This document shows, piece by piece, positions 1 through 64,000 of a DNA stretch of 64,000 bases; within the stretch, counting starts at the first letter, position 1, and each line of letters opens with the position of its first letter. A program made the translations under genes and the position numbers. The notes under the pieces were generated by a model that was not told the origin of the DNA, ran no database searches, and saw only the letters and a list, made by a program, of their open reading frames with translations. The stretch lies in the NCBI RefSeq assembly GCF_900110205.1, contig NZ_FOCV01000002.1, forward strand, positions 124,001 through 188,000. The letters run 5' to 3'. This DNA is from Rhizobium tibeticum (GTDB taxonomy: Bacteria > Pseudomonadota > Alphaproteobacteria > Rhizobiales > Rhizobiaceae).

Positions 1-1099
1 CATGCTGTCGCCGCTCGGCTTCAAGGTGGACAAGGTGAAGGCGACAGCACCGGGAACATCCGACATCGAGAACCTCTACGCGCGCCTTGGCGATGACGGC
101 CCGCATCTGATGTTTGCCGGCCATACCGACGTGGTTCCGGTTGGCGACGAGCAGGCATGGTCGCACCCGCCCTTTGCCGCCGAGATATCAGGTGGCGAGC
201 TCTTCGGCCGCGGTGCCGTCGACATGAAGGGCGGGGTTGCCTGCTTCGTTGCGGCCATCGCACGCCATATCGAGAGGCATGGAGCGCCGAAGGGTTCGGT
301 CTCCTTCCTGATCACCGGCGACGAGGAAGGCCCGGCGATCAACGGCACGATCAAACTACTGCAATGGGCTGCCGAGCGCGGCGAACGCTGGGATGCCTGC
401 CTCGTCGGCGAACCGACCAACCCGGACAAGCTCGGCGACATGATCAAGATCGGCCGGCGTGGCTCGCTCTCCGGCAAGATCACGGTGCACGGTGTCCAGG
501 GCCATGCCGCTTATCCACATCTGGCCGACAATGCCGTGCGGGGTATCTTACAGTTGACTCAGGCGCTGATGGACCCGCCGTTCGACGGCGGTACCGACAA
601 TTTCCAGCCGTCCAACCTTGAGGTGACGACCATTGATGTCGGCAATCCTGCGACGAACGTCGTACCGGCCAAGGCGACGGCGAGCTTTAACATCCGTTTC
701 AATGACACGTGGACGGCCCAGAGCCTGCAGCAGGAGATCCTGCGCCGCCTTGACGCAGCCGCCGCCGACGGCGTGTTGCGTCCCGGTCGCGCGCCGCTGA
801 AGTACGATATCGTCTGGGCAGAGCGGCCGAGCCACGTCTTCCTAACGCGCAACAACGCGCTGATCGCCTCGCTTTCCTCCGCGGTCGAGAGTGTGACCGG
901 CCAGTCGCCGAAACTCTCCACCACAGGCGGCACGTCGGACGCCCGTTTCATCAAGGACTACTGCCCCGTCGTGGAGTTCGGTCTTGTTGGCCAGACCATG
1001 CACATGGTCGATGAACGTGTCGCTGTTTGCGACCTCGAGCGACTGACAGTAATCTATGAAACCTTCATCGAGCACTGGTTCGCGAATGCCGGGCTTTAG
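1..1099 (+). CDS. dapE: Succinyl-diaminopimelate desuccinylase, 5' end cut by window
   Basis: Zinc enzyme of the succinylase branch of lysine and meso-diaminopimelate synthesis. It hydrolyses N-succinyl-LL-DAP to LL-DAP and succinate in the cytoplasm. About 365 residues are visible. The family is usually 375-400, so some 15-30 N-terminal residues lie left of base 1 and the ATG at 2 is probably internal. Visible M20 metal-site motifs are GHTDVVPVG (metal His), [10 protein letters not shown] (bridging Asp), [11 protein letters not shown] (catalytic Glu-Glu pair) and a late GQTMHMVDE (His). The stop overlaps the start of the next membrane-protein gene by 14 bases, so the two are probably co-transcribed. 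Identification is secure; only the start is missing. Confidence 0.95.
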
Positions 1100-1682
1100 A
1101 GAGGTTCAATATTATCTGGCGGGGATCTGGCTGCTGATCCGCATGGATCCGCGTGGGTTCCGCTTCCTCGACATGTCGGAGCGCGGCGTCAACCGCTCGT
1201 TCTGGGCAATCCTGTGGTGCCTGCCGCCGATGGGAATCTCGTGGCTCTGGTGGCGCCAGGCCTTCCTGCAGACGATGCCGCCGCATACCGATGTCGGCGC
1301 GCTTTTCTATTTCCGGCTCGGGCTCGTTGAAGCCGCCAATTGGTTCGTTCCCCTGGTCTTTGCAGGCTTGCTGCTGCTGGCCTTCAAGAAGGGCGAGCGT
1401 TTCGCGCCCGTCATCGTCAGCGTCAATTGGCTGGGCGTCCCGCTCTCCTACATCAACGGGCTGCTGCTCGCACTGGTCTTCTTCCTGCCACAACTTGTCG
1501 GCGTCGTCTCGCTGCTGCTGCTTGCCTTCATGCTGGCGCAGGTGTTTGCGATCGCACGCATTCTCAGGATGATCTTCTACGGCCAGGGCCTGATGATCGG
1601 GGCACTCACGCTGGTGCTGCTCGTGCCATCGCTCATGCTGTCGGAATACCTGCAGCGCTTTCTCGGCATTTATCCGGTATAA
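1086..1682 (+). CDS. Small multi-pass membrane protein of unknown function
   Basis: A 198-residue protein with four or five hydrophobic stretches, near [51 protein letters not shown] and [16 protein letters not shown], ending just after the last one. It is therefore an inner-membrane protein. I recognise no catalytic motif. The ATG at 1086 is preferred over one 30 bases upstream because it overlaps the dapE stop by only 14 bases, as expected for translational coupling. It is transcribed with dapE. A conserved rhizobial hypothetical is the best description; no function can be assigned. Confidence 0.75.
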
Positions 1683-1698
1683 ATCGGCCGGGATCGAC

Positions 1699-2598
1699 CT
1701 ATTCCGACAGGGCAATCATGCGTGCCTTCAGGAGGTCGACCATCCCTTTCACCTTCATCGTCAGCGCGCCCGGCGGCCGGAGTGCGTAGATGCCGCTGCC
1801 ATCTGGCCTCGGCAGGATCGTCGGGAAGAGCCGCACCAGCCTGCCGTCTCTCAACGGCTCGGCCACCAGCCATGTCTGCAGGTGGATGATCCCAAGCCCG
1901 GCGATGGCGCTTGCAAGAAGCCCGTCCATGTCGCCGCAAACAAAACGACCCGAAACCTCAAGTCGGTCTTCGGAGCTGGTTTCGCCGAAATGCCACATCC
2001 CGGCCTTCATTGGCTTCGGTGTGGTTAGGCAGGCGTGATGCACGAGGTCTGCCGGCACCGCGGGAACACCGTGCCGCTGAAGATAGGACGGCGCGGCACA
2101 GACGACGCTCTCCGTTATCGCAAGCTTCGTCACGAGAAGCGCGGAATCCTGCAGCTTGCCAATGCGGACGGCAAGATCGATGCCATCCTCGAGAGGATTC
2201 ACGGCCCGATCCTCCAACGACAGTTCGAGATGCACCTTCGGGAACCGCTCCAGATAGACCGGCACCAGCGGAACGACGTGACGCTGGCCGAAGCAGACCG
2301 GCGCCGAGATCATCAGCCATCCCTGCGGCTCGTTCGCCATCGCCGCGACGATGCTTCGGGTCTCCTCGAGCTGGCCGAGTACCTGCCGGGCGCGGTGGCA
2401 AAGCGTCTCACCTGCCGATGTCAATGCGAGCCGGCGTGTGGACCGGTAGAACAGCTCCACCCCAAGCTCGCCTTCCAGCATGTCGATCTGCCGCGATATC
2501 GACGATGCCTGCATATTCATGTCCCGGCCTGCGGCGGAAAAGCTCCCACCGGCAACAACCCTGAGAAAGACATCCAGCCGATCCGCGAAACCCGTCAT
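1699..2598 (-). CDS. LysR-family transcriptional regulator
   Basis: A 299-residue LysR-type regulator. The N-terminal winged helix-turn-helix is clear: FLRVVAGGSFSAAGRDMNMQ, then SSISRQIDMLEGELGVELFYRSTRRLALTSAG (given here in pieces around residues 12-62). The C-terminal effector domain is of the AaeR/DsdC-like class, with the ISAPVCFGQRHVVPLVPVYL segment. The start at 2598 (MTGFADRL) is chosen because the HTH begins about ten residues later; an in-frame extension to 2661 would run into the divergent intergenic region. It is divergent from a serine hydrolase gene (2771-3928), the usual arrangement for a LysR regulator and its target. The inducer is unknown. Confidence 0.9.
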   Translation of the reverse strand: MTGFADRLDVFLRVVAGGSFSAAGRDMNMQASSISRQIDMLEGELGVELFYRSTRRLALTSAGETLCHRARQVLGQLEETRSIVAAMANEPQGWLMISAPVCFGQRHVVPLVPVYLERFPKVHLELSLEDRAVNPLEDGIDLAVRIGKLQDSALLVTKLAITESVVCAAPSYLQRHGVPAVPADLVHHACLTTPKPMKAGMWHFGETSSEDRLEVSGRFVCGDMDGLLASAIAGLGIIHLQTWLVAEPLRDGRLVRLFPTILPRPDGSGIYALRPPGALTMKVKGMVDLLKARMIALSE

Positions 2599-2641
2599 CT
2601 TTGTCCTCCACGCAAAGCTCTCGCGGATATAGAGACGATTA

Positions 2642-2657
2642 TTGCAGTCGGACGCAA
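2642..2657. promoter_or_regulatory. Candidate LysR operator (TTGC-N8-GCAA)
   Basis: In the 172-bp divergent gap between the LysR gene and the serine hydrolase there is an inverted repeat, TTGC at 2642-2645 and GCAA at 2654-2657 separated by eight bases. LysR proteins often bind short inverted repeats in such shared promoters. The repeat is short and could occur by chance, so this is inference from position. Confidence 0.3.
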
Positions 2658-2770
2658 GCATTAAGGTCTCCCATCGTCAATGCGACGAGGCGGGCACCAA
2701 GGCTCGTCCAAATCTTCCAACCGTCCGTGGGGCGGCCGAGTGCGCCCGCCGTTTCTTCGAGAGGAAAAAC

Positions 2771-3928
2771 ATGTCTTGCTACGCAATCGTCAGGCCAGAC
2801 CCGAAAATGACGCGGCTACTCGACAGCGCAATCGACTCCGCGCTGGACGAGAAGCGGCTTGTCGGCACCGTCGTCCTGGTCGCGCGGGAGGGCCGCATTG
2901 TCTACAGCCGTGCCGCCGGCATGGCGAACCGGGAGAGCGGCCAGCCGATGAGCACAGACACGATCTTCCGGCTTTCTTCGGTGACCAAGCCGATCGTCGC
3001 CATCGCCGCCATGCGGCTTGTCGAAGAGGGGCGCATCGATCCGGCCGATCCCGTCGCCCGCTGGCTGCCCTATTTCTGTCCCCCGCTGGCGGACGGATCC
3101 GCATCCGTCATCACCATCCATCATCTGTTGACGCATACGGCAGGTCTCGGCGACGGCTTCAATGGGGATGCAAGCAAGCGGAAGCCCCTCGGCGCCGATA
3201 TCGCGGGCAGACACCCCAGCATCGCGCTCGAAGAAAAGCTTCGCCATCTTGCAACCCAACCGTTGCTCTACGAGCCCGGCAAGCGGTGGCGCTATTCGAT
3301 CTCGATGGATGTTCTCGGTGGCATCATCGAGAAGGAGACCAGCGCGCCGCTAGGCGAGGCAGTCGCCGCGCTCGTCACGGAGCCGCTTGGACTTTCCGAC
3401 ACTGCGTTTCATGTCACCGACCGCGGCCGCCTTGCCGTCCCCTACAAGAATGCAGCGCCACAACCCGAGCCGATGGGACGGGAGGATTCGATCATCACCC
3501 CTTCCGGCGTGTTCGGCTACTCGCCGGGGCGCATCTTCGATCCCGATATCTATCATTCCGCCAGCGGCGGCATGGCAGGCACAGCCGGCGATATCCTCGC
3601 CATACTCGAAACCATAAGACGCGGCGGAGCGCCGCTGCTTGATGCGAGCACCGTTTCCGCGATGATCCGCGACCAGACGAACGGCCTGACCGGACTTCAA
3701 CGACCCGGGCTGGGTTTCGGCTACGGCTGGGCTGTCGTCACCGATCCCGACCGCGCCGGGCTGCCGCTGGCGCGGGGAGCGATCCAGTGGGGCGGCGTCT
3801 ACGGCCACTCCTGGTTCATCGATCCGGAAAGGAGCCTGACGGTGGTGGCGCTTACGAACACGGCGCTCGAAGGCTTGTTCGGCGCTTTCCCATTCGATAT
3901 CGGCACGGCCATCTATCAAGCCCTGTAA
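2771..3928 (+). CDS. Serine hydrolase, beta-lactamase / class C (PBP-like) family
   Basis: A 385-residue protein of the beta-lactamase-like serine hydrolase family (Pfam Beta-lactamase type, including esterases and D-aminopeptidases). The nucleophile motif SVTK is at residues 70-73. A YS-containing second motif lies in the segment WRYSISMDVLGG, and the third-motif region is GGVYGHSWFIDPE near the C-terminus. There is no signal peptide, so a cytoplasmic esterase or amidohydrolase is more likely than a periplasmic beta-lactamase. The ATG at 2771 follows a GAGAGGAAAA ribosome-binding stretch; the in-frame extension upstream has no family similarity that I can see. Likely controlled by the divergent LysR regulator. 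Substrate unknown. Confidence 0.85.
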   Translation: MSCYAIVRPDPKMTRLLDSAIDSALDEKRLVGTVVLVAREGRIVYSRAAGMANRESGQPMSTDTIFRLSSVTKPIVAIAAMRLVEEGRIDPADPVARWLPYFCPPLADGSASVITIHHLLTHTAGLGDGFNGDASKRKPLGADIAGRHPSIALEEKLRHLATQPLLYEPGKRWRYSISMDVLGGIIEKETSAPLGEAVAALVTEPLGLSDTAFHVTDRGRLAVPYKNAAPQPEPMGREDSIITPSGVFGYSPGRIFDPDIYHSASGGMAGTAGDILAILETIRRGGAPLLDASTVSAMIRDQTNGLTGLQRPGLGFGYGWAVVTDPDRAGLPLARGAIQWGGVYGHSWFIDPERSLTVVALTNTALEGLFGAFPFDIGTAIYQAL

Positions 3929-3934
3929 GCCAGG

Positions 3935-4741
3935 TCATGATAGATCGTCACCGTCATCGCTGCCCTCCAGCCTGCGGTGGCGGTCGGTAATGACTTCTGG
4001 ATAATCGACCTGCATGAAATAGAGCCCGTCGGGGGGCGCAACGGGGCCACACGCCTTGCGGTCGCGGGCATTCAACGCAGCGCGGACATCGTTCGGCGTC
4101 CATTTGCCCTCACCGGCGAGCTTCAGTGTTCCCGCAAATGACCGGATCTGGTTATGCAGGAAGCTTTGGGCCGTCGCGCGGATCTCGATCAATTCGCCGC
4201 TTCTTGTCACGTCCAGCCGATCGAGTGTGCGGATCGGGCTGTTGGCCTGGCAATGGGCGGAGCGGAACGTGGAGAAATCATGCTTGCCGACAAGTGTCTG
4301 CGCGGCGGCATGCATGGCCTCGTGATCAAGGGTCTTCGGGACCCACCATGCCTTGCCGGCCTCAAGCGCCAGCGGCGCCCGGCGGCTGATGATGCGATAG
4401 AGATAGTGGCGCCGCAGCGCCGAGAACCGTGCATCGAAGAACTCACTCGCCGCTTCCACGCTGATGATCGCGACGCGCTCGCCGGCCAGCTTGAGATGGG
4501 CGTTGAGTGCGTTCTGAAGCTTGAAGCCCGACCATTCCCTGGCAAGGTCGGCATGAACCACCTGACCCGTGGCATGAACACCGGAATCGGTGCGGCCTGC
4601 CCCACGAATCGACACCGTCTCACCGCTCGCCGATCGGATCGCCTTCTCGATCGCACCCTGGACGGACGGCCCGTTTTCCTGCCGCTGCCAGCCGACGTAA
4701 GGACCACCGTCATATTCGACGATCATGCGGTAGCGGTGCAT
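3935..4741 (-). CDS. truA: tRNA pseudouridine(38-40) synthase
   Basis: Isomerises uridines 38, 39 and 40 in the tRNA anticodon arm to pseudouridine. The 268-residue length is normal for TruA. The catalytic aspartate sits in the invariant [11 protein letters not shown] motif near residue 50, and [19 protein letters not shown] is the family N-terminus. The ATG at 4741 shares one base with the fmt stop codon (TGATG), pointing to translational coupling with fmt. A TTG one codon upstream is also possible but gives a worse overlap. The operon order is def, then fmt, then truA on the minus strand, with a 173-base gap between def and fmt. It converges on the serine hydrolase gene with only six bases between them. 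Confidence 0.96.
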
Positions 4742-5676
4742 CAAGGGAGCCTCGTGCCTGATGCAAGTGGCGTTCCACGCAGGAAGTCGGCAGCCAGCAA
4801 CGGCTTGCCACCGGCCTTTTGCAATTTGGTCAGGCGAACGGCGCCGGTTTCGCAGGCAACGACCAGATCGTCTGTCAGCAGTTCACCGGCGCTGCCGCTG
4901 CCTTGCGCAAGCTCCGAGGCCAGCACCTTCACCCGCTCAGGCTTGCCGCCGATTGCAACTTCGAACCATGCGCCGGGAAACGGCGCCAGACTGCGAATGT
5001 GATTATGGACTTCGGCAAAACCCTTGGAGAAGTCGATCCGCGTCTCACCCTTGTCGATCTTGGCGGCGTAGCGCACGCCCTCCGACGGCTGCGGCGTCAG
5101 GGGAAGATCGCCCATCTCGAGCTTGACCATCGCCTCGGCCATCGCCTTGGCACCGAGATGCATCAGCTTGTCGTGCAACTCTCCGGCCGTCATGTTGGCA
5201 CCGATCTCGACTTCGCTGGTGAGAGCCACTGGCCCGGTATCCAGGCCTTTGTCCATCTTCATCACCATCATGCCGGTCTTTTCGTCGCCGGCCATGATTG
5301 CCCGCTGGATCGGGGCGGCGCCCCGCCAACGCGGCAGTAGCGAGGCATGACCATTGTAGCAGCCGTAGCGCGTGCCGGTCAGGACCGCCTCCGGCAGCAG
5401 CAGGCCATAGGCAACGACCACAGCGACGTCGGCATCATGGGCCCTGAAGCGCTCGCGCTCTTCCGGATCCTTGAAATTCACCGGGGTAAAGACCGGAATG
5501 CCGAGCAGTTCGGCCGCCTGCTGCACCGGCGACTTCTGCAGGTCCAGCCCGCGCCGTCCGCCTGGCCTTGGCGGTTGGGTGTAGACGGCAAGGATCGTGT
5601 GCCCGGCGTCGACCAGCTGTCGCAGGGTCGGGACAGAAAATTCGGGCGTGCCCATGAAGATGATGCGAAGCGACAT
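4741..5676 (-). CDS. fmt: Methionyl-tRNA formyltransferase
   Basis: Transfers a formyl group from 10-formyl-tetrahydrofolate to initiator Met-tRNA. The 311-residue protein has the N-terminal formyltransferase Rossmann domain ([15 protein letters not shown]) and the catalytic Asn/His region [17 protein letters not shown]. The active-site Asp is in [11 protein letters not shown]-terminal OB-like tRNA-binding domain follows (residues about 205-311). Note NGH where enteric enzymes have N-V-H; Asn and His are kept. The start at 5676 (MSLRIIFMG) is chosen because the fold begins immediately; upstream residues in frame look unrelated. It is followed directly by truA and preceded by def, the usual initiation/termination pair. 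Confidence 0.96.
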
Positions 5677-5849
5677 TTCTATCTCGCCTTGTTTCCGGTC
5701 GGCCGTCTTCAAACGGGTTTACGCGCTTGAGATCAAGCCCCTTCAGGCACCTGCCCGCGACATTGCTGGCCCGCGGGGCGCCATGCATTTGCCCGTCTTC
5801 GTCGGATCGGCGCGCCTCTCAAGCAGGGCCGCACCAACGGACGTCCGGG

Positions 5850-6368
5850 TTAGAGAGCCTTCGTCGACTTCGCCGCCTTGGTGAACTTCTTGACGACCAT
5901 GTCGCGCTTCAGACGGGAAATGTGGTCGATGAAAAGCACGCCGTTCAAGTGGTCGATCTCGTGCTGCAGGCAGGTGGCGAGCAGGCCGTCGGCCTCCACC
6001 GTCTGCTCCTTGCCGTCGCGGTCGAGGTACTTGACCGTCACGGTCGCAGGCCGCTCGACTTCAGCGTAGTAGTCGGGAATGGAGAGGCATCCCTCCTCAT
6101 ACACCGAACGTTCATCGGAGGAGGCGACGACTTCTGGGTTGACGAAAACCAGCGGTTGCTTCTCCTCGCCTTCGCGGGAAACATCAATCACCAGCATGCG
6201 GCGCGGCACGCCGATCTGGATGGCAGCAAGGCCGATACCCGGCGCATCGTACATGGTTTCAAGCATGTCGTCGGCGAGGCGCTGAAAATCGGCATCGACG
6301 CGCTCGATCGGCTTGGAAACCTGACGAAGCAGCGGATCGGGAAGAATGATGAGTGGCTTGATGGTCAT
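5850..6368 (-). CDS. def: Peptide deformylase
   Basis: Iron/zinc hydrolase that removes the N-formyl group from nascent proteins, undoing the Fmt modification. At 172 residues it is a type I enzyme. All three signature motifs are present: [10 protein letters not shown] (motif 1, residues 45-54), EGCLSIP (motif 2, metal Cys) and QHEIDHLNG (motif 3, two metal His and catalytic Glu). The ATG at 6368 (MTIKPL) is chosen; an upstream in-frame ATG six codons earlier adds residues unlike the family. The gap to fmt (5677-5849) shows no gene or clear terminator, so def-fmt-truA may be one transcript. Confidence 0.96.
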
Positions 6369-6465
6369 GGCGTTCCCATAACGCATCTTTTTCCAGGATG
6401 GAATTATCCGGCAGGCAGGTGGAGCGCTTTTTTACGCCCCAGCCCGGAATTTCGCCGCGTTGCTA

Positions 6466-7962
6466 TCAGGCGGCGCGGCGCGGAACGGCCATCGAACGAT
6501 GCTCGACGCCGGTACGGAAGCGCTGCAGCAGCGCGATCAATTTGTCGACTTCGCCGCGCAGGCGCCGAGTCTCGGACGAGGTGTTCTCGACCATTCCTGA
6601 GTTCTGCTGCGTGATCGTGTCCATGTTGCGGATGGCGAGGCTGACCTCGTTGACCCCGGTTGCCTGATCGCGTGCGGCAGCGGCGATATCGGCAACGAAG
6701 CGGTTGATGATATCGATGCGGTTGATCATGTCGTTTAGTGCCTCTCCGGTGCTGCTGACGATGTCCACCCCTTCGTTCACCTGTGTCGAGCTTTCCGAGA
6801 TCAGATTCTTGATCGCCTTGGCCGCGTCTGCCGTGCGCTGTGCGAGCTGGCGAACCTCCTGCGCCACTACGGCAAAACCCTTGCCCGCATCGCCAGCACG
6901 CGCAGCTTCAACGCCGGCATTCAGCGCCAGCAGATTGGTTTGGAACGCAATCTCATCGATCACGCCGATGATCTTCGCGATCTCGGTCGACGATTTTTCG
7001 ATGCCGGCCATCGCCGTAACGGCGCTGGTGACGAGCTCGCCCGAATTCTTGGCCTTCTGTTGCGTCTCGCGAACAGCGCCGGACGCCTTTTCGGCGTTTG
7101 CGGCTGTCTGACCGACGCTGACCGAGAGCTGCTGCAGCGCCGCCGAGCTTTCCTCGACGCCGGCGGCTTGCTGGGCCGTGCGCACGGCAAGGTCATCTGT
7201 GGCCTTGGCGATCACATCAGTACCCCTCAGGATTTCGCCCGAGGTTGCCCGCACCGAGGCAAAGGACGTTCGAAGAGCCGCGACCGCGCGGTTATAATCG
7301 TCGGCCATCGCCCTGAAGTTGCCGGGCAGGTCAGGAGGTAGGGTCGCCTCGAGGTCGCCGTTCGAGAGGGCCTCCAGGCCGCGGCGAAGATGGTCGAGCG
7401 CAATTGCCTGATCCTGTTCGGCTTTCGCCCGCTCTTCCTCCAGCTTGCGGCGCCTCTCTTCAAGCGCTTCGAGGTAAACCGAGATCGAGTAATCCATATC
7501 CAACATCGCCGCCTTGATAACGGCGGCAAGCTTCTCGGCCAGCACCTTGCCCTGCTGCTTGGCAAACATCGAGGGCCACTGCTTGGCCATAAGGCCCTTC
7601 ACGAGTTCGCTCATCAGCAAGGCATAGCCGCCGATGTACCAGCGCGGCTCGAGGCCGATGCGGGCGTGTGTCTTGCCAACCGCGACCACGCCCTTCACGT
7701 AGCTTTCGTCGAAGTTGCCGCCCGCCAGGTTGGCCCAATGCTCTTCCTGACGCTTCTTGGCGTGTCCCATATGTGCCTTGTCGGCAAAGAAGCTCGCAAC
7801 CTCCGATGTCTTCGCCAGCTTTGCGTAGAACTTGTCGAGGGCGCCGCCGAGCAGCTCCGAGATTGCCGGGCGCATCTCGCGCAGCGCCGTGCGGGCTCCA
7901 TCATCCAGTTCGATGAAATCGAGGCGTTGCTTGAGCGCGCTGTCCGACTGCTGGCTGGTCAT
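6466..7962 (-). CDS. Globin-coupled methyl-accepting chemotaxis (aerotaxis) transducer
   Basis: A 498-residue soluble chemoreceptor. Residues about 10-180 form a sensor globin of the HemAT class: helical, with the proximal haem histidine expected at His99 in VGKTHARIG, followed by the conserved GLEPRWYIGGY. A coiled coil (EERRRKLEEERAKAEQDQ) and a HAMP-like segment (LRRGLEALSNGDLEATLP) lead to the signalling domain, whose hairpin tip is DEIAFQTNLLALNAGVEAAR. There is no membrane segment, so the receptor is cytoplasmic and probably senses oxygen or another gas through haem. The C-terminus (VPRRAA) lacks a CheR-binding pentapeptide, unlike the receptor at 10559-12898. The ATG at 7962 directly precedes the globin domain. 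Confidence 0.93.
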   Translation of the reverse strand: MTSQQSDSALKQRLDFIELDDGARTALREMRPAISELLGGALDKFYAKLAKTSEVASFFADKAHMGHAKKRQEEHWANLAGGNFDESYVKGVVAVGKTHARIGLEPRWYIGGYALLMSELVKGLMAKQWPSMFAKQQGKVLAEKLAAVIKAAMLDMDYSISVYLEALEERRRKLEEERAKAEQDQAIALDHLRRGLEALSNGDLEATLPPDLPGNFRAMADDYNRAVAALRTSFASVRATSGEILRGTDVIAKATDDLAVRTAQQAAGVEESSAALQQLSVSVGQTAANAEKASGAVRETQQKAKNSGELVTSAVTAMAGIEKSSTEIAKIIGVIDEIAFQTNLLALNAGVEAARAGDAGKGFAVVAQEVRQLAQRTADAAKAIKNLISESSTQVNEGVDIVSSTGEALNDMINRIDIINRFVADIAAAARDQATGVNEVSLAIRNMDTITQQNSGMVENTSSETRRLRGEVDKLIALLQRFRTGVEHRSMAVPRRAA

Positions 7963-8159
7963 GATGTCTCTGCTTTGCGATTGATGCTGAAAGGAAATTT
8001 GAGCAGAGCTTTTGCGCAATATGGTTGAGCAATGGTTAAATGCGCTTGCGATTCGTCAGCCGTCGTTTGTTCTCTCCGGTCATTTCGCCTGCCGGCACAC
8101 TTGTGGGATGTTCACGTTTTGATCTAGATATCTCATTTGAGTTTGCTATTGTTGCCAGC

Positions 8160-9392
8160 ATGAACACCAACTCTGAGTCGTTTCTCCTCGCCCTGTCGCA
8201 GATAAGCCCCGCCATGCTGGCGCTCGCCGGAGGCGCGATTGCCGCGCTGATCCTGCTTTTGATCGTCCTTGTCGCCCGCAGCGGGCAGGTGCGAAGAGAG
8301 CAGGCAGAGGTGGCGAGCTTGCGCGCCGCCGAGGCGGATGCCCGCATGGCCGAGCTTTTGAAGATCCAGGCGGAAATGCACGGGCGCATGTCGACGATGG
8401 CCGAAGTGTTCGGCTCGAGGCAATCTGAGCTGAACCAGGCGATCAGCCAGCGCCTGGACGGAATGTCGCAGCGCGTCAGCACGACGATCACCGAACAGAC
8501 CAAGTCGACGCACGAGAACCTGCAACGGCTGCAGGAGCGTCTCGCCGTCATCGATGCTGCCCAAAACAACATACAAACGCTGGCGAAGGACGTCGTCAGC
8601 CTGCAAGCGATCCTCTCCAATAAGCAGACACGCGGTGCTTTCGGCCAATCACGCATGGAGACGATTGTCGCCGATGGCCTGCCGATGGGCGCCTATGGAT
8701 TCCAGCAAACGCTGTCCAACGGCTCGCGTCCCGACTGCACCATCCGGATGCCCAACGGCGCGCCGCCGCTGGTGATCGATGCGAAATTCCCGCTTGAAGC
8801 CTGGAACGCGATCCGAGACGCGGGCGGACCGGATGGAGCCAAGGTCGCCTCGCAGCAGTTCCGTCGCGACATGGAAACGCATATCCGCGATATCTCTGAG
8901 AAATACCTGATCCAGGGAGAGACGCAGGACACGGCCTTTATGTTCGTGCCGTCTGAATCGATCTTCGCCGAGATCCACGAGAATTTCGAAGCAGTCGTGC
9001 AGAAGGCGCACCGATCGCGCATCGTCATCGTGTCACCTTCGCTGCTGATGCTCTCCATCCAGGTCATTCAGGCCGTCTTAAAGGATCAACGGATGCGGGC
9101 CCAGGCACACGTCATCCAGGGTGAGGTCGCAAACCTGATGGACGATCTCGGTCGCCTCGACGAGCGCGTCCGCAAGCTGCAGGGGCATTTCGCGATGGCG
9201 CAGAAGGACGTCGACCTGATCGTCACGTCCGCCGACAAGCTAAACAAGCGTGGATTGAAGATCGAGGCCCTGGAGTTCGAGGGCGGTGAGGACAGCAACA
9301 GCAAGACCACGGCACGAGACAATGACCCCGCGCCGAAATCCGTCGACAGCCGCAGTGGGCTTCTCAAGCTCAGGGTGGTTGACGACGAGTAA
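8160..9392 (+). CDS. rmuC: DNA recombination protein RmuC
   Basis: RmuC family protein of 410 residues. It has an N-terminal transmembrane anchor (residues about 15-40, ALAGGAIAALILLLIVLVA) and a long coiled coil (about 45-150). The nuclease-like RmuC core follows, with RGAFGQSRMETIVADGLP and the PD-(D/E)XK-like VIDAKFPLEAW segment. In E. coli RmuC limits recombination at inverted repeats; its biochemical activity is not settled. The ATG at 8160 lies next to the membrane anchor; the 40 upstream in-frame residues are unlike the family. It is divergent from the globin chemoreceptor. In other rhizobia it often sits near def-fmt, as here. Confidence 0.92.
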   Translation: MNTNSESFLLALSQISPAMLALAGGAIAALILLLIVLVARSGQVRREQAEVASLRAAEADARMAELLKIQAEMHGRMSTMAEVFGSRQSELNQAISQRLDGMSQRVSTTITEQTKSTHENLQRLQERLAVIDAAQNNIQTLAKDVVSLQAILSNKQTRGAFGQSRMETIVADGLPMGAYGFQQTLSNGSRPDCTIRMPNGAPPLVIDAKFPLEAWNAIRDAGGPDGAKVASQQFRRDMETHIRDISEKYLIQGETQDTAFMFVPSESIFAEIHENFEAVVQKAHRSRIVIVSPSLLMLSIQVIQAVLKDQRMRAQAHVIQGEVANLMDDLGRLDERVRKLQGHFAMAQKDVDLIVTSADKLNKRGLKIEALEFEGGEDSNSKTTARDNDPAPKSVDSRSGLLKLRVVDDE

Positions 9393-9439
9393 GGCCTTCG
9401 GGCAGTGTCGCGCCCAAGAAAGCATTGGACGGGACACCC

Positions 9440-10339
9440 ATGATCACAGTTTTCGGCTCCATCAATATGGACCTCATCGCCACCACTGCGCGCTTGCCTA
9501 AACCCGGCGAAACGGTCGCTGGCAATGGATTCTCGACGGCGGCGGGCGGCAAGGGCGCCAACCAGGCGCTTGCCGCGCGACGCGCCGGGCGCACCGTTCA
9601 TATGGCAGGGGCTGTCGGTCGGGACGGCTTTGCAGAGGCGGCGCTCACATTGCTGAAGGAGGCCGGCACGGGGCTTGAAACCGTCAAGCAGGCCGACGGG
9701 CCGACCGGAACCGCGCTGATCCTCGTCGGCGGCGACGGCGAGAACATGATTGCGGTGGTGCCCGGTGCGAACGGCACAATGACGCCAGCCGACGCCGACG
9801 CAGCGATAGCAGCGATGAACAAAGGCGACATTCTGATGCTGCAGCTCGAGGTGCCGGTTCCAGCCGTGGAGCGCGCGTTGGCCGGCGCCCAGGCGAAGGG
9901 GGTCACGACGGTGCTCAACCTTGCGCCGCTGATCGACGACGCTGCACGCCTCGGCCGTCTTGCCGACATCGTGATTGCGAATGAAACAGAGTTCGAGCGC
10001 CTTGCCGGCCAGGAAACCATGGGGCCCGACGATCGCGAGGCCGCGCTGAAGCGTCTGAATGCCGAAACCGGGCAAACCCTGATCGTGACGCTCGGTGCAG
10101 ACGGAGTCATCGCAATCCGCGATGGCGCTATCTCGCGTGCCAAGGGGCTGAAGATCGAGCCGATCGATACGGTCGGCGCCGGCGACACCTTCTGTGGCTA
10201 CTTCGCCGCAAGCCTCGACGAAGGTCTCGATTTCGAGGCATCGCTACGCCGAGCAGCGGTCGCCGGTTCGCTCGCCTGCCTCAAGCAAGGTGCGCAGCCA
10301 TCGATACCGTCCAGCGCCGAAGTCGCAAACAAGCTATAA
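9440..10339 (+). CDS. rbsK: Ribokinase (PfkB-family sugar kinase)
   Basis: PfkB-family kinase of 299 residues that most likely phosphorylates ribose (or deoxyribose) at O5. The N-terminal signature is VFGSINMDLIATTARLPKPG and the substrate loop is AAGGKGANQALAARRAG. The C-terminal catalytic/anion-hole motif is DTVGAGDTFCGYFAASL with the catalytic Asp. The order of motifs and the GGKGANQA loop are typical of ribokinase rather than fructokinase. The ATG at 9440 begins the first beta strand. No ribose transport genes are adjacent, so the gene is likely a stand-alone housekeeping kinase. It lies 47 bases after rmuC and may be read with it. Confidence 0.88.
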   Translation: MITVFGSINMDLIATTARLPKPGETVAGNGFSTAAGGKGANQALAARRAGRTVHMAGAVGRDGFAEAALTLLKEAGTGLETVKQADGPTGTALILVGGDGENMIAVVPGANGTMTPADADAAIAAMNKGDILMLQLEVPVPAVERALAGAQAKGVTTVLNLAPLIDDAARLGRLADIVIANETEFERLAGQETMGPDDREAALKRLNAETGQTLIVTLGADGVIAIRDGAISRAKGLKIEPIDTVGAGDTFCGYFAASLDEGLDFEASLRRAAVAGSLACLKQGAQPSIPSSAEVANKL

Positions 10340-10558
10340 AGCAATTCTCACGGCGGCATGCCTGGGCAGCTTGGCGCGGATACCTTCGATTTTCTTTGGA
10401 TTTCATTCAAATTTAAGAGATTTCCGGCGATGTTTCAGCCATCACCGGACCTCTCTCAGGGCCGGCTTCTGCAACGGCTGCTCCATGAGGGGGCGACGCC
10501 TTCGTCCCCTGTGCCGATGAATGCCCCGTTCGGCACATCCTTGCTCCCCGAGGAATCC

Positions 10559-12898
10559 ATGTTCATCTTTCGCATGAAGTCGCTTGCAGCCAAGCTTATT
10601 CTCATTACCGGCATTGCCATCGCCCTTGTCCTCCTCGTTTCGAACTTCTTCCTCATCGGTGAGACGCGCAACCGTGTCCAGACGCTCACCATGGATCAGG
10701 CTAATCTGGAGGCGAAGGCGATCGCCAACGAGGTCGCCTCCTCCGTTGGCGAATTGGCAGGGGCTGCACGCTCAATGGCCGGCACGATCGGCCGCGGTCA
10801 GGAAGGCAAGTATCTCGACCGCAAGGCCGTTTTAGACATGCTGAAGGCAAACGTCGAGCGCAACCAGTTCGCCTTCGGCAGTTGGTTTGCCGAAGAGCCG
10901 AACACCTTCGACGGCCAGTCGCCTTTGATGGCCGGCAAGGTCGATTTCGGCGCAGCCAAGGATGGCACCTTCAACCCGTACTGGACGAAGAGCAAGGACG
11001 GTGGCTTCACCTTCTCGACCTTCGAGTCCGACTACAAGGCCGCCTGGTATGCGCTCGCCGCGGAAAGCAAGAAGGGCGCGCTGTCGCCGCCTTATGCCGA
11101 GACGACGACCGGCGAGAATACGGCCATGACCTCGATTGCCTACCCGGTCATGTCGGGCGGCAAGCTGATCGGCGTCAGTGGCGTCGATATCTCCCTGAAG
11201 GCGCTCCGGGACAAGCTCTCGACACTTCATCCCTTCGGCTCTGGCCGCGTCACGCTGCTTTCACAGACCGGCAAATGGATCGTCGCGCCAATCGCCGAGC
11301 TTTCCATGAAGGACTATGACGGCGAAGGCGCGGATGCGGTGAAGAGCGCGCTCTCGACGCTGCAGCCATCGGTCGTTAAAAATCTGACCTTTGATGGCTA
11401 CGAGCCGTTCGACCGCGTCGTCTATCCCTTCGCCCTGCCCGATGTGAACACGGCCTGGGTCATCCTCGTCGACGTGCCGCACACGGCCATCAACGCGCCC
11501 GTTCAGGATCAGACCTTCATGATGGTCGCCGCCGGCATCCTCGTGCTCGCAGCCGTCATGCTCGCGCTCTATCTCGCCGTCCGCTTCCTCGTTCAGCGCC
11601 CGATCGGCAGTCTCGTTGCCAGCGTCAAGGCACTCAGCGACGGCCGTTACGAACAGCCGGTCGCCGGTCAGGACCGCGCCGACGAGATCGGCTCCGTGGC
11701 CAAGGCCCTTGAAGGCTTCCGCTTTGCGCTCGCCGACACGCAGCGCCTCGAAGCCGAGGCAAACAGCCAGCGTGATGCAGCCGAAGCTGAGCGCGGTCGG
11801 TCGGAAACCGAGCGGCATCAGTCGATTACGTTGCAGCGTCACATCGTCTCGATCGTCGGCTCCGGCCTGTCGGAACTGTCAGAGGGCAATCTCGGCCACC
11901 GCATTACCGAGGACTTCCCGGGCGAATACGCCAAGCTGAAGCAGGATTTCAACGCGGCGCTGGAAAGCCTCGAAGAAACCATCAACACGATGAACCTCAG
12001 CGTCGTGAACATCGGCTCGGGCACGAGCGAAATCAGTGGCAGCGCCTCCGATCTCGCCAAGCGCACCGAGCAGCAGGCAGCAAGCCTGGAGGAGACCGCA
12101 GCCGCCCTCAACGAGCTCACCGCGCAGGTCAATTCCAGCGCGGAGAACGCCCGCACAGCTGCCGACAACGTCAACCTCGCCTGCGAGGATGCGGAAAAGT
12201 CGGGCGAAGTGGTGCGCAAGGCGATCGCTTCGATGAAGGGTATCGAGCAGTCGTCCACCGAGGTTTCGCGGATCATCGGCGTCATCGACGAGATCGCCTT
12301 CCAGACCAACCTGCTGGCGCTGAATGCTGGCGTCGAAGCCGCGCGTGCCGGTGAAGCCGGCAAGGGTTTCGCCGTTGTCGCACAGGAAGTCCGTGAGCTG
12401 GCACAGCGTTCCGCCAATGCCGCCAAGGAGATCAAGACGCTCATCAACACCTCGGCCGTGCAGGTCAAGGAAGGCGTCGATCTGGTCGGTCGCGCCGGCG
12501 ATACGCTGCACAAGATCTCCGAGCAGGTCATGGGCATCAATGGCCTTATCCGCCAGATCTCGGCATCAGCCAGCGAACAGGCGATTGGCCTGAAGGAGAT
12601 CAACCAGGCCATGAACCAGATGGACCAGGTTACCCAGCAGAACGCCGCCATGGTCGAGGAGTCGACGGCCGCCAGCGTGACGCTCAACGATGAAGCCCAG
12701 ACCCTGAAGCAACTCGTGACGCGCTTTCGCGTATCCGGCATGGGCCAGGCTTCGGCGCTTCGCTCCACAGCTCAGCAGATGCGCGCGCCGAGCGCGGCAC
12801 CAGCCTATCGCCCGGCAGCCGCGCCAGCACCACGCCGCGCGGTTCCTCAGGCGCACGGTGCGGCCGCGCTCGCCCAGGACAATTGGGAAGAGTTCTAA
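10559..12898 (+). CDS. Membrane chemoreceptor with Cache-type sensor and C-terminal NWEEF tether
   Basis: A 779-residue methyl-accepting chemotaxis protein. A first membrane helix (about residues 10-33) is followed by a roughly 285-residue periplasmic region of dCache type (FGSWFAEEPNTFDGQSPLM, YPVMSGGKLIGVSGVDISL), a second helix near 320-340 and a HAMP domain (VQRPIGSLVASVKALSDGRY). A second HAMP-like unit precedes the signalling domain with tip DEIAFQTNLLALNAGVEAAR. The protein ends in NWEEF, matching the pentapeptide that tethers CheR/CheB. The ATG at 10559 follows CGAGGAATCC; the longer in-frame extension covers a 219-bp gap and looks non-coding. From memory its position after rbsK matches S. 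meliloti mcpZ; I have not verified this. Ligand unknown. Confidence 0.93.
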   Translation: MFIFRMKSLAAKLILITGIAIALVLLVSNFFLIGETRNRVQTLTMDQANLEAKAIANEVASSVGELAGAARSMAGTIGRGQEGKYLDRKAVLDMLKANVERNQFAFGSWFAEEPNTFDGQSPLMAGKVDFGAAKDGTFNPYWTKSKDGGFTFSTFESDYKAAWYALAAESKKGALSPPYAETTTGENTAMTSIAYPVMSGGKLIGVSGVDISLKALRDKLSTLHPFGSGRVTLLSQTGKWIVAPIAELSMKDYDGEGADAVKSALSTLQPSVVKNLTFDGYEPFDRVVYPFALPDVNTAWVILVDVPHTAINAPVQDQTFMMVAAGILVLAAVMLALYLAVRFLVQRPIGSLVASVKALSDGRYEQPVAGQDRADEIGSVAKALEGFRFALADTQRLEAEANSQRDAAEAERGRSETERHQSITLQRHIVSIVGSGLSELSEGNLGHRITEDFPGEYAKLKQDFNAALESLEETINTMNLSVVNIGSGTSEISGSASDLAKRTEQQAASLEETAAALNELTAQVNSSAENARTAADNVNLACEDAEKSGEVVRKAIASMKGIEQSSTEVSRIIGVIDEIAFQTNLLALNAGVEAARAGEAGKGFAVVAQEVRELAQRSANAAKEIKTLINTSAVQVKEGVDLVGRAGDTLHKISEQVMGINGLIRQISASASEQAIGLKEINQAMNQMDQVTQQNAAMVEESTAASVTLNDEAQTLKQLVTRFRVSGMGQASALRSTAQQMRAPSAAPAYRPAAAPAPRRAVPQAHGAAALAQDNWEEF

Positions 12899-12922
12899 GC
12901 CGAGTCCGATGGCTTGAAACGA

Positions 12923-12954
12923 AAAAAGGCGCCTGAGCAATCAGCCGCCTTTTT
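12923..12954. terminator. Bidirectional intrinsic terminator between chemoreceptor and ptsN
   Basis: Long hairpin: AAAAAGGCG (12923-12931) pairs with CGCCTTTTT (12946-12954). Inside it, after a C/C mismatch, CTGA (12933-12936) pairs with TCAG (12941-12944) around a GCAA loop. The A-tract and T-tract give a U-run on both strands, so it can end transcription of both convergent genes. Confidence 0.9.
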
Positions 12955-12971
12955 ACTGGAATATTGAATGC

Positions 12972-13436
12972 TCAAGCTGCGTTGGAGGTCTGTTCCTCGT
13001 TGAGGAACGCATAAATCGCCGAAGCAGAGTCGGTCGCACGCAGCTTGGCGACGAGATCGTGGTCGCGCAGCACGCGGGCGATGCGCGACAGAGCCTTGAG
13101 GTGATCGGCGCCTGCGCCTTCCGGTGCGAGGAGCAGAAACACCAGATCGACGGGCTGATCGTCCAGGGCCTCAAAATCCACCGGCTGATCGAGACGTGCG
13201 AAGATGCCGACGATGGAGTGGACGCTTGCGAGTTTGCCGTGCGGTATGGCGATGCCGTTTCCGACGCCGGTCGAGCCCAGGCGCTCGCGCTGCAGGACAA
13301 CATCGAAAATTTCCCGCTCCGAAAGTCCTGTGACTTTCGACGCCTTTGCAGCCAATTCCTGGAGGAGTTGTTTCTTGGAATTTACCCTGAGGGCGGGAAT
13401 GATCGCATTTTGCTGCAGCAAATCTGCCAAAGCCAT
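12972..13436 (-). CDS. ptsN: PTS IIA-like nitrogen regulatory protein (EIIA-Ntr)
   Basis: Terminal phosphoryl acceptor of the nitrogen-related phosphotransferase system (EI-Ntr, NPr, EIIA-Ntr), which regulates potassium uptake, ABC transport and metabolism rather than carrying sugar. The 154-residue protein has the active-site histidine His66 in GIAIPHGKL and the family segment FLLLAPEGAGADHLKALSRIARVL. The ATG at 13436 (MALADLL) is used because the domain starts there; a start seven codons upstream is possible. It is the last gene of the lptC-lptA-lptB-rpoN-hpf-ptsN series, the arrangement that gave PtsN its name. The terminator at 12923-12954 follows it. Confidence 0.96.
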   Translation of the reverse strand: MALADLLQQNAIIPALRVNSKKQLLQELAAKASKVTGLSEREIFDVVLQRERLGSTGVGNGIAIPHGKLASVHSIVGIFARLDQPVDFEALDDQPVDLVFLLLAPEGAGADHLKALSRIARVLRDHDLVAKLRATDSASAIYAFLNEEQTSNAA

Positions 13437-13499
13437 TTTATTTTCCTTCTGCGCCAAGAAAGGGAGAGCGGCAGCCTAACTGCCGCCCATCGCCTGATC

Positions 13500-14075
13500 T
13501 CAGCTTTTGATGCTGGCTGCATCAATCCAGCCAATGTTACCGTCATGGCGACGATAAACGATGTTTAGTTGTTCCTTGCCGGGGCTACGGAACAGCAACA
13601 GCGGCTCGTCCGTCATGTCGAGCGCCATCACGGCGGTCGCTACCGACATTGTTTTCAGTTGCTTGCTACTTTCAGCGACAATCGCCGGCGCGAAGTCGTC
13701 TGGAATCTCGTCGTCCTGGTCCGACATCCCATCCATGACGGTGTACGCGACTTCTGCAGAACCATTCTGGTGATTTCCGGAGTGGTGATCCTTCAGCTTG
13801 CGTTTGTAGCGGCGAAGACGCTTCTCGATCCGTTCGGAAGCGGCATCGAAGGCCAACTGCGGATCCATCGCCTCTCCGGCGGCATGCAACACAACTCCGC
13901 TATCGAGATGGAGCTTGCAGTCGGCGGAAAACCGGGCGTTGGCCTTTTGCACGATCACCTGACCAGAATACCCTCCGTCGAAGTATTTCGTGACGGCTAC
14001 ACCGATTTGGTCCTCAATCCGCTGACGGAACGAGTCACCAATTTCCATATGTTTACCGGATACACGCACACTCAT
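13500..14075 (-). CDS. hpf: Long-form ribosome hibernation promoting factor
   Basis: A 191-residue HPF of the long type. Residues 1-100 form the RaiA/YfiA-like domain that binds the 30S subunit (MSVRVSGKHMEIGDSFRQRI, ERIEKRLRRYKRKLKDH). After a variable linker, residues about 130-191 are the C-terminal dimerisation domain (KTMSVATAVMALDMTDEPLLLFRS, IVYRRHDGNIGWID). Long HPF dimerises 70S ribosomes into 100S particles in stationary phase. The ATG at 14075 starts the S30AE domain. It lies between rpoN and ptsN, as in most proteobacteria, with a 253-base gap to rpoN that may hold its own promoter. Confidence 0.95.
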   Translation of the reverse strand: MSVRVSGKHMEIGDSFRQRIEDQIGVAVTKYFDGGYSGQVIVQKANARFSADCKLHLDSGVVLHAAGEAMDPQLAFDAASERIEKRLRRYKRKLKDHHSGNHQNGSAEVAYTVMDGMSDQDDEIPDDFAPAIVAESSKQLKTMSVATAVMALDMTDEPLLLFRSPGKEQLNIVYRRHDGNIGWIDAASIKS

Positions 14076-14328
14076 GGAGTTTCCCTTCTTATAGTGGTTT
14101 GCGAGTACCAGTTTACGCCAAGGCTCACCCTCATCCAAGCACTTCGCGCGATCCCAAGCAAGATCGGCCGAAGTTCCCGGCTTCAGGCGCCCTGAGGATG
14201 ATGGGGATAACTTCCAACGCTGTCCACAGCGCCAATTGCGGCGCGCTTCTAGCCAGAAGTTACCAAAATGTCAACAGACACATTCATTAGAACTCGGAAA
14301 TACACGCATTGGTCGCCGCACACGACAA

Positions 14329-15888
14329 TCAAAAGCCCGCGACCTTGGCCAAGGCCCGCTTCTCCCGCCTGCGCTGGACGGACGAAGCGATATTCATTGC
14401 CTCACGGTACTTCGCGACCGTTCGGCGGGCAAGATCGACGCCGCCCTTCCTCAGGATATCCACTATATCGTCATCGGAGAGCACGGCATCCGGGCTTTCC
14501 TGCATGATAAGGGCGCGAATCTTGTGGCGCACAGCCTCGGCCGAATGGCTGTCGCCGCCTTCGACGGCACTGATGGAGACGCTGAAGAAATATTTGAGCT
14601 CGAAGAGACCCCGCGGCGTCAGCATATACTTGTTCGATGTCACGCGGCTAACGGTGGATTCGTGCATCTTGATCGCGTCGGCCACCGTCTTAAGGTTGAG
14701 CGGTCGCAGGTGATCGACACCGTCCATCAGGAAGGCATCCTGCTGCCGAACGATCTCGCTTGCGACCTTCATGATCGTCTTGGCACGCTGATCGAGGCTC
14801 CGGGTCAGCCAGTTGGCGGTCTGCAGACATTCCGACAGAAAGGCGTAATCGTCACCACTCTTCGTGACTTTGGAAAAATACGCTTGATTGACCAGAACGC
14901 GCGGCAGCGTGTCGGGATTAAGCTCGACCAACCAGCCGCCGTCGGAGCCTGCGCGCACGACGACGTCGGGCATGATCGCCTCCGACATTCCGGCTTCGAA
15001 GCCCGCGCCTGGCTTCGGATTGAGCTGGCGGATCTCGCCCAACATATCGAGCAGATCTTCTTCATCCACGCCGCAAAGCCGCTTCAGCGTGGCGAAATCG
15101 CGCCGCCCCAAAAGCTCGAGATTGCAGACCAGCGCCTGCATGGCGGGGTCGAAGCGGTCCTTCTGCCGAAGCTGGATCGCCAGGCATTCGGCCAGGTTGC
15201 GCGCGAAAACGCCGGGCGGATCGAGGGTCTGCAAGGCGGCGATCACGCGCTCGACATCGTCGACGCTCGCGCCCAGCCTATCGGCAGCTTCCATCGCATC
15301 GCCCTGGAGATAGCCTGCCTCGTCCAGCTGATCGACGAGGTACTGGGCGATCAGGCGATCGGACATATCGGGCAAGATAAAGGGCAATTGCTGGGCAAGG
15401 TGATCGCGCAACGAGATCTGACCGGCAACGAAATCATCGAGATCGTAGCTTTCTGCCCCTTCGCCGTTGCCGGGCATTGACTTCCACTGGCTGATCAACT
15501 CTGGAGCGTCGGCGCGCTGCGGGACGCCGTCATCGGGAAAGACGTTGGCATAGTTGGCATCGAGTTCGTCGCTGAGGCGACTTGCACCGCCGGTATTGCC
15601 GCTCTCGTACCAGTCGCCCGACAAAACCTCGGTTCGGCTGTCGTAGCCGCCATCGCCGGGTTCTTCCACCTGCGGTGCATAGGCCTCATCCTCCGCGCCT
15701 CCGCGCTCGGTGATTGCGTCCGCGTCGTTTGACGGAAGTTCCAATAGTGGGTTCTTTTCGACTTCCTGGGCAATGAACTGCGTCAGCTCGAAATGCGTCA
15801 TTTGCAGCAACTGAATGGACTGCATCAGTTGCGGTGTCATCACCAGCGACTGGTTCTGGCGCAGGAAAAGATTGGCCGACAGTGCCAT
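14329..15888 (-). CDS. rpoN: RNA polymerase sigma-54 factor
   Basis: Alternative sigma factor for nitrogen-regulated, dicarboxylate transport and, in rhizobia, nitrogen-fixation promoters; it needs AAA+ activators such as NtrC, NifA or DctD. The 519-residue protein has the glutamine- and leucine-rich region I (LMQSIQLLQMTHFELTQFI), an acidic region II (about 55-130) and the core-binding domain. Near residue 410 is the HTH around DAIKMHESTVSRVTSNKYM. The RpoN box ARRTVAKYRE is at about 487-496. The ATG at 15888 is chosen since region I starts within ten residues. It follows lptB after a 156-base gap that contains a plausible promoter. Confidence 0.97.
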   Translation of the reverse strand: MALSANLFLRQNQSLVMTPQLMQSIQLLQMTHFELTQFIAQEVEKNPLLELPSNDADAITERGGAEDEAYAPQVEEPGDGGYDSRTEVLSGDWYESGNTGGASRLSDELDANYANVFPDDGVPQRADAPELISQWKSMPGNGEGAESYDLDDFVAGQISLRDHLAQQLPFILPDMSDRLIAQYLVDQLDEAGYLQGDAMEAADRLGASVDDVERVIAALQTLDPPGVFARNLAECLAIQLRQKDRFDPAMQALVCNLELLGRRDFATLKRLCGVDEEDLLDMLGEIRQLNPKPGAGFEAGMSEAIMPDVVVRAGSDGGWLVELNPDTLPRVLVNQAYFSKVTKSGDDYAFLSECLQTANWLTRSLDQRAKTIMKVASEIVRQQDAFLMDGVDHLRPLNLKTVADAIKMHESTVSRVTSNKYMLTPRGLFELKYFFSVSISAVEGGDSHSAEAVRHKIRALIMQESPDAVLSDDDIVDILRKGGVDLARRTVAKYREAMNIASSVQRRREKRALAKVAGF

Positions 15889-15985
15889 AGCGGACGCGAA
15901 ACTCCCGTTCGTCTCCTCCGGGAAACCGCGTCCTGTCACGGGCTCAGGCCACGGAAATCCAAGTTGGCCCAAAAATTGCTTTTTT

Positions 15986-16013
15986 ATTCTATTTGGTCAA
16001 GCGGAACTGTCAC
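15986..16013 (-). promoter_or_regulatory. Candidate sigma-70 promoter for rpoN
   Basis: Read on the minus strand, GTGACA (16013-16008) and TAGAAT (15991-15986) are separated by 16 bases; each matches the -35 and -10 consensus in five of six positions. It would start transcription about 90 bases before the rpoN ATG, in the lptB-rpoN gap, allowing rpoN expression independent of the LPS-transport genes. Not experimentally known for this sequence. Confidence 0.45.
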
Positions 16014-16044
16014 AGAAGGTGAATTTCCGCGGCGCCGGAGCGCG

Positions 16045-16854
16045 TCAAAGGCTGAAATTGTCGCCCAGGTAGAGGCGGCGCACTTCCGGATTGTTGACGA
16101 TGTCGTTGGCACGACCATGCGTCAGGACTTCGCCAGCATGGATGATATAAGCGCGGTCGATCAGCCCCAAAGTCTCGCGCACATTGTGATCGGTGATCAG
16201 CACGCCGATGCCGCGCGCCGTCAGATGATGAACGAGATGCTGGATGTCCGCGACGGAGATCGGATCGACGCCCGCGAACGGCTCGTCGAGGAGCATGAAG
16301 GTAGGATCGGTCGCCAGCGCGCGGGCGATTTCGAGGCGGCGACGCTCCCCACCGGAAAGCGACACGGCCGCACTCTTGCGCAGCTTACGAATGTGAAACT
16401 CGTCGAGCAGTTCATCGAGCTTCTTCTCGCGCGCAGCCCTATTGTTGATATGCACTTCCAGAACCGCGCGAATGTTTTCTTCAACAGTCAGACCGCGGAA
16501 GATCGAGGCTTCCTGAGGCAGGTAGCCAACGCCCAGTCGCGAACGGCGATACATCGGCATCGTCGTAACGTCATTGCCGTCGATCTCGATCGTACCCTCG
16601 TCAACGGGCACAAGCCCGGTGATCATATAGAAACAGGTCGTCTTGCCGGCGCCGTTCGGACCCAGCAGGCCAACGGCCTCGCCGCGTCGAACGACCAGCG
16701 ACACGCCGTTCACGACACGCCGGGTGCTGTAGGTCTTGGTCAGACCGCGCGCAATCAGCGTGCCCTGGTAACGGCTTTTGTCACCGGCGGGGGTCTCAGC
16801 AGCCGCTTGGGGGCCGGACCTGCCGGACATGGTCGATAGCGAGAATAACTTCAC
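16045..16854 (-). CDS. lptB: LPS export ABC transporter ATP-binding protein
   Basis: ATPase of the LptB2FG complex, which extracts lipopolysaccharide from the inner membrane and feeds it to LptC/LptA. The ABC signature is complete: Walker A GPNGAGKTT, Q-loop YLPQEAS, signature LSGGERRR, Walker B FMLLDEPFAG and H-loop ITDHNVRE. With the GTG start at 16854 it has 269 residues; an internal ATG at 16830 gives 261 and is equally plausible, as neither has a good ribosome-binding site. The extra N-terminal 30 residues before the ABC core are common in rhizobial LptB. It lies directly after lptA (15-base gap). lptF and lptG are not in the window. Confidence 0.96.
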   Translation of the reverse strand: MKLFSLSTMSGRSGPQAAAETPAGDKSRYQGTLIARGLTKTYSTRRVVNGVSLVVRRGEAVGLLGPNGAGKTTCFYMITGLVPVDEGTIEIDGNDVTTMPMYRRSRLGVGYLPQEASIFRGLTVEENIRAVLEVHINNRAAREKKLDELLDEFHIRKLRKSAAVSLSGGERRRLEIARALATDPTFMLLDEPFAGVDPISVADIQHLVHHLTARGIGVLITDHNVRETLGLIDRAYIIHAGEVLTHGRANDIVNNPEVRRLYLGDNFSL

Positions 16855-16869
16855 GTGGTAAGGCCGGGG

Positions 16870-17478
16870 TCAGTTCTGTTTCTGTGACTTCGGATCAAGC
16901 TGAATCTGGACGCGCCCCCCGCAGCTATCCAGCTGTGCCTGTCCCGTCTCCATGTGCACCGTCAGCTGGCAACCAGTAAAGACGTTCGGTCCATCGGTAA
17001 GGACAACCTTTTCGCCCTTGAGGATGAAAAGCTGCTTGGCCATGTCGAAAGAACCGTTATCGGCGGTGGCTGTCTGCGTGCCCGAGTTCAGGAACACCTT
17101 GTCCGTCACGATGATGTGATCGATATCAGTGTTGCCCGATGAAATCGACGCTGAAGCGTCCTTGGCGCCGGCTGCGGGGGCCGCATTCGCGTCGCCGCCC
17201 TTCGGCTTGTAGTAGACCGTCATATGTCCGGCCTGCAGCGTCGTCTTGCCCTGCACCACTTTCACATTGCCCGTGAAATCGGCCGTGTGTTCCTGATCGT
17301 GGATCTCCAGCTTGTCGCTCTCGATCTGGATCGGCTCGTCCCTGTTCAGCTTCAGGCCGTCCATCTGGCTGGTCGTTGCCTGCGCCAATGCGCCTCCGGC
17401 CAACAGCAGCAGCGCCACCGCGCCATTGAGGAATACTGCTCCCGCCTTGCGGGTAGAAATGCGACAATCGTTTGTCAT
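16870..17478 (-). CDS. lptA: LPS transport periplasmic protein LptA (OstA-like)
   Basis: Periplasmic bridge protein carrying LPS from LptC to the outer-membrane LptDE. It has 202 residues, with a signal peptide (KAGAVFLNGAVALLLLAGGALAQA, cleaved after ALA) and the OstA_N beta-jellyroll fold (PIQIESDKLEIHDQEHTADF, GNVKVVQGKTTLQAG, VYYKPKG). A low-complexity Ala/Gly/Ser insertion around residues 105-125 is typical of rhizobial members. The ATG at 17478 (MTNDCRIS) is chosen since it precedes the signal peptide at normal distance. It is between lptC and lptB in one minus-strand operon. Confidence 0.93.
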   Translation of the reverse strand: MTNDCRISTRKAGAVFLNGAVALLLLAGGALAQATTSQMDGLKLNRDEPIQIESDKLEIHDQEHTADFTGNVKVVQGKTTLQAGHMTVYYKPKGGDANAAPAAGAKDASASISSGNTDIDHIIVTDKVFLNSGTQTATADNGSFDMAKQLFILKGEKVVLTDGPNVFTGCQLTVHMETGQAQLDSCGGRVQIQLDPKSQKQN

Positions 17479-17491
17479 GGTGACCCGGCTG

Positions 17492-18157
17492 TTAAGTGCC
17501 CTGTTTGTGAATGGTGGAGGGATCGACATTCATGCGTACATTCCCCTCGAATGTGATCGTCCGCCCCTTATCCGTCATCTTGATCGACTGCGCAACAATA
17601 GAAGCAGTATCTTTCTGAATACTTACGGGATCCTCGCTCGTGAGCTTCCCGCCTTTGATGTCAACCTTGGCGCTCTGGAAGTTGGCCGTCAGCCCGTTGC
17701 TCAAAAGGATGACAAAGGGGGATTTGACATCGAGATTGTCGGTCGCACGGTCGTAGTCTGCAGCCGTCGCTTCGACGCGGGCGATCAGATCGTCCTTCAT
17801 CGGTACTGCGGCCTTGATCTTCTCAAGCGTCATCAGGTTGGGATTCTTGATATCCTGAAGCGCCCGCTCGGCCAACATCGAATAGTTGATTCCATCCGAA
17901 TTGCGGCCCGAGATCGCGGGTTTCTCCATCACCACCTTGCCGTTCTCGATCTTGGCACCCTCGATCTTGATGTTCTCCGGCAGGTAGGTGCGAATTACGG
18001 AAACACCAATGAAGACCAGCGACACCGCAACGGCTGCGATCGGAAGTATGATCTTCAGGCGGCGTACACGTGCGGAATGGAAGCGCGCAGCGCCATAGGC
18101 GCTTTGCTGCGGCCTCACGTAGTCAGCCCTTCCGCTGGTGTTCAATGTATTGAGCAT
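17492..18157 (-). CDS. lptC: LPS export system protein LptC
   Basis: Bitopic inner-membrane protein that receives LPS from LptB2FG and hands it to LptA. The 221-residue protein has one N-terminal membrane helix at about residues 36-58 (IILPIAAVAVSLVFIGVSVI) followed by a periplasmic beta-jellyroll (IKIEGAKIENGKVVMEKPAI, ITFEGNVRMNVDPS). The start at 18157 (MLNTLNTSG) leaves a short basic cytoplasmic tail; an upstream in-frame start at 18199 is less likely. First gene of the lptC-lptA-lptB-rpoN-hpf-ptsN cluster and divergent from sppA with a 213-base intergenic region. Confidence 0.92.
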   Translation of the reverse strand: MLNTLNTSGRADYVRPQQSAYGAARFHSARVRRLKIILPIAAVAVSLVFIGVSVIRTYLPENIKIEGAKIENGKVVMEKPAISGRNSDGINYSMLAERALQDIKNPNLMTLEKIKAAVPMKDDLIARVEATAADYDRATDNLDVKSPFVILLSNGLTANFQSAKVDIKGGKLTSEDPVSIQKDTASIVAQSIKMTDKGRTITFEGNVRMNVDPSTIHKQGT

Positions 18158-18370
18158 AAACCTGGTCCGTGTCGGTGATCGGGCAGCGTATATAGGCATT
18201 GCCGCGCCCGATCACAGTTCGTTTCGCATTATTACACTGACTTGCCAATATGGATTTTTTTCTGCAACAAGCAACAAAGGCGCCGACGCATGGTAAATCG
18301 ACGTGTCCGAACGGCGCAGGAGCCCTAGATTTACGGGATCGCGCGTGCTCGCCACCCCCTGGAGGAATGA

Positions 18371-19321
18371 ATGGACAGTTCGATGATCGCCGATCGCCGC
18401 AGGCTTCGCCGCAAGGTCGGTTTCTGGCGCGTCGTCGCGGTATTGCTGCTCGTGGTATTGGGCTTCGCTGCTTACCGGGTATTCCTTGGCGACATAGCAA
18501 CCAGCCGGCCGCACGTCGCCCATGTGACCATTTCCGGGCTGATCACCGATGATGACGAGCTGCTGGAGCGGCTGAAAAAGATTGAAAAGAACGACGCGGT
18601 GAAGGCCGTCGTCGTCTCCATTTCCTCACCCGGCGGCACGACCTATGGCGGCGAGAGGGTCTTCAAGGCGATCCGCGCCATTGCCGCCAAGAAACCTGTT
18701 GTATCCGACGTGCGCACGCTGGCTGCTTCCGCCGGCTACATGATCGCGACCGCCGGCGACATGATTATTGCCGGAGACAGCTCGATCACCGGTTCGATCG
18801 GGGTGATCTTCCAATATCCGCAGGTCAAGCCGCTGCTCGACAAGATCGGCGTTTCAATCGAGGAGATCAAATCCTCACCGTTAAAGGCCGAGCCCTCGCC
18901 ATTCCATCCGGCGAGCGACGAGGCCAAGGCCATGATCAACAATATGATTGTTGACAGCTATGGGTGGTTCGTCGATCTGGTCGCCGAGCGCCGCAAGCTG
19001 CCGCGCGAGGACGTGCAGAAGCTTGCCGATGGCACCATTTTCACGGGCCGCCAGGCACTCAAGGTCAAGCTGATCGACCAGATCGGCGGGGCTGACGATA
19101 TCAGGGCCTACCTTGAGACACGCAAGGTCAGCAAGAGCTTGCCTGAGGTCGATTGGGACAAGAAGAGCAGCACGTCATTCCTGCTCGCAGACAGCGCGTC
19201 TCAGATCCTGACGCTGCTTGGCTACGACGATCTTGCCAAGGCTCGCGATCTCGGTGGAATCCTGCCGCAAAAGTTGCTCCTTGACGGGCTCCTTTCAGTT
19301 TGGCAGGTTGGCCATGACTGA
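18371..19321 (+). CDS. sppA: Signal peptide peptidase SppA (short, S49 family)
   Basis: Membrane-anchored serine protease that degrades cleaved signal peptides. The 316-residue length is the short form with one catalytic domain, as in Bacillus. There is one N-terminal membrane helix (residues 19-38). The nucleophile is predicted as Ser120 in LAASAGYMIATAGD and the general base as Lys172 in SSPLKAEPSPF, with a SSPGGTTYGGE strand between the helices. The ATG at 18371 follows a strong CTGGAGGAA site. ihfB follows after 29 bases; the pair sppA-ihfB is common in Rhizobiales. It is divergent from lptC. Confidence 0.93.
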   Translation: MDSSMIADRRRLRRKVGFWRVVAVLLLVVLGFAAYRVFLGDIATSRPHVAHVTISGLITDDDELLERLKKIEKNDAVKAVVVSISSPGGTTYGGERVFKAIRAIAAKKPVVSDVRTLAASAGYMIATAGDMIIAGDSSITGSIGVIFQYPQVKPLLDKIGVSIEEIKSSPLKAEPSPFHPASDEAKAMINNMIVDSYGWFVDLVAERRKLPREDVQKLADGTIFTGRQALKVKLIDQIGGADDIRAYLETRKVSKSLPEVDWDKKSSTSFLLADSASQILTLLGYDDLAKARDLGGILPQKLLLDGLLSVWQVGHD

Positions 19322-19350
19322 TAAGAAATCAATAATTTAAGGGGGCGAAA

Positions 19351-19650
19351 GTGATCAAGTCCGAACTGGTGCAGATAGTTGCAGCCCGCAACCCGCATCT
19401 TTACCATCGCGACGTCGAGAATATCGTCAACGCGGTGCTCGACGAGATCACCGACGCGCTTGCGGCGGGCAACCGCGTCGAGCTGCGCGGATTCGGTGCG
19501 TTCTCGGTAAAGAACCGCCCGTCCCGCTCAGGCCGCAACCCACGTACCGGCGATACCGTTTTCGTCGAGGAGAAGTGGGTTCCCTTCTTCAAGACCGGCA
19601 AGGAACTGCGCGAGCGCCTCAACCCGGGACAGGCCGACGAAGAGGATTGA
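19351..19650 (+). CDS. ihfB: Integration host factor subunit beta
   Basis: Sequence-specific DNA-bending protein subunit (HU/IHF fold), which works with IhfA in recombination and at sigma-54 promoters, where it loops activators onto RpoN holoenzyme. At 99 residues it is full length. The start [17 protein letters not shown] and the DNA-intercalating arm [15 protein letters not shown] with the conserved Pro are clear. The start codon is GTG at 19351, preceded by AAGGGGGCG. The slightly acidic tail (GQADEED) is normal for alphaproteobacterial IhfB. Follows sppA. Confidence 0.95.
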
Positions 19651-19773
19651 TCCTCGCCTGCATGGCAGCCTGCGGCAAGCCCGCACTTGAACTTGGCTCT
19701 TGGCCCACTATCCTGCTGACCAGATCAAAGCGCCGCGTCGACGACGGCGCGCGCTGAAATACGGAGGCCGAGC

Positions 19774-20106
19774 ATGGCGAAGAAGATCACCAACCTTTTG
19801 ATTTTTCTGCCACTTGGAATCATCTTCATCATCTTCTGCGTCGCCAACAGGCAAATCGTGACGCTCGCCTTCAATCCGTTCCGGCCGGATGACCAGGTCC
19901 TTTCCCTGTCGGCGCCGTTCTTCGTGTTCATTTTCATAACGCTGATCATCGGCATGTTGGTCGGGTCTGCTGCGACCTGGCTCACCCAGGGAAAATACCG
20001 CAAGCGTGCGCGCACCGAAGCCAAGGAAGCCGTTCGCTGGCAGACCGAGGCGGACCGCCACAAGACGCGGGCCGAGGAAATTGCGGGGCAGCTGCCGTCG
20101 AGGTGA
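19774..20106 (+). CDS. LapA-domain (DUF1049) inner-membrane protein
   Basis: A 110-residue protein with two membrane helices (about 8-25, LLIFLPLGIIFIIFCVANR, and 48-70, FFVFIFITLIIGMLVGSAAT) followed by a basic, charged, coiled-coil-like cytoplasmic tail (GKYRKRARTEAKEAVRWQTE). This is the LapA/YciS layout, assembling with LapB to control LpxC turnover in E. coli; in alphaproteobacteria the role is not established and no lapB is present here. It follows ihfB after 123 bases. In many rhizobia, as I recall, trpF comes next; here it is replaced by a protease-like gene. Confidence 0.8.
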   Translation: MAKKITNLLIFLPLGIIFIIFCVANRQIVTLAFNPFRPDDQVLSLSAPFFVFIFITLIIGMLVGSAATWLTQGKYRKRARTEAKEAVRWQTEADRHKTRAEEIAGQLPSR

Positions 20107-20296
20107 CGCGCCAGCCAGGGCCTAAAGGTTGGAGCGCGTCGACAAACCGGAGCGTGGCGCACAGGCTGAAATAAGGCCGAGCAAGCACTTGCAGCCATAG
20201 ACCCAGCTTCATAGCTATATAAAATAGAACCCAGTGCACATCTGCTAGGCACAGTCGTTTCGCGACACACGCCCCGCGCCTTGCGAGGATGAGACC

Positions 20297-21202
20297 ATGA
20301 ATATCGACGAAATCCTGCGGTCAGTCGTGGCCGTTCGCTCCTCAATTCCGGAAGATGCCTTTACAGCCGGCACGCTCGGCACCCGCCGGGAAGGCAGCGG
20401 CGTCGTCATCAAGCCATCCGGACTGGTCCTCACCATCGGCTACCTGATCACCGAGGCCGAGGAAGTTTGGCTGACCACGCTTGACGGGCGCGTCATCGCA
20501 GCCCATCCGCTCGCCTATGACCAGGAGACCGGGTTCGGCCTGCTTCAGGCGCTGGGGGATATCGGCCTACCGGCATTGGAATTCGGTGATGGCGCCGGAG
20601 CCAGCCTCGGCGACCCTGTCGTGCTGGCGGATGGCATCGGCCAGTTCGTGGAAGCCAGGATCGTGGCAAAGCAGGAGTTCGCCGGCTATTGGGAATATCT
20701 GCTCGATGAGGCAATCTTTACCACACCCGCCCACCCGTCCTGGGGCGGGGCCGCACTCATTGATGCCGAAGGAAAGCTGCTCGGGATCGGTTCACTGCGC
20801 CTGCAGATGAGCCAGAACGACGAGATTGCCGATATCAACATGATCGTGCCGATCAACCTGCTTCCGCCAATTCTCGATGACCTCATGACGCGCGGCCGCG
20901 TCAACAAGCCGCCGCGACCGTGGCTCGGAGCCTTTTCCGCGGAGAGCAACGGCGATGTGGTTGTGATGAGCGTGGCTGACGGAAGCCCGGCGGCTCAGGC
21001 CGGCTTGCGGCGAGGCGACATCATTTCCGAGATCCGCGATGGCGAAGTCGATGGCCTTGCCGATTTCTACCGCAAGGTCTGGAGCAGCGGCCCGGCCGGC
21101 GCGGAAATCCCGATGCGGGTGCTGCGCGACGGCCGTGAGGCGTGGCTGCGCATCAGGTCCGCCGATCGCAACGCTTTTCTGAGGAAGCCGCAACTGCAAT
21201 AG
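20297..21202 (+). CDS. Catalytically dead HtrA-like (S1C) protein with PDZ domain
   Basis: A 301-residue protein with a trypsin-fold domain (about 1-195) and a PDZ domain (about 207-285; WLGAFSAESNGDVVVMSVAD, SPAAQAGLRRGDIISEIRDG). Alignment by eye with DegP puts Tyr49 (LTIGYLI) at the catalytic His, Gly79 (DQETGFGLL) at the Asp and Trp149 (HPSWGGAAL) at the Ser, so all three triad residues are gone while the flanking fold motifs remain. There is no signal peptide or membrane helix, so it is probably cytoplasmic, unlike DegP. The ATG at 20297 follows GCGAGGATGA. Likely a binding or adaptor protein rather than a protease; its partner is unknown. Confidence 0.85.
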   Translation: MNIDEILRSVVAVRSSIPEDAFTAGTLGTRREGSGVVIKPSGLVLTIGYLITEAEEVWLTTLDGRVIAAHPLAYDQETGFGLLQALGDIGLPALEFGDGAGASLGDPVVLADGIGQFVEARIVAKQEFAGYWEYLLDEAIFTTPAHPSWGGAALIDAEGKLLGIGSLRLQMSQNDEIADINMIVPINLLPPILDDLMTRGRVNKPPRPWLGAFSAESNGDVVVMSVADGSPAAQAGLRRGDIISEIRDGEVDGLADFYRKVWSSGPAGAEIPMRVLRDGREAWLRIRSADRNAFLRKPQLQ

Positions 21203-21225
21203 GCCTGCCAAGCTGAAGAACGATG

Positions 21226-21699
21226 CTAGACGGCCGGATAGAAACTCATCTCTTCATAGTCGCCCTCCGCTGACGTGCCCGATCCCGTGACGATGAAACC
21301 CTTGGAGCGATAAAAGGCGTTCGCGCGATCGTTTTTGACCAGGCATTTCAGCCGATACTTTTTATGTGGCCAACCCGGCAGCGCCGCAAGCAGGGCAGCG
21401 CCGATCCCCTGCCCTCGCCAGAATTTGCTGACATAAAGCATGTGAATGAAATCGTCCGGCGCCCACAGTGTCATGAAACCTGCGGCCTCGCCGTTCGGTG
21501 CCTCTGCGAGCCACAGATGTTCGCCCTGCATGTGGGCTTTGAAGTCCTCGTGGCGGAAGCTGGCGGGATCAACCCACACGAAGGTCTCGCGGCGGACAGC
21601 CAGATATATGTCGGCAAGTCGCTCCAAATCCGACTGACGTGGCGATCTGATGGTCCACTCTACGGATTGTGGCTTCGTCTGGACGGAGAAATCTGTCAA
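21226..21699 (-). CDS. GNAT-family N-acetyltransferase
   Basis: A 157-residue acetyltransferase-fold protein. The acetyl-CoA loop is present as FWRGQGIGAALLAAL, after a central strand (DDFIHMLYVS) and before the NDRANAFYRSKGFIVTGSG strand-helix typical of the fold. The only plausible start is a TTG at 21699. It lies in frame behind the TAA of the upstream CoxG-like gene, with AAGGG seven bases before it; no ATG occurs before the fold begins. Substrate unknown. It follows the CoxG-like gene by nine bases and is likely co-translated with it. Confidence 0.82.
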   Translation of the reverse strand: MTDFSVQTKPQSVEWTIRSPRQSDLERLADIYLAVRRETFVWVDPASFRHEDFKAHMQGEHLWLAEAPNGEAAGFMTLWAPDDFIHMLYVSKFWRGQGIGAALLAALPGWPHKKYRLKCLVKNDRANAFYRSKGFIVTGSGTSAEGDYEEMSFYPAV

Positions 21700-21708
21700 T
21701 TCGGACCC

Positions 21709-22161
21709 TTATTCTGCGGCCTTGGCACTGACGGCAGCGTTGAAACTGGAAAAGAATTGCTGCGCCAGCTTCGTGGATGTCGAGTCGATCAATCGCGCGC
21801 CGAGCTGCGCGATCTTGCCACCAACCTGGGCTTTTGCCTCATACTGCAGGACCGTCTCGCCGCCGTCGTCCTTCAGCACCACATCGGCGCCCCCCTTGGC
21901 GAAACCGGCAATACCGCCTTTGCCCTCGCCCGAGATCGTATAGCTTTGCGGCGCCTTGATGTTGGATAACAAGACCTCGCCGTTGAACGTTGCAGAAACC
22001 GGACCGATTTTGACCTTCACCACCGCTGTCAGCTCGGTCGGAGATTTCATCTCCAGGCTCTGACAGCCCGGAATGCACTGCTTCAATACCTCAGGGTCGT
22101 TGAGCGCTGCCCATACGACATCCCGAGGAGCGGTAATCCGTTCTTCGCCGGTCAAGTCCAT
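21709..22161 (-). CDS. CoxG-like SRPBCC-fold protein (carbon monoxide dehydrogenase subunit G family)
   Basis: A 150-residue START/SRPBCC hydrophobic-pocket protein of the CoxG family. The hallmark N-terminus is MDLTGEERITAPRDVVWAAL followed by NDPEVLKQCIPGCQSLE, and the C-terminal half has GGKIAQLGARLIDSTSTKLA. CoxG recruits CO dehydrogenase to the membrane in Oligotropha, but no coxMSL genes are near, so the function here is open. The ATG at 22161 is chosen because GGGAGG lies eight bases upstream; the same frame stays open to 23226 but that part runs antisense to the methyltransferase gene. Divergent from that gene with 117 bases between. Confidence 0.88.
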   Translation of the reverse strand: MDLTGEERITAPRDVVWAALNDPEVLKQCIPGCQSLEMKSPTELTAVVKVKIGPVSATFNGEVLLSNIKAPQSYTISGEGKGGIAGFAKGGADVVLKDDGGETVLQYEAKAQVGGKIAQLGARLIDSTSTKLAQQFFSSFNAAVSAKAAE

Positions 22162-22278
22162 CCGAAATCCTCCCATTTCGACCTGCCTCAATTTATCACA
22201 GCCGGAAAGCGCTTTGCCAAGGTGAAACGGAATGCTATTTGCACGGGCTCTATCAAATTGAAACACGCGGAAGATCAC

Positions 22279-23367
22279 GTGAGACAGAAAGAACGCCGGC
22301 CGGGCCTGAAATCCGCCGCCGGCCCCTCCGGCGCACGCCGCGCCGACGATCGAGGCACACGCCCGGCGAAGCCCGCGCCAGCCCGTGAGAAGGTGCGCGA
22401 ACCGGCCTCCGTGCCTGTCGCCATCGACCGGCCGCTGATGGCGCGTACGGGCGAGCGTCCGGCCGAACGCGTGCCCGTCATCCTCGAATCCCTTGGCGCA
22501 GGCGACTTCCATCTGATCGACAGCGGCAACGGCGAAAAGCTGGAGCAATACGGTCCCTACCGGATCGTGCGCCCGGAAGGCCAGGCGCTGTGGCAGCCAT
22601 CGTTGCCAAAGCAGGTCTGGGAAAAGGTCGATGCCGTCTTCACCGGCGATACCGACGAGGAAGGCACAGGGCGCTGGCGCTTTCCCAAGGAAGCGCTCGG
22701 CGAGACCTGGCCGCTCAATCTGCTCGGTGTGGATTTCTACGGCCGCTTCACGTCGTTCCGCCACGTCGGCGTCTTTCCCGAGCAGATCGTCCACTGGACC
22801 TGGATGAAGCAGCAGGTGGAGGCCGCCGGGCGGCCGCTGAAGGTGCTGAACCTCTTCGGCTACACCGGTGTCGCCTCCCTGGTTGCGGCAGCCGCCGGAG
22901 CGGAGGTCACGCATGTGGACGCTTCCAAGAAGGCAATCGGTTGGGCGCGCGAAAACCAGGCGCTGAGCCGGCTGGAGAAGGCGCCGATCCGCTGGATCTG
23001 CGAGGACGCGATGAAGTTCATCCTGCGCGAGGAACGCCGTGGTAACAGCTACGACATCATCCTGACCGACCCGCCGAAATTCGGCCGCGGACCGAATGGC
23101 GAGGTTTGGCATCTCTTCGAGCATCTGCCGCTGATGCTCGATATCTGCCGCGAGATCCTGTCTGCGAAGGCGGTTGGGCTGGTGCTCACGGCCTATTCGA
23201 TCCGGGCGAGCTTCTATTCGATCCATGAACTGATGCGCGAGACGATGCGCGGCGCCGGCGGGGCCGTCGAATCCGGCGAGCTCGTCATTCGCGAGGCCGG
23301 ACTGGACGGCAAAGCGCCGGGACGCGCACTCTCCACCTCCCTCTTCTCCCGCTGGGTGCCGAAATGA
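22279..23367 (+). CDS. Class I SAM-dependent rRNA methyltransferase (RlmI-like)
   Basis: Methyltransferase of 362 residues. A Rossmann core with the SAM motif LNLFGYTGVASLVAAAAGAE (about residues 195-215) and the catalytic-type motif LTDPPKFGRG (about 273-282) matches the rRNA cytosine-C5 group (RlmI/YccW and relatives). The first 50 residues are basic and rich in Ala, Pro and Arg, probably an RNA-binding extension. The start is a GTG at 22279 with GGAAG upstream; an ATG at 22222 in frame would add 19 residues and cannot be excluded. It overlaps the next methyltransferase gene by four bases (ATGA), so these two and lspA form a coupled operon. Exact rRNA position is inferred only by family. 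Confidence 0.85.
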   Translation: MRQKERRPGLKSAAGPSGARRADDRGTRPAKPAPAREKVREPASVPVAIDRPLMARTGERPAERVPVILESLGAGDFHLIDSGNGEKLEQYGPYRIVRPEGQALWQPSLPKQVWEKVDAVFTGDTDEEGTGRWRFPKEALGETWPLNLLGVDFYGRFTSFRHVGVFPEQIVHWTWMKQQVEAAGRPLKVLNLFGYTGVASLVAAAAGAEVTHVDASKKAIGWARENQALSRLEKAPIRWICEDAMKFILREERRGNSYDIILTDPPKFGRGPNGEVWHLFEHLPLMLDICREILSAKAVGLVLTAYSIRASFYSIHELMRETMRGAGGAVESGELVIREAGLDGKAPGRALSTSLFSRWVPK

Positions 23368-24224
23368 GCCATGAACACCGGGGCCACGGCCCGCATAAGG
23401 TCGGGCACGTCAAAGAGGTCACTTCGCTCGCCAATCCGATCATCAAAGACATCAAGGCGCTGACGAACAAGAAGTCGCGCGAAGAGAGCGGCACCTTCAT
23501 GGCCGAGGGACTGAAGCTGGTGATCGATGCGATTGAGCTCGGCTGGACGATCCGCACGCTGGTTTACGCCAAGGCCGCCAAGGGCAAACCGCTGGTCGAG
23601 CAGATGGCGACAAAGACCGTCGCCTCCGGCGGGCTGGTGCTGGAGGTCAGCGAGAAGGTGATCTCCTCGATCACCCGGCGCGACAATCCGCAGATGGTGG
23701 TCGGCATCTTCGAAAGCCGCTGGAAGCCCCTCCGCGAGATCCACCCGAAGCAGGGTGAGACCTGGATCGCCCTCGACCGCGTGCGCGACCCCGGCAATCT
23801 CGGCACGATCATCCGCACAGCCGATGCTGCTGGTGCCTCCGGCGTGATCCTTGTCGGCGAGACGACCGATCCCTTCTCGCTGGAAACGGTGCGCGCCACC
23901 ATGGGCTCGGTGTTTGCCGTTCCCGTCGCCCGCGCGACACCGGAAGAATTCATTTCGTGGAAGAAACATGCCGGCGTCTCCGTCGTCGCGACGCACCTGG
24001 CAGGCTCGGTCGACTACCGGACGATCGACTACAAGAAGAGGCCCATCGTGATCCTGATGGGCAACGAGCAGTCCGGCCTGCCAGAGCATCTTGCCAAGGA
24101 AGCCGACGCGCTTGCACGCATTCCGCAGCAGGGCCGCGCCGACTCGCTCAATCTTGCCGTCGCGAGCGCCGTCATGCTGTTCGAGGCGCGGCGCCATCTC
24201 CTCTCACTCGACGAGGCCAAATGA
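23364..24224 (+). CDS. TrmH/SpoU-family RNA 2'-O-methyltransferase
   Basis: A 286-residue SPOUT enzyme. An N-terminal substrate-binding region ([36 protein letters not shown]) is followed by the knotted catalytic domain with motif 1 [20 protein letters not shown], motif 2 [12 protein letters not shown] and motif 3 [18 protein letters not shown]. The N-terminal L30e-like region points to the rRNA-modifying RlmB/AviRb type rather than tRNA TrmH, but the target base is not certain. The start ATG overlaps the previous stop (ATGA), and its stop overlaps the lspA start in the same way. Confidence 0.92.
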
Positions 24225-24724
24225 CCGAACAGACGCTAGAACGCCCCACACTGTTTGCCCGCCCGTTGCCGATCCTGGTCTTCATCATCATCGCCGTCGT
24301 GCTCGACCAGATCGTCAAGATCGTCGTCGACCATACGCTGCCGCTGCAGGAGCCGGTGCATCTCATCCCGATGTTGGCCCTCTACCGGACCTACAATCTC
24401 GGCGTCGCCTTCTCCATGCTGTCGGGCATGGATGGCTGGTTTATCGTCGGCATGCGCCTGATCATCGTCGCTTTCGTCATCTGGCTCTGGCATCGCACCG
24501 GCAAGCAACGCACCTTCGCCCATCTCGGCTATGCGCTGATCATCGCCGGCGCGCTTGGCAACCTGATCGATCGTTTCCTCTACGGTCACGTGATCGACTA
24601 CATCCTGTTTCATACCGAAACATGGTCGTTCGCCGTCTTCAACCTGGCCGACAGTTTTATCACCATCGGCGCGGGATGCGTGATTCTGGATGAGCTGATA
24701 CAACCTAAAAACGCAGACCGTTAA
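24221..24724 (+). CDS. lspA: Lipoprotein signal peptidase (signal peptidase II)
   Basis: Inner-membrane aspartyl protease that removes the signal peptide from prolipoproteins after Lgt has added diacylglycerol. It has 167 residues with four membrane helices. The catalytic aspartates are in [19 protein letters not shown] and [14 protein letters not shown], and [10 protein letters not shown] is the conserved N-terminal loop. The ATG at 24221 overlaps the upstream methyltransferase stop by four bases. The same lipoprotein pathway is completed by Lnt (49233-50834). Followed 55 bases later by a histidine kinase gene. Confidence 0.96.
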
Positions 24725-24779
24725 AATCTTAGCGGTTTGCTGAAGGCATTTGGAACCGCCGCCATGTTATCCGGCGGCC

Positions 24780-27050
24780 ATGCAAGGTCTCGGTCAATTG
24801 CACGAAAGGCTTGCCGCCGCGTTCGGGTGGCCTACCGCTCATCGCGAAGGTGAGCGGGGTTCGGATGCTGCTGCTTATCAAACCGAGTTCGTTTCTCCGC
24901 AAGTCCAACGCAACCGCGTGGGCCGCAAGCTTCTGTCATGGTGGTTGGGCGGCCTTGGACTTGTTGCCGGCTCTGTCCTTGTCGCCATGGCGCAGGCGGG
25001 GGGGCCGTTGCTGCTTTCGATCGGCCTCGGCGTCGCCGCACTTGCCTTTATCGTGCTTCTCGCAATCCTTTCGACCGCCAGGCAGAGAAGTTCGAGGAAG
25101 TACCCCACCGGCGTCTCCTCTGCATGGACCCAGGGTGCGGCTCTCTTTGCCGATATCCATGACGCGCTTGGCGACATTACCGTCACGCGCCACATGGATC
25201 GGCGCATCGTCGGCACCAATGAGGCGTTTCGTCGGCTGACGGGCCGGCTCAATCCCGAGGGGCTAACCTGTGAGGAAATCGGCATCGCCTTTCGTCCCGG
25301 CACGGCGCCGCATCGCTTCGAGGTGGAGATTTCGACACCCGAGGGCCAGCGCATCTACTTCTGGCGTGATGTCGTTACCCGCGACCCGGCCGACGGACGG
25401 CTGCTGCTCCAGAGTATCGCTCGCGATGTCACCGAAGAACGGCTGACGGCACAAGCCCGCGAGGAGGCCCGGCAGAAAGCCGAATACAACAGTGCCGCCA
25501 AATCGCGCCTGCTTGCCACCGTCAGCCATGAGATCCGCACGCCGCTATCCGGCATCCTCGGCATGACGCATCTGCTGACCGAAACCCGACTGACGCAGGA
25601 ACAGCAGAACTATCTCACAGGCATCCGCCAATCCGGCTATGCATTGACACAGCTGGTCGAAGACCTTCTTGACTTCTCGACTATCGAGGTTGGTCGTTTC
25701 CAGCTGCGTCCGCGGGCGGAATCGCTTCGCAAGCTGCTTGAGAGCGTCGTCGAAATGCTCGCCCACCGCGCCCATGAAAAAGGTATCGAGATCGGGGCGA
25801 CGGTTTCTTCCGAGTTGCCGGAACTCATGAGCTTCGATCCGGCGCGCCTGCGTCAGGTCCTCTTCAACGTCATCGGCAACGCCGTGAAATTCACGCAGGC
25901 GGGCGGCGTTTTCGTGCGGGCATCGCTGCAGGGCAACGACGTCCTGATCAGCGTCACCGACACCGGGCCCGGCATGACCGCGGAAGAACAGAACCGCATC
26001 TTCGGCGAGTTCGAGCAGGGTGGAACGCCGATCGAGAAGAGCGCCGGGACGGGTCTTGGCCTCTCGATTTCCGCCCGTATCATGCGCGAGTTCGGCGGCT
26101 CGCTTACGGTGGCCAGCGAGAAAGGAACCGGCAGCGAATTCAGCATCCGGTTCCCGATCGACATTCCGGAGGAAGGCCGTGGTCGCCACAACGCCGTGCT
26201 TGCCGGCAGCGTCGTGCTGCTGCTGGCGCCTGCCGGTGCGGCGCGCATGGCGATATCAGAGACGATCGCAACGCTCGGCGGCGATTGCCACCTGGTGACA
26301 GATGGCACGAGCGCGCATGACATGTTGCTCGCCATGGCGTCGCGCGGCCGCCGGCCGACTGACATCATCGTCGACCACCGCATGTCGGCAGAGTTCGCCG
26401 ACCACCTCGCCGACCGTGCCGAGATCGCGGCACTCGGTCTGCGCAAGATCTTCCTGGTCAACCCCGAAGAGCGCAACGCCCATCCCCTCGACCTGTTCGA
26501 CGCCTGGCTGATACGGCCGCTGCGCGAACAGTCGCTGATCGACGTGCTGCGTGGGCGGATGCGCGGGATGGAAAAGCGCGATGCGTTGAACGACAACCAG
26601 CCCGGGTTCAGCGTCTCCATCCCCGAAGCCGGGCTCCAGGGCGGGCTGCGCATTCTGCTCGCGGAAGATGACCCGATCAACGCTATGCTCATTCGGGCAA
26701 TGCTCGAAAAGGCCGGCCATACCGTCGAGCACGTCGAACATTTCGAAACGCTTCTCGACCGTGCGCTATCAGAGCGAAGCGTGCGCCCCGATATCGTGAT
26801 CAGCGATCTTTCCATGCCGGGCGGCGACGGTATCGATATGCTTGGCCGGCTACGCGGCCATGAGCGCCGACTCGATGTTCCGCCCGTCCCGATCATTGTA
26901 CTGACCGCCGACAAGCGCGACGAATCCCGTAGACAAGTCTTGCTGAATGGTGCAAACCGCGTCATGGTAAAGCCGGTTGACCCGATAAGGTTGCTGACGG
27001 AAGTCCAAGCTGTTGCTGCGCTTTCGGCCCGCCGCGCGGAAGCGCGGTAG
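24780..27050 (+). CDS. Hybrid sensor histidine kinase with degenerate and intact receiver domains
   Basis: A 756-residue membrane kinase. Two helices near residues 50-95 anchor it. A PAS-like domain follows (about 125-225), then HisKA with the phospho-His in ATVSHEIRTPLSGILGM and HATPase_c (NAVKF, DTGPGM, GTGLGLSI). After that comes a receiver-like region (about 465-590) with LLLAPAGAAR where an acidic pair should be, although IIVDHRMS keeps an Asp. The last 120 residues are a full receiver (LLAEDDPIN, DIVISDLSMPG, LTADK, KPVDP). The ATG at 24780 has no clear ribosome-binding site; a TTG at 24750 is an alternative. It lies between lspA and olsB. Signal unknown. Confidence 0.9.
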   Translation: MQGLGQLHERLAAAFGWPTAHREGERGSDAAAYQTEFVSPQVQRNRVGRKLLSWWLGGLGLVAGSVLVAMAQAGGPLLLSIGLGVAALAFIVLLAILSTARQRSSRKYPTGVSSAWTQGAALFADIHDALGDITVTRHMDRRIVGTNEAFRRLTGRLNPEGLTCEEIGIAFRPGTAPHRFEVEISTPEGQRIYFWRDVVTRDPADGRLLLQSIARDVTEERLTAQAREEARQKAEYNSAAKSRLLATVSHEIRTPLSGILGMTHLLTETRLTQEQQNYLTGIRQSGYALTQLVEDLLDFSTIEVGRFQLRPRAESLRKLLESVVEMLAHRAHEKGIEIGATVSSELPELMSFDPARLRQVLFNVIGNAVKFTQAGGVFVRASLQGNDVLISVTDTGPGMTAEEQNRIFGEFEQGGTPIEKSAGTGLGLSISARIMREFGGSLTVASEKGTGSEFSIRFPIDIPEEGRGRHNAVLAGSVVLLLAPAGAARMAISETIATLGGDCHLVTDGTSAHDMLLAMASRGRRPTDIIVDHRMSAEFADHLADRAEIAALGLRKIFLVNPEERNAHPLDLFDAWLIRPLREQSLIDVLRGRMRGMEKRDALNDNQPGFSVSIPEAGLQGGLRILLAEDDPINAMLIRAMLEKAGHTVEHVEHFETLLDRALSERSVRPDIVISDLSMPGGDGIDMLGRLRGHERRLDVPPVPIIVLTADKRDESRRQVLLNGANRVMVKPVDPIRLLTEVQAVAALSARRAEAR

Positions 27051-27058
27051 CCATCAAA

Positions 27059-27089
27059 CAACCGGCACGCTTCTTGCGTGTGGCGGTTG
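27059..27089 (+). terminator. Hairpin after the histidine kinase gene
   Basis: CAACCG (27059-27064) pairs with CGGTTG (27084-27089), and CACGC (27066-27070) pairs with GCGTG (27076-27080) around a TTCTT loop. It starts nine bases after the kinase stop. There is no T-run after it, so it is a weak or factor-assisted terminator, or an mRNA-stabilising stem. Confidence 0.45.
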
Positions 27090-27093
27090 TATG

Positions 27094-27111
27094 ATGTCAC
27101 TTTCCTGTCGC
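27094..27111 (+). promoter_or_regulatory. Candidate Pho box upstream of olsB
   Basis: Two direct 7-mers, ATGTCAC (27094-27100) and CTGTCGC (27105-27111), are separated by four bases and followed by ATAT, giving the 11-base spacing of PhoB half-sites (consensus CTGTCAT). It lies 49 bases before the olsB ATG. Ornithine lipid production in S. meliloti is known to rise under phosphate limitation through PhoB, which makes the position meaningful. The match is imperfect. Confidence 0.5.
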
Positions 27112-27159
27112 ATATAAGTGTTTTATGGCGTGTCAAAAGCCGGCAACGGGAGAATCGCC

Positions 27160-28032
27160 ATGTCAGTAGACGCTTTCAATAGTGCCGTCGCCGAGGTCCA
27201 TCGGCCGTCGAGCCCGCTTGCGCCGAAGGAAGGCGATATCCTCGGCCGTATCGGCAGTCTTGAGACCCGCCTTGCCCGCACGGCCAGCGAGATCGATGCC
27301 GCCCAGGCCGTCCGCTTCCGAGTCTTCGTCGAAGAGATGGGTGCACAGCTTTCGCCGGAAGCCATGCGCCGCAAGCGCGATTTCGATGCCTACGACGCGT
27401 TCTGCGATCATCTGCTCGTGCTCGATCGCTCGATCGAGGGCGACAGCGAGGACCAGATCGTTGGCACCTATCGCCTGCTGCGACAGGAAGTCGCGATGGC
27501 GAACGGCGGCTTTTACTCGGCTTCGGAATTCGCCATCGACGAGCTGCTTGCCCGCCACCCGGATAAGCGGTTCATGGAACTCGGCCGCTCCTGCGTGCTG
27601 CCCGACTACCGCACCAAGCGCACCGTCGAGCTCCTGTGGCAGGGGAACTGGGCCTATGCGCTGAAGCATGGCATGAGTGCCATGTTCGGCTGCGCCTCCT
27701 TCCCGGGCATCCACCCGGAAAGCCATGCTCTGGCGCTGTCCTTCCTACATCACAACGTTGCCGCCAAGGATGAGTGGGCCGTAACCGCGCTTCCGCACCT
27801 TGCCCGTGACATGGATCTGATGCCGGCAGAAGCGGTCAACCCGAAGCGGGCGCTGATGGCGCTACCGCCGCTGATCAAGGGTTATCTCCGCCTCGGCGCG
27901 ATGGTCGGTTCGACTGCCGTGGTCGACAAGGCCTTCAATACGACAGACGTTCTGATCGTCCTGCCGATCGCCAGCATTTCCGATCGCTACCTGAACTATT
28001 ACGGCGCCGATGCCGGGCGGTTCGCGAGCTGA
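27160..28032 (+). CDS. olsB: L-ornithine N-alpha-acyltransferase
   Basis: First enzyme of ornithine-lipid synthesis: it moves a 3-hydroxyacyl chain from acyl-carrier protein to the alpha-amino group of ornithine, forming lyso-ornithine lipid. The 290-residue protein has the GNAT-like OlsB fold with AAQAVRFRVFVEEMG and DFDAYDAFCDHLLVLDRS. Further on are KRFMELGRSCVLPDYRTKR and GCASFPGIHPESHA, which I recognise from rhizobial OlsB. The ATG at 27160 follows GGGAGAATCGCC. A candidate Pho box lies upstream. The second enzyme, OlsA, is encoded at 44166-44963. Convergent with the malic enzyme gene across a terminator. Confidence 0.92.
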   Translation: MSVDAFNSAVAEVHRPSSPLAPKEGDILGRIGSLETRLARTASEIDAAQAVRFRVFVEEMGAQLSPEAMRRKRDFDAYDAFCDHLLVLDRSIEGDSEDQIVGTYRLLRQEVAMANGGFYSASEFAIDELLARHPDKRFMELGRSCVLPDYRTKRTVELLWQGNWAYALKHGMSAMFGCASFPGIHPESHALALSFLHHNVAAKDEWAVTALPHLARDMDLMPAEAVNPKRALMALPPLIKGYLRLGAMVGSTAVVDKAFNTTDVLIVLPIASISDRYLNYYGADAGRFAS

Positions 28033-28052
28033 TTTTCCACCGACGGAAAGAT

Positions 28053-28077
28053 GGAGCGAGAGGCTGCCTCCCGCTCC
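28053..28077. terminator. Hairpin terminator between olsB and the malic enzyme gene
   Basis: GGAGCG (28053-28058) pairs with CGCTCC (28072-28077), and inside, after an A/C mismatch, GAGG (28060-28063) pairs with CCTC (28067-28070) around a three-base loop. It fills the 53-base gap between two convergent genes. No long T-run follows on either strand, so strength is uncertain. Confidence 0.6.
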
Positions 28078-28085
28078 GCCTCCGT

Positions 28086-30371
28086 TTACGATCCTGCCGT
28101 ATAAGCTGCGATCGCGGCCATATTGACGATGTCGGAATCCTTCGCGCCCATCGAGGTGATCTGAACCGCCTTGTCGAGGCCGACGAGGATCGGGCCGATC
28201 ACAGTCGAACCGCCGAGTTCCTGCAGCATCTTCGTGGAGATCGAGGCCGAGTGGAAGGCCGGCATCACGAGTACGTTGGCCGGGCCGGACAGGCGGCAGA
28301 ACGGATACTGCTCCATCACCTTGCGGTTCAGCGCCACATCGGCGGCCATTTCGCCGTCATACTCAAAATCGACGCGGCGCTTGTCGAGGATCTTCACGGC
28401 CTCGCGCACGCGCTCCGAGCGCTCGCCGGATGGATGGCCGAAGGTCGAATAGGCAAGCATGGCGACGCGCGGCTGATAACCCATGCGGCGCGCGAAGCCT
28501 GCCGCTTCCACGGCGATGTCGGCAAGTTCTGCCGCCGACGGCATGTCGTGGACGGCAGTATCCGCAACGAAGACGGTGCGGCCTCGGCAAAGTGCAACCG
28601 ACACACCGATCACCTGATGCCCCGGCTTCATGTTGATGCAGCGGCGCACATCTTCGAGCGCGGTCGAATAGTTACGGGTGATGCCGGTGACCATCCCGTC
28701 CGCATCGCCAAGCGCCACCATGCACGCGGCGAAGTGGTTGCGATCCTGGTGTATCAGGCGCTGGGCGTCGCGATGCAGGTAGCCCTTACGCTGCAGGCGC
28801 GCATAGAGATAGTCGATATAGACGTCGACGCGGGTGGAAATACGCGCATTGACGATTTCCAGTCCCGGCCGGTTGAGATCGATGCCGGCGCGTTCGGCGG
28901 TCGCGTGAATCAGGTCCTCACGGCCGAGCAGGATCGCTGTACCGAGCTGCTGGTTGGCATAGGACATTGCCGCACGCATGACCTGTTCTTCTTCGGCTTC
29001 GGCAAAGACCACCCGTTTCGGACGGCGGCGAACGCGCTCGTAAAGGCTTGCAAGCGTCGAGGCGATGGGATCGCGACGGGCAGAAAGTTCGCGGGCGTAG
29101 GTGGCCATGTCGGCGATCGGCCTGCGGGCGACGCCGCTGTCAATGGCGGCCTGTGCCACGGCAACCGGGATCGCAGAGATCAAGCGCGGATCGAACGGCA
29201 CCGGAATGATGTACTGGGCGCCGAAGCGCGGGCGGTTGCCCTGGTAGGCGGCAACGACATCATCCGGCACGTCTTCGCGGGCCAGGTTCGCGAGCGCCTG
29301 GACGGCGGCGATTTTCATGGCATCGTTGATCGTGGTGGCGCGAACATCCAGAGCGCCGCGGAAAATGTAGGGGAAGCCCAGGACGTTGTTGACCTGGTTC
29401 GGATAATCGGAGCGACCGGTCGCCATGATGGCGTCGTCGCGGATGCGGGCGACCTCTTCCGGGGTGATCTCCGGATCCGGATTGGCCATGGCGAAAATGA
29501 TCGGCCGGTCCGCCATCGAGCGGATCATCTTTTCGGAGAAGGCGCCCTTCTGCGAAAGGCCGAGCACGACATCCGCGCCTTTCATGGCCTCTTCGAGCGT
29601 GCGCGCTTTGGTCTTGACCGCATGCGCCGACTTCCACTGGTTCATGCCTTCGGTGCGGCCCTGGTAGATCACGCCTTTGGTGTCGCAAAGGACGATGTTC
29701 TCAGCCACGAAGCCCATGGCCTTGATGAGCTCGACGCAGGCGATCGCGGCCGCACCCGCGCCATTGCAGACGAGCTTCGTCGTCTTCAGGTCGCGACCGG
29801 TCAACTCCAGCGCGTTGATAAGACCGGCGGCAGCAATGATCGCCGTGCCGTGCTGGTCGTCATGAAAAACCGGGATGTCCATCAGCTCGCGCAGGCGCTG
29901 CTCGATGATGAAACAGTCTGGCGCCTTGATGTCTTCGAGATTGATGCCGCCAAAGGACGGACCGAGGAAGCGCACGCAGTTGATGAACTCGTCGACATTT
30001 TCGGTATCGACTTCAAGATCGATGGAATCGACGTCGGCGAAGCGCTTGAAGAGCACCGCCTTTCCCTCCATGACCGGCTTGGAGGCCACTGCACCGAGAT
30101 TGCCGAGACCGAGGATAGCCGTACCGTTGGAGATCACCGCGACCATGTTGCCGCGCGTGGTGTAGTCGTAGGCCGTGGCCGGATCGGCGGCGATCGCCTT
30201 CACCGGAACGGCAACGCCCGGCGAATAGGCAAGCGACAGATCGCGCTGGGTCGCCATCGGCTTCGTGGCGTTGATCTCCAGCTTTCCGGGCCGTCCCATG
30301 GCATGGAATTCAAGAGCCTCGTTGTCGGTCACTGATGTAACCGGCCGCTGCTTCTTCTCGGTATCGGGCAT
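28086..30371 (-). CDS. NADP-dependent malic enzyme with phosphotransacetylase-like domain
   Basis: A 761-residue MaeB-type enzyme converting malate to pyruvate and CO2. Residues about 1-430 form the malic enzyme domain (DLSLAYSPGVAVPVKAIAAD, HDDQHGTAIIAAAGLINAL, VCNGAGAAAIACVELIKA). Residues about 440-761 resemble phosphotransacetylase (RVVFAEAEEEQVMRAAM, PANVLVMPAFHSASISTKML), which in rhizobial enzymes is not known to be catalytic. S. meliloti has two such proteins, NAD-dependent Dme (essential for symbiotic fixation) and NADP-dependent Tme. The position between olsB and mutS matches my recollection of tme, but cofactor use cannot be proved by eye, so I leave the symbol blank. A GGAGG site precedes the ATG at 30371. 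Confidence 0.92.
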   Translation of the reverse strand: MPDTEKKQRPVTSVTDNEALEFHAMGRPGKLEINATKPMATQRDLSLAYSPGVAVPVKAIAADPATAYDYTTRGNMVAVISNGTAILGLGNLGAVASKPVMEGKAVLFKRFADVDSIDLEVDTENVDEFINCVRFLGPSFGGINLEDIKAPDCFIIEQRLRELMDIPVFHDDQHGTAIIAAAGLINALELTGRDLKTTKLVCNGAGAAAIACVELIKAMGFVAENIVLCDTKGVIYQGRTEGMNQWKSAHAVKTKARTLEEAMKGADVVLGLSQKGAFSEKMIRSMADRPIIFAMANPDPEITPEEVARIRDDAIMATGRSDYPNQVNNVLGFPYIFRGALDVRATTINDAMKIAAVQALANLAREDVPDDVVAAYQGNRPRFGAQYIIPVPFDPRLISAIPVAVAQAAIDSGVARRPIADMATYARELSARRDPIASTLASLYERVRRRPKRVVFAEAEEEQVMRAAMSYANQQLGTAILLGREDLIHATAERAGIDLNRPGLEIVNARISTRVDVYIDYLYARLQRKGYLHRDAQRLIHQDRNHFAACMVALGDADGMVTGITRNYSTALEDVRRCINMKPGHQVIGVSVALCRGRTVFVADTAVHDMPSAAELADIAVEAAGFARRMGYQPRVAMLAYSTFGHPSGERSERVREAVKILDKRRVDFEYDGEMAADVALNRKVMEQYPFCRLSGPANVLVMPAFHSASISTKMLQELGGSTVIGPILVGLDKAVQITSMGAKDSDIVNMAAIAAYTAGS

Positions 30372-30484
30372 TTTTCCTCCAACGTCTTGTGGGTGACGCC
30401 TTGCTCTTCCTCAATCGCGGTTGTCATCTATAGCGGCGGGCGGCTAGGGTTGGCACCTCTTTTTTGGAAAAAAACTGCATCTCC

Positions 30485-33217
30485 GTGAACGAACGAATAG
30501 ACACTGAAAGAGAAGCCTTTTCGGCTGCCGAGCTTGCTACGGAAGAAAGCCGTGCATCGGCGACGCCGATGATGGAGCAATTCATCGAGATCAAGGCGAA
30601 CACCCCTGACTCGCTGCTGTTCTATCGCATGGGCGATTTCTATGAGCTGTTCTTCGAGGATGCGCTGGAAGCATCCCGCGCGCTCGGCATCACGCTCACC
30701 AAGCGCGGCCAGCATATGGGGCAGGATATTGCCATGTGCGGCGTGCCGGTGCATGCAGCCGACGACTACCTGCAGAAGCTGATCGCCCTCGGCTTCCGCG
30801 TCGCCGTCTGCGAGCAAGTCGAAGACCCCGCCGAAGCCAAGAAACGCGGTTCGAAATCGGTGGTGAAGCGCGACGTCGTTCGCCTTGTCACGCCGGGCAC
30901 GATCACCGAGGAAAAACTGCTCTCGCCGTCGGAATCGAACTATCTGATGGCACTCACCCGGATTCGCGGCAGCGCCGAGCCGTTGCTGGCGCTTGCCTGG
31001 ATCGATATCTCGACGGGCATTTTCCGGCTCGCCGAGACCGAAGGCTCACGGCTGCTTGCCGATATCCTGCGCATCGATCCACGCGAACTCATCGTGCCGG
31101 ACACGATCTTTCACGATCCCGAGCTGAAGCCTGTCTTCGACGTGCTCGGCCGCACCGCCGTTCCGCAGCCGGCCGTGCTGTTCGACAGCGCCACAGCGGA
31201 AGGGCGGATTGCACGTTATTTTGGTGTCTCGACGCTCGACGGCTTCGGCACCTTCTCGCGCGCCGAGCTTGCCGCTGCCGCTGCAGCCGTCGCCTATGTC
31301 GAGAAGACGCAGATCGCCGAACGGCCGCCGCTTGGGCGGCCGGAGCGCGAGAGCGCCGCTTCCACGCTCTTCATCGATCCGGCGACCCGCGCCAACCTGG
31401 AACTTGCCCGCACGCTGTCAGGCGATCGCAATGGTTCTCTGTTGAAAGCAATCGACCGCACCGTGACCGGCGGCGGTGCGCGGCTGCTTGCCGAGCGGCT
31501 GATGTCGCCGCTGACCGACCCTGCGCGCATCAACGAGCGACTGGATTCGATCGGCTTCCTGATGGAGGAGCCGTCGCTCTGTGGCGACCTGCGCCACCAC
31601 CTCAAGCATGTGCCCGATATGCCGCGCGCGCTCTCGCGCCTCGCGCTCGACCGTGGCGGGCCGCGCGACCTCGCCGCCATCCGCCAGGGCCTGAGTGCGG
31701 CGGGCGATCTCGCCCGATTGCTGGCCGAAGCCCTGCTGCCGGAAGAGCTGAGACTTGCGCTTTCGAGCCTCCAGGTCCTCCCCTCCAGTCTCGCAGCGCT
31801 GCTTTCGGAAACGCTCGGCGACGCGTTGCCGCTGTTGAAGCGCGACGGCGGCTTCCTGCGCGATGGCGCCAATGCCGAGCTCGACGAGGTCAGGGCGCTG
31901 CGTGACCAGTCCCGCCGTGTCATCGCCGGCCTGCAGCTGCAATATGCCGAGGAAACCGGCATCAAGTCGCTGAAGATCAAGCACAACAACATCCTCGGCT
32001 ACTTCATCGAGGTCACCGCCGGCAATGCCGGACCGCTGACCGATACACCCGAAGCCAAGGGCCGGTTCATCCACCGCCAGACGATGGCGAATGCGATGCG
32101 GTTCACCACAACCGAGCTTGCCGACCTCGAAAGTCGGATTGCAAACGCTGCCGACAAGGCGCTCGCAATCGAGCTCGCCGCCTTCGACCACATGACATTC
32201 GCCGTCGTCGCCGAAGCGGAAGCAATCAAGGCGGGAGCCCGGGCGCTGGCAATCATCGACGTCGCCAGCGGCCTTGCCCTCCTTGCCGACGAGCAGGCCT
32301 ATAGCCGGCCGCTGGTTGATGCCTCGAAGATGTTTGCGATCGAGGGCGGACGCCACCCCGTCGTCGAGCAGGCGCTGCGACGCCAATCGTCGGGCCCGTT
32401 CGTTGCCAATAATTGCGATCTGTCGCCTGTCGCCGACGGCAAGGATGGCGCGATCTGGTTGCTGACCGGCCCGAACATGGGCGGTAAATCGACCTTCCTG
32501 CGCCAGAACGCGTTGATTTCGGTCCTCGCGCAGATGGGCTCCTTCGTGCCGGCGACCTCCGCCCATATCGGCATCGTCGACCGTCTATTCTCCCGCGTCG
32601 GCGCCTCCGACGACCTTGCCCGCGGCCGCTCGACCTTCATGGTCGAGATGGTCGAAACGGCGGCGATCCTCAATCAGGCGACCGACCGCTCGCTTGTGAT
32701 CCTCGACGAAATCGGCCGCGGCACGGCAACGTTCGATGGTCTTTCCATCGCCTGGGCAGCCGTCGAGCATCTGCATGAGGCCAATCGCTGCCGCGGCCTC
32801 TTCGCCACCCACTTCCATGAGCTGACCGTGCTGTCCGAAAAACTTGCCCGGCTATCGAACGCGACGATGCGGGTGAAGGAATGGGATGGCGACGTGATCT
32901 TCCTGCACGAGGTCGGTCCGGGTGCTGCCGATCGCTCCTACGGTATCCAGGTCGCCCGGCTTGCCGGCCTGCCGGCTTCCGTCGTGGCGCGCGCCCGCGA
33001 CGTGCTGACGCGCCTGGAGGACGCCGACCGCAAGAACCCGGCAAGCCAGTTGATCGACGACCTGCCGCTGTTTCAGGTGGCGGTGCGTCGCGAGGACGCT
33101 AGTCGCGGCCCGTCGAAGGTGGAAGAAGCGTTGAAGGGCATGAGCCTCGATGACATGACCCCGCGCGAGGCGATGGAGGCACTCTACGACCTCAAGAAGA
33201 AGCTGCAGCGGAGCTAG
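30485..33217 (+). CDS. mutS: DNA mismatch repair protein MutS
   Basis: Mismatch recognition ATPase of about 910 residues. Domain I has the mismatch-binding Phe-x-Glu region in [12 protein letters not shown]. The clamp and lever domains follow. The C-terminal ATPase carries Walker [13 protein letters not shown] (about residue 660), Walker [17 protein letters not shown] and the ATHFHEL switch. The start is uncertain: GTG at 30485 gives NERIDTER, a TTG at 30464 adds seven residues, and the ATGs at 30569/30572 would lose nothing of domain I. I prefer GTG because rhizobial MutS proteins I recall begin in a similar way shortly before [13 protein letters not shown]. Divergent from the malic enzyme gene. 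Confidence 0.96.
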
Positions 33218-33220
33218 CCG

Positions 33221-33496
33221 ATGTTCATGGACCGGCTATTCAACGAGACGCAGAGGCTTGCGGCGATTTTCAGCGCACTCGAAGCATTGCGGCTTGCGGA
33301 CGAGCGCGGCAATCCACGCGGCTGGGCCTCACCCTTTGGCCTGCTCCAGATCATCCGCTGTTGTGCCGGGATTCTGGAGCTTTCCTCCTGTGTCGCAAAG
33401 GCTGGCTACCGAGAATGTGACCGCGAGACGCTAGAGGAGATCGCCAGCGAGACGCGCAAGGTGCTCTATTCGGTGCAGGCGCAGGTGGCGGCCTGA
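33221..33496 (+). CDS. Small protein of unknown function between mutS and glnD
   Basis: A 91-residue ORF starting three bases after the mutS stop, so probably translated by coupling. The sequence (MFMDRLFNETQRLAAIFSAL, LEALRLADERGNPRGWASPF) is mixed helical with three Cys residues (one CC pair at GLLQIIRCCAGILEL) and no signal peptide or long membrane helix. I recognise no family. Codon use follows its neighbours, with GC-rich third positions, and the tight spacing to mutS makes it a credible gene. A role cannot be assigned. Confidence 0.6.
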   Translation: MFMDRLFNETQRLAAIFSALEALRLADERGNPRGWASPFGLLQIIRCCAGILELSSCVAKAGYRECDRETLEEIASETRKVLYSVQAQVAA

Positions 33497-33601
33497 TTGC
33501 CGCATGCAGGCGGTTTCGGACGCGGCAACACCTTTTCGCCAAAATTAAAGGTTCTGCAGTATGAAAGCCCGTGTCATCGGCGGGCAAAGAGGCTATAGCG
33601 C

Positions 33602-36511
33602 ATGCAGACGAAACGAGAGGCGCAGCAAGAAGCAGCTGTGCCGCGCGAACAGGAAGCCGCCCCGCGCATGGCGACGACGAACGACATCGATTTCTCCGAT
33701 ATCCTCGACACCGACTATCTGCTGACGATGTGCGACGCTGTGACGGAGGCCAACAAAACGCGGCCTGACGTCATGCGATCCGATCTGTTGGCCATTCTCA
33801 AGAAGGCAAGCGGGGAGGGTCGTCAGAAGGCACGCACCCTGCTCTTGGCCGACGGCAGCGGCATCAATTGCGCCCGCCGCATCTCCTGGCTACAGGACCA
33901 AATCATCACGGTTCTCTACGAATTCGTCTGCACCCATGTCTTCCCACAGCAGAAGGACAAGTTCGCCGTCACCGCTGTCGGCGGCTATGGCCGCGATACG
34001 CTGGCCCCGGGTTCCGACATCGACCTCCTGTTCCTGTTCCAGCCGAAACCGGCGGAGGAGACACACAAGGCGGTCGAATTCATGCTCTACGTCCTCTGGG
34101 ACATGGGCCTCAAGGTCGGCCACGCCACGCGTACCCTGGAAGAGTGCATCGCGCTGTCGAAGTCCGACATGACGATTCGCACGGCGATCCTCGAGATGCG
34201 CTATATCTGCGGCCTGCGCGCGCTGGAAACGCAACTGGAGTCGCGCTTCGACAAGGAAATCGTCACCGGCACCGGCCCGGAATTCATCGCCGCCAAACTT
34301 GCAGAGCGCGACGAACGGCATCGCAAGGCCGGCGACACGCGCTATCTCGTCGAGCCCAACGTCAAGGAGGGCAAGGGTGGCCTGCGCGACCTCCATACGC
34401 TCTTCTGGATCTCGAAATACTACTACCATGTCCGCGACACGGCCGAGCTTGTGCCGCTCGGCGTTCTCTCCAGGCACGAGTACCACGTCTTCCAGAAGGC
34501 GGACGACTTCCTTTGGGCGGTGCGCTGCCACATGCATTTCCTGACCGGAAAAGCAGAGGAACGGCTGTCCTTCGACATCCAGCGCGAGATTGCCGAGGCA
34601 CTCGGATATCACTCGCGGCCCGGCCTTTCGGCCGTCGAGCGCTTCATGAAACACTACTTCCTCGTCGCCAAGGATGTCGGCGATCTGACGCGTATTCTCT
34701 GCGCGGCACTCGAAGACCAGCAGGCGAAGTCGACGCCGGGGCTGACCGGCGTCATCAGCCGCTTTGCGCATCGCAGCCGCAAGATCGCCGGCAGCACCGA
34801 GTTCGTCGAGGATCGCGGCCGCATCGCACTTGCCAGCCCCGATGTCTTCAAGCGCGACCCGATCAGCATCATCCGCCTCTTCCACGTCGCCGACATCAAC
34901 GGCCTGGAATTCCATCCCGATGCGCTGAAGCGCGTCACCCGCTCGCTCAGCCTGATCGACAACAATCTGCGCGAAAACGACGAGGCAAACCGCCTCTTCA
35001 TGTCGATCCTGACCTCGAAACGCGATCCGGCGCTGATCCTTCGCCGGATGAACGAAGCCGGCGTGCTCGGCCGCTTCATCCCAGAATTCGGCAAGATCGT
35101 CGCAATGATGCAGTTCAACATGTACCATCACTATACGGTGGACGAGCATCTGATCCGCACCCTCGACGTGCTGTCAGAGATCGACAAGGGCAAGGCCGAC
35201 GACCTGCATCCGCTCGCCAACAAGCTGATGCCCGGCATCGAGGACCGCGAGGCGCTTTATGTCGCCGTGCTGCTGCACGACATAGCCAAGGGCCGCCAGG
35301 AAGACCACTCGATCGCCGGCGCCCGTGTCGCTCGCAAGCTCTGCGCCCGCTTCGGCCTGTCGCAGAAGCAGACGGAGATGGTCGTCTGGCTGATCCAGGA
35401 ACATCTGGCGATGTCGATGGTCGCCCAGACCCGCGACCTCACCGACCGCAAGACGATTATCGACTTTGCCGATGTCGTGCAGTCGCTCGAACGCCTGAAG
35501 ATGCTGCTGATCCTGACGATCTGCGACATCCGCGCCGTCGGACCGGGCGTGTGGAACGGCTGGAAGGGTCAGCTGCTGCGCACGCTCTACTATGAAACCG
35601 AACTGCTGCTTGCCGGTGGCTTCTCGGAGGTGTCTCGCAAGGAGCGCGCCAACTTCGCAGCCGAAGCACTCTTCAACGCGCTCTCCGACTGGAGCCAGAA
35701 GGACCGCAAGATCTACAGCAAGCTGCACTATCAGCCCTATCTGCTCTCCGTTCCCCTGGAGGACCAGGTGCGTCATGCCGGCTTCATCCGCCAGGCCGAC
35801 AAGGCCGGTCAGGCGCTGGCGACCATGGTGCGCACAGACAGCTTCCATGCGATCACCGAGATAACCGTGCTATCGCCTGACCATCCGCGGCTGCTCGCCG
35901 TCATCGCCGGCGCTTGCGCTGCGGCCGGCGCCAACATCGTCGATGCGCAGATCTTCACGACCTCGGACGGCCGCGCGCTCGACACAATCCATGTCAGCCG
36001 CGAATTCAAGGACGATGCCGACGAGCTGCGTCGCGCCGGCACCATCGGGCGGATGATCGAGGACGTGCTTTCCGGCCGCAAGCGCCTGCCAGAAGTGATC
36101 GCGACCCGCACCAAGAACCGCAAAAAGAGCAAGGCCTTCGTCATTCCCCCGTCGGTCAACATCTCCAACAGCCTGTCGAACAAATTCACCGTCATCGAGG
36201 TCGAATGCCTCGACCGGACAGGCCTGCTGTCGGAAATCACGGCGGTTCTCTCGGATCTTTCGCTCGATATTCAGTCGGCCCGCATCACCACCTTCGGCGA
36301 GAAGGTCATCGATACCTTCTACGTGACCGACCTCGTCGGCCAGAAGATTTCGGGCGACAGCAAGCGCTCGAACATCACCGCGCGCCTCAAGGCGGTGATG
36401 GCCGAGGAGCAGGACGAGCTGCGCGAGCGCATGCCCTCCGGCATCATCGCGCCGCCGACCACGGCTCGCGCCGCGACGCAAACAGAAAAGAAGGCGGATT
36501 CGCCCGCATGA
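33602..36511 (+). CDS. glnD: Bifunctional [PII] uridylyltransferase / uridylyl-removing enzyme
   Basis: Sensor of glutamine that adds UMP to PII proteins when nitrogen is limiting and removes it when nitrogen is ample. It has 969 residues in the GlnD order: nucleotidyltransferase ([20 protein letters not shown]), helical linker, HD phosphohydrolase ([15 protein letters not shown]) and two C-terminal ACT domains ([40 protein letters not shown]) that bind glutamine. The ATG at 33602 has AGAGG upstream; an ATG at 33668 is an alternative start that would drop 22 variable residues. It sits directly before murJ, as in other rhizobia. With rpoN and ptsN it gives the window three nitrogen-control genes. 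Confidence 0.96.
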
Positions 36512-36521
36512 GCCCAAACGC

Positions 36522-38102
36522 ATGAGCCTCGTCAAGAAATTTGCCACCGTCGGCGGCGCCACGCTCGGCAGCCGCATCTTCGGCTTTGCCCGTGAAACGC
36601 TGATGGCGGCCGCGCTCGGCACGGGTCCGATGGCCGACGTCTTCTACGCCGCCTTCCGCTTTCCGAACCTCTTCCGTCGCCTGTTTGCCGAAGGCGCGTT
36701 CAACGCCGCCTTCGTGCCGCTCTTTGCCAAGGAGATCGAGGCGCACGGCATCGACGGCGCCAAGCGCTTCTCCGAGGAAGTCTTCGGCGTGCTGTTTTCC
36801 GTGCTGCTGCTCATCACCATCGTCATGGAGCTCTGCATGCCGCTGCTCGTGCGCTTCGTCATCGCGCCGGGCTTTGCCGACGATGCGGAAAAATTCTCGA
36901 TCACCGTGCGCATGGCGGCGGTGATGTTCCCCTATCTCATGTGCATGTCGCTGACGGCAATGATGAGTGGGATGCTGAACTCGCTGCATCATTTCTTCGC
37001 CGCAGCCATTGCGCCCATTTTCCTCAACGTGGTGATGATTGGCGCGCTGTTCTATTCGCTCTATATCGGCGCCGAACCGCTTCAGACCGCCTGGTACCTC
37101 TCATGGGGCGTGCTCGTAGCTGGCATCCTGCAACTCGTCGTCGTCTATCTCGGCGTCCTGCATGCCGGCATGAGCATCGGCCTTCGCTTTCCCCGCATCA
37201 CGCCAAACGTCAAGCGGCTGCTGATCCTCGCAGTCCCTGCCGCCGTCACCGGCGGCATTACCCAGATCAACCAGATGATCGGGCAGGCGATCGCTTCCGC
37301 ACGCGAAGGCGCGATCGCCGCACTTCAATATGCGGACCGCATCTACCAGCTGCCGCTCGGCGTCGTCGGTGTCGCGGTCGGCGTGGTGCTGCTGCCGGAA
37401 TTGGCGCGTGCCTTGAAGGGCGGCCATCTGCGCGAGGCCGGAAACCTGCAGAACCGGTCGATCGAATTCGTGCTGTTCCTGACCATCCCGGCCGCCTTTG
37501 CACTCTGGATTCTCTCCGATGAGATCATCCGCGTGCTTTATGAGCGCGGCGCCTTCCATCAGGAAAACACCGCGATCGTCGGCTCCATCCTCGCCGTTTA
37601 CGGCATCGGCCTACCTGCCTTCGTGCTGATCAAGGCGTTGCAGCCGGGCTTCTATGCGCGCGAGGACACCAAGACGCCGATGCGCTTTTCCGCTGTTGCC
37701 GTTGGCGTCAACTGCGCGACGGCGCTGACGCTCTTTCCGTTTCTCGGCGCTCCCGGCATTGCGGTTGCAGAAGCGACGGCAGGCTGGATCAGCACCGTAC
37801 TTCTCTTCACCACGCTGCTGCGCCGCGGTCACCTCACCTGGGAATGGGCCTTGGCGCGACGCACGGCGCTGCTCGTCGTGTCCGCAGCCGTGATGGGGGG
37901 CGTGATCATGTACCTGCAGCACCGGTGGGAGCCGTGGCTTGCCTCAGGCGCACACCTGGCGACGAAGGTCGGCACACTCGGCCTTCTGATCATCATCGCC
38001 ATGGCCGTTTACTTCGCGACGGCGTTCCTGATCGGTGGCGCAAACCTCGGCATGATCCGGCGCAACCTGAACCGCAAGCCCGCCGCAAAAGTGGACGGCT
38101 AG
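36522..38102 (+). CDS. murJ: Lipid II flippase MurJ (MviN)
   Basis: Inner-membrane flippase moving the peptidoglycan precursor lipid II to the periplasm. The 526-residue protein has about 14 hydrophobic segments and the family N-terminus KKFATVGGATLGSRIFGFAR with the key Arg residues and FPNLFRRLFAEGAFNAAFVP. The start ATG is 11 bases after the glnD stop, so the genes are co-transcribed; this pair is conserved in alphaproteobacteria. The stop codon lies within the palindrome CTAGCGCTAG (38099-38108), nine bases before the stop of the convergent M15 peptidase gene. Confidence 0.96.
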   Translation: MSLVKKFATVGGATLGSRIFGFARETLMAAALGTGPMADVFYAAFRFPNLFRRLFAEGAFNAAFVPLFAKEIEAHGIDGAKRFSEEVFGVLFSVLLLITIVMELCMPLLVRFVIAPGFADDAEKFSITVRMAAVMFPYLMCMSLTAMMSGMLNSLHHFFAAAIAPIFLNVVMIGALFYSLYIGAEPLQTAWYLSWGVLVAGILQLVVVYLGVLHAGMSIGLRFPRITPNVKRLLILAVPAAVTGGITQINQMIGQAIASAREGAIAALQYADRIYQLPLGVVGVAVGVVLLPELARALKGGHLREAGNLQNRSIEFVLFLTIPAAFALWILSDEIIRVLYERGAFHQENTAIVGSILAVYGIGLPAFVLIKALQPGFYAREDTKTPMRFSAVAVGVNCATALTLFPFLGAPGIAVAEATAGWISTVLLFTTLLRRGHLTWEWALARRTALLVVSAAVMGGVIMYLQHRWEPWLASGAHLATKVGTLGLLIIIAMAVYFATAFLIGGANLGMIRRNLNRKPAAKVDG

Positions 38103-38111
38103 CGCTAGACC

Positions 38112-38537
38112 TCAGCAGTAGGTCCATCGTCGTTTGGGACCTATGTCCACATGGACGATGCCGTTGCAGTAACGGCCAATCCCGCCGATCCCTGGCGCCG
38201 ACGCAGCGATCGCAATGATCGTTCGCTCCGATACGCCGGGGATTCGGATATCGGCGGCCGCGCAATGGCGATGTTGGGAGTGTGATCGCCCGCGCGCCCG
38301 CAACCCCGAGGTTACGATCGGGCGGCGGCCGGTCTTAGTGGCGATATAGGCAAGAATGCCGCGGAGTTGCGGCGGGAAGCAGTTCGCCTGAACGCTGACG
38401 GTCTGCAGAGAGTAGGCGAGCGTTTCCTTATGCTTGAGCGGCGGTATCGTCACTCTTCTGACATTCTGGGCGTCGGCACTGTCGAAACACGACAGACAGA
38501 ACAGGCCGGCGAGTGCGATGGAAAATGCGGACTGCAT
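38112..38537 (-). CDS. Secreted M15-type (YcbK-like) peptidase
   Basis: A 141-residue exported protein. A signal peptide is clear (residues 1-23, MQSAFSIALAGLFCLSCFDS, likely cut after ADA). The rest matches the M15 D-Ala-D-Ala carboxypeptidase-like domain: TSGLRARGRSHSQHRHCAAA followed by Asp, with predicted zinc ligands His89, Asp96 and His129 (HVDIG). In the usual SQHxxG-x-AAD motif the Gly is replaced by Cys92, an oddity. Probably a periplasmic peptidoglycan peptidase. GGGAGGG seven bases upstream supports the ATG at 38537. Convergent with murJ. Confidence 0.82.
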   Translation of the reverse strand: MQSAFSIALAGLFCLSCFDSADAQNVRRVTIPPLKHKETLAYSLQTVSVQANCFPPQLRGILAYIATKTGRRPIVTSGLRARGRSHSQHRHCAAADIRIPGVSERTIIAIAASAPGIGGIGRYCNGIVHVDIGPKRRWTYC

Positions 38538-38633
38538 GGTTCCCTCCCCTCGAAATACGCCGGAGCAGCCGGCGCAGCCTTTGGCGGATGGAACGCTCTC
38601 CCTAAAAATGGCCTTTTTGTGAAATTGTTTACC

Positions 38634-38646
38634 TTCCGTTACGGAA
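38634..38646. repeat. Perfect palindrome TTCCGTTACGGAA
   Basis: Six-base arms TTCCGT and ACGGAA around a single T, in the promoter-proximal half of the gene-free region. It has the size and symmetry of a dimeric repressor site, but the cognate regulator is not apparent in the neighbourhood. Confidence 0.55.
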
Positions 38647-38734
38647 CATCACCATATTCTACTGCTAATTGGCAGGTGAGAAGTACCTCAAAAGTAGTAT
38701 AAAGTTCCCTTTCGTAAATTTGCGAGAGACATTC

Positions 38735-38764
38735 ATAGAGGAAATTCGCATAGAGGAAATTCGT
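38735..38764. repeat. Perfect 15-bp tandem duplication
   Basis: CATAGAGGAAATTCG occurs twice back to back at 38735-38749 and 38750-38764 without mismatch. A recent slippage duplication in a non-coding region is the simplest explanation. Confidence 0.9.
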
Positions 38765-39075
38765 CACCGGTTTTCCCCGCCCTACGGCGCTTTCCTGCAA
38801 TCGTGCCGTGCCATCTTCGGTCACACGGCAAGGTGTTGCGGCGGGACGGGACCGGCGCTGGATGATGGAGAACGCAAGCTCCTTCATCCGGGGTTGGGAA
38901 GCGGCCATATGCTTTTTCCTCTGGCGACGCAATTTCCAGAGCCCGGTCCGAGTGCAATGCAGGATCGAACCACGGGCCGGAACGACCGTATGAAGGTAAA
39001 GACGTGTTCACCAAACCGCCCCTTGACCGATCACCCGCCCTTGGCAACAACACGACGCCACAAATCGGAGCCACA

Positions 39076-39471
39076 ATGTCCCAATCGCTTTTCCTCGTGA
39101 CCCTTGTCGTCGACGATTACGACCGCGCCAAGGATTTCTATTGCGGCGCGCTCGGCTTCGATTGCCTTCAGGACGATAGACAGCCCGAGGGCAAGCGGTG
39201 GGTGGTGGTCAAGCCGAAGGGCGGCGACGGCGCAGCCTTCTTGCTTGCGCAGGCTGCCAACGCCCAGCAGAAGGCGGCGATCGGCAACCAGACCGGCGGG
39301 CGCGTCGGCTTCTTTCTCAAGAGCGACGATTTTGCCCGCGACCATGCATCGATGCTGGCCAAGGGCGTGCACTTTCTCGAGGCGCCGCGGCACGAGGTTT
39401 ATGGGACGGTCGCCGTGTTTTCGGATCCTTACGGCAACACCTTCGACCTGATCGAACACGCCGCAGGCTGA
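39076..39471 (+). CDS. VOC-family (glyoxalase/bleomycin-resistance fold) protein
   Basis: A 131-residue single-domain vicinal oxygen chelate protein. The first betaalphabeta-betabeta unit is FLVTLVVDDYDRAKDFYCGA followed by LGFDCLQDD, and the second ends with TVAVFSDPYGNTFDLIEHA, whose Asp-Pro-x-Gly-Asn and final Glu are family hallmarks. The ATG at 39076 follows TCGGAG; the in-frame upstream stretch from 39004 shows no fold similarity. The substrate is unknown; such genes cover lyases, dioxygenases and drug-binding proteins. It stands alone, 97 bases before trpS. Confidence 0.87.
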   Translation: MSQSLFLVTLVVDDYDRAKDFYCGALGFDCLQDDRQPEGKRWVVVKPKGGDGAAFLLAQAANAQQKAAIGNQTGGRVGFFLKSDDFARDHASMLAKGVHFLEAPRHEVYGTVAVFSDPYGNTFDLIEHAAG

Positions 39472-39568
39472 ACCCCTTGATTGCCCTGTCTTCCGCGTGC
39501 ATAAGCGCGCCCGTTAGCAACATGGGTTACAAACCCTGGGGCCCTCCACCAGCCTAATCGAGGACATA

Positions 39569-40633
39569 ATGAGCGAATTCAAGAAAGTCGTTTTCTCCGG
39601 CGTCCAGCCGACCGGCAATCTCCATCTTGGCAACTATCTCGGTGCGATCCGCAAATTCGTGGCGCTGCAGGAGGGCAACGACTGCATCTACTGTGTCGTG
39701 GATATGCACGCGTTGACGGCCCAGCTCGTCCATGAGGACATGCCGAACCAGATCCGTTCGATCGCCGCCGCCTTTATCGCGTCCGGCATCGATCCGGAAA
39801 GGCACATCGTTTTCAACCAGTCGGCCGTGCCGCAGCACGCCGAGCTCGCCTGGATCTTCAATTGCGTCGCGCGCCTCGGTTGGATGAACCGTATGACGCA
39901 GTTCAAGGACAAGGCCGGCAAGGACCGCGAGCAGGCCTCGCTCGGCCTCTACGCCTATCCGAGCCTGATGGCCGCTGACATTCTCGTTTACCGCGGCACG
40001 CATGTCCCGGTTGGCGACGACCAGAAGCAGCACCTTGAACTCGCCCGCGACATCGCCATGAAGTTCAACCTCGACTATGCGGGGCACATCCGCAAGACGG
40101 ACTACGGCATTGACATCACCGTCGGCAATGAGCCGGTGCATGCCTATTTCCCGATGGTCGAGCCGCTGATCGATGGCCCGGCGCCGCGCGTCATGTCGCT
40201 TCGCGATGGCACCAAGAAGATGTCGAAGTCGGATCCATCCGATCTTTCGCGCATCAACCTGATGGACGACGAGGACGCGATCTCGAAGAAGATCCGCAAG
40301 GCCAAGACCGATCCGGAAGGCTTGCCTGGCGAGATCGACGGTCTCAAGGGTCGGCCGGAAGCCGACAATCTTGTCGGCATCTATGCAGCACTCGCCGACA
40401 GGTCGAAGGCTGACGTGCTTGCCGAATTCGGCGGCCAGCAGTTCTCGGTCTTCAAGCCGGCGCTCGTCGATCTCGCCGTCAACGTGCTCTCGCCGATCAC
40501 CGCCGAGATGCGCCGCCTGATGTCGGACACCAGCCACATCGACGCGATCCTGCGCAACGGCGGCGAACGGGCACGGGCACGCGCCGAGGTGACGATGAAG
40601 GAAGTGCGCGACATCGTCGGCTTCCTGTACTGA
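39569..40633 (+). CDS. trpS: Tryptophanyl-tRNA synthetase
   Basis: Class I synthetase charging tRNA-Trp. The 354-residue length is normal. The HIGH-equivalent motif is [13 protein letters not shown] near residues 14-26 and the KMSKS loop is [10 protein letters not shown] near 214-223. The tryptophan pocket segments [10 protein letters not shown] and [13 protein letters not shown] are present. The ATG at 39569 follows CGAGGACATA. It is flanked by unrelated single genes. A GC-rich hairpin follows the stop at 40654-40677. Confidence 0.97.
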
Positions 40634-40653
40634 GATACGGCCTCACGAGCCTT

Positions 40654-40677
40654 TCCGGGGCGGCTTGCAGCCCCGGA
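40654..40677 (+). terminator. GC-rich hairpin after trpS
   Basis: TCCGGGGC (40654-40661) pairs perfectly with GCCCCGGA (40670-40677) around an eight-base loop, 20 bases after the trpS stop. No T-run follows, so it is a weak intrinsic or Rho-assisted terminator. Confidence 0.5.
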
Positions 40678-40735
40678 CTTGTCGAACCCGGACCTGCGGC
40701 GTAATCTTTTGGAAACGGACCGCCAGGAGGCTTCG

Positions 40736-41161
40736 ATGCGAGATCGCAACCTCATCCAGATCGGCGCCATGGAGATCCGGCTTCTGATCGACGAGGATCA
40801 GAGTGCCGGCAGTCTGGTGATGTTCGAATTCACGGTCCCGCCTCAGGCACGTGTCCCGGCCGCTCATTATCACCGCGACGTCGACGAAGTGATCCACGGA
40901 TTGTCCGGCACGATGACGACGACGCTGGACGGGCGCAAACACGACATCGCACCGGGGCAAACCCTGTTCATTCCGCGCGGCTATGTCCACACCCACGAGA
41001 ACCTGCACGGAGAAACCGCCAAGGCTTTGATCACCATGACGCCCGGCTTGATCGGCAGGCGGTATTTCGAGGAGATGGCCCTGGCCATCAACGTTCAGGG
41101 AAAGCCCGATATCGAACATGTGAAGGCAATCATGCGCCTCTATGGACTGGTTCCGGCCTGA
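40736..41161 (+). CDS. Cupin-domain protein
   Basis: A 141-residue single-domain cupin. Motif 1 is HYHRDVDEVIHGLSGTMTTT, giving His-x-His-type metal ligands plus Glu, and motif 2 is GQTLFIPRGYVHTHENLH with a further His. This is the pattern of a metal-binding small cupin, perhaps an oxygenase, isomerase or sensor. The ATG at 40736 has AGGAGG six bases upstream, which decides it over a TTG at 40679. Stands alone between trpS and a Usp gene. Function unassigned. Confidence 0.85.
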   Translation: MRDRNLIQIGAMEIRLLIDEDQSAGSLVMFEFTVPPQARVPAAHYHRDVDEVIHGLSGTMTTTLDGRKHDIAPGQTLFIPRGYVHTHENLHGETAKALITMTPGLIGRRYFEEMALAINVQGKPDIEHVKAIMRLYGLVPA

Positions 41162-41243
41162 CGCGGCCCGCGCGCAGGCGATCCTTCCAGGATCAAAAAC
41201 GAGGGCTTGCAAATTTTCGGGTTCAGGTGTCAGAGTCCGCGCC

Positions 41244-41735
41244 ATGGTATCGAAACGACTCTCCCGGCTCGAAGGTCATCGCCGCAAATTCATCGCGGTC
41301 ATTGACGATACGCCCGAATGCTCCCGCGCCGTCCATTATGCGGGCCGGCGCGCCAAGAACTCGAATGGCGGCCTTGTGCTGATGTACGTGATTCCGGAGG
41401 GCGACTTCCAGCAGTGGCTGGGGGTGGAGGAGATCATGCGCGCCGAGGCGCGCGAGGAGGCCGAGGCTGTGGTCGCCAAGGCGGCGCATGTGGTTCGCGA
41501 AACGATCGGCATCGACCCTGAGATCGTCATCCGCGAGGGAAGCGCCACCGAGCAGATCAACGCCGTGATCGAGGAAGACCGCGATATTGCGATCCTGGTG
41601 CTTGCCGCAAGCTCGGCCAAGGAAGGTCCAGGACCGCTGGTGTCGTCGATCGCCGGGCGTGGCGCGACATTTCCCATCCCTGTCACGGTCCTGCCTGATA
41701 CATTGACCGACGAGGAACTGGATGCTCTCGCATAA
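41244..41735 (+). CDS. Universal stress protein (UspA family)
   Basis: A 163-residue UspA-fold protein. The first strand is RRKFIAVIDDTPECSRAVHY with the conserved Asp, and the domain ends in SSIAGRGATFPIPVTVLPD. The ATP-loop region reads ASSAKEGPGPLVSSI rather than the standard G-x2-G-x9-G-S/T, so nucleotide binding is doubtful. The ATG at 41244 begins a short basic lead before the first strand; upstream in-frame residues overlap the cupin stop and look non-coding. Usp proteins accumulate in growth arrest; this one has no neighbour that hints at a role. Confidence 0.85.
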   Translation: MVSKRLSRLEGHRRKFIAVIDDTPECSRAVHYAGRRAKNSNGGLVLMYVIPEGDFQQWLGVEEIMRAEAREEAEAVVAKAAHVVRETIGIDPEIVIREGSATEQINAVIEEDRDIAILVLAASSAKEGPGPLVSSIAGRGATFPIPVTVLPDTLTDEELDALA

Positions 41736-41844
41736 AGCGATTTCTTGAGTACCAGTCTCTTGAATAGAGTTGCCAATCGGCTTATTTTCTCTTTTGAAGA
41801 ATTCTAAAGACGGCTTAGGCTACTGCCCGCCGCAGGAGAGCGAG

Positions 41845-42411
41845 ATGTTTATTCAGACCGAAGCCACGCCGAATCCCGCCACGCAGAAGTTTCTGCCGGG
41901 CCGGGTCGTGATGGAAAACGGCACGGCCGAATTCCGTAGCGCCGACGAAGCGCAGGCTTCGCCGCTTGCTGCTCGGCTGTTCGAGATTGCGGGCGTGACC
42001 GGTGTCTATTTTGGCTACGACTTCATTTCCGTCTCTAAGGACGATGCCGAGTGGCAGCACCTGAAGCCGGCGATCCTCGGTTCGATCATGGAACATTTCA
42101 TGTCGGGCAAGCCTGTCATGGGCGACGCCTCGGTTCTTTCCGAGGACCTCGATGCCGGCGGCGAGTTCTTCGACGAAGCCGACGAGTCGATTGTCCTCAC
42201 GATCAAGGAGCTGCTGGACACGCGCGTGCGTCCGGCCGTTGCGCAGGATGGTGGCGACATCACCTTCCGTGGCTTCAAGGACGGCAAGGTCTATCTCAAC
42301 ATGAAGGGCTCCTGCTCCGGCTGCCCGTCGTCGACGGCGACGCTGAAGCATGGCGTGCAGAACCTGCTTCGCCATTTCGTTCCGGAAGTCGAGGAAGTGG
42401 TCGCCGCCTGA
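41845..42411 (+). CDS. NifU-like iron-sulfur scaffold/carrier (Nfu family)
   Basis: A 188-residue Nfu-type protein delivering Fe-S clusters. An N-terminal Nfu_N domain (FIQTEATPNPATQKFLPG, IAGVTGVYFGYDFISV; residues 1-90) is joined to the NifU C-terminal domain (residues about 115-188) with the cluster-binding CxxC in MKGSCSGCPSSTATLKHGV. This Nfu_N plus NifU_C form is the alphaproteobacterial/mitochondrial Nfu1 type, a housekeeping protein, not the nitrogenase NifU. The ATG at 41845 has AGGAG upstream. It leads into tsaB after 102 bases. Confidence 0.93.
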   Translation: MFIQTEATPNPATQKFLPGRVVMENGTAEFRSADEAQASPLAARLFEIAGVTGVYFGYDFISVSKDDAEWQHLKPAILGSIMEHFMSGKPVMGDASVLSEDLDAGGEFFDEADESIVLTIKELLDTRVRPAVAQDGGDITFRGFKDGKVYLNMKGSCSGCPSSTATLKHGVQNLLRHFVPEVEEVVAA

Positions 42412-42513
42412 CGACGACACTCCCGTTCCGGCATTCATTCTGGCGCAGCATTTGCAAGCGCGGCAGGGTGGATGTATGGACGCTCAGGAACGCTTTATTC
42501 GGAAATTGATGCC

Positions 42514-43173
42514 ATGATCATACTGGCGCTCGACACCGCAGGTGTGGATTGCGCTGCCGCTCTCTATGACAGCGGCAGGGATACGATGCTGGGGGAGGCA
42601 TCGGACATGATCGGCAAGGGGCACGCAGAGCATCTGATGGGGATCATCGATCGCGCGCTGAATGAAGCGGGCGCGGCGCTTTCGGCCGTCGATCGCATTG
42701 CCGTCACCATCGGTCCAGGCTCCTTCACCGGCATTCGTGTCGGCGTTGCCGCCGCGCGCGGCTTTGCGCTGTCGCTCGGCGTTCCGGCCGTCGGCGTCAC
42801 CACGCTTGCGGTGATGGCCGAAGCGCAGCGGCTGAAGACGCCGAAGCACCCGGTGCTCGCCGCCATGGATGCCAAGCGAAATGAAATCTACCTGCAGGCC
42901 TTCGATGCCGGCGGCGAGCCGCTTGATGAAGCGCGTGCCGTCACCGTCGAGGAAGCGCAGGCGTTCGCCGCGACATTCGAAGGCGAAATCATCGGTTCCG
43001 CCACGCCGTTCCTGAAGCCGGACACGACCGGCGATCACGCCAACCATTTCCCGATTTCCATCGTGGCGCGCCTCGGCGCCGCCTCTGATCCTTCTGCGGG
43101 AAAACCGAAGCCTCTTTATCTGCGCGGACCCGACGCCAAGCCCCAGGCCGGGTTTGCAATTGCGCGAGTATGA
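42514..43173 (+). CDS. tsaB: tRNA threonylcarbamoyladenosine synthesis protein TsaB
   Basis: Partner of TsaD and TsaE in making t6A37 in ANN-decoding tRNAs. The 219-residue length is normal. The ASKHA fold begins with MIILALDTAGVDCAAALYD and continues with KGHAEHLMGIIDRAL and VTIGPGSFTGIRVGVAAARG, the TsaB signature. The ATG at 42514 starts the first strand. Its stop overlaps rimI by four bases (ATGA). This starts the conserved block tsaB-rimI-mur-olsA-miaB-phoH-ybeY-corC-lnt. Confidence 0.95.
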   Translation: MIILALDTAGVDCAAALYDSGRDTMLGEASDMIGKGHAEHLMGIIDRALNEAGAALSAVDRIAVTIGPGSFTGIRVGVAAARGFALSLGVPAVGVTTLAVMAEAQRLKTPKHPVLAAMDAKRNEIYLQAFDAGGEPLDEARAVTVEEAQAFAATFEGEIIGSATPFLKPDTTGDHANHFPISIVARLGAASDPSAGKPKPLYLRGPDAKPQAGFAIARV

Positions 43174-43670
43174 CCATGTTGGAATCCTATTTGACGCTGA
43201 AGCCGGAATTCGAAATCGTCGCGATGGATGCCGATGATTGCCGCGCCGTCGCGGCTCTGCACGGTGAACGTTTCGCCCGCCCATGGGGCGATGGCGAGTT
43301 CTACAGCCTGCTCAGCCAGAACACCGTTTTCGGCTTCGTGGCACGCCAGACCAATGCATTCCTCAAGAAGCCGTTGCCCGGTTTCGTGCTGGCTCGCCAG
43401 GTCGCCGGCGAGGCGGAAATCCTGGCGATCGCCGTGCAGACGAAGGTCGCACGCGCCGGCCTCGGTTGGCGGCTGATGCAGGCCGCGATGCGCGAAGCAC
43501 ACGCGCGCGGCGGCGAGAGCATCTTCCTGGAGGTCGATGACGGCAATGCTGCGGCGCTCGGCCTTTACCGCAAGCTCGGTTTCGAGAAAGTCGGCGAACG
43601 CAGGGGATACTACAAGGATGCCAAGGGCGCGGTTTCCACAGCGCTTGTCATGAAGCGCGTTCTTCGTTAG
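43170..43670 (+). CDS. rimI: Ribosomal-protein-alanine N-acetyltransferase
   Basis: GNAT enzyme that acetylates the N-terminal alanine of ribosomal protein S18 in E. coli. The 166 residues include the FARPWGDGEFYSLLSQ substrate segment seen in RimI. The acetyl-CoA loop is present as VARAGLGWRLMQAAMREA, and EVDDGNAAALGLYRKLGFEK is the final strand-helix motif. The R/Q-x-x-G-x-G/A loop is R-A-G-L-G-W, slightly unusual. Coupling to tsaB by the ATGA overlap is the usual arrangement and supports the name. Confidence 0.92.
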   Translation: MTMLESYLTLKPEFEIVAMDADDCRAVAALHGERFARPWGDGEFYSLLSQNTVFGFVARQTNAFLKKPLPGFVLARQVAGEAEILAIAVQTKVARAGLGWRLMQAAMREAHARGGESIFLEVDDGNAAALGLYRKLGFEKVGERRGYYKDAKGAVSTALVMKRVLR

Positions 43671-43706
43671 TCCGTTGCTTGAACGTTGACTATCGGAAGG
43701 CAGCCC

Positions 43707-44135
43707 ATGACTGACGTCGCCAAGACCCTCGAGGAGCTTTGCGCTGAACGCGGCATGCGCATGACCGAGCAGCGCCGGGTGATCGCGCGCATTCTCGAAG
43801 AATCCGCCGACCACCCTGACGTGGAAGAACTCTATCGGCGCTCGGTGAAGGTCGATGCCAAGATCTCGATCTCCACGGTCTATCGCACCGTGAAACTGTT
43901 CGAGGACGCCGGCATCATAGAACGCCACGACTTCCGAGACGGCCGCTCGCGCTACGAGACGGTGCCGGAAGAGCATCACGACCACCTCATCGACCTCAAG
44001 TCGGGTGTCGTCATCGAGTTTCACTCGCCCGAGATCGAGGCATTGCAGGAACGCATCGCCCGCGAACACGGCTTCAAGCTGGTCGACCATCGGCTGGAAC
44101 TTTACGGCATTCCGCTCAAGAAGGACGAGCGCTGA
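43707..44135 (+). CDS. mur: Fur-family metal regulator, most likely Mur
   Basis: A 142-residue Fur-family repressor. The N-terminal winged helix includes RMTEQRRVIARILEESADHP and SISTVYRTVKLFEDAGII, and the C-terminal dimerisation domain has the metal-binding EEHHDHLIDL and the late HRLELYG. There is no CxxC pair, as in rhizobial Mur/Fur. In rhizobia this locus between rimI and miaB encodes Mur, which responds to manganese and represses sitABCD; the true iron regulators there are RirA and Irr. I infer Mur from position and sequence; the metal is not provable by eye. The ATG at 43707 has GGAAGG upstream. Confidence 0.85.
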   Translation: MTDVAKTLEELCAERGMRMTEQRRVIARILEESADHPDVEELYRRSVKVDAKISISTVYRTVKLFEDAGIIERHDFRDGRSRYETVPEEHHDHLIDLKSGVVIEFHSPEIEALQERIAREHGFKLVDHRLELYGIPLKKDER

Positions 44136-44165
44136 GGCCATGATCGCAGCTGGGGAGTCTTCGCT

Positions 44166-44963
44166 TTGATCGCCTGGCTGCGCATAGGCCTCGCCGGCAT
44201 CGTCATTCTCCTTGCCAGCATCCTGCTCATGCCCTGGCAGCTCTTGGCGCTGCGCTTCGACTGGAAGCTGCGCCGCTGGCTGCCCCGCATCTGGCATCGC
44301 ATTCTCTGTTTCTGCCTTGGCATCCGCATTCGCGTCCGTGGCAAGATGGAAACGCACAGACCGTTGATGCTTTGCGCCAACCATTCGTCGTGGATGGACA
44401 TCATGGTGCTGTCTGCTGTCGCCGACGTTGCGTTTATCGCCAAGATCGAAGTGCGCGACTGGCCGATTTTCGGCACGCTGGCGAAGCTGCAGAAGAGCGT
44501 CTTCGTGGTGCGTGAGGAAAAGCGTAAGACCGGCCACCAGGCGAATGAGATTGCGACCCGCATGGCGAATGGCGAGATCGTCGTTCTGTTTCCGGAGGGC
44601 ACGACCTCGGATGGGAACCGGCTTCTGGAGGTCAAATCCTCGTTGTTCGGCGCAGCCGCGATGGCGATTCCAGCTTCGCCAACGGGCGCTGTCGTAATCC
44701 AACCGGTCGCGGTTGCCTATACCGGCGTCCACGGTTTGCCGATGGGGCGTTATCATCGCCCGCTCGCCTCCTGGCCCGGCGACGTGGAGATGCTCCCGCA
44801 CCTGAAGGATATGCTGCGATGCGGCGCTTTTGAGGTGGACGTCTGCTTCGGCGACGCGGTCGAATATCGCGGCGACAGCAACCGCAAGGAAGTCAGCGCG
44901 ACGATTGCACGACGCATCCGCGCCATGCTTGGCGCGGCACTGCGCGGCCGCGACGCCGCGTAA
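44166..44963 (+). CDS. olsA: Lyso-ornithine lipid O-acyltransferase (PlsC family)
   Basis: PlsC-fold acyltransferase of 265 residues with an N-terminal membrane helix (AGIVILLASILLMPWQLLAL). The catalytic HxxxxD motif is NHSSWMD (His73, Asp78) and the phosphate/acceptor motif is LFPEGTTSDG (142-150). In S. meliloti the plsC homologue at this locus next to miaB is OlsA, which O-acylates lyso-ornithine lipid; the housekeeping PlsC is elsewhere. Assignment rests on gene order, since PlsC and OlsA are hard to tell apart. The start is a TTG at 44166 with GGGGAG eight bases upstream; the nearby ATG at 44140 is out of frame. OlsB is at 27160-28032. Confidence 0.82.
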   Translation: MIAWLRIGLAGIVILLASILLMPWQLLALRFDWKLRRWLPRIWHRILCFCLGIRIRVRGKMETHRPLMLCANHSSWMDIMVLSAVADVAFIAKIEVRDWPIFGTLAKLQKSVFVVREEKRKTGHQANEIATRMANGEIVVLFPEGTTSDGNRLLEVKSSLFGAAAMAIPASPTGAVVIQPVAVAYTGVHGLPMGRYHRPLASWPGDVEMLPHLKDMLRCGAFEVDVCFGDAVEYRGDSNRKEVSATIARRIRAMLGAALRGRDAA

Positions 44964-45011
44964 GACAAGATTTCCTTTTCTAGCGCAGCAAAAACCACTA
45001 AATAGCCGCCC

Positions 45012-46421
45012 ATGACCCAGGACAGCGCCCTTCTTCAGGCCCCGGAGACCGATCTCCGCGATGGCAGCAACAACCGCAAGGTATTCATCAAGACCTACGG
45101 CTGTCAGATGAACGTCTATGACTCGACGCGCATGAGCGACGCCCTCGCCCGCGACGGATACGAGCCCACGGAAAACATGGAAGAGGCCGACCTCGTTCTC
45201 CTGAATACCTGTCATATCCGTGAGAAGGCTGCTGAAAAGGTCTACTCGGCGCTCGGGCGTCTGCGCGATATGAAGAAGGAACGCAACAGGGAAGGCCGGG
45301 AGTTCATGATCGGCGTTGCCGGCTGCGTGGCGCAGGCCGAGGGCGAGGAAATCCTGCGCCGTGCGCCCGCCGTCGATGTCGTGATCGGGCCGCAGACCTA
45401 TCATCGCCTGCCGGAAGCGCTGCGCAAGGCGAAGGAAGGGCAGCGCATCGTCGATACCGAATATGCGCTCGAAGACAAGTTCGAGCATTTGCCGATCGCC
45501 GAGAGCAAGAAAATCCGCTCGCGCGGCGTAACGTCCTTCCTCACCGTTCAGGAAGGTTGCGACAAGTTCTGCACTTTCTGTGTCGTGCCCTATACGCGCG
45601 GTTCGGAAGTGTCGCGGCCGGTCAGCCAGATCGTCGAGGAAGCGCAGAAGCTCGTCGAAGGGGGCGTGCGCGAGATCACGCTGCTCGGCCAAAACGTCAA
45701 CGCCTGGCATGGTGTCGGCGCCAATGGTCAGGAATGGACCCTCGGTGATCTGCTCTATCGGTTGGCTGAGATCCCCGGGCTTGCGCGGCTGCGCTACACG
45801 ACCAGCCATCCGCGAGACATGGACGATCGGCTGATCGAGGCGCACCGGGATCTGCGCGCGCTGATGCCGTACCTGCATCTGCCGGTGCAGGCCGGCTCCG
45901 ACCGCATCCTGAAGGCGATGAACCGACGCCATACGGCCGCCGAGTATCTGACGCTGGTCGACCGCATCCGCACGGCCCGCCCTGATATCGCTCTCTCCGG
46001 CGACTTCATCGTCGGCTTTCCGGGGGAGACAGACCAGGATTTTGAAGATACACTACGCCTGGTGGAGGAGGTGCGCTATGCGCAGGCTTTCTCCTTCAAG
46101 TACTCGACACGGCCGGGCACGCCCGGCGCGGAACTAAAGGACCAGGTGCCGGAGGAAATCAAGGCAGACCGGCTGGAACGCCTGCAGGCGCTTCTTCTGA
46201 AGCAGCAGCAGGAATTTGCCGTTTCCTGTGTCGGAAAAACGATCGAACTGTTGCTCGAAAAGCCCGGTCGCATGCCAGGACAGCTTATCGGCCGTTCTCC
46301 CTGGCTTCAGTCCGTGAATGTTGATGCAAAAGAATTGCAAATCGGTGACATTGTTAATGTGCGAATCACCGGAACCGGAACCAACAGCCTGTTTGCCGAG
46401 ATTGCAGAGGCTGAGGTCTAA
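45012..46421 (+). CDS. miaB: tRNA-2-methylthio-N6-dimethylallyladenosine synthase
   Basis: Radical-SAM methylthiotransferase that converts i6A37 to ms2i6A37 in tRNAs reading UNN codons. The 469-residue protein has the UPF0004 domain ([17 protein letters not shown] with a cluster Cys, [16 protein letters not shown]), the radical-SAM CxxxCxxC in [20 protein letters not shown] and the C-terminal TRAM RNA-binding domain (residues about 395-460). The ATG at 45012 lies 48 bases after olsA. It is followed by phoH and ybeY, a near-universal order in proteobacteria. Confidence 0.97.
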
Positions 46422-46439
46422 CCCAAGGAGCCTGACCGC

Positions 46440-47492
46440 TTGAACGGACAAGAATTGGTTTCTTCTTCACCGCGCCACCCACGCATTGCGAGCGACGCCA
46501 ATCACTTTATTCTGACGTTCGAGAACAATCGGTTCGCCAGTGAACTGTTCGGTCAGTTCGACCAGAACCTCAAGCTCCTTGAAGAGCGTCTGCACATCGA
46601 CGCCCGAGCGCGGGGCAATTCCGTCGTCATTTCCGGAGACATCGTCGCCACCAACCAGGCGCGGCGCACCCTCGATTATCTCTACGAGAAACTCCAGAAA
46701 GGCGGCAGCGTCGAACGTTCCGACGTGGAAGGCGCGATCCGTATGGCCGTGGCCGCCGACGATCAGTTGAGCCTGCCGACGATGGAGAAGAAGGCCAAGC
46801 TGACGATGGCCCAGGTTTCCACGCGCAAGAAGACCATCATCGCCCGTACGCCGACCCAGGATGCCTATCTCCGGGCACTGGAACGCGCTGAACTCGTATT
46901 CGGCTGCGGTCCGGCCGGTACCGGCAAGACCTATCTCGCCGTCGCCCACGCCGCTCAACTCCTGGAACGCGGCGTCGTTGAGAAGATCATTCTTTCGCGC
47001 CCGGCGGTCGAAGCCGGCGAACGTCTCGGCTTCCTGCCAGGCGACATGAAGGAAAAGGTCGATCCTTATCTTCGTCCGCTCTATGACGCACTCTACGACA
47101 TGATGCCGGCCGACAAGGTCGATCGCGCCATTACCGCCGGCGTCATCGAAATTGCGCCGCTCGCCTTCATGCGTGGCCGTACGCTCGCAAATGCCGCCGT
47201 TATCCTCGACGAGGCGCAGAATACCACGTCGATGCAGATGAAGATGTTCCTGACACGTCTCGGCGAGAATTCGCGGATGATCGTCACCGGCGACCCGAGC
47301 CAGATCGACTTGCCGCGGGGCGTCAAATCTGGCCTCGTGGAAGCGCTCCAACTGCTGAACGGCGTCGAGGGTATCTCGATCGTACGCTTCAAGGATACGG
47401 ACGTTGTGCGTCATCCGCTCGTCGGGCGCATTGTCAGGGCCTACGATTCCACCTATGCAACGGATACCGAAGAGGATAGCCGGCAGAGCTGA
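46440..47492 (+). CDS. phoH: PhoH-family ATPase (YbeZ type)
   Basis: Cytoplasmic P-loop ATPase, usually a partner of YbeY in RNA metabolism. The 350 residues show an N-terminal KH-like region and the PhoH domain with Walker [12 protein letters not shown] (157-164), [20 protein letters not shown], Walker [10 protein letters not shown] and [11 protein letters not shown]. The start is a TTG at 46440, since no ATG is available before the domain; AAGGAG lies 12 bases upstream. Its stop shares one base with the ybeY ATG (TGATG). The name phoH comes from E. coli; no phosphate control is visible here. Confidence 0.94.
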
Positions 47493-48007
47493 TGGCGGAA
47501 CTCGATATCCAGATCAGCATCGAGGAGGGCAACTGGCCCTCCGAAGATGCGTTGCATGCATTGGCGGATCGCGTACTGGAAGCGGCCGCGACCTATCTTC
47601 GCGAGGGCCAGAAGCAGCCGTTTCCCAAGATGGTCCCAGAAGTCTCGCTGGTTTTCACCGACGATGCCTCGATCCAGGACATCAACGCGGAATGGCGCGG
47701 CAAGGACAAGGCGACCAACGTGCTTTCGTTTCCCGCCTTCCCGGTGAAGCCGGGCAAGGTGCCGGGGCCGATGCTCGGCGACATCATCATCGCAAGAGAG
47801 ACCGTCGAGCGAGAGGCAGCTGAACTTGAAAAGAGCTTTGACGACCATCTAACGCATCTGATGGTGCATGGTTTCTTGCATCTCTTCGGCTACGATCATA
47901 ATAATAACGCTGAAGCCGAGATAATGGAGGGGCTCGAGACTCGCATTTTGGCGGTACTCGGCCTATCTGACCCATACGAGGGTCAAGACCTTAAAATGGA
48001 ACCATGA
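47492..48007 (+). CDS. ybeY: Endoribonuclease YbeY (rRNA maturation)
   Basis: Zinc-dependent single-strand endoribonuclease involved in 16S rRNA 3' maturation and ribosome quality control, and in S. meliloti in small-RNA regulation. The 171-residue protein has the metal motif [16 protein letters not shown] (H-x3-H-x5-H) and the upstream [11 protein letters not shown] motif. It overlaps phoH by one base and corC by four (ATGA), so the three are strongly coupled. Confidence 0.96.
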
Positions 48008-49155
48008 GCGACTTTACGACGAGACCGGCCCCTGAGGCCAAGGACGCCGACCAATCCTCCTCTTCCGACGAGGGTGGCAGTAGTAGTAGGCAGTCCGGAC
48101 GATCCCAATCCTTCTGGTCGCGTGCAGCGCGCATCCTGAGACCACAGCAGGGCTCGCGCCTTCGCGAGGACATTGCCGATGCGCTGATGACCGACGCGGC
48201 CGACGGCGACGTCTTTTCGCCTGACGAACGGGCGATGCTGCACAATATCCTTCGCTTCCGCGAGGTGCGTGTCGCCGACGTTATGGTGCCCCGCGCCGAT
48301 ATCGAAGCCGTCGATCAGAACATCACCATCGGCGAACTGATGATCCTGTTCGAGGAATCCGGCCGTTCGCGCATGCCGGTCTATGCGGATACGCTCGACG
48401 ACCCGCGCGGGATGGTGCATATCCGCGATCTTCTGTCCTACGTTGCCAAGCAGGCGCGCAACAAGCGCCGCGGCAGCACCAAGACCCTCAAGCCGGCAGA
48501 GCCTCTGGTCGAGGTTTCCCCCGAGCACCTACAGAAGCCGACGCGCTCCGCGAAGCCGAATTTCGACCTCAGCCGCGTTGACCTGCAGAAGACGCTTTCA
48601 GAGGCCGGCATCATTCGCAAGATCCTGTTCGTTCCGCCGTCGATGCTTGCTTCGGATCTCCTTCGCCGCATGCAGGTCAATCGCACGCAGATGGCGCTCG
48701 TCATCGACGAATACGGCGGCACCGATGGTCTGGCGTCGCACGAGGACATCGTCGAAATGGTCGTCGGCGACATCGACGACGAGCACGACGACGAAGAAGT
48801 CATGTTCAAGCGCGTGTCCGAAGACATCTTCGTCGCAGACGCTCGCGTCGAGTTGGAGGAGATCGCGGAAGCGATCGGACCGGACTTCGATATCACTGAG
48901 CAGGTCGACGAAGTCGACACGCTGGGCGGCCTGATCTTCTCCGAGCTTGGGCGCATTCCGGTGCGTGGCGAGGTCGTGCAGGCCATGCCCGGTTTCGAGT
49001 TCCATATTCTCGATGCCGATCCGCGCCGTATCAAGCGCGTAAGGATTACCCGTAAGCGCCAGGCCATCCGCCGCCGCATCAAGATCGACGGCGACGGCAC
49101 CTCCGGCGCGGATCACAGCGAAGAGCGGCAAACAGACGCTCCCACGACAAACTGA
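48004..49155 (+). CDS. CorC/HlyC-family CBS-domain protein
   Basis: A 383-residue soluble CorC-type protein. After a Ser-rich, likely disordered N-terminus (residues 10-35), it has two CBS domains ([39 protein letters not shown]) and a C-terminal transporter-associated domain ([16 protein letters not shown]). It ends in a basic tail. E. coli CorC (YbeX) is linked to magnesium/cobalt efflux and ribosome assembly. Its place after ybeY and before lnt matches the E. coli ybeZYX-lnt cluster. A hairpin with a T-run follows the gene. Confidence 0.9.
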
Positions 49156-49156
49156 T

Positions 49157-49188
49157 CGCCGCAAAGCACGACAAACGGCGGCTTTTTT
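49157..49188 (+). terminator. Intrinsic terminator between corC-like gene and lnt
   Basis: CGCCG (49157-49161) can pair with CGGCG (49076+100, i.e. 49176-49180), or GCCGC with GCGGC one base on, and six T residues follow at 49183-49188. The 14-base loop makes the stem modest. If active, lnt would need its own promoter in the 77-base gap. Confidence 0.5.
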
Positions 49189-49232
49189 GAAAGACTGCGG
49201 TCGGGTTGATTCGCAGCTTGATGGGAGTGCGC

Positions 49233-50834
49233 ATGGAGCGGCTTGCAGACAGGGTTATCCTGGCCTGGGGGGGCAAGAGGGTTGCACTGGCCGCCCTTGC
49301 AGGCGCTGTCGGCGTTCTGGCGCTGCCTCCATTCGGCTTCTTTGCTGCCATGTTCGTGTCGTTCACGCTGCTCGTCTGGCTGATCGACGGCTCGGCTGCC
49401 GCTCCTGAGAGCGGCTTGATCGGCCGGCTATGGCCTTCCTTCGCCGTCGGCTGGCTCTTCGGCTTCGGCTATTTCGTCGCCGGTCTCTGGTGGCTTGGCC
49501 ATGCCTTGATGATCGATGCCGAGGCTTTTGCCTGGGCGCTGCCGCTGGCGATCCTCGGCCTGCCTGCCGTGCTCGCGATCTTCTATGGCGTTGCTGCCGC
49601 CCTGGCGCGTACCATGTGGTCCGATGGCATGGGGCGGATTGCGGCGCTTGCCGCGAGCTTCGGATTGCTCGAGTGGCTGCGGAGCATACTTTTCACCGGT
49701 TTTCCCTGGAACGCCGTCGGCTACGGAATGACGCCCGTGCCGCTCATGATGCAATCGGCGCATGTCATCGGCATCATGGGCATTACTTCGCTCTCGGTCT
49801 TCATCTTCGCGGCTCCCGCGCTCCTCGGCACCCGCCAGGGCGCGAAGCTCGGCCTCTCGCTGGCAGCCCTGCTTTTCGCCGCACATATCGGCTACGGCGC
49901 CTATATCCTCTTTGGCCCACAGCCTGCATCGGCGCCGGACTCCAAGAGCCCGGTCATCCGCCTCGTTCAGCCGATGATCGAACAGACGGCGAAGATGGAC
50001 AATGACGCCGACCGCGCCGCGATCTTCGAGAAGCACCTGAAACTCTCCGTCGAGCCGCCGAAGGATGGCGGTCGCAAGCCCGACATCATCGTCTGGCCGG
50101 AGACGTCCATTCCCTTCATCCTGACCGACAACCAGGATGCGCTCAGCCGGATCGCGGACGCGCTCGACGACAACCAGATCCTGATTGCCGGCGCCGTCCG
50201 GGTCGAGGACATGGGGCCCGGCAATCCGCCACGTTACTACAATTCGATCTACGTCATCGATGGCCGTGGGCAGATCGCCGGCGCCGCGGACAAGGTGCAT
50301 CTCGTGCCGTTTGGCGAGTATGTGCCGTTCGAAAGCATACTAGACGATTTCGGTATCCAGAACGTCGTGGAGATGCCGGGCGGCTTTTCGCCGGCCGCCA
50401 CGCGGCAGTTGCTGACCTTGCCGACCGGGATCAAGTTCTATCCGCTCGTCTGCTACGAGATCATTTTCCCGGATGAGATGACCGGCGACCTTGGCGTGGC
50501 CAATGCCATCCTCAATGTCACCAACGATGCGTGGTTTGGTGCGACACCCGGGCCCTACCAGCACTTTCAGCAGGCCAGGTTGCGCGCCGTGGAGACCGGC
50601 CTGCCGCTGATTCGCAACGGCAACAGTGGTATTTCTGCCGTCGTGAACGCCCGCGGCGAGGTCATTGCCGGTCTCGGCCTCAACGAAACGGGCTTCGTCG
50701 ACGCAACCATTGAGGGCTTCGGCGCGCATCGCGATCCAGGCTACCCACGCCAAACTTACTTCTGGTTGCTGGAAACACTTCTGTTTGCAATTGCGTTGGT
50801 TTCGCGTTTAGGTTTTGTTTTCAAGCAGAATTGA
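49233..50834 (+). CDS. lnt: Apolipoprotein N-acyltransferase
   Basis: Final enzyme of lipoprotein maturation, adding the third acyl chain to the N-terminal Cys. It has 533 residues: about six N-terminal membrane helices (residues 10-210) then a periplasmic nitrilase-like domain with the catalytic triad in IVWPETSIPF (Glu), ADKVHLVPFGEYVPFE (Lys) and LVCYEIIFPDE (Cys), followed by a last helix. The ATG at 49233 has GGGAG six bases upstream, better placed than ATG 49221 or TTG 49206. Works after Lgt and LspA (24221-24724). Confidence 0.96.
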   Translation: MERLADRVILAWGGKRVALAALAGAVGVLALPPFGFFAAMFVSFTLLVWLIDGSAAAPESGLIGRLWPSFAVGWLFGFGYFVAGLWWLGHALMIDAEAFAWALPLAILGLPAVLAIFYGVAAALARTMWSDGMGRIAALAASFGLLEWLRSILFTGFPWNAVGYGMTPVPLMMQSAHVIGIMGITSLSVFIFAAPALLGTRQGAKLGLSLAALLFAAHIGYGAYILFGPQPASAPDSKSPVIRLVQPMIEQTAKMDNDADRAAIFEKHLKLSVEPPKDGGRKPDIIVWPETSIPFILTDNQDALSRIADALDDNQILIAGAVRVEDMGPGNPPRYYNSIYVIDGRGQIAGAADKVHLVPFGEYVPFESILDDFGIQNVVEMPGGFSPAATRQLLTLPTGIKFYPLVCYEIIFPDEMTGDLGVANAILNVTNDAWFGATPGPYQHFQQARLRAVETGLPLIRNGNSGISAVVNARGEVIAGLGLNETGFVDATIEGFGAHRDPGYPRQTYFWLLETLLFAIALVSRLGFVFKQN

Positions 50835-50986
50835 CCGAAAACCCCTAAAATTGCATAGTGGTTGGGATCGGCGTTCTTAGCGTATGTTTCAAGGTGGTTG
50901 ATGAAGACTTTGCAACGTGGCGTTTTGGGGATGGGTTTGGGCATGCCGGTTTGAACAAGGTTGAAAATTATTGTTAGGGCAGGACC

Positions 50987-51406
50987 ATGATTGAGAACAA
51001 GAAGAGGCCGAACCCCATCGACATCCATGTTGGTAGTCGCATTCGCCTTCGCCGAACGATGCTCGGAATGAGCCAGGAAAAGCTCGGCGAGAGCCTCGGC
51101 ATCACCTTTCAGCAGATCCAGAAATACGAAAAAGGCACCAACCGCGTCGGTGCCAGCCGCCTCCAGAACATCTCCAGCATTTTGAACGTTCCGGTTTCCT
51201 TCTTCTTTGAAGACGCACCCGGCGACCAATCCTCCGGCCTGTCCGGCATGGCGGAAGCCTCGAGCTCGAACTACGTTGTCGACTTTCTTTCGTCGTCCGA
51301 AGGGCTCCAACTCAACCGCGCCTTCGTGAAGATCACCGACCCCAAGGTTCGCCGTAAAGTCGTCGAACTGGTGAAGGCACTCGCTGCCGAAGCTGATAGC
51401 GAATAA
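50987..51406 (+). CDS. praR: XRE-family transcriptional regulator (PraR type)
   Basis: A 139-residue cytoplasmic repressor. The Cro/CI-type HTH lies at residues 12-66 (GSRIRLRRTMLGMSQEKLGE, SLGITFQQIQKYEKGTNRVG), and a short C-terminal region (about 85-139) completes the family. This is the PraR/PhrR group; in R. leguminosarum PraR represses quorum-sensing regulator genes and affects biofilm and root attachment. Its conserved position between lnt and metK supports the name. The 152-bp gap upstream is long enough for its own promoter, and a terminator follows. Confidence 0.87.
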   Translation: MIENKKRPNPIDIHVGSRIRLRRTMLGMSQEKLGESLGITFQQIQKYEKGTNRVGASRLQNISSILNVPVSFFFEDAPGDQSSGLSGMAEASSSNYVVDFLSSSEGLQLNRAFVKITDPKVRRKVVELVKALAAEADSE

Positions 51407-51434
51407 TAGCCACTTCAAAATTCAGAGCAAAACG

Positions 51435-51459
51435 AAAGCGGTCGCAACGGCCGCTTTTT
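51435..51459 (+). terminator. Intrinsic terminator after praR
   Basis: AAAGCGG (51435-51441) and CCGCTTT (51451-51457) form the outer stem, extended inward by TCG/CGG pairs around CAA, followed by a T-run and a further T-rich stretch. It isolates metK from praR. Confidence 0.8.
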
Positions 51460-51495
51460 GGCGTTTTTTGGGCATAATTTGCCACTTTCCCGTAG

Positions 51496-51515
51496 ATATA
51501 AAGATATATTTATGT
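51496..51515 (+). promoter_or_regulatory. Palindromic operator upstream of metK, candidate SahR site
   Basis: Centred between 51505 and 51506 is ATAAAGATATATTTAT (51498-51513), palindromic at seven of eight pairs, with further pairing outward. It lies 75 bases before the metK ATG, where a repressor could act. ArsR-family SahR regulates methionine-cycle genes in proteobacteria and, as I recall, uses ATAAAGA-type half-sites in Rhizobiales; that link is inference. Confidence 0.5.
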
Positions 51516-51589
51516 CCTTCTACGCTTGTTTTTCCCGCGCGAACTGGGTACCTACTACGCAGCTTTTGTTCTTTGAGGGGAATCCCGGA

Positions 51590-52843
51590 ATGCGCGCGAA
51601 TTACCTTTTCACCAGCGAGTCAGTTGCCGAAGGTCACCCGGACAAGGTGTGTGACCGGATCTCCGACGAGATCGTGGATCTGGTCTACCGCGAAGCCGCC
51701 AAGACCGGCGTCAACCCCTGGGGCGTGCGTATCGCCTGCGAGACGCTGGCAACCACCAACCGCGTCGTGATCGCCGGTGAAGTGCGCCTGCCGCCGAGCC
51801 TGATGAAGAAGGACAAAGACGGCAAAGACGTCATCAACCCTTCGAAGTTCAAGGCCGCCGCCCGCCGCGCCATCAAGGACATCGGCTACGAGCAGGACGG
51901 CTTCCACTGGAAGACGGCCAAGATCGACGTGCTCCTGCACTCGCAGTCCGCCGACATTGCCCAGGGTGTCGACAATGCCGCCGACCAGCAGGGCGACGAA
52001 GGGGCCGGCGACCAGGGCATCATGTTCGGCTACGCCTGCAAGGAAACGCCGGATCTCATGCCGGCACCGATCTACTACTCCCACAAGATCCTGCAGCTAC
52101 TGGCAACTGCCCGCAAGAAGGGCGACGGCGACGTCGCAAAGCTCGGCCCCGATGCCAAGAGCCAGGTGACCGTGCGTTACGTCAACGGCAAGCCTGCGGA
52201 AGTCACGTCGATCGTTCTCTCCACCCAGCATCTCGACGAAAGCTGGGATTCGAAGAAGGTTCGCGCGGTCGTCGAGCCCTATATCCGCGAGGCTCTCGGC
52301 GAGCTGCCGATTGCCGACGATTGCATGTGGTACATTAACCCGACCGGTAAGTTCGTGATTGGCGGCCCTGATGGCGACGCTGGTCTGACCGGGCGCAAGA
52401 TCATCGTCGACACCTACGGCGGCGCTGCTCCGCACGGCGGCGGCGCGTTCTCCGGCAAGGACACCACCAAGGTCGACCGCTCGGCTGCCTACGCGGCCCG
52501 CTATCTTGCGAAGAACGTCGTTGCCGCCGGTCTTTCCGACCGCTGCACGATCCAGCTCTCCTACGCCATCGGCGTCGCACAGCCGCTGTCGATCTATGTC
52601 GACCTGCACGGAACCGGCAAGGGCGTGACGGAAGACCAGGTCGAAGCCGCGATCCGCAAGAACATGGATCTGTCGCCGACCGGCATCCGCCGTCACCTCG
52701 ACCTCAACAAGCCGATCTACGCCAAAACCTCGGCTTATGGCCACTTCGGCCGCAAGGCTGGCCGCGACGGCTCGTTCTCCTGGGAGCGCACGGACCTCGT
52801 CAAGGCGCTCAAGGACGCCGTCAAGGTCAAGGAAGCGGCATGA
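51590..52843 (+). CDS. metK: S-adenosylmethionine synthetase
   Basis: Makes SAM from methionine and ATP. The 417-residue length is normal for alphaproteobacteria. Motifs include [20 protein letters not shown] with the catalytic His, [32 protein letters not shown] and the P-loop-like [19 protein letters not shown]. The ATG at 51590 starts the first strand; the in-frame upstream extension covers the operator. Its product feeds the many methyltransferases in the window (MiaB, TrmB and the RNA methyltransferases). Overlaps trmB by four bases. Confidence 0.97.
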
Positions 52844-53541
52844 CCGACATGGAACGCCGCGGACGCGCGACCGAAGCCTTCTTCGGTCGCCGCAAGGGAA
52901 AGGCTCTGCGCGAGCATCAGGCAGAGCGACTGAACACCCTGCTTCCGGCGTTCCTCATCGATCTTTCAGCGGCTCCGCCCGAGCCGCTGAAGACCCTCTT
53001 TCCGGTGCCGACAGACAGGCTGCGCCTGGAAATCGGTTTCGGCGGCGGCGAACATCTGATCCATCGTGCCGTGGAAATGCCCTCCACCAGCTTTATCGGT
53101 GTCGAGCCTTTCATCAATTCCATGCAGAAGCTGCTGACGAGCGTCGACAAGGCGGGCGCCAAGAACGTCCGTGTCTACAACGACGACGCGACGCAATTGC
53201 TGGACTGGCTGCCTGACGCCTCGATCGACCAGATCGATCTGCTGTACCCGGATCCGTGGCCGAAGAGAAAGCACTGGAAGCGCCGCTTCGTGTCGAAGAC
53301 CAATCTCGATCGCTTTCACCGCGTGCTGAAGCCAGACGGGCTGTTCTGCATCGCCTCCGACATCGACACTTACGTTAACTGGACGTTGCTGAAATGCCGA
53401 GACCATGGCGGTTTCGAATGGCTGGCACAGAATGCTGCAGACTGGCTGACGCCCTATGAGGGCTGGCCGAGCACGCGCTACGAGGCCAAGGCGCGGCGCG
53501 AGGGCAGATCCTCCGCCTATCTAACGTTCAAGCGGGTCTGA
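52840..53541 (+). CDS. trmB: tRNA (guanine-N7-)-methyltransferase
   Basis: Methylates G46 of tRNA to m7G46 with SAM. The 233-residue protein has the SAM loop [15 protein letters not shown], the family motifs [13 protein letters not shown] and [16 protein letters not shown] with the catalytic Asp, and the C-terminal [17 protein letters not shown]. Its ATG overlaps the metK stop (ATGA), coupling it to its methyl-donor enzyme. The stop codon is part of a hairpin shared with the convergent DUF1150 gene. Confidence 0.96.
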
Positions 53542-53561
53542 GCCTGCCCTAGTGCAGGCTC
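53540..53561. terminator. Stop-codon hairpin between trmB and DUF1150 gene
   Basis: GAGCCTGC (53540-53547) pairs perfectly with GCAGGCTC (53554-53561) around CCTAGT. Both stop codons of the convergent genes lie in or next to it (TGA 53539-53541 plus, TAG 53551-53549 minus). There is no T-run on either side. Confidence 0.55.
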
Positions 53562-53806
53562 ACCGTCTTCAACTCATCCTCGGCAGCCTTGAAGAAGGTG
53601 CTGGAGCGGTTGTCCGTCAAAAGGATCGGCGTGCCATCGGCGCCGAACAGCGCCCAGAGGTCAACGCTCGGATCGATATCCGGTGCCTCGGGGAAGCATC
53701 TGGATACTTCCTCAGACCGCATTTTCCGGATGTAGGCGACCTCGCCGTTGCCGATACCGGCAAGTTCGGTTTTGGTCAGATGCGAATTGGCTTCTTTCAT
53801 CAACAT
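53549..53806 (-). CDS. DUF1150-family protein
   Basis: An 85-residue soluble protein of the alphaproteobacterial DUF1150 family, recognised by GNGEVAYIRKMRSEEVSRCF and LWALFGADGTPILLTDNRS. Function unknown. The ATG at 53806 follows GGAGG seven bases upstream. It comes 49 bases after the hsp20 gene on the same strand, a pairing seen widely in Rhizobiales, so it may be co-expressed on heat shock. Confidence 0.85.
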   Translation of the reverse strand: MLMKEANSHLTKTELAGIGNGEVAYIRKMRSEEVSRCFPEAPDIDPSVDLWALFGADGTPILLTDNRSSTFFKAAEDELKTVSLH

Positions 53807-53855
53807 TCCTGTACCTCCACGAGAAGGGACCAACGGCTCAAGTTGCGCCGTTGTC

Positions 53856-54287
53856 CTACTGTGAGACCGAAATGTTAATTTTCTTCACCATACGGCTTGG
53901 CTCCGGACGGATGAGATCCACCGCGAGCAGCCCATTCTTGAGGCAAGCGCCCAAAACCTGCATCCCATCGGCCAGAACAAAAGTCCGCTGGAATTGACGC
54001 GCGGCGATGCCGCGATAGAGGTAGTCGCGCTCCCCCTGGTCGATCTGGCGACCATGGATGGAAAGCTGGTTTTCCTCGACAGAAACGTCGAGCTCCTCCT
54101 CGCTGAATCCGGCGACGGCAAGAGTTATGCGCAGCCTTTCCGGATCACCGGACGCGCGATCGGCGGCGACGCGCTCGATATTGTAGGGGGGGTATCCGTC
54201 GCTGGCCTTGGAAAGGCGCTCCAGCGTCTTTTCCATGGCGTCAAAGCCCAAAAGCAGAGGGCTCGCGAAAGGCGTCATACGGCTCAT
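53856..54287 (-). CDS. Small heat shock protein (Hsp20/IbpA family)
   Basis: A 143-residue holdase chaperone. The alpha-crystallin domain covers about residues 35-125 (YNIERVAADRASGDPERLRI, LSIHGRQIDQGERDYLYRGI, RTFVLADGMQVLGACLKNGL), and the C-terminus has the IxI-type anchor (KKINISVS). The N-terminal arm (MTPFASPLLLGFDAMEKTLE) is typical of class A IbpA-like rhizobial proteins. The ATG at 54287 has GGAG six bases upstream. An RpoH-type promoter lies about 65-93 bases ahead of it. Followed by the DUF1150 gene. Confidence 0.93.
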   Translation of the reverse strand: MSRMTPFASPLLLGFDAMEKTLERLSKASDGYPPYNIERVAADRASGDPERLRITLAVAGFSEEELDVSVEENQLSIHGRQIDQGERDYLYRGIAARQFQRTFVLADGMQVLGACLKNGLLAVDLIRPEPSRMVKKINISVSQ

Positions 54288-54351
54288 CGTCTCCAAGTCC
54301 TTGATTCAAGCGACCTTGCCAGACCTGAAAGACAGCATCCGGACGCTTCCA

Positions 54352-54380
54352 ATATGGGAATTGCCTCACGCGGGCGCAAG
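54352..54380 (-). promoter_or_regulatory. RpoH (sigma-32) type promoter for hsp20
   Basis: On the minus strand, CTTG (54380-54377) is followed 20 bases later by CATAT, within TCCCATAT (54359-54352), matching CCCCATNT in seven of eight positions. The spacing is that of heat-shock promoters. The leader would be about 60 bases. Confidence 0.55.
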
Positions 54381-54549
54381 GCAGATATCGGCGCCCGCTC
54401 CCAGAGAGCCCGCAAGGGGTCCGACCTTGACAAAGCAAGCGCCGCCTCGCATCAAAACCTGCCCGTACCGGCTGCGCCGATTTGCGACGGGAATATAAAC
54501 AAATGGTGCATGCCACGAAAACGCGCACCACGAGGACGGAGCGATCGCA

Positions 54550-55494
54550 ATGGCAGACCCTAGAAAGATCATCATCGACACCGACCCCGGCCAGGACGAC
54601 GCCGCGGCCATCATGCTGGCCTTCGGCAGCCCGCAAGAGCTCGACGTGCTCGGCATCACCACGGTCGCCGGCAATGTGCCGCTCTCTTACACCAGCCGCA
54701 ATGCGCGCATCGTCTGCGAGCTCTGTGGCCGGACCGATACCAAGGTCTTTGCCGGCGCCGCCAAACCGATCGCGCGAAAGCTGGTGACCGCTGAGCACGT
54801 GCATGGCAAGACCGGGCTTGATGGTCCCGTTCTCGATGAGCCTACTATGCAGCTACAGCCGCAGCATTCCGTGGATTTCATCGTCGAAACGCTACGCAAC
54901 GAGCCTGAGGGCACGGTGACGCTCTGCACGCTGGGGCCACTCACCAACATCGGCATGGCCTTCCAGAAGGCGCCCGACATCATCCCGCGCATCCGCGAAC
55001 TGGTGATGATGGGCGGCGGCTTCTTCGAAGGCGGCAACATCACGCCGGCCGCCGAGTTCAACATCTACGTCGATCCCGAGGCAGCCGATATCGTCTTGCG
55101 CTCTGGCATCCCCATCGTCATGATGCCGCTCGACGTCACGCATAAGCTTCTGACCCGAAAGGATCGCGTCAAGCGCATGGCCGATCTCGGTACGCGCCCG
55201 GCGATCGCCATGGTCGAGATGCTGGAATTCTTCGAGCGCTTCGATGTCGAGAAATACGGCTCAGACGGCGGTCCGTTGCACGACCCGACGGTTATCGCCT
55301 ACCTCTTGAAGCCGGAGCTTTTCAAGGGGCGAACCTGCAATGTCGAGATCGAGGTGAAGTCTGAGCTGACGGCCGGCATGACCGTCGTCGACTGGTGGCA
55401 CGTGACCGACCGCAAGCGCAATGCGCAGGTCATGCGCGATGTCGATGCGGACGGCTTCTTCGATCTGCTGATCGAACGTTTCGCCCGCATCTGA
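54550..55494 (+). CDS. Inosine-uridine preferring nucleoside hydrolase
   Basis: Calcium-dependent hydrolase that splits ribonucleosides to base and ribose. The 314-residue protein has the N-terminal calcium motif IIDTDPGQDDAAAIMLAF with the Asp cluster, MMGGGFFEGGNITPAAEFNI with the Asn/Glu substrate contacts, and the late LHDPTVIAYLL with the catalytic-site His and Asp. No transporter is adjacent. The ATG at 54550 has ACGGAGCG upstream. Ribose released could be used by the RbsK-like kinase at 9440-10339, although they are far apart. Convergent with grpE across a hairpin. Confidence 0.93.
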   Translation: MADPRKIIIDTDPGQDDAAAIMLAFGSPQELDVLGITTVAGNVPLSYTSRNARIVCELCGRTDTKVFAGAAKPIARKLVTAEHVHGKTGLDGPVLDEPTMQLQPQHSVDFIVETLRNEPEGTVTLCTLGPLTNIGMAFQKAPDIIPRIRELVMMGGGFFEGGNITPAAEFNIYVDPEAADIVLRSGIPIVMMPLDVTHKLLTRKDRVKRMADLGTRPAIAMVEMLEFFERFDVEKYGSDGGPLHDPTVIAYLLKPELFKGRTCNVEIEVKSELTAGMTVVDWWHVTDRKRNAQVMRDVDADGFFDLLIERFARI

Positions 55495-55511
55495 TGTTCA
55501 GATTGGCTTTC

Positions 55512-55535
55512 GGGCGCCTGAGAGATCAGGCGTCC
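55512..55535. terminator. Hairpin between nucleoside hydrolase and grpE
   Basis: GGGCGCCTGA (55512-55521) pairs with TCAGGCGTCC (55526-55535) with one G-U pair and a GAGA tetraloop. The grpE stop (TGA, 55528-55526) is inside the stem. GNRA-type loop and long stem suggest a stable structure. No T-run. Confidence 0.55.
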
Positions 55536-56158
55536 TTCTGGTCGAAAACGGAATTCGTTTCGGGTTCGACGAGCTTCGGCCCGCCCTTGGCGACGCCGAC
55601 CATGGCGGGGCGCAGAACGCGCTCACCAATGGTGTAACCGGCCTGAACGACCTGAACCACGGTGTTGTTCGGCACATCGGGGTTCGGCACTTCGAACATG
55701 GCCTGGTGAAAGTTCGGATCAAACTTCTGGCCGACCGGCTCCAGCTTGCGGACGCCGTGGCGCTCAAGCGCCGACAACATCGAGCGCTCCGTCATCTCCA
55801 CACCTTCGATCAGCGTCGTCAGGCCGGCATCGGCGGCAGCCCTGGCTTCTTCAGGGATCGCATCGATGGCGCGGCGCAGGTTGTCCGAAACGGCCAGCAT
55901 GTCGCGCGCAAAGCCCGCGGCGGAATAAGTCCTCGCGTCCTTGACTTCGCGCTCTGTGCGCCGGCGCAGGTTATCCATCTCGGCGGCAAGGCGCAGATAG
56001 CGGTCGCGCAGCTCTGTATTCTCGGACTTTAGCAGTTCCAGCGGATCGGGCTTTGCGCTGGCTTCGGCGGCGGCTTCGTTCTCGACGTTTGCGGCGGCGT
56101 CCGCGGCGGCTTCGGCCGCGGCGGCGTCGGGTCCGTTCTTCGTCGTTTCGTCAGTCAT
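55526..56158 (-). CDS. grpE: Nucleotide exchange factor GrpE
   Basis: Co-chaperone that releases ADP from DnaK and acts as a thermosensor. It has 210 residues: an acidic, Ala-rich disordered lead (about 1-45), a long dimerisation coiled coil ([20 protein letters not shown]) and the C-terminal beta domain ([34 protein letters not shown]). The ATG at 56158 (MTDETTKNG) is typical. An RpoH-like promoter lies at 56198-56226. In many rhizobia grpE directly follows hrcA; here a GFA gene on the other strand lies between. Confidence 0.96.
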
Positions 56159-56197
56159 GACGTTCTCCGGTGATTGGTGTCTTTTAGGATGTGCCCG

Positions 56198-56226
56198 ATA
56201 TCGAGCTTTGACGGGCAAAAATCAAG
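56198..56226 (-). promoter_or_regulatory. RpoH (sigma-32) type promoter for grpE
   Basis: On the minus strand, CTTG (56226-56223) is followed 20 bases later by GATAT, within CTCGATAT (56205-56198), six of eight matches to CCCCATNT. Spacing is identical to the hsp20 site. The leader would be about 35 bases. Confidence 0.5.
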
Positions 56227-56376
56227 TCTGCGTGACCGAAAAGCATGACTTGTAGGCAACCTTGCCGGGTCTGCCCCACGGGGCCCAGCTTGACTTGGCC
56301 GTGCTAAAGTTCTTTCATTTTAGGCGCAACTGAATCAATAGTGCTTCGACCTCATCCAGGTCAGGGAGCGACCACC

Positions 56377-56811
56377 ATGGGCGATCAGAAAACGTATTCG
56401 GGGCGCTGCTTTTGCGGTGCGGTGGAGATCGTCGCCACCGGAGACCCGGTGGCTATGGGTTACTGCCACTGCGCCTCCTGTCGGCATTGGTCGGCGGGAC
56501 CCGTCAACGCCTTCACGCTCTGGCAGCCGCAGGCCGTCCATGTCACCAAAGGCGGAGAGCACGTGGAAGGCTACCAGAGGTCCGATACGAGCGTGCGGAA
56601 GTTCTGCGAGCTTTGCGGTGGGCACCTCTACACCGAGCACCCGACCTGGGGCGTCACCGACGTTTACGCGGCACTTCTGCCCGATCTTGACTACGCTCCA
56701 GCGCTGCACTTGAACTATCAGGAAAGCGTGCTGCATATCCGTGACGGCCTGCCAAAATACAAAGACATGCCTGCGGAGATGGGCGGCTCGGACGACCTGC
56801 TCCCGGAGTAG
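56377..56811 (+). CDS. GFA-family (glutathione-dependent formaldehyde-activating-like) protein
   Basis: A 144-residue zinc-binding Mss4-like fold protein. The cysteine pattern is complete: SGRCFCGAVE (Cys11, Cys13), GYCHCASC (Cys30, Cys32, Cys35) and KFCELCGGHLY (second zinc site). The family is named after a formaldehyde-glutathione enzyme, but that activity has been questioned and most members have no known function. The ATG at 56377 has AGGGAG upstream, better than one at 56341. It sits between divergent grpE and convergent hrcA, interrupting the usual hrcA-grpE pair. Confidence 0.9.
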   Translation: MGDQKTYSGRCFCGAVEIVATGDPVAMGYCHCASCRHWSAGPVNAFTLWQPQAVHVTKGGEHVEGYQRSDTSVRKFCELCGGHLYTEHPTWGVTDVYAALLPDLDYAPALHLNYQESVLHIRDGLPKYKDMPAEMGGSDDLLPE

Positions 56812-56824
56812 TCCTCCTACTTCG
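56804..56824. terminator. Stop-codon hairpin between GFA gene and hrcA
   Basis: CGGAGTAG (56804-56811) pairs with CTACTTCG (56817-56824) with one G-U pair and a five-base loop. Both stop codons (TAG at 56809-56811 plus and TAG at 56819-56817 minus) lie inside the stem arms. Confidence 0.5.
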
Positions 56825-57905
56825 AGCCGCGTGACAACCGCGTCATCAGCTGGGCGGTATAGTCGACCATCGGTACGATGCGCGAGTAGTTGAGCCGCGT
56901 CGGCCCGATGACGCCGACAGCGCCGACAATGCGGTCGTCATCGTCACGATAGGGCGCGACGATCAGCGACGAACCGGAAAGTGAAAAGAGCTTGTTCTCC
57001 GAGCCGATGAAAATGCGTACACCCGGCCCGCTTTCGGCGAGGTTGAGAAGTTCCAGCAGGCTGTCCTTCTTCTCGAGGTCGTCGAACAGCATGCGCAGGC
57101 GGTCGAGATCGTCGGCGCCGGCGAGATCGGCGAGCAGATTGGCGCGGCCGCGAATGATCAGCTGGGCCGGTTTGCCCTCGTCGGCGCTGCCCGACCAGAC
57201 GGCGATGCCGCGCTCGACGAGATCCTGCGATAGCGCATCGAGTTCGAGGCGGACATCGTCCTTCAGTCGACTCAATTGATTGCGCAGTTCCGGCAGCGTC
57301 TGGCCGGTCATGTGTGCGTTGAGGAAGTTGGCGGCCTCGGTCAATTGCGATGACGTCACCCCTGCCGGAAGCTCGATAATGCGGTTTTCGACCTGATCGT
57401 GATCGCCGACGAGAACCGCAAGCGCTTTGGTCGGCTCAAGGCGGATGAACTCGACGTGCTTGAGAACAGGATCGCTCTTCGAGGTGATGACGAGCCCGGC
57501 GCCGCGCGAAATGCCCGAGAGCATGCGGCTTGCCTCGTTCATCATCAATTCCATCGGATTGTCGCGGCTTTCGGCGCGCACCTGGCGATCGATGTTGGCG
57601 CGATCCTCGGCCGAGAGATCCCCGACCTGCATGAAGGCGTCGACGAAGAAGCGCAGGCCGACCTGTGTCGGCAGACGGCCGGCACTGACATGCGGCGAAT
57701 AGATGAGGCCAAGTTCTTCCAGATCGCTCATCACGTTGCGCACGGAGGCGGGTGACAGCGACATCGGTAGGATACGCGACAGGTTGCGCGAACCGAGCGG
57801 TTCACCCGTCTCCAGATAGCCCTCGACAATGCGGCGAAAGATTTCCTTGGAGCGTTCATCCAGCGCAGCCACTGCATCTGAAACCGACGTCGATCTGAAC
57901 TCCAT
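56817..57905 (-). CDS. hrcA: Heat-inducible transcription repressor HrcA
   Basis: Repressor that binds CIRCE elements in groESL-type promoters and is kept active by GroEL. The 362-residue protein has an N-terminal winged helix (DERSKEIFRRIVEGYLETGE, PLGSRNLSRILPMSLSPASV, RNVMSDLEELGLIYSPHVSA) and the C-terminal HrcA domain (GAVGVIGPTRLNYSRIVPMV). The start at 57905 (MEFRST) is chosen because the HTH follows closely; an upstream in-frame start adds residues beyond the probable promoter. No CIRCE element is visible in the window. Divergent from rph. Confidence 0.95.
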   Translation of the reverse strand: MEFRSTSVSDAVAALDERSKEIFRRIVEGYLETGEPLGSRNLSRILPMSLSPASVRNVMSDLEELGLIYSPHVSAGRLPTQVGLRFFVDAFMQVGDLSAEDRANIDRQVRAESRDNPMELMMNEASRMLSGISRGAGLVITSKSDPVLKHVEFIRLEPTKALAVLVGDHDQVENRIIELPAGVTSSQLTEAANFLNAHMTGQTLPELRNQLSRLKDDVRLELDALSQDLVERGIAVWSGSADEGKPAQLIIRGRANLLADLAGADDLDRLRMLFDDLEKKDSLLELLNLAESGPGVRIFIGSENKLFSLSGSSLIVAPYRDDDDRIVGAVGVIGPTRLNYSRIVPMVDYTAQLMTRLSRGSK

Positions 57906-57942
57906 GAACCCTTGCGTACCCGTGCTGACGATGATCCGACAA

Positions 57943-57970
57943 AATATAGCCAATCTCCCCGCAGCGGCAA
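57943..57970 (-). promoter_or_regulatory. Candidate sigma-70 promoter for hrcA
   Basis: On the minus strand, TTGCCG (57970-57965) and TATATT (57948-57943) are separated by 16 bases, four and five matches to the -35 and -10 consensus. This places the start about 30 bases before the hrcA ATG. It is unlike the RpoH-type sites at hsp20 and grpE, suggesting constitutive repressor supply. Confidence 0.5.
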
Positions 57971-58082
57971 AAGGGAAATTGCAAATGGACGCTGCCGATC
58001 GTAGAAGCTCTCAACAACATAAGCACGCGTGATCTTCCGAAAACCGCTCGCGGTCTTCGACATCATGATTCAGGAGAATAGT

Positions 58083-58802
58083 ATGCGGCCCTCAGGAAGA
58101 AAAACCGACCAGATGCGCAAGGTCTCGTTCGAGCGCAATTTCTCCAAGCACGCGGAAGGCTCCTGTCTGGTGAAGTTCGGCGATACGCATGTGCTGTGCA
58201 CGGCGAGCATCGAGGAGAAGCCTCCGGCATGGCTGCGCAACACCGGCAAGGGTTGGGTCACGGCCGAATACGGCATGCTGCCGCGCGCCACCGGCGAGCG
58301 TATGAAGCGCGAAGCCGCATCCGGCAAACAGGGCGGCCGTACGCAGGAGATCCAGCGCCTGATCGGTCGTTCGCTGCGCGCTGTCGTCGACCTCAAGGAA
58401 CTCGGCGAGCGCCAGATCACGCTCGACTGCGACGTCATCCAGGCAGATGGCGGAACGCGTACGGCGTCCATTACCGGCGCCTGGATCGCGCTTTACGACT
58501 GCCTGAAGTGGATGGAAAGCCGCAACATGCTCAAGGTCGAACGCGTCCTCAAGGACCACGTCGCGGCCATTTCCTGCGGCATCTTCGCCAACCAGTCGGT
58601 GATTGACCTCGACTATCTCGAGGACTCCTCGGCTGAGACCGACGCGAACTTCGTGATGACGGGCAACGGCGGCATCGTTGAAATCCAGGGCACCGCTGAA
58701 GGCACGCCCTTCACAGACGAGGAATTCGCCTCGCTGATGGCCCTCGCCAAGGTCGGCATCGCCGAACTCGTCGCGATGCAGAAGCAGGCCGTCGCCGGAT
58801 GA
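58083..58802 (+). CDS. rph: Ribonuclease PH
   Basis: Phosphorolytic 3'-5' exoribonuclease that trims tRNA 3' ends. It has the normal length of 239 residues with [60 protein letters not shown] (phosphate and RNA binding Arg) and [20 protein letters not shown] with the catalytic Asp. The ATG at 58083 follows AGGAG. It overlaps the next VOC gene by four bases and begins the operon rph-VOC-rdgB-hemW. Confidence 0.97.
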
Positions 58803-59215
58803 ACGACATGCTGGAAGGCATGCTGGAGACGGCGCTCTATGCGGACGATCTCGACAAGGCCGAAGCCTTTTATGAAGGCATTCTCGGACTTTCGAAGATC
58901 TCGCGGGGCGGCAACCGACATGTCTTCTTTCGCTGCGGTGCCGGGGTGTTGCTGCTCTTCAACCCGCAGGAAACCATCAAGCCTCCCTCGCCCACCTCCC
59001 TGCAGGTTCCCCCGCACGGCACGACCGGTGCAGGACACGCCTGTTTCCGCGTTTGCGGGGAAAATCTCGATGCGATTGCAGCCCGGTTGACGTCCGGGGG
59101 TGTCGCCATCGAATCCGAAGTCACCTGGCCGCAGGGCGGCCGATCGATCTATTTCCGCGACCCGGCGGGCAACAGCCTCGAATGCGCCGAAGCCCGCATC
59201 TGGGGCATCGAATAG
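58799..59215 (+). CDS. VOC-family protein in the rph-rdgB operon
   Basis: A 138-residue glyoxalase-fold protein: [20 protein letters not shown] followed by LGLSKI, an internal [20 protein letters not shown] unit and the terminal [20 protein letters not shown], with the Asp-Pro-Ala-Gly-Asn and final Glu. Metal ligands of a true glyoxalase I cannot be confirmed. Its ATG overlaps the rph stop, and rdgB follows after seven bases. Rhizobial genomes commonly keep this gene between rph and rdgB, so a role in nucleotide or RNA housekeeping is possible but unproved. Unrelated in context to the VOC gene at 39076. Confidence 0.88.
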
Positions 59216-59222
59216 GACAGTC

Positions 59223-59867
59223 ATGCGCAAGCTCGAAACGAAGACCATCGTCGTTGCCAGCCATAATGCCGGCAAGATCCGGGAAATCCAGGACCTCATC
59301 GGTCCGTTCGGCTTCACGGCGAAATCGGCCGCCGAGTTGAATTTCGTGGAGCCTGACGAGACCGGCACGACCTTCGAGGAAAACGCGACGATCAAGGCGC
59401 TCGCCTCCGCCGAAGCCTCTGGATTGCCGGCGCTGTCGGACGATTCCGGCCTCGTTATCGATGCACTCGGCGGCGATCCCGGCGTCTACACCGCCAACTG
59501 GGCGGAAAAACCCGACGGCACGCGTGACTTCGCGATGGCGATGGAGAAGGTCGAGGCGGCTTTGGAAACGGTCGGCGCTTCGAAGCCGGCGCAGCGCGCT
59601 GCGCGTTTCGTCAGCGTACTCTGCCTTGCCTGGCCGGACGGCCACACGGAGCTTTTCCGCGGCGAAGTCGAAGGCACCGTCGTTTGGCCTGCGCGCGGCA
59701 GTCAGGGCTTCGGCTACGATCCGGTCTTTCAACCCGAGGGCTATGAGACTACCTTTGGCGAGATGAGCGCGGAAGAAAAGCACGGCTGGAAGCCCGGCGA
59801 CGCAGAAGCACTGTCGCACCGCGCCCGCGCCTTCAAGATCTTCGTCGAAACCTGCCTGGAAGCCTAA
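59223..59867 (+). CDS. rdgB: XTP/dITP diphosphatase (house-cleaning pyrophosphatase)
   Basis: HAM1-family pyrophosphatase that hydrolyses dITP, XTP and similar damaged purine nucleotides. The 214 residues show the nucleotide loop [37 protein letters not shown], the catalytic [30 protein letters not shown] and SHRARAFK near the end. The ATG at 59223 is the first before the fold. Followed by hemW after six bases. Confidence 0.96.
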
Positions 59868-59873
59868 GGGCAA

Positions 59874-61076
59874 GTGGACACTTTGGAACAGCCTGATCTG
59901 ATGCGCTATGCCGCTCTTCTGCCCGATACCGGCGAACCCGGCTTCGGCGTCTACGTGCATTGGCCGTTCTGTGCCGCCAAGTGCCCTTACTGTGATTTCA
60001 ACAGCCATGTCCGCCACCAGCCGGTGGATCAGGAACGCTTTAGCGCGGGCTTCCTGAAGGAGATGGCGACGGTGCGCCAGATGAGCGGGCCAAAGACGGT
60101 GACCAGCATCTTCCTCGGCGGCGGCACGCCATCGTTGATGAAACCATCCACGGTGTCGGCCATTCTCGACGGTATCGCCAAGCACTGGCACGTGCCCGAT
60201 GGGATCGAGATCACCATGGAGGCAAACCCCTCCAGCGTCGAGGCGGAACGCTTCCGCGGCTATCGTGCCGCCGGCGTCAATCGCGTGTCGCTCGGCGTCC
60301 AGGCACTCAACGACCGCGATTTGAAGTTTCTCGGACGGCTGCACGACGTTGCCGATGCGCTGAAGGCGATCAAGCTGGCGCGCGACATCTTCCCGCGCAT
60401 GTCCTTCGACCTGATCTATGCGCGCCCGAACCAGACCGTCGACGAATGGGAACGCGAGTTGAAGGAGGCGTTTTCCTACGCCGTCGATCACCTTTCGCTC
60501 TATCAACTGACGATCGAGGAAGGCACTCCGTTCTTCGGGCTTCACAAGGCCGGCAAGCTTGTCGTTCCGGACGGCGACCAATCGGCGCTGCTCTATGAAG
60601 CGACGCAGGAAATCACCACCGGCGAAGGGCTGCCCGCCTACGAGGTTTCCAACCATGCGCGTCCGGGCGCGGAGAGCCGGCACAACCTCACCTACTGGCG
60701 TTACGGCGATTACGCCGGCATCGGCCCCGGTGCCCATGGGCGACTGACGCGTGGCTCCATGAAGATTGCCACTGCGACAGAGCGCAAGCCAGAGAGCTGG
60801 CTGGATCGGGTCGAGCGCGATGGACACGGCATGCTGGACACGGAGCAACTCGGCTATGAGGAGCAGGCCGACGAACTGCTGCTGATGGGATTGCGTCTCA
60901 AGGAAGGCGTGGACCTTTCCCGCTGGCAGCAGCTTTCGGGCCGCGACCTGGACCCGAAGCGGGAAGAGTTTCTTTTGGAGCATGGCTTTATCGAGCGGAT
61001 CGGCAACTCTCGCCTGCGCTGCACGCCCTCAGGCATGCTGATCCTCGATTCCGTGGTCGCCGATCTCGCCTGCTAG
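59874..61076 (+). CDS. hemW: Radical-SAM haem chaperone HemW
   Basis: Radical-SAM protein that in E. coli and Lactococcus delivers haem to respiratory enzymes; formerly misnamed oxygen-independent coproporphyrinogen oxidase. The 400-residue protein has CxxxCxxC at Cys33, Cys37 and Cys40 (FCAAKCPYCDFN), FLGGGTPSLM, VNRVSLGVQALNDRDLKFLG and the HemW-specific HNLTYW motif. The true HemN has a different N-terminus, absent here. The start is a GTG at 59874 with AAGGG upstream. Its stop shares CTAG with the convergent EamA gene. Confidence 0.95.
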   Translation: MDTLEQPDLMRYAALLPDTGEPGFGVYVHWPFCAAKCPYCDFNSHVRHQPVDQERFSAGFLKEMATVRQMSGPKTVTSIFLGGGTPSLMKPSTVSAILDGIAKHWHVPDGIEITMEANPSSVEAERFRGYRAAGVNRVSLGVQALNDRDLKFLGRLHDVADALKAIKLARDIFPRMSFDLIYARPNQTVDEWERELKEAFSYAVDHLSLYQLTIEEGTPFFGLHKAGKLVVPDGDQSALLYEATQEITTGEGLPAYEVSNHARPGAESRHNLTYWRYGDYAGIGPGAHGRLTRGSMKIATATERKPESWLDRVERDGHGMLDTEQLGYEEQADELLLMGLRLKEGVDLSRWQQLSGRDLDPKREEFLLEHGFIERIGNSRLRCTPSGMLILDSVVADLAC

Positions 61077-61990
61077 GCCGGTCGCTTTCGCCCAAGAGCG
61101 AACAATCGCCCGTCTATCGCCGCAAGGCCGATCGCGATCATCGCCGTGCCGATCAGATGCTTGACCTGCAATTGCTCGCCGAGAATGGCTGCGCCAAGCA
61201 GGATGGCACTGACCGGAATCAGGAAGGTCACGAGCATCAGGTTCGTTGCACCGGCAGTCGCCAGGATGCGGAAGAACAGCACATAGGCGATCGCCGTCGA
61301 AAGCAAGGCCAGGCCGAACAGCGCCATCCAGGTTTCCGATGAAGGAGAGGCCAATGTCCACGGCTGGTCGACGATGAGCGCGATCGGCAGCATCAGGACG
61401 GTTGAGGCGCTGACCTGTCCTGCAGCGGGAATGAGCGGCGCCATGCCCATCTGGCGGAAGCGCCGGCCGAAGATCCCGGCAAAGGAATAGGAGAGCGCAG
61501 CGCCGAGTACCGCAAGCTGCGCCAGCACGTTCGACCCGAGATCGCGCAGCACGTCGAAACCGATCATATAGGCGACGCCCGCAAAGCCGACGAGAACGCC
61601 GAGCAGGCGATTGCCGGTCATCTTTTCATCCGCGGTCAGGAAATGCGCGACGACGACGCCAAAAAGCGGCGTTGTGGCATTCAGGATCGAGGCGAGGCCA
61701 CTTGCGATATGCGTCTGGCCCCAGACGATGAGACAGAACGGGATCATATTGTTGAGGATGCCCATGCCGAAGAAGGGCGCCCAGGACCTGGCGTCACGCG
61801 GCATGGCATGGCCGGTCGCCCGCACAATAAGGTTCAGTGCCAGCGCGGCGATCAGGACCCGACCCGTGACGATCGTAAAGGGCGGCAGGCTCTTCACCAG
61901 AATGCCGTTGAAGAGGAAGGATCCGCCCCACAGCAGGGAGAGCACCAGCAACATTCCCCACTCGGCAAAGCCCATCTGTTTCTGCTGCAT
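61073..61990 (-). CDS. EamA/DMT-superfamily transporter
   Basis: A 305-residue inner-membrane protein with ten predicted helices in two EamA repeats (first, MLLVLSLLWGGSFLFNGILV to residue about 145; second, LAVLGAALSYSFAGIFGRRF to the end). Such proteins export amino acids, metabolites or drugs. It converges on hemW with the two stop codons overlapping in CTAG. It is divergent from a GcvA-type LysR gene (62206-63090), which may control it. Substrate unknown. Confidence 0.88.
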   Translation of the reverse strand: MQQKQMGFAEWGMLLVLSLLWGGSFLFNGILVKSLPPFTIVTGRVLIAALALNLIVRATGHAMPRDARSWAPFFGMGILNNMIPFCLIVWGQTHIASGLASILNATTPLFGVVVAHFLTADEKMTGNRLLGVLVGFAGVAYMIGFDVLRDLGSNVLAQLAVLGAALSYSFAGIFGRRFRQMGMAPLIPAAGQVSASTVLMLPIALIVDQPWTLASPSSETWMALFGLALLSTAIAYVLFFRILATAGATNLMLVTFLIPVSAILLGAAILGEQLQVKHLIGTAMIAIGLAAIDGRLFALGRKRPA

Positions 61991-62205
61991 CGTCTTCTCC
62001 CTGATCAGCCTGCGACCGGTCTACATGTCAGTACAGGCTGCCGCCACCCGATTGTTGCGCGGCGCTCACGCATTTTTCCTGATTTATTCTCGTTCATCGC
62101 TCAGCTCGACGGAGCTTTTACGGCGGCTTTCACACTGATATTATTGCTATGCCAGTCCTGCGACAAACGAGTCTTTCTCGATCCATGATATAGTTGAGCT
62201 AAACC

Positions 62206-63090
62206 ATGAGCGATTATCTTCCCTCCCTTTCGGCCCTTCGAGCCTTTGAAGCGGCCGCCCGACACCTCAGCATGACGTTGGCGGCCAAAGAGCTCAACGT
62301 GACGCCGGGAGCCGTCAGTCTGCAGATCCGCGATCTGGAATCCTCGCTTGGCGTCAAGCTCTTCGAGCGGAAGACGCGCGCACTAGCTCTGACCGTGGAG
62401 GGTGCGGACTATTTTTCGACGCTCAGGGCAGCATTCCGCCTCGTCAGGGAGGCGACGGCGGCGATCACGGCGCGCGGACGCGGCGCCGTCCTCAACGTCA
62501 CCTGCACGGCGGGATTTGCAACCTACTGGCTCGTGCCGCGTCTCGGACGCTTCGAGGCGATGCATCCCGAAATCGACGTCCGCATCAGCGCGTCGCACCG
62601 CGTGCTCGATTTTCAGCGCGACAGGATCGACCTTGCAATCCGCCACGGACTCGGCGGCTATGACGGCCTGATCAGCGAACGCCTCGTGGATGACGAGCTG
62701 GTGCCGGTTTGCACGCCAAGGCTTGCCGTGGAGCTCGGCGACAATCCCTCGCCGGACGCGCTCGCCGGCTTCCAACTGATCCATGACGTCTATCGCCATG
62801 ACTGGCAGCTCTGGCTGGAAGCAGCCGGCGCGACAGGAGTCGACCCGTCGCGTGGACCGGTCTTCATGCATGGCAATGGAGCCTATGACGCGATGATAGC
62901 CGGGCTGGGCTTTGCCCTGATGCGGCGCTCGTTTCTGGAGCGGGACCTGAAGGAAGAAAGGGTGGTCACGCCCTTCCCGCTTGGCATTGCAAGCCGGCTT
63001 GCCTTCCACCTCGTCTATCCCGGGCTTGCGCTCGAACGGCCGGCGGCGGCCGCCTTCCGCCGGTGGCTGCTGTCAGAGGCGCAAGGCTGA
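62206..63090 (+). CDS. LysR-family transcriptional regulator (GcvA-like)
   Basis: A 294-residue LysR regulator of the GcvA subgroup. The HTH is LSALRAFEAAARHLSMTLAA followed by KELNVTPGAVSLQIRDLESS and LGVKLFERKTRALALTVEG. The effector domain includes RFEAMHPEIDVRISASHRVL and DRIDLAIRHGLGGYDGL, which I associate with the GcvA/AmpR branch. The ATG at 62206 is at normal distance from the HTH. Divergent from the EamA transporter (215 bases between) and upstream of the TonB-dependent receptor. Confidence 0.92.
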   Translation: MSDYLPSLSALRAFEAAARHLSMTLAAKELNVTPGAVSLQIRDLESSLGVKLFERKTRALALTVEGADYFSTLRAAFRLVREATAAITARGRGAVLNVTCTAGFATYWLVPRLGRFEAMHPEIDVRISASHRVLDFQRDRIDLAIRHGLGGYDGLISERLVDDELVPVCTPRLAVELGDNPSPDALAGFQLIHDVYRHDWQLWLEAAGATGVDPSRGPVFMHGNGAYDAMIAGLGFALMRRSFLERDLKEERVVTPFPLGIASRLAFHLVYPGLALERPAAAAFRRWLLSEAQG

Positions 63091-63226
63091 CCTGACTGTG
63101 GCGGATTTGCCATGCCGATCAAAAAGTGGAGTATTTTTATCATGAAACCGGGTTTCCTTTGGGATTTTTCTTGACTATTACACTCCACATAAATCCTGAA
63201 ATGCGTATGACCGGTATGGTAAGCCA
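63091..63226 (+). promoter_or_regulatory. AT-rich leader of the TonB-dependent receptor gene
   Basis: 136 bp, the right half rich in T runs, ahead of the receptor ATG. A TTGACT (63172-63177) could be a -35, with no convincing -10 at 16-18 bases. I looked for a RirA (TGA-N9-TCA) or Irr-type iron box and found no clear one. Confidence 0.3.
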
Positions 63227-64000
63227 ATGAATAGTCTCCGATTTTCCTCGCGAATCCTGTCCACGTCGGCATTGACTGGTTTGGCAATCGTCCATTTTCT
63301 CGCACCCGCCGCAGCGCAGGATGCGGCTGGACAGCAGCAGGATGGCGCGACGGTTCTTGAGGATATTATCGTCAATGGCGGCAGCGGCGGCGTCATCCAG
63401 CGGATGGCTATGTCGGCAAGAGCAGCGCGACGGGCACGAAAACCGACACGCCCTTCATCGAGGTGCCTCAGTCGATTTCCTCAGTGACCGAACAGCAGCT
63501 GAAGGATCGCGACCCGCAATCTCTTTTGGATACGGTCGCGTACACGCCGGGCACACGCGTCGGCGCTTATGGCTTCGACCCGCGTTTCGATTCATTCTCG
63601 GTGCGCGGCTTCGACGTGACCTATACCGGGATCTTCCGCGACAACCTTCGTCAGCCGGGCGCAGGCTCGTCACTCTTCAAGACCGAGCCGTACGGCCTCG
63701 AAGGAGTCTCGATCCTGCGTGGCCCATCTTCGGCACTGTATGGGGCAACAGGTGCCGGCGGTCTCTACAACCTCATCACCAAGCGGCCGACGGAAGAGCC
63801 TTTTCACGAAGTCAGCTGCAGTATGGTACCGACCAGCGCTATCAGAGCCGGTTCGACCTCTCCGGCCCCGTCAACAATGAGGACCCCTTCTACTATCGCC
63901 TGACGGGCCTCTATCGCGACGCCAATACGGAGCAGATCAGCGTTCCCGACGACCGCGTCTATATTGCGCCAGCCTTCATGTGGAAGCCGGACGAGGACAC
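63227..64000 (+). pseudogene. TonB-dependent siderophore receptor, two frameshifts, 3' end beyond window
   Basis: Outer-membrane receptor for ferric siderophores. The signal peptide (MNSLRFSSRILSTSALTGLA, cut near AAAQD) and the TonB-box region TVLEDIIVNG are in the first frame. At 63397-63398 one base seems lost: adding a C restores DGYVGKSSATGTKTDTPFIE and the plug domain (VPQSISSVTEQQLKDRDPQS, FSVRGFD, ILRGPSSALYGATGAGGLYN). At 63812-63813 a second base is missing; with it, QLQYGTDQRYQSRFDLSGPV continues in frame to the window edge. Both shifts are -1 at CAGC. Read as written the gene makes only an 86-residue peptide. It is either a recent pseudogene or carries base-calling errors. Confidence 0.85.

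Follow-up and report, generated by a model that had tools for sequence, protein, structure and literature searches.

HtrA proteases form trimers or higher oligomers, and in bacteria they usually carry an export signal or a membrane anchor. Pseudoproteases with the HtrA fold are already known from magnetosomes, where MamO promotes MamE-dependent proteolysis; the oxyanion-hole Gly is numbered as position 193, and the residue other than Gly that MamO has there is considered to prevent the active conformation from forming (PMC4794232). The window analysed here, a stretch of 64,000 nucleotides from Rhizobium tibeticum, encodes a protein that has the protease fold and the PDZ domain in common with DegP, DegQ and DegS (MEROPS S1C), but differs from these in that it is without the catalytic His, Asp and Ser, the oxyanion-hole Gly and the export signal, and has one PDZ domain.

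The gene (20297..21202, on the plus strand like the other window features given with coordinates below; ATG at 20297, stop codon ending at 21202) codes for 301 amino acids with no stop codon within the frame, and relatives with 75–96% identity are present at 80 loci. The protein has the HtrA fold, with a Trypsin_2 (HtrA protease-fold) domain at residues 33–164 (20393..20788, Pfam 6e-15) and, as the earlier note had recognised from the sequence alone, a kept PDZ domain (PDZ_2, residues 213–282, 20933..21142, Pfam 1.4e-11), which is the single one; the chain ends after it at residue 301. R207-P-W-L-G211 (20915..20929) we take, from HtrA PDZ anatomy, to be the probable carboxylate-binding loop. 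The best NCBIfam match is the Do family (9.2e-26), scoring 90.7 bits where the cut-off is 416.2, and none of the 24 listed models, Do and DegS included, reached its cut-off. The AlphaFold2 model (single chain, input of 37 sequences) has a mean pLDDT of 73.3 and a pTM of 0.70, with weak regions at residues 128–137 (confidence below 50), 205–208, 288–301 and much of the PDZ domain. Residues 1–205 of the model align with DegP 3otp_E over 192 residues (Z 25.4, rmsd 2.2), DegP and DegQ are the best fold matches, and the 50 structure matches listed are trypsin-like or HtrA chains throughout.

In two alignments with ordinary HtrAs, the catalytic His is replaced by Tyr49 (20441..20443), the Asp by Gly79 (20531..20533) and the Ser by Gly150, the first two exactly as the earlier note had claimed. 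For the third it had named Trp149; the Ser is indeed missing, but H-P-S-W-G-G-A-A-L pairs with N-P-G-N-S-G-G-A-L, which puts Trp149 opposite the Asn of GNSGG and Gly150 opposite the catalytic Ser. Because of these alignments, and because the family members with a remaining Ser carry it at 150, we regard 150 as the Ser column and Trp149 as one residue off. S148-W149-G150 (20738..20746) stand, in this order, where ordinary HtrAs have the oxyanion-hole Gly, the Asn and the catalytic Ser, and the first of these we take to be position 193. As to conservation of the replacements in orthologues, which the earlier note had proposed to check, Tyr49, Gly79, Trp149 and Gly150 are kept in 81 of 81 sequences, i.e., the window protein and the best 80 of 577 relatives (with L012 and L013 identical to each other). 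In contrast, all 17 ordinary HtrAs examined, including four others found in the same genome, keep His, Asp and Ser, so the replacements are not due to chance.

A wider alignment comprised 104 members (two identical), which are part of those found: group A with 62 sequences at least 51% identical to the window protein, group B with 22 other alphaproteobacterial sequences, and group C with 20 from f33, a family in another class. The triad columns read Y/G/G in 71, Y/G/S in 28, Y/G/A in two, and Y/G/N, Y/G/Q and F/G/T in one each, and a complete triad is present in none of the 104. The His column is thus Tyr in 103 and Phe in one, the Asp column is Gly in 104/104, and column 150 has Gly in 71, Ser in 28 (among them 20/20 of group C), Ala in two, and Thr, Asn and Gln in one each; hence, every member seen has lost the His and the Asp, and some still have the Ser. 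The oxyanion-hole column (148) is non-Gly in 101/104. A hidden triad across the family was also considered and rejected, as no column has His in at least 90% of the 104 members. No conserved His is consequently available for a second triad across the family, and no relative examined carries His and Asp in the triad columns; the earlier note had allowed for both an intact triad elsewhere and orthologues with the triad present. On these sequence grounds, the absence of HtrA-type proteolysis is well supported. What the members do share is a signature motif, F128-x-G-Y-W-E-Y134 (20678..20698), in the loop preceding the former active site, with F128, W132, E133 and Y134 in 104/104, G130 in 103/104 and Y131 less conserved; E53, Gly79 and G211 (the last two in 104/104) are invariant or near-invariant, and W209 is present in 102/104.

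Judged from its sequences, the pseudo-HtrA family is separate from ordinary HtrAs, and FastTree splits it from the 17 ordinary HtrAs with a support of 1.0. In a phylum sample of 299 genomes, 288 have some match at E ≤ 0.001, and the E-values fall into two sets, with 28 genomes at ≤1.1e-57 and the remainder from 2.1e-25 upward. At the family-level threshold, the family is present in 68/397 genomes of the window's order, in 94/385 of the class and, with a divergent member as the query, in 65/250 of f33, which from its gene content we would guess to be Burkholderiales. The family is therefore far wider than rhizobia. In the class sample, the gene is found in two places in 35 genomes and in three in one, counts to which fragments contribute in at least G1025, G1176 and G1189. 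A plasmid search returned relatives in Rhizobium, Neorhizobium, Phyllobacterium and Azospirillum only. Among the matches listed in the literature searched, with most subscription journals outside its scope, there is no description of a pseudo-HtrA family.

Members in other families of the window's order are often 51–56% identical to the window protein. Two copies at 78% identity (L054 and L079, 6001-6903) come from records titled Bosea caraganae and Devosia sp., and horizontal transfer or contamination is possible for these.

By crude hydropathy and the upstream frame, no export signal or membrane anchor was seen in the window protein. The open frame has 317 codons, within the 16 codons upstream of the ATG the in-frame starts are limited to codons 1 and 11, and the highest 19-residue hydropathy (1.41, from residue 33) lies within the protease domain; this bears out the earlier note's claim that an export signal is absent. 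When N-terminal hydrophobic segments were called by a crude hydropathy rule, they were present in 1/62 A rows, 15/22 B rows and 21/21 C rows, the last counting L112 and L157, one gene, twice. The clade that joins the window with L110 (68 leaves, support 0.926) contains one positive, L099, which depends on a start 73 codons upstream, and outside this clade the non-exported rows are L204 and L218, both just below the cut. The divergent members look exported, and the export signal seems to have been lost once in the window's branch, with the direction from exported to cytoplasmic hanging on the long-branch root of the tree.

Since relatives elsewhere keep the same replacements, the protein probably has a function other than protein cutting. 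The missing catalytic residues could also be read as a gene in decay, on its way to loss, but this has a negligible probability and was rejected, because the replacements are shared by the whole close set, the dN/dS is low (0.032–0.173 in 17 whole-gene pairs, and 0.027–0.092 in eight domain comparisons, with both domains constrained) and the frame has no internal stop. The earlier note's suggestion of selection for a non-proteolytic protein appears well supported by the close set, by these dN/dS values and by the columns of the 104 members. We give about an even chance to a cytoplasmic pseudo-HtrA working as a PDZ-based peptide-binding adaptor or holdase, a role that we infer from the observed fold, residue losses, PDZ domain, lack of an export signal and selection. 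To hypothesize, the PDZ domain would capture client proteins by their C-terminal tails, and the dead protease domain, which probably still forms oligomers by analogy with other HtrAs, would hold or present these clients. The protein would then serve as an adaptor or holdase instead of an enzyme, and the conserved F-x-G-x-W-E-Y loop, next to where the active site used to be, may be a new working surface. Counting against the adaptor or holdase are the Ser at column 150 in 28/104 members, the low model confidence for the signature loop and the PDZ placement, and the neighbours, which differ by lineage and, in the window's branch, suggest no particular pathway.

The same features could be explained by a regulatory subunit, which would form mixed oligomers with, or otherwise control, an active HtrA in the same compartment in a MamO-like manner; we hold this to be rather unlikely, although MamO itself sets a precedent (PMC4794232). 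A possible partner is another HtrA of the same genome, L084 (G000:C135, ORF 1390-2571, minus strand), which is perhaps an active cytoplasmic HtrA because its triad is intact and it has no evident N-terminal hydrophobic segment. The family and relatives of L084 occur together in 35/397 genomes (68 and 55 have each), and by genus, 23 and 19 of 141 have each, with eight having both (Fisher p = 0.0035, with kinship and genome size uncontrolled), but this co-occurrence is weak, 33/68 family genomes are without an L084 relative at E ≤ 1e-60 (20/55 in reverse), and L084 and the window gene are on different contigs. Much the same small chance can be given to a new enzyme, or a ligand-binding (e.g., metal-binding) protein, in the old cleft, where E53, D75, W132-E133-Y134 or, in the window's branch, H146 could form the site. 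The polar and aromatic set is near-invariant across the 104 members, and H70 and H146, the only two His of the window protein, are invariant in the 37-row alignment; yet both vary between the groups (H70 is His in 52/62 of A and Arg in 20/20 of C, H146 is His in 60/62 of A, 12/22 of B and 1/20 of C), and at the places where MamO carries its di-His motif none is evident. That the protein is still an active protease with a non-classical site, such as a single Ser, is very improbable: S166 is in 103/104 members, as the sole column with Ser in at least 90%, and group C has its Ser at column 150, but there is no conserved His, the Asp and oxyanion-hole Gly are gone, and column 150 is Gly in most members.

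In the window, the gene order is sppA, ihfB, a LapA-type ORF (below the Pfam cut-off), the pseudo-HtrA gene and a GNAT gene on the opposite strand, and the sppA/ihfB/lapA-like setting occurs in only 16/80 close-relative loci (L001-L016). In the f3-family genomes of the phylum sample that have the gene (loci L102-L105 and L107-L109, stretches L120-L122 and L130-L132), the fetched stretch contains an Abhydrolase_2 gene in 7/7, which is directly downstream of the family gene in 5/6 stretches with called ORFs; a PHB depolymerase gene adjoins it in one f22 genome. As the neighbours vary by lineage, an operon partner was rejected, and they indicate no single pathway. Upstream, CTTG-N18-CATAGCTAT (20188..20218), a conserved stretch and possible promoter, is preserved in 15 aligned upstream regions of the Rhizobium group, bar one base in one region; with three matches in the whole genome against one for the control, nothing was learned from it about a regulon. 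In f33, a rhomboid gene (Pfam 9.8e-32 in L126) lies just upstream of the exported pseudo-HtrA gene on the same strand in 10/10 stretches (L126, L235-L243), with gaps of -55 to 777 nt in the nine with called ORFs. This adjacency may be plain synteny, since cysM-like and other neighbours are also conserved in f33. A rhomboid homologue of the f33 kind was not found in the alphaproteobacterial stretches searched. It is a speculative idea, which we consider doubtful, that the family began exported and moved to the cytoplasm once, that it would form paired peptide receptors on either side of the membrane where both kinds occur, and that the exported branch would in one lineage be coupled to a rhomboid protease as its client-binding partner.

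Among described sequences, plasmids of the Rhizobium group and of Azospirillum carry records named "S1C family serine protease" or "signal protein PDZ", which belong to the same family (53–84% identical); their product names call the members proteases or signal proteins and leave the missing triad unmentioned, and if our reading is true, many "serine protease" annotations would need correcting. With MamO, the window protein shares an inactive HtrA type, a non-Gly residue at position 193, a bulky Trp in loop L1 and retention by selection (PMC4794232). MamO keeps the triad His and Asp (H116, D149) with a Thr nucleophile, unlike the window protein, which is without both; the Trp of MamO is at position 192 and that of the window protein in the Asn column, and MamO has a di-His metal site, located in loop LC and helix 2, and a TauE-like domain (PMC4794232). 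No Pfam match to a TauE-like transporter domain was found in the window protein, and in its model, H70 and H146 neither adjoin the Asp column nor sit in helix 186–199. MamO is absent among the matches listed, structure searches included, which says nothing against a relation. HtrA pseudoproteases are already known from MamO, and the present family appears separate by sequence and without the features particular to MamO, as far as tested; if this is true, an HtrA scaffold would have been retained for binding alone, in exported and cytoplasmic branches and in about a quarter of the class-level genomes sampled, and as a single gene in tractable rhizobia it leaves the question open to direct test.
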